From an uncultured Bacteroidales bacterium (GTDB lineage: Bacteria > Bacteroidota > Bacteroidia > Bacteroidales > UBA932), in NCBI GenBank assembly GCA_905234775.1, contig CAJOJC010000082.1:1-12061 (forward strand): a DNA stretch of 12,061 nt. The letters are read 5' to 3'. Shown here piece after piece: positions 1-12,061 of this stretch. The translations under genes were made by a program, and so were the position numbers. Position 1 is the stretch's first letter; every line of letters starts with the position of its first letter. The notes under the pieces were generated by a model. It was not told the DNA's origin. It did not search any database and saw nothing but the letters and a program-made list of their open reading frames with translations.

Positions 1-403
1 CGAGTGAAGAGATGATCGATCCGCGGAGGTCTTCCTCCTTCATCGATACGGAAGCGCCCGAGAGGTCGCTCCTCTTCATCGTACCGTAGCCGACAACGAC
101 TACGTCGTCCAGGAACAGGCTGTCTTCTTCAAGAATGACCTCGAAATAGGTTTTGGATCCAACCTTGATTTCGGCGGTCTTGTAACCGATTGATGAGACC
201 TCAAGCGTAGCTCCTTCCTTAACGGTGAGCTCGAAGCGGCCGTCAAAATCGGTAGTCGTGCCATTGGATGTGCCTTGTTCGATGACGGCAGCACCAATGA
301 CAGGGCCTGCGGCATCCTTGACAACGCCCGTGACTTTCGTCTGAGCCATCAAGGTTACGCTCACTAGGAGCGCCGCAAGGCAAGTAAACAACTTGCTTTT
401 CAT
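1..403 (-). CDS. SusC-like TonB-dependent transporter, N-terminal part
   Basis: This is the first 134 residues of a SusC/RagA-type outer-membrane transporter; the rest lies beyond position 1. Such proteins import glycans or other large nutrients with a SusD lipoprotein partner, powered by TonB-ExbBD. Residues 1-20 form a signal peptide ending VTLMA before QTK. Residues 23-93 form a carboxypeptidase-regulatory-like beta-sandwich (GVVKDAAG, GTTTDFDGRFEL, SIGYK). Residues 99-107 are the typical linker DDVVVVGYG, followed by KRSDLSGASVS at the start of the plug domain. The ATG at 403 is chosen because the signal peptide starts there and a good promoter lies upstream. It follows an AraC-type regulator and a sugar epimerase on the same strand, which suggests a polysaccharide-use locus. 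The family call is firm; the substrate is unknown. Confidence 0.93.
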   Translation of the reverse strand, partial: MKSKLFTCLAALLVSVTLMAQTKVTGVVKDAAGPVIGAAVIEQGTSNGTTTDFDGRFELTVKEGATLEVSSIGYKTAEIKVGSKTYFEVILEEDSLFLDDVVVVGYGTMKRSDLSGASVSMKEEDLRGSIISSL

Positions 404-503
404 TGTACCTGATTTTTGGTTAATAAAATTGGTTAGTAAAAAAATATATTGTTTGTGTTTGTGGCTAGGGTGCTTAAAAAAAGTACTTTCGCATTATACT
501 CTG

Positions 504-535
504 CAAAAGTACCTTTATATATAAGTGTAAACAAA
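504..535 (-). promoter_or_regulatory. Bacteroidetes-type promoter of the SusC-like gene
   Basis: Read on the minus strand, TTTG (535-532), a 20-base spacer and TACTTTTG (511-504) match the sigma-ABfr consensus TTTG-N19-21-TAnnTTTG. Transcription should start near position 500, giving a leader of roughly 95 bases. A 7-base inverted repeat, gtacttt (483-489) and aaagtac (506-512), overlaps the -7 box and the expected start, and could be an operator. The rest of the 404-566 gap is AT-rich, with no ORF that I trust. Confidence 0.72.
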
Positions 536-566
536 TACTAATTTGACAAATAGTGCAAATTTTTTA

Positions 567-1445
567 TTAGACCAACACTTTTTTCTTCTTATAGTTCATC
601 CTGAAGTCGCGGGGTGTTACGCCGCGTTTCGATTTGAAGGTTCTGTTGAAGTTCGACAGGTTGTTGAATCCGCAGTTGTAACAGATTTCAGAGATAGTCT
701 GTGAGGAGTCTACAAGAGCGCGGGACGCGGCCGCCAGGCGGGTCTCTATGATGTAGTTGCTGACAGTTCTTCCGGTGTGGAGCTTAAAGTAGCGGCTGAA
801 GGCTGTCGGGGTCATTCCGGCTATGTCCGCAAGAGTTTCGAGGGTAATCTCCTCATTGTATTTCGATGCGACATAATCCTTGACGGAAGCTATCCTGGAG
901 TCTTCTGCAGTAGTTTCTGCGTGTTCGGAATGGGCTGTGACATCGAGTTCATGGTACTTCGAGCGGGACAGTTCGTAGAGTATCTGAGTAAAGTGCATGA
1001 ACTGCTTGAAAGAATCCTTCTCGCTGGCAAGCCCGTCCAGGTAGTTGTACACTTTCATAATGGCGGAAGTAGGGAAGGCAAGGCCGTGTTTGGCCCTTTC
1101 GAGCATTTCTTTTATCGATGCGAACTGGTTGCGGGACATAAGGCTGTCGCCCAACAGGTCGGGAGAAAAGTGGATCGTAATCTCGCGGATCTGTTTTGGA
1201 GGGCAATTTCCCTGATCCCACATATGGGGGAGCTTGGGAGAGTTGATAAGAGCGAGGTCGTACTCCCCGATTTCTTCGATGCTGTTGCCTACTATTCTTT
1301 TCACTCCTTTCGCGTTCTCAACGAAGTTGAGCTCACATTCGGCGTGTTGATGGATAGGGTAGTCGAAGGTTCTTTTGTGGCGCTCTACGATAAAGTAGCA
1401 GTCCTTCGGGGTCAGATGGGTGATCTCTTCAAGTACTTCTGCCAT
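567..1445 (-). CDS. AraC-family transcriptional regulator
   Basis: A 292-residue AraC/XylS-type regulator of ordinary family length. Residues about 17-75 look like a cupin sensing domain: the HQHAE stretch at 32-36 and a following strand-rich region are typical of sugar-binding AraC N-termini. Residues about 185-285 are the double helix-turn-helix domain: first HTH around 202-222 (TLETLADIAGMTPTAFSRYF), second around 250-271, ending in the family signature GFNNLSNFNRTFK with GVTPRDFR. It lies between the sugar epimerase gene and the SusC-like gene, all on one strand, so it is probably a local regulator of the carbohydrate cluster. The ligand cannot be read from sequence. It appears to have its own -7 box, 23 bases before the ATG. 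Confidence 0.93.
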   Translation of the reverse strand: MAEVLEEITHLTPKDCYFIVERHKRTFDYPIHQHAECELNFVENAKGVKRIVGNSIEEIGEYDLALINSPKLPHMWDQGNCPPKQIREITIHFSPDLLGDSLMSRNQFASIKEMLERAKHGLAFPTSAIMKVYNYLDGLASEKDSFKQFMHFTQILYELSRSKYHELDVTAHSEHAETTAEDSRIASVKDYVASKYNEEITLETLADIAGMTPTAFSRYFKLHTGRTVSNYIIETRLAAASRALVDSSQTISEICYNCGFNNLSNFNRTFKSKRGVTPRDFRMNYKKKKVLV

Positions 1446-1467
1446 TGTATACTGTGTTATTCAGTGG

Positions 1468-1475
1468 CAAATATA
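1468..1475 (-). promoter_or_regulatory. Likely -7 box of the AraC-family gene
   Basis: TATATTTG on the minus strand (1475-1468) matches the Bacteroidetes -7 consensus TAnnTTTG exactly. It lies in the 57-bp gap between the epimerase stop and the regulator ATG, predicting a leader of about 20 bases. No clear TTTG is seen at the usual -33 distance, so activity may be weak or activator-dependent. Confidence 0.55.
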
Positions 1476-1502
1476 CAAAAATTTCGAAAAACTGATACTT
1501 TT

Positions 1503-2699
1503 TTAACCAAGACGATGAATGATCTCCATGCACATACGTCCATTGTGGTACGGACATTTCCAGAAGCCGGCGCGGTCATCGGCGAGGTTGACGCTGGCAT
1601 CGGGGCGGCGACCCCAGTACCACTCCCCGTCCGGGGCGATGATTGCGCGCTTGATATAGTTCCACTCCGCGAGCGAGCGCTCGAGGTCTGCTGGGTCGCC
1701 GGCCAACTGCCAGCGGTTAAGGTAGCCGACGACAGCCTCGGCCTGAACCCACCAGTCGCGGTCGTCCTTGCGATATCCGCTCGCCGGATCGTATTCGTAG
1801 GTCATTCCCTCGCTTGTAAGGCCCTCGGTCGCTGCTGCCGCAAGCTCACGGCTTGCCCCAAGACATTCGAGATAGAGCAGACGGTCCATCGGATCTCCGC
1901 TCTCGCAGAGAACCTCTGCCGCCTCTACGAGCAGCCACGAAGTCTCGATATCGTGGCCGAAAGACTGCATTACGCCGTGGAGGGTCCAGTTTTCGTCGAA
2001 AAACAGTCCAAGATGTCCGTCCGGCTGAATTATCTTGTCGAGGAAAATACGGATAAGATTCGCAAGCTGGCCGTGGAGCCCCTCATCCTTCCAGACACGG
2101 TATAGGCCGGTATAGGCCTCGAGGATGTGGAGATGAGTATTCATAGTCTTCGCGAAATTCTCGTCTTTATCGGAAAGGCGCATATCCTCGATCTTTCCCC
2201 ACTCGCGCGTACACGCTTCTATATAACCGTTCAGCTCAGAATCGAAACTATGCTGCTCGATGCTGCGATACAGCTCGATTGCGAGCTCAAGAGCGTCGTC
2301 GGAGGTCTTGGTCGCGCGGTAGTACTCCGCCAGCCCATAGACCGCGAACGCTATCGCATAAAACTGCTTTTTAGTATCCAGAGGCTTGCCCTCGGAATCA
2401 ACACTCCAATAAGCGCCTCCAAATTCATGATCTACAAAATGGTCGGCAATATAGTCTTTAGCGCGTGTCGCAGCCTCCAGATACTCCGGCTTTCCAAGGA
2501 TTCTGTAGGCCTGGGAGAAGGTCCAGAGAATTCTGGCGTTCAGGATCAGTCCTTTCTCGGCTCCATCTACAAGATTTCCATTACCGTCTCTGCGGCCATA
2601 GTACCCGCCTGCTGGGTCGGTCATACGGTTAATCCAGAAGGGGAGAATGTTTGAAGTCAGCTCCTCGGAGACTTCGGCGCGTAATTGTTCAAGTGTCAT
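1503..2699 (-). CDS. Cellobiose/mannobiose 2-epimerase (AGE superfamily)
   Basis: A 398-residue enzyme of the N-acylglucosamine 2-epimerase fold (alpha6/alpha6 barrel). The cellobiose 2-epimerase group converts the reducing-end glucose of beta-1,4 disaccharides to mannose and back, in the cytoplasm. Specific marks: R56 in NARILW, NTHLH at 187-191, SFGHDIETSWLL at 246-257 (H249 and E252), the WWVQAEA segment at 316-322, and WKCPYHNGRM at 380-389 with H385. The two histidines and the glutamate match the catalytic set known for this group, and WKCPYH separates it from renin-binding-protein-like GlcNAc epimerases. Length is normal. In Bacteroides, such epimerases act with mannosylglucose phosphorylase in beta-mannan use; here the next genes are AraC and SusC types. 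The exact disaccharide is inferred. Confidence 0.9.
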   Translation of the reverse strand: MTLEQLRAEVSEELTSNILPFWINRMTDPAGGYYGRRDGNGNLVDGAEKGLILNARILWTFSQAYRILGKPEYLEAATRAKDYIADHFVDHEFGGAYWSVDSEGKPLDTKKQFYAIAFAVYGLAEYYRATKTSDDALELAIELYRSIEQHSFDSELNGYIEACTREWGKIEDMRLSDKDENFAKTMNTHLHILEAYTGLYRVWKDEGLHGQLANLIRIFLDKIIQPDGHLGLFFDENWTLHGVMQSFGHDIETSWLLVEAAEVLCESGDPMDRLLYLECLGASRELAAAATEGLTSEGMTYEYDPASGYRKDDRDWWVQAEAVVGYLNRWQLAGDPADLERSLAEWNYIKRAIIAPDGEWYWGRRPDASVNLADDRAGFWKCPYHNGRMCMEIIHRLG

Positions 2700-2707
2700 A
2701 TCGAAGA

Positions 2708-2715
2708 CAAAGATA
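2708..2715 (-). promoter_or_regulatory. Likely -7 box of the epimerase gene
   Basis: TATCTTTG on the minus strand (2715-2708) fits TAnnTTTG and lies directly after the T-tract of the rplI terminator, only 8 bases before the epimerase ATG (2699). Expected transcription would start within a few bases of the ATG, so the mRNA may be essentially leaderless. No TTTG sits at the normal -33 spacing; the terminator stem occupies that region. Confidence 0.5.
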
Positions 2716-2716
2716 T

Positions 2717-2745
2717 AAAAAAAGGCTGACCAAACGGTCAGCCTT
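2717..2745 (-). terminator. Rho-independent terminator of rpsF-rpsR-rplI
   Basis: A perfect 10-bp stem (2722-2731 paired with 2736-2745, arm AAGGCTGACC) with a 4-base loop is followed on the minus strand by a run of seven T (2723-2717). It begins 19 bases past the rplI stop and separates the ribosomal operon from the epimerase gene. Confidence 0.92.
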
Positions 2746-2764
2746 CTATCAGATAAACCTGATC

Positions 2765-3208
2765 TTACTCAGCCTCTACAACCTCGATCTTGAGGGTAGC
2801 GTAAACGCCTTTGTAGAACTTAGCCTTAGCCTCGAACTCGCCGAGAGCCTTGATTTCAGGAACCTCGATGTTGCGCTTCTCGACCTCGATGCCTGCTGCG
2901 GCGAGAGCCTCGGCAACCTGAGCTGCGGTGATACCACCGTAGAGTTTGCCGCCTTCGCCAACCTTGGCTGCGATCTTGATAGCAACTGCTTCTGCCTTAG
3001 CTGCAACAGCCTGAGCGTCTGTAACGAGTTTAGCCTCTTTGTGTGCCCTCTGACGGATAGTCTCCTCATTCTGCTTGATAGCTGAAGGAGTTCCGACGAT
3101 TGCAAATCCCTGAGGAACCAGGTAATTGAGAGCGTAACCAGCCTTTACTTCTACTACGTCGAGAGCCTCACCGAGACCTGCGACTTCTTTCTTAAGGATA
3201 ATCTTCAT
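2765..3208 (-). CDS. rplI: Ribosomal protein bL9
   Basis: A 147-residue bL9, the two-domain large-subunit protein that binds 23S rRNA near the L1 stalk. The N-terminal RNA-binding domain shows the family pattern (MKIILKKEVAGLG, VVEVKAGYALNYLVPQGFA). A long central helix rich in A, K and E follows, then the C-terminal domain with KLYGGITAAQVAEAL and IEVEKRNIEVPEIKALGEFE. Length is normal. It is the last gene of rpsF-rpsR-rplI, 10 bases after rpsR, and is followed by a strong terminator. Nothing unusual. Confidence 0.98.
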   Translation of the reverse strand: MKIILKKEVAGLGEALDVVEVKAGYALNYLVPQGFAIVGTPSAIKQNEETIRQRAHKEAKLVTDAQAVAAKAEAVAIKIAAKVGEGGKLYGGITAAQVAEALAAAGIEVEKRNIEVPEIKALGEFEAKAKFYKGVYATLKIEVVEAE

Positions 3209-3218
3209 ACTCTCTCAA

Positions 3219-3494
3219 TTATTTAAGAAGGTCAGTAACATAGGGGAGAAGGGCGATGGCGCGCGCACGCTTGATAGCCTGGGCGACCTTGCGCTGGAAC
3301 TTCAGAGAAGTACCGGTAATGCGGCGAGGGAGAATCTTACCCTGCTCGTTGAGGAACTTCTTGAGGAACTCTGCGTCCTTGTAATCCACATACTTGATGC
3401 CGGCTTTCTTGAAACGGCAATACTTCTTCTTGCGAACCTCTACGGTCGGAGGATTAAGATAGCGGATACCGCTGTTTTCTACATTAGCTGCCAT
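3219..3494 (-). CDS. rpsR: Ribosomal protein bS18
   Basis: A 91-residue bS18, which pairs with bS6 on the platform of the 30S subunit. The conserved core is clear: [37 protein letters not shown] and [19 protein letters not shown]. It starts two bases after the rpsF stop, consistent with translational coupling in the standard Bacteroidetes S6-S18-L9 operon. Only the single cysteine in YCRF is present, so this is not the four-cysteine zinc-binding form. Confidence 0.98.
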
Positions 3495-3496
3495 GA

Positions 3497-3910
3497 TTAT
3501 GCCTCCTCTGCAATTTCGGGTTCAACTTCGGGCTCTACGATCTCGGCCTTGGGCGCTTCCTCAACCTGAGGAGCAGCAGCCTTAGCGGCGCGGACCTGAC
3601 GACGGTGCTCAGCGTATGCGATAGCGTCCTTGTCAAGGGCTACGGTGAGGTAGCGGATGATGCGCTCGTCGCGGTGATACTGAGTCTCGAGAGTTGCTAC
3701 GAACTCGGGAGTCGCCTTGAATTCGATCAGGTAATAGAATCCTGATGTTTTGTGCTGGATAGGGTAAGCAAGCTGCTTGAGTCCCCAGTCCTCTTCGTAC
3801 ACGATTTCGCCCCCATTGTTCTTGATGAGGTCTGTGTACTTGGCAACCGCTTCCTTCATCTGGGCGTCAGACAAAATTGCAATGAAAACGGTTTCGTACT
3901 GTTTGATCAT
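3497..3910 (-). CDS. rpsF: Ribosomal protein bS6
   Basis: A 137-residue bS6, partner of bS18 in the small subunit. The conserved ferredoxin-like fold is visible in [42 protein letters not shown] and [17 protein letters not shown]. From about residue 112 it carries an alanine- and glutamate-rich acidic tail ([21 protein letters not shown] region), a common and probably disordered extension that makes the protein longer than the roughly 100-residue core. First gene of its operon, with a near-consensus promoter and a short leader of about 40 bases. Confidence 0.97.
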
Positions 3911-3954
3911 TTTGTTATACGTTAATTATTATACATCCCCTCAAAAAGGGGACG

Positions 3955-3985
3955 CAAATATAGACATTATTTTTGAATAAACAAA
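3955..3985 (-). promoter_or_regulatory. Promoter of the rpsF operon
   Basis: On the minus strand, TTTG (3985-3982), a 19-base spacer and TATATTTG (3962-3955) form a full-consensus Bacteroidetes promoter. The start should fall near 3951. A small stem-loop (TCCCC/GGGGA arms, 3936-3952, 7-base loop) would then lie at the very 5' end of the transcript and might stabilise it or take part in ribosomal-protein feedback; I see no recognised S6:S18 leader motif. Confidence 0.78.
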
Positions 3986-3990
3986 TAATT

Positions 3991-4154
3991 GCGGACGACA
4001 GTTCATTCTGAGAGGACTTCAGTCGCTTCGCTCCTTCCGGCCCCTTCTATCGCTATCTTCGTCCTCGCTACGCTCGAACTCGCTATCGACAGACGACTAC
4101 CCCCTGCCCCTGTCCGGGGGTGGACAGGCCTCTCAGAATGAACTGTCGCTCCGC
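3991..4154. repeat. Intergenic inverted-repeat element (REP/MITE-like)
   Basis: Two arms flank a 113-base core. Positions 3996-4015 (CGACAGTTCATTCTGAGAGG) are the exact reverse complement of 4129-4148, and the outer gcgga/tccgc (3991-3995 and 4150-4154) extend the pairing past one unpaired base. Inside lies a smaller hairpin, cctgtcc/ggacagg (4109-4115 and 4122-4128), and C-rich segments with repeated cgctatc. The element fills the gap between the acyltransferase stop codon (its last base overlaps the TAG) and the rpsF -33 box, six bases away. It has no ORF of its own. It may be a repeated extragenic palindrome or small non-autonomous mobile element acting as a terminator or mRNA stabiliser; its copy number cannot be judged here. 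Confidence 0.75.
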
Positions 4155-4723
4155 TATTCAGTGGTGTATCCATCAGGATGCAGAGCAGTCAAATTCATTT
4201 TTTTATAGAGCTGCTGGATGCGGTCGGTGTCGGCGCGGGCGTTGTCGGTGAGGGTGATGGGGTTGTTGGAGCCGGAGCCGATTACGCGGGTCTTGTAGTC
4301 GAGATGGGCCAGGTAGACGCGTACGCCGCAGGCGGTGGCGATTGTGTGATAACCGGTTTTCCATTTATGGACGGCTTTCCTGGTACCCTCGGGGCAGATG
4401 GTGAGCATGCATTTGGTGTCCGGTTTCTCCATTTCGTGGATAACGCTCATCATCATGGCCTGCGGATTCTTGCGATCCATGGGGAAGGCCCCGAGATGTC
4501 TCAAAATCGGCCCCAGAGGCCAGAAGAACGCCTCTTTCTTGATCATAATCTTCAGCCTTCCGCCCATCGAACGGTAGTAGAAGAATCCCACCACGAAATC
4601 GTAGATGCTGGTATGAGGAGCGGCCAGGATAACGGCTTTATCGTCCGGGATAAGGCCTTCTCCCTCGGCTCCTTTCCAGCCAAGGATCTTATTAAATACG
4701 AACTTATGGAAGCCCTGCTTCAT
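4154..4723 (-). CDS. PlsC-family acyltransferase, short form
   Basis: A 189-residue 1-acyl-glycerol-3-phosphate acyltransferase-like protein. The catalytic HX4D motif is HTSIYD (H37, D42), the substrate-binding region includes FPMDRKN (80-86), and motif III is CPEGTRK (110-116). No clear transmembrane helix precedes the HX4D motif, unlike many full-length PlsC proteins, so it may be peripheral or act on another lipid acceptor (ornithine, lysophospholipid or similar). Its ATG overlaps the parE stop by one base, indicating translational coupling and co-expression. A named substrate would be guesswork. Confidence 0.88.
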   Translation of the reverse strand: MKQGFHKFVFNKILGWKGAEGEGLIPDDKAVILAAPHTSIYDFVVGFFYYRSMGGRLKIMIKKEAFFWPLGPILRHLGAFPMDRKNPQAMMMSVIHEMEKPDTKCMLTICPEGTRKAVHKWKTGYHTIATACGVRVYLAHLDYKTRVIGSGSNNPITLTDNARADTDRIQQLYKKMNLTALHPDGYTTE

Positions 4724-6615
4724 TAGATGTCTACATCCTCGAGCTCTTCTTCGGAGCGGAGGTTTGCGCGAACGAAATTCTGGCGCTCGATAGTATTGTC
4801 GCCCATGTAGAACTCCATGATCTCGGAGATAGACTCTTCGTCGGCCAGTTTTACGTGGTCGAGCCTCATTCCTTCGCCGATGAAGTCTGCGAACTCGTCT
4901 GACGAGATTTCGCCGAGACCCTTGAAGCGGGTGATTTCTACGCCGGTCTTAAGGGCAGCGATAGCCTTTTCCTTCTCGGACTGGTCGTAGCAGTAGACAT
5001 TGTCTTTCTTGTTACGGACCCTGAAGAGGGGGGTCTGCAGGATATGGACATGGCCGCGGCGGATAAGGTCCGGATAATACTTCATGAAGAAGGTCAGGAC
5101 CAGCATGCGGATATGCATACCGTCGTCATCAGCATCGGTTGCGACTACAATCCTGTTGTAACGCAAATTTTCGAGGTCGTCTTCAACTCCGAGGGCGGAG
5201 ATAAGGAGATTAAGTTCTTCGTTCTCGGCGACCCTCTTACGGCTCTCTTTGTAGCAGTTGATGGGCTTTCCGCGAAGCGAGAACACAGCCTGATAGTTGG
5301 CGTTGCGGGCTTTTGTGATGGTTCCTGATGCGGAATCTCCCTCGGTGATGAAGATGGATGATGCGTCAATATAATCCTGAATATCCTGGGGAGTCCTTTC
5401 GGTAATCTTATCGTTATAATGATACCGGCAGTCGCGCAGCTTCTTATTGTAGACGCTGGCTTTCTTGTTCTTCTCGCGGGTCTTTTTCTGGATACCGGCG
5501 ATTTCTTCGCGCTCCTGCTTATTGGATTTGATCTTTTCCTCGATGACGGGGACAATTTCCTTATGGATGCGAAGATAATCGTCCAGAGCCTTCGAGACGA
5601 AGTCGTTGACAAAAGAGCGGATAGTAGGGCCTACGTCGCCATTTTTCTCCCAGAGATAGGTCGAACCCAGTTTGATCTTCGTCTGGCTCTCGAACTTAGG
5701 CTCCTGAATCTGGATACTGATAGCGCCGACTACGCCCTGGCGGCAATCGGCGGGCTCGTAGTTCTTTCCGAAGAACTCCTTGAGGGTCTTCGCGATAGCC
5801 TCGCGGTAGGCGGCGAGATGAGTTCCGCCGTCGCGGGTGTTCTGGCCGTTGACGAATGAGCTGATATTCTCGCCATAGGCGTTTCCATGGCTCAGAACTA
5901 TCTCGATATCGTCTCCCTCCAGATGGATAGGCGGGTAGAGCGGCTCCTCACTGAGGTTGTCGTTCACCAGATCGAGCAGACCGTTCTCCGAGCGGTAGGA
6001 TACTCCGTTCAGGACGAGGGTGAGGCCCTTCTTAAGGTAGGAGTAGTTCTTTACCATCGTCTCCACATAGTCCATGTTGAAGGCGAAGGAGCCGAACATC
6101 TCAGTATCGGGGCGGAACGAGATAAGGGTTCCGTTCTTTTCTTTTGTAGGTTCCTCGGCTTCGCCTACCAGCTCACCTTTGACGAAGGTGGCCCAGTGGC
6201 AGAGGCCGTCGCGATAAGAGCAAACTTTGAAATCAGAAGAAAGGGCGTTTACGGCCTTCGAGCCTACGCCGTTCAGACCTACGGATTTTTTGAAGGCTTT
6301 GTCGTCGAACTTACCGCCGGTATTGAGGACGCTCACCGCTTTCACTACCGAACCGAGCGGAATTCCGCGGCCGTAGTCGCGCACGCCCACGAGCCCGTCT
6401 TCGGTGATGTCTATCGTAATCTGCTTTCCGAAGCCCATCGAGAACTCGTCGATAGAGTTGTCGACTATTTCCTTAAGCATTACGTAGATACCGTCGTCCT
6501 GGCTGCGGCCGTCTCCGAGCCTTCCAATGTACATACCGGGCCTCATTCGGATGTGGGTCACACCTTCGAGAGTCCGTATGTTGTCGTCTGTGTATTTAAT
6601 CTGCTCTTCTGCCAT
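4723..6615 (-). CDS. parE: DNA topoisomerase IV subunit B
   Basis: A 630-residue type IIA topoisomerase ATPase subunit, which with ParC decatenates daughter chromosomes. The GHKL ATPase domain shows E49 and N53 in KEIVDNSIDEF, D80 and GRGIP (82-86), and VGLNGVGSKAVNALS (112-126). The transducer has the QTKIKLG loop (311-317). The TOPRIM domain shows TEGDSASG (424-431) and DADDDGMHIR (494-503), and RFKGLGEISSDEF follows at 563-575. Length near 630 without the long GyrB insert, and the sequence around the GLGE region, favour ParE over GyrB. It starts 26 bases after the DUF1573 gene and its stop overlaps the acyltransferase start. No promoter with a full -7 box is seen in the short gap, so read-through from the DUF1573 gene is likely. 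Confidence 0.93.
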   Translation of the reverse strand: MAEEQIKYTDDNIRTLEGVTHIRMRPGMYIGRLGDGRSQDDGIYVMLKEIVDNSIDEFSMGFGKQITIDITEDGLVGVRDYGRGIPLGSVVKAVSVLNTGGKFDDKAFKKSVGLNGVGSKAVNALSSDFKVCSYRDGLCHWATFVKGELVGEAEEPTKEKNGTLISFRPDTEMFGSFAFNMDYVETMVKNYSYLKKGLTLVLNGVSYRSENGLLDLVNDNLSEEPLYPPIHLEGDDIEIVLSHGNAYGENISSFVNGQNTRDGGTHLAAYREAIAKTLKEFFGKNYEPADCRQGVVGAISIQIQEPKFESQTKIKLGSTYLWEKNGDVGPTIRSFVNDFVSKALDDYLRIHKEIVPVIEEKIKSNKQEREEIAGIQKKTREKNKKASVYNKKLRDCRYHYNDKITERTPQDIQDYIDASSIFITEGDSASGTITKARNANYQAVFSLRGKPINCYKESRKRVAENEELNLLISALGVEDDLENLRYNRIVVATDADDDGMHIRMLVLTFFMKYYPDLIRRGHVHILQTPLFRVRNKKDNVYCYDQSEKEKAIAALKTGVEITRFKGLGEISSDEFADFIGEGMRLDHVKLADEESISEIMEFYMGDNTIERQNFVRANLRSEEELEDVDI

Positions 6616-6641
6616 CCTTGAGAATAATTTGCGGCGCTAAG

Positions 6642-7733
6642 TTACAAAATAATCACGTCAATATAAAGATGAATCAGGCTATGATGCGGATCATTTGTGT
6701 AAAGAGTGATTATTCCGAGATTGTCGCCGTCCGGTTTCATGCCGGCAGTATCCAGCTCGAACTCTAAAAGCGCCTTGGAACCGGCCTTGATGCTGTTAAC
6801 TGTCTTCAGCGGCTTGATCTTATCGCTGTTGTAGTCGATTTTGTAGATAGTGAGGGGAGTCTTACCGCCGTTCGCGATTTTGAAGGTCCCACGGACGGGG
6901 GTACCGGCCTCGCACGGGTCTGCCGCGAACGAGCCGTCGTATTCGGCCGCAGGGGCCGCCGCTTTCTGGGCGCCGCTCCAATAATCGAAATTCTCGCGGG
7001 TCGACGCCACGAACGCTATACTGCCTTCCTGCCTGATTCCATTGACGACCGGGGTCGCATAATACAGGTTTCGGCCCCACAGGCTGCGGTCGGCCGTGAC
7101 CGTTACCCCGAGCAGCGCCGTACTGTTGCCGGCGATCTTAAGCTCGGACGGAGTGAACGAGAGGAAGGGGGAGACGCAGTCGAAGCTGACCGTGATCTCT
7201 TTTTTCCCGACATTCGCCACCCTCAGTTCCATGCTCTTCTGTTCGCCCTGGCTGAGGTTGCCGATTTTAATCTCGGACTCACGAAGGCCGAACGGGCCGA
7301 ATTGGACGGTGTACGTCTCCTTCAAGGGCATTTTTTTCGGATGCACGACCCCGCGAAGGTGCAGGATCAGGGGCTTTCTCACGCCCACAAAACTGACGGT
7401 AAGGGTCTTGTCAAACGCATACGGGCCTTCGTCGTTCGAGTAGGTTGCCTCGATCGAGCCGCTCTCTCCGGGGGCAATCTGGCCGATGGTCCATTTCACG
7501 CCCGTGCAGCCGCATGAGCTGGCGACTGAGCGGATCATCACCGGCTCTTCGGAGACGTTGGTAACGGTAAAGCTGCAAGACAGCGGGCCGTCTTTGACCG
7601 TCACGTCTCCCCAGTCATGGACCGTTTTGTCGACGGAGACGATTCCGCCGAAACGGGTTTGGGCGAAGGCGCCGACGCAGAGGAAGAGGCCTGCCAGAAA
7701 TGCGAAGCTAGCTTTAAACATTGCCTTTGACAT
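6642..7733 (-). CDS. Exported DUF1573 protein with tandem Ig-like domains
   Basis: A 363-residue secreted or periplasmic protein, function unknown. Residues 1-24 form a signal peptide (FLAGLFLCVGAFA before QTRF). Residues about 30-130 are a DUF1573 domain: HDWGDVTVKDGPLSCSFTVTN, the family mark SSCGCT (72-77), IAPGESG and a terminal LHLRGVV strand. Residues about 140-363 look like further all-beta Ig-like domains ending DPHHSLIHLYIDVIIL. The ATG at 7733 is preferred: a GTG at 7751 in the same frame lies upstream of a consensus -7 box that would overlap its codons, and the signal peptide fits better. DUF1573 proteins are abundant in Bacteroidetes. Placement before parE suggests shared transcription, not a shared job. 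Confidence 0.87.
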   Translation of the reverse strand: MSKAMFKASFAFLAGLFLCVGAFAQTRFGGIVSVDKTVHDWGDVTVKDGPLSCSFTVTNVSEEPVMIRSVASSCGCTGVKWTIGQIAPGESGSIEATYSNDEGPYAFDKTLTVSFVGVRKPLILHLRGVVHPKKMPLKETYTVQFGPFGLRESEIKIGNLSQGEQKSMELRVANVGKKEITVSFDCVSPFLSFTPSELKIAGNSTALLGVTVTADRSLWGRNLYYATPVVNGIRQEGSIAFVASTRENFDYWSGAQKAAAPAAEYDGSFAADPCEAGTPVRGTFKIANGGKTPLTIYKIDYNSDKIKPLKTVNSIKAGSKALLEFELDTAGMKPDGDNLGIITLYTNDPHHSLIHLYIDVIIL

Positions 7734-7738
7734 AATTG

Positions 7739-7746
7739 CAAAGTTA
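7739..7746 (-). promoter_or_regulatory. -7 box of the DUF1573-parE-acyltransferase operon
   Basis: TAACTTTG on the minus strand (7746-7739) matches TAnnTTTG and ends 5 bases before the ATG at 7733, so the transcript is predicted to start almost at the ATG. A clear -33 TTTG is not seen. The box lies back to back with the ferredoxin promoter. Confidence 0.55.
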
Positions 7747-7758
7747 ACCACAAATTGT

Positions 7759-7766
7759 TACATTTG
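7759..7766 (+). promoter_or_regulatory. -7 box of the ferredoxin gene
   Basis: TACATTTG matches TAnnTTTG. Twenty bases upstream is ATTG (7735-7738), one base from the TTTG consensus. The expected start near 7773 gives a leader of about 24 bases before the ATG at 7797. The -33 element overlaps the -7 region of the opposite promoter, so the two probably compete. Confidence 0.6.
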
Positions 7767-7796
7767 CACCAGCGAAATTCTTAAACAACAAACATT

Positions 7797-7970
7797 ATGG
7801 CTTACAAAATCTCTGCCGACACCTGCGTCGCATGCGGAACATGCCAGGGTGAGTGCCCTACCGGCGCCATCAAAGAAGGCGATGTCTATAGCATCGATCC
7901 CGCTATCTGCATCGACTGCGGAACCTGCGCAGACGCTTGCCCTACCGGAGCAATCACTCCCGGCGAGTAG
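7797..7970 (+). CDS. 2[4Fe-4S] ferredoxin
   Basis: A 57-residue clostridial-type ferredoxin. Two CxxCxxCxxxCP motifs are complete: C10, C13, C16, C20 (CVACGTCQGECP) and C38, C41, C44, C48 (CIDCGTCADACP), each followed by TGAI. It is almost two copies of one half-domain. It would carry low-potential electrons in the cytoplasm, for example with pyruvate:ferredoxin oxidoreductase or a hydrogenase, in an anaerobe; the partner is not encoded here. It has its own promoter and terminator and is the only plus-strand gene in this part of the window. Start: the first ATG after the -7 box, with an open frame to the TAG. Confidence 0.96.
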   Translation: MAYKISADTCVACGTCQGECPTGAIKEGDVYSIDPAICIDCGTCADACPTGAITPGE

Positions 7971-8000
7971 TCCCGTAGACCTGAAGGCACAGGAACAAAG

Positions 8001-8026
8001 AAAGACCGGAATCCCGGCCTTTTTTT
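8001..8026 (+). terminator. Terminator after ferredoxin, possibly bidirectional
   Basis: The stem is CCGG/CCGG (8006-8009 with 8014-8017) around a 4-base loop, extended past one mismatch by G-C and A-T pairs (8001-8004 with 8019-8022), followed by a run of seven T (8020-8026). It sits between the convergent ferredoxin and acyltransferase genes, one base from the stop codon of the latter. The opposite strand also has a T-rich tail, so it may stop both transcripts. Confidence 0.82.
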
Positions 8027-8027
8027 G

Positions 8028-8981
8028 TTATCTGAACAGTTGGTAGAAGAAGTTCGGAGCGATCCAGAAAAATAGGATCAGCGCGATTGCTCCCCACCAG
8101 GGCAGGAATACAAATCCGAGAACTCCGTAGATTATCGTAAATAGGATTGTTCCTATCAAGCGGCAGGCGTACCTGACGGTATTTGACCAGGCCTTATCCT
8201 TGACCTTGTACTTTACGATAGCCTCAGAGGTAATCCATATAGGGCAGGAAAGCAGAATCGCAGAAAGGATTATAGGAGAGAATACAATGCTGAGAAGCCA
8301 CTTAAGTATCATCAACCATAGAGGATCCTCTTTTGTGTCGGGCTTAATTACCAGTTCCTGGATTGCTTCGTGGAGTTTCTCGCTTCTTTCCTTGGGAGGG
8401 AGAGCCATAATCTCATCCGCAGGAATCGCCTTTCCATACCTTATATATATATCGGGCTTCGGTCTGTAGAAATCCGAGTAACTGAGACCGATAGGAACGA
8501 CATAGACCTTTTTATCGGTCTTTTCCTGGGCGGCCTCTACGATACGGAATGCGCCGCTCTTGATAGGCTGGACTTCATATCCCGGGGTGTGTTTGCCTTC
8601 GGGGAAGACGCAGAAGGGGACACCGGCTATCGCGCATTCGGCGGCTTCGTCGAAAACGGCGAAGTCTTTTTTCACCTCTGCGAGACCGTCGCGGAAACGG
8701 GCCATGGGGACCATCCTGAGCCAGTTCAGAAGCGCTGCAATTTTTGGATTGCGGAAGATATCTGCGCGGGCGCCGAAAGCGGTAGGGCGGTGAGTTCCCT
8801 GGAGAACTACCAGCGCATCCAGAAGGGTATTACAGTGGTTGGGGGTAAGAATGAGGACCCCGTCTTTAGGAAGATCGCTCTTCCCCGAGGTCCTCATTTT
8901 TCTAAACATTCTTCTTGTACAAGCATCCACCGGGAAGCGGAGGATGTTGTAGAGAATGCTTTCCGAGTGGATTTTCGCCAT
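8028..8981 (-). CDS. Membrane-anchored PlsC-type acyltransferase (HX5D form)
   Basis: A 317-residue glycerophosphate-acyltransferase-like membrane protein. The catalytic motif is NHCNTLLDAL with H49 and D55, an HX5D spacing as in the NHxNxLMDP-type branch, in place of the usual HX4D. Motif III reads FPEGKHT (126-132), not FPEGTR, and KSGAFRIVEAA (141-151) follows as expected. After residue 220 come about three hydrophobic segments (roughly 222-250, 274-294, 297-314), so the C-terminus is a membrane anchor. It starts 12 bases after the OmpA-like gene ends, so the two are probably co-transcribed, and loss of frame in the upstream gene could affect it. The acyl acceptor is unknown. Confidence 0.86.
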   Translation of the reverse strand: MAKIHSESILYNILRFPVDACTRRMFRKMRTSGKSDLPKDGVLILTPNHCNTLLDALVVLQGTHRPTAFGARADIFRNPKIAALLNWLRMVPMARFRDGLAEVKKDFAVFDEAAECAIAGVPFCVFPEGKHTPGYEVQPIKSGAFRIVEAAQEKTDKKVYVVPIGLSYSDFYRPKPDIYIRYGKAIPADEIMALPPKERSEKLHEAIQELVIKPDTKEDPLWLMILKWLLSIVFSPIILSAILLSCPIWITSEAIVKYKVKDKAWSNTVRYACRLIGTILFTIIYGVLGFVFLPWWGAIALILFFWIAPNFFYQLFR

Positions 8982-8993
8982 CGGACTATTCGA

Positions 8994-9299
8994 TTATTCT
9001 CCGAGTATTTCTGCAATACGAGGGTCGTCCTCGCGGGCCACGATAACGAAGGCGTTTCCGTCTTCTACCGCGATACCTGCATTGGAGTTGACGACTGACT
9101 CGCGAAGCTTACGGCTGTCTACGCCATTCTCCCTGATGAGGTGGAGCCTGACCTGAGAGACGCGCCTTACGCCGAGGTTGTAGGCAGTGACGCTGTCTTC
9201 GCTGTCCGGCGAGACGGGAGCGATCATAACGTATTTCGCATCGCCGTCGTAGGCCTTGATTTCCTTGGCGATTTTATCGAGCTGCTTGCGGGCTCCGTA
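8994..9299 (-). pseudogene. OmpA-like C-terminal domain segment
   Basis: An open frame reading YGARKQLDKIAKEIKAYDG, then VMIAPVSPDSEDSV, AYNLGVRRVSQVRLHLIREN, GVDSRKL and a final strand NAFVIVARED. The order (helix with LDKIA, strand, YNLxxxRRxxxVxxxL helix, GVDxxRL) is that of the OmpA C-terminal peptidoglycan-binding fold, although the usual GHTD segment is replaced by APVSPD, so peptidoglycan binding is uncertain. The only ATG in frame is at 9227, which would lose the first helix, so this is a fragment and not a free gene. The real junction is VV-N-Y, after removal of one base. Confidence 0.68.
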
Positions 9300-9660
9300 G
9301 TTACACGACGTAGATGAGGGTGCTTTCGGGCTCCATCGGAATAGGAACGGGAACGACTACGGTATCGATCTGGATCACAGGGTCTTTCTCGATAACGACT
9401 GTATCTATCTGGATCTCAGGATCGGAAGCCACGAAGACTGTGTCAACCTGAATCTGGGGATCAGAAGCTACGAATACAGTATCGATCTGGATCTGAGGAT
9501 CTGCAGCTACGAAAACGGTGTCTGTCTTTACCTCGGAAGGCACGAATACAGTGTCTGTCTTTACCTGAATCTCGGGCTCTGACTTGAGAAATACGGTATC
9601 TTTCTGAACCTTGACTACTTCGCGGTCGCGGTAACGGATTTCGATTTCCGGCTCGGACTG

Positions 9661-9843
9661 GACGTAGACCGTATCCACCAGGATGACGGGCTCTTTGTCG
9701 CGGTAAACTGTCTGGATCTGAACCTCAGGATCTGTAGCCACAAAGACTGTATCCTTGACGATGACGGGCTCTTTGTTCACATAGACGGTCCTGACCATAA
9801 TCTCGGGCTCGGAAGGGATGAAGATGGTATCTTTCTGAACTTC
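9661..9843 (-). repeat. Segmental duplication, second copy (partner 10051-10233)
   Basis: Second copy of the 61-codon block. Past its end the copies continue to match with a 2-codon length change (DREVVKVQKDTVFL in both). Confidence 0.85.
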
Positions 9844-10050
9844 TACCTGGACCTGGATTTCGGGCTCGGAAGGAACAAATACTGTGTCTTTCTGAACTTC
9901 AACCTGAACCTGAATTTCGGGCTCGGAAGGGATGTAGACTGTATCCTTGAGGACTTTTACCTGAACCTCGGGCTCAAGCTCTAAGAAGACGGTATCTTTC
10001 TGAACCTTAACCACTTCGCGATCGCTGTCAACAATCATGTCATCCTCGTC

Positions 10051-10233
10051 AACATAGACTGTATCAACAAGGATGACGGGTTCCTTGTCGCGGTAAACGG
10101 TCTGGATCTGAACCTCCGGATCGGTAGCGACAAAGACTGTATCTTTAACCACGATGGGCTCCTTGTTAACGTAGACGGTCCTGACCATGATCTCGGGCTC
10201 TGAGGGAACGAAGACCGTGTCTTTCTGGACTTC
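10051..10233 (-). repeat. Segmental duplication, first copy (partner 9661-9843)
   Basis: Sixty-one codons, from EVQKDTVFVPSEPEIMV through TVYVNKEP, DTVFVATDPEVQIQTVYRD and KEPVILVDTVYV, recur 390 bp further along at 9661-9843 with only four amino-acid changes (VF to IF, V to I before PSEP, IVV to VIV). Many third-base differences separate the copies, so the duplication is old while the protein is conserved. Confidence 0.85.
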
Positions 10234-10425
10234 GATCTGGACCTCGGGCTCCGTCTGGACGAAGACGGTGTCTGTCTGAACTTTGAGAACCAACTCGGGC
10301 TCGGAGAGGATGTAGACGGTATCCACCTGAACTACAGGCTCTACGGCGACAGAATCTACTGCATTAGTATTGAGGCTGTCTGAATAGACTGTCTTGACGA
10401 GGATCTCGGGCAGCGACTTGATGTA

Positions 10426-10467
10426 GACGGTGTCTGTCTGGACGAAGACGGTGTCTGTCTGGACGAA
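10426..10467 (-). repeat. Two perfect 21-bp tandem repeats in the coding repeat
   Basis: Positions 10426-10446 and 10447-10467 are identical on the plus strand (unit begins gacggtgtctgtctgg, ends acgaa) and a partial third copy follows. They encode the 7-residue unit DTVFVQT. Exact repetition here contrasts with the diverged repeats elsewhere and marks a site prone to slippage, though steps of 21 bp keep the frame. Confidence 0.88.
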
Positions 10468-10643
10468 GACGGTGTCTGCCTTAATGTAGACCGTGTCAGT
10501 CGGGGTCTTAACAGCTGCACCGGCCTCTACTACGTCGTAGATGGTGAGGGTGTCTACCTGATTGACCTTAAGGACTAAGGTATCGTGTACGATCTTCTCG
10601 ACCTCGACTTCCTTAGTCTCGGTAACGACGACGGTGTCTGTCT

Positions 10644-11321
10644 TTACCTTCTGCTTCTCCTTCTCGAGTTCCTTCTCGAGAGCGGCGATATTGTCTTTAT
10701 AGGTCTGGTGAGGATCCTTATCGTAGGTGCGTAGGTGCGGCCTTTTCCGAGACCGAACCTCAGACCAAGGCTGGCCTCAGGATAGACGGTAGGGTTGCGC
10801 AGAGGGTGATAAAGATTGACTCCTACGCGGCCGAAGAAGCTCGTATGTGCGGAAATACGGTCGCTGAGGTCAATACCTATAGACGGAAGCCAATAGTAGG
10901 CGGTTCCGGCAGTAGGGAACTCATTGACTATCTTTCCCAATCCGGCATAACCGGCGATGTGGAATCTTGTTCTGGCGCCTTCTTCCTCACCGAGGAAAAG
11001 GTTGGTGAGCTCGAGGAGTCCGAGGATACGGGCCTGGAGGTCAAAATCCTTTCCTGCGAAGATTTCATCGGCTCCGGCAGTATTGCGGCCGATGACGATG
11101 TTTCCGCCGGTATTGAGAGCGATTGCGGTATATGGTGAGAACCACCAACCTAACTCAAGCTGGCCTCCTGCATCGATGAATCTGAGGTTTAACGAGATCT
11201 GTGTGCCGCCGCCTACGGAGACGTAGAACTTGTCTGTTCTGACTGTCTCAGGGTTCTCTTTTGCGCCCGCAAAAAGTGTTGCGAGAACGCATAAAACGGC
11301 TGTTAGAATAGTCTTTTTCAC
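10644..11321 (-). CDS. N-terminal barrel segment of the OmpA-like protein
   Basis: As the sequence stands, this segment translates to 225 residues: signal peptide 1-20, then alternating hydrophobic strands typical of an 8-strand OMP barrel (FYVSVGGGTQISLNLRF, QLELGWWFSPYTAIALNTGG, FHIAGYAGLGKI, HTSFFGRVGVNLY, PEASLGLRFGLGKG). After residue 197 the 8-bp duplication throws it into a wrong frame, giving a basic tail (RRNSRRRSRR) that is an artefact of the shift and not a domain. The native frame continues with DKDPHQTYKDNIAALEKE. If expressed as is, it would be a barrel without its periplasmic part. Confidence 0.75.
   Translation of the reverse strand: MKKTILTAVLCVLATLFAGAKENPETVRTDKFYVSVGGGTQISLNLRFIDAGGQLELGWWFSPYTAIALNTGGNIVIGRNTAGADEIFAGKDFDLQARILGLLELTNLFLGEEEGARTRFHIAGYAGLGKIVNEFPTAGTAYYWLPSIGIDLSDRISAHTSFFGRVGVNLYHPLRNPTVYPEASLGLRFGLGKGRTYAPTIRILTRPIKTISPLSRRNSRRRSRR
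10723..10738. repeat. 8-bp tandem duplication that breaks the OmpA-like frame
   Basis: gtaggtgc occurs twice in a row (10723-10730 and 10731-10738). Removing one copy joins the barrel frame exactly to the repeat-stalk frame (633 bases from 11363 to the next codon, divisible by three). Confidence 0.92.
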
Positions 11322-11346
11322 TTCCAAGTGGTTTTGGTTCAGGCTA

Positions 11347-11354
11347 CAAATATA
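11347..11354 (-). promoter_or_regulatory. -7 box of the OmpA-like gene
   Basis: TATATTTG on the minus strand (11354-11347) gives an expected start near 11343 and a leader of about 20 bases before the GTG at 11321. It overlaps codons of the alternative ATG start at 11363, which argues against that start. No TTTG at -33. Confidence 0.6.
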
Positions 11355-11366
11355 AAAAATCATTCT

Positions 11367-11374
11367 TATATTTG
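11367..11374 (+). promoter_or_regulatory. -7 box of the LysR-type HTH gene
   Basis: TATATTTG on the plus strand ends 6 bases before the ATG at 11381, predicting a leaderless or nearly leaderless transcript. Only 12 bases separate it from the identical divergent box of the OmpA-like gene. Confidence 0.6.
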
Positions 11375-11380
11375 TACAGT

Positions 11381-11743
11381 ATGTTGGAAGAAGATTTCAG
11401 ATTGAGGGTTTTCGTGACCGTCTCCGAGCTCGGTGGTTTTTCGGCCGCCGCGCGCGAATTGGGCGTTAGCCAGTCCGCCGTGAGCCAGAACATCCAGGAG
11501 CTCGAGCGTCAGACAGGAACCGCCCTTTTCGAACGCACTAGAAACTCTCTTTCAATTACTCCCGCAGGCGAACTTCTTAAAAAGTACGCAGCTGAAATCC
11601 TCCACTGGTACGGCGCGGCAAATGACGCCCTGGATCCTGAAAAACAGGCCGAGGAACCCCTGGAAGTCCAGTTGAACAACTCTCAGACGGTCCAGATTTG
11701 GAGCACCGGCGGAGACCTTCACCTAAAACTTAAAGAGAACTAA
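11381..11743 (+). CDS. Stand-alone LysR-type HTH regulator
   Basis: A 120-residue protein containing only the winged HTH of the LysR family: FRLRVFVTVSELGGFSAAAR, GVSQSAVSQNIQELERQTG (29-47), LFERTRNSLSITPAGELL (49-66). A typical LysR regulator has about 300 residues with a periplasmic-binding-like effector domain; here the coding region ends after a short strand-rich tail (VQLNNSQTVQIWSTGGDLHLKL). The ORF ends in a normal TAA, 17 bases before a lipoprotein gene, so it may be a genuine short form and not a fragment. The ATG at 11381 is preferred to an in-frame TTG at 11372 inside the -7 box. It is divergent from the OmpA-like gene and could regulate it or the lipoprotein. Confidence 0.85.
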   Translation: MLEEDFRLRVFVTVSELGGFSAAARELGVSQSAVSQNIQELERQTGTALFERTRNSLSITPAGELLKKYAAEILHWYGAANDALDPEKQAEEPLEVQLNNSQTVQIWSTGGDLHLKLKEN

Positions 11744-11760
11744 TCCAATCATGAAATACT

Positions 11761-12061
11761 ATGAAAACTTCAAGAATCACCCTGGCGGCCTTCGCGGCTG
11801 CCTGCGCCCTGCTGATCGGCTCGTGCGCCTCATCCAGAAAAATTGATCGTATCCGCTCTTCGGCCCAGACCGCGTCGCTCGCGTTGCCTTCGATGAGCGA
11901 GGAAAAAGTGAACCAAATCCGGGAGACTAAGGTCGAGGACCTGGTGGTCAGCGATGACGACGGCCGCCGGATGCACATAATGAACGCCGTGCGCGACGAG
12001 CAGACCGGCGAAATGGTGGCGACCGAACAGCTCAACGCGGCGATTCTGGTAGCACGCTTCC
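11761..12061 (+). CDS. Lipoprotein, N-terminal part
   Basis: The first 100 residues of a lipoprotein that runs off the window. A basic start (MKTSR), a hydrophobic core and a lipobox IGSC (C22) show export and lipidation; CASSRKIDRIRSS follows. The visible mature part is charged and includes VEDLVVSDDDGRRMHIMNAV and TGEMVATEQLNAAILVARF. An upstream ATG at 11751 is in another frame. It sits 17 bases after the LysR-type gene, probably in one operon. From memory it resembles the start of large Bacteroidales envelope lipoproteins, but I cannot name a family with confidence. Confidence 0.82.
   Translation, partial: MKTSRITLAAFAAACALLIGSCASSRKIDRIRSSAQTASLALPSMSEEKVNQIRETKVEDLVVSDDDGRRMHIMNAVRDEQTGEMVATEQLNAAILVARF

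Follow-up and report, generated by a model that had tools for sequence, protein, structure and literature searches.

An exact 8-bp sequence repeated back to back inside the gene for a surface protein raises the question of whether the cell switches that protein on and off, has recently lost it, or still possesses an intact gene that was broken only during assembly. The locus lies in a 12,061-nucleotide stretch of DNA from an uncultured Bacteroidales bacterium (the window), where an initial annotation had described the duplication as disrupting an OmpA-like envelope gene and had named all three possibilities. Here, we compare the locus with its relatives, and infer that an assembly error in a repeat-rich gene is favoured slightly over a recent loss of function, with a probability of roughly one half.

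Two frame breaks in an OmpA-like gene

The sequence GTAGGTGC occurs twice back to back, at 10723–10730 and 10731–10738 of the + strand, in a gene that is itself encoded on the − strand. The exact run of period 8 spans 18 bp (10722–10739, a feature without strand; 2.2 units by TRF) and is flanked by CG, a 2-bp microhomology. Simulating the window 60 times with a first-order Markov model never produced an exact 18-bp run of period 8, and exact tandem runs with periods of 4–30 number three in the window against a simulated mean of 0.12. One of the other two runs is an exact 10-bp repeat at 2098–2118 within the intact cellobiose-2-epimerase-like gene, where the frame is unbroken; a tandem match by itself therefore proves nothing, and it is the comparison with relatives that counts.

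That comparison bears out the disruption. Close genomes in which the junction aligns carry one copy of GTAGGTGC (4/4: G001, G002, G003 and G009), with an 8-base gap against the window; a fifth, G321 (50% identity), keeps its frame open for 784 codons but gave no alignment of the junction and is excluded from the count of four. A scan of 16 partly overlapping loci found no case of two exact copies of the 8-mer in tandem. In the window, the frame of the barrel (10644–11321, − strand) runs from a GTG at 11321, a start placed by homology with the intact relative P0001, to a stop at 10644, giving 225 residues. The last 28 of these form an out-of-frame basic tail that is unseen in homologues, and the initial annotation was right to call it spurious; nor was any orthologue found in which the two-copy frame persists and its tail is conserved. 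The stalk (9301–10719, − strand, delimited by open reading frames and homologues), a repetitive DTV(F/Y)V region, is in a different frame, which is open from 10776 down to 9301.

The duplication is one of two frame-breaking differences, the second of which had escaped notice. At 9300–9306 (− strand), alignments with relatives place a second break inside the stretch coding for FPENAAWV, which is nearly invariant in the homologue alignment; against the related locus L002, the window is without 23 bp at 9303/9302, and this gap shows no duplicated overlap. Some 23 bp kept by relatives are absent here, which closes the stalk frame at 9301 and leaves the C-terminal OmpA-C-like domain (8994–9302, − strand; open reading frames, homologues and fold) in a further frame. 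Between the two breaks lies an odd in-frame replacement: at 10022–10062 (− strand) the window encodes DEDDMIVDS, which the alignment finds in 0/27 homologues, where the loci L001–L003 have QSEPEIEVRTVYR.

Summed over both breaks, the change in length is a multiple of three, as might be expected if the gene existed naturally in pieces or were expressed through programmed frameshifting. There is, however, a stop in the barrel frame between the breaks, the nearly invariant FPENAAWV stretch is lost, and the gene is a single open frame in 26/27 homologues; we have rejected this explanation on the strength of those intact homologues and find it hardly credible.

A reversible on/off switch, in which gain or loss of one 8-bp unit would turn the surface protein on or off, had also been proposed, and the tract is indeed an exact tandem repeat with a unit length not divisible by three. 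The hypermutable multi-unit tract typical of a contingency locus is nevertheless absent, there being just over two units, and the tract is neither present nor variable in relatives, whether judged by the four aligned junctions or the 16 scanned loci. Moreover, the second break downstream would split the gene whatever the state of the 8-mer. The switch is thus not borne out, and we consider it highly improbable.

The protein family and the neighbouring genes

A search with the stalk open reading frame returned 27 homologues, of which 26 encode all three parts (barrel, stalk and C-terminal domain) in a single frame, so that barrel and stalk do share a frame in relatives, as had been predicted. 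The exception (P0005, 636 aa) matches locus L001 from the genome RUG489; this broken form represents three member sequences, from one contig as listed. On sequence comparison and a predicted structure, the gene in the window is an orthologue of an OmpA/OprF-like outer-membrane protein of roughly 650–850 residues, in which a long linker of DTV repeats stands between a barrel and a C-terminal domain of the peptidoglycan-binding type. Genome searches yielded few matches: 2/101 and then 5/400 in the genus of G002, the identical five of 400 in the genus of G003, 6/299 in a sample of the family (two strong, G002 and G321) and 4/348 among relatives of G001 (two strong, G001 and G009). A search of a plasmid collection gave no match.

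The description of the product as an OmpA-like envelope protein finds its support in the predicted fold of P0001, which has an N-terminal transmembrane barrel of eight strands and a C-terminal OmpA-like fold of the peptidoglycan-binding kind (stalk residues 220–722 of the model have pLDDT < 50 and are left uninterpreted). From this fold, the protein would act as an outer-membrane anchor. With NCBIfam and Pfam, no family exceeded the cut-off for the three pieces in the window, and a PDB sequence search with the family profile gave no match at E ≤ 1. The Pfam OmpA family, which we take to be PF00691, matches 0/27 members: at E ≤ 1 the members match 13 families, of which it is not one, and the commonest weak match is DUF7618 (16 members, best E 0.0013). 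The protein is accordingly described as OmpA-like by its predicted fold and is not classed as a member of the Pfam OmpA family.

The downstream acyltransferase (PF01553; 8028–8981, − strand) is intact by Pfam and by comparison with L001–L003. It lies directly downstream, as annotated initially, beginning 12 bases past the stop of the OmpA-like gene, and this order is kept in L001–L003. Seven other genes in the window are full length, a tally that leaves out the two genes truncated at the edges of the window: by model coverage, the cellobiose-2-epimerase-like gene and those for ribosomal proteins L9, S18 and S6; and by comparison with L001–L003, a topoisomerase subunit, a 369-aa gene at 6642–7751 and the downstream acyltransferase. 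Three further complete genes with domain-only matches stand outside this tally (a 189-aa acyltransferase, a 292-aa AraC-type regulator and a 123-aa LysR-type gene with a helix-turn-helix). The last of these, at 11372–11743, encodes a short protein that matches in the helix-turn-helix only, and is divergent from the OmpA-like gene.

Recent loss or assembly error

The pieces past the breaks look as constrained as neighbouring genes. Compared with L001–L003 and L005, dN/dS for the barrel, stalk and C-terminal pieces is 0.037–0.152 in 11/12 comparisons and 0.160 in the remaining one (stalk against L005), while three neighbouring genes compared with L001–L003 give 0.022–0.140 (nine comparisons). 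Against the remote locus L016, the barrel gives 0.258, the stalk 0.153 and the C-terminal domain, compared over 40 residues only, 0.139. Compared with P0001, the closest intact protein, the C-terminal piece is identical at 102/102 residues and the barrel at 190/192; in the stalk, 449/523 columns are identical and 57 are gap columns, the difference in length being accounted for by in-frame gaps. Low dN/dS and near-identity to P0001 together rule out a long-standing pseudogene. Near-identity would also mean that two neutral indels had had little time in which to accumulate, since more amino-acid change would then be expected.

A real and recent loss of function in the sampled strain is the main competitor, and we hold it to be a serious possibility, if a somewhat less than even one. 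The 8-bp duplication would have arisen by slipped-strand mispairing at the 2-bp CG microhomology, with the deletion following or accompanying it. Spontaneous mutation commonly yields short duplications and deletions, phage pressure can lead to the loss of surface barrels, and an exact tandem duplication with flanking CG is in keeping with such an event. The cell would then produce no more than a barrel of 225 residues, lacking both the stalk and the peptidoglycan-binding domain, and lost translation could reduce expression of the downstream acyltransferase. Against this, there are two lesions, yet amino-acid change is almost nil outside the stalk, and dN/dS is not clearly relaxed, although neither the dN/dS nor the identity figures would register a loss that was very recent. 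Furthermore, the barrel-only form had no match at E ≤ 0.001 among 707 protein candidates of about 131–418 aa, a search in which the window's own product is likewise unlisted, so that its record may be missing from that database.

Recurrence of broken copies bears on both explanations. In L001 (RUG489), at 3320–3335, 47 bp are absent at the border of stalk and C-terminal domain, GTAG is doubled at the join and the gene is split; this break lies close to the second break of the window, and the closely similar P0004 is intact. The RUG genomes described in PMC5830445 were assembled from Illumina reads with MEGAHIT and IDBA-UD (raw data under PRJEB21624), and RUG489, going by its name, would belong to that set. 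The break in L001 could reflect contig ends joined with their overlap unmerged, and the 8-bp duplication in the window would fit the same origin; a break in a second assembly could also reflect real recurrent loss. P0029 and P0030 are C-terminal-only open reading frames of 77 aa that start at an internal Met, on contigs of at most 1309 and 5564 bp; they may represent additional broken copies or simply fragments from contig edges. An extended form of the loss hypothesis would have short duplications and deletions, placed at both stalk borders, recurrently and truly inactivate the DTV-stalk protein of this lineage (in the window, RUG489 and perhaps P0029 and P0030), with cells alternating by mutation between a wall-anchored barrel and one that is unanchored or absent, for example under phage pressure; this we regard as improbable.

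Assembly error is favoured, slightly, on the following grounds. Two frame breaks and a replaced segment all fall in one gene, whereas the seven other tested genes are full length; the pieces look constrained like their neighbours, with barrel and C-terminal piece near-identical to P0001; the barrel-only form was not found among the 707 candidates; and L001 breaks the same gene with a doubled GTAG while P0004 is intact. Contigs would have been wrongly joined in a gene whose stalk repeats differ from one co-existing strain to another, giving rise to both breaks; an 8-base overlap left uncollapsed at a contig join would produce exactly such a duplication, and the gene in the actual cell would be intact. 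On the other side, de Bruijn assemblers seldom create false junctions inside contigs, and the 23-bp gap lacks a duplicated overlap.

The suggestion of a mis-assembly beside repeats holds only in a loose sense: the stalk does lie between the breaks, but no exact repeat of at least 12 bp elsewhere in the window touches 10690–10770 or 9270–9340. Mis-assembly through exact repeats within the window is rejected for this reason, and the remaining assembly causes are strain variation or unmerged contig ends. Between the slip event and the mis-assembly proposed at the outset, the evidence thus leans slightly to the latter. Even a frame break of a non-homopolymer type in a metagenome contig should be compared with relatives before a switch is invoked. 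The locus also draws attention to an OmpA-like family that has a long repeat stalk and no confident match in Pfam, and whose gene is interrupted in two or more assemblies.

Comparison with known systems

The breaks resemble the frame breaks familiar from metagenome assemblies in being of the indel type, in affecting one hard-to-assemble gene and in having intact copies in other assemblies; they differ in being non-homopolymer. With slipped-strand contingency loci, the locus shares a frame-shifting exact tandem repeat in a surface-protein gene, but it has just over two units, a single copy in the four aligned relatives and a second break. The closest structural counterparts are OprF and OmpA of Gram-negative bacteria (PDB 4rlc and 1qjp; C-terminal domains 9uu2 and 3td5). 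Unlike these, the family has no Pfam OmpA match in 27 members and no PDB sequence match, and the copy in the window is broken; to the common plan of barrel and C-terminal domain, it adds a DTV-repeat linker of about 500 residues.
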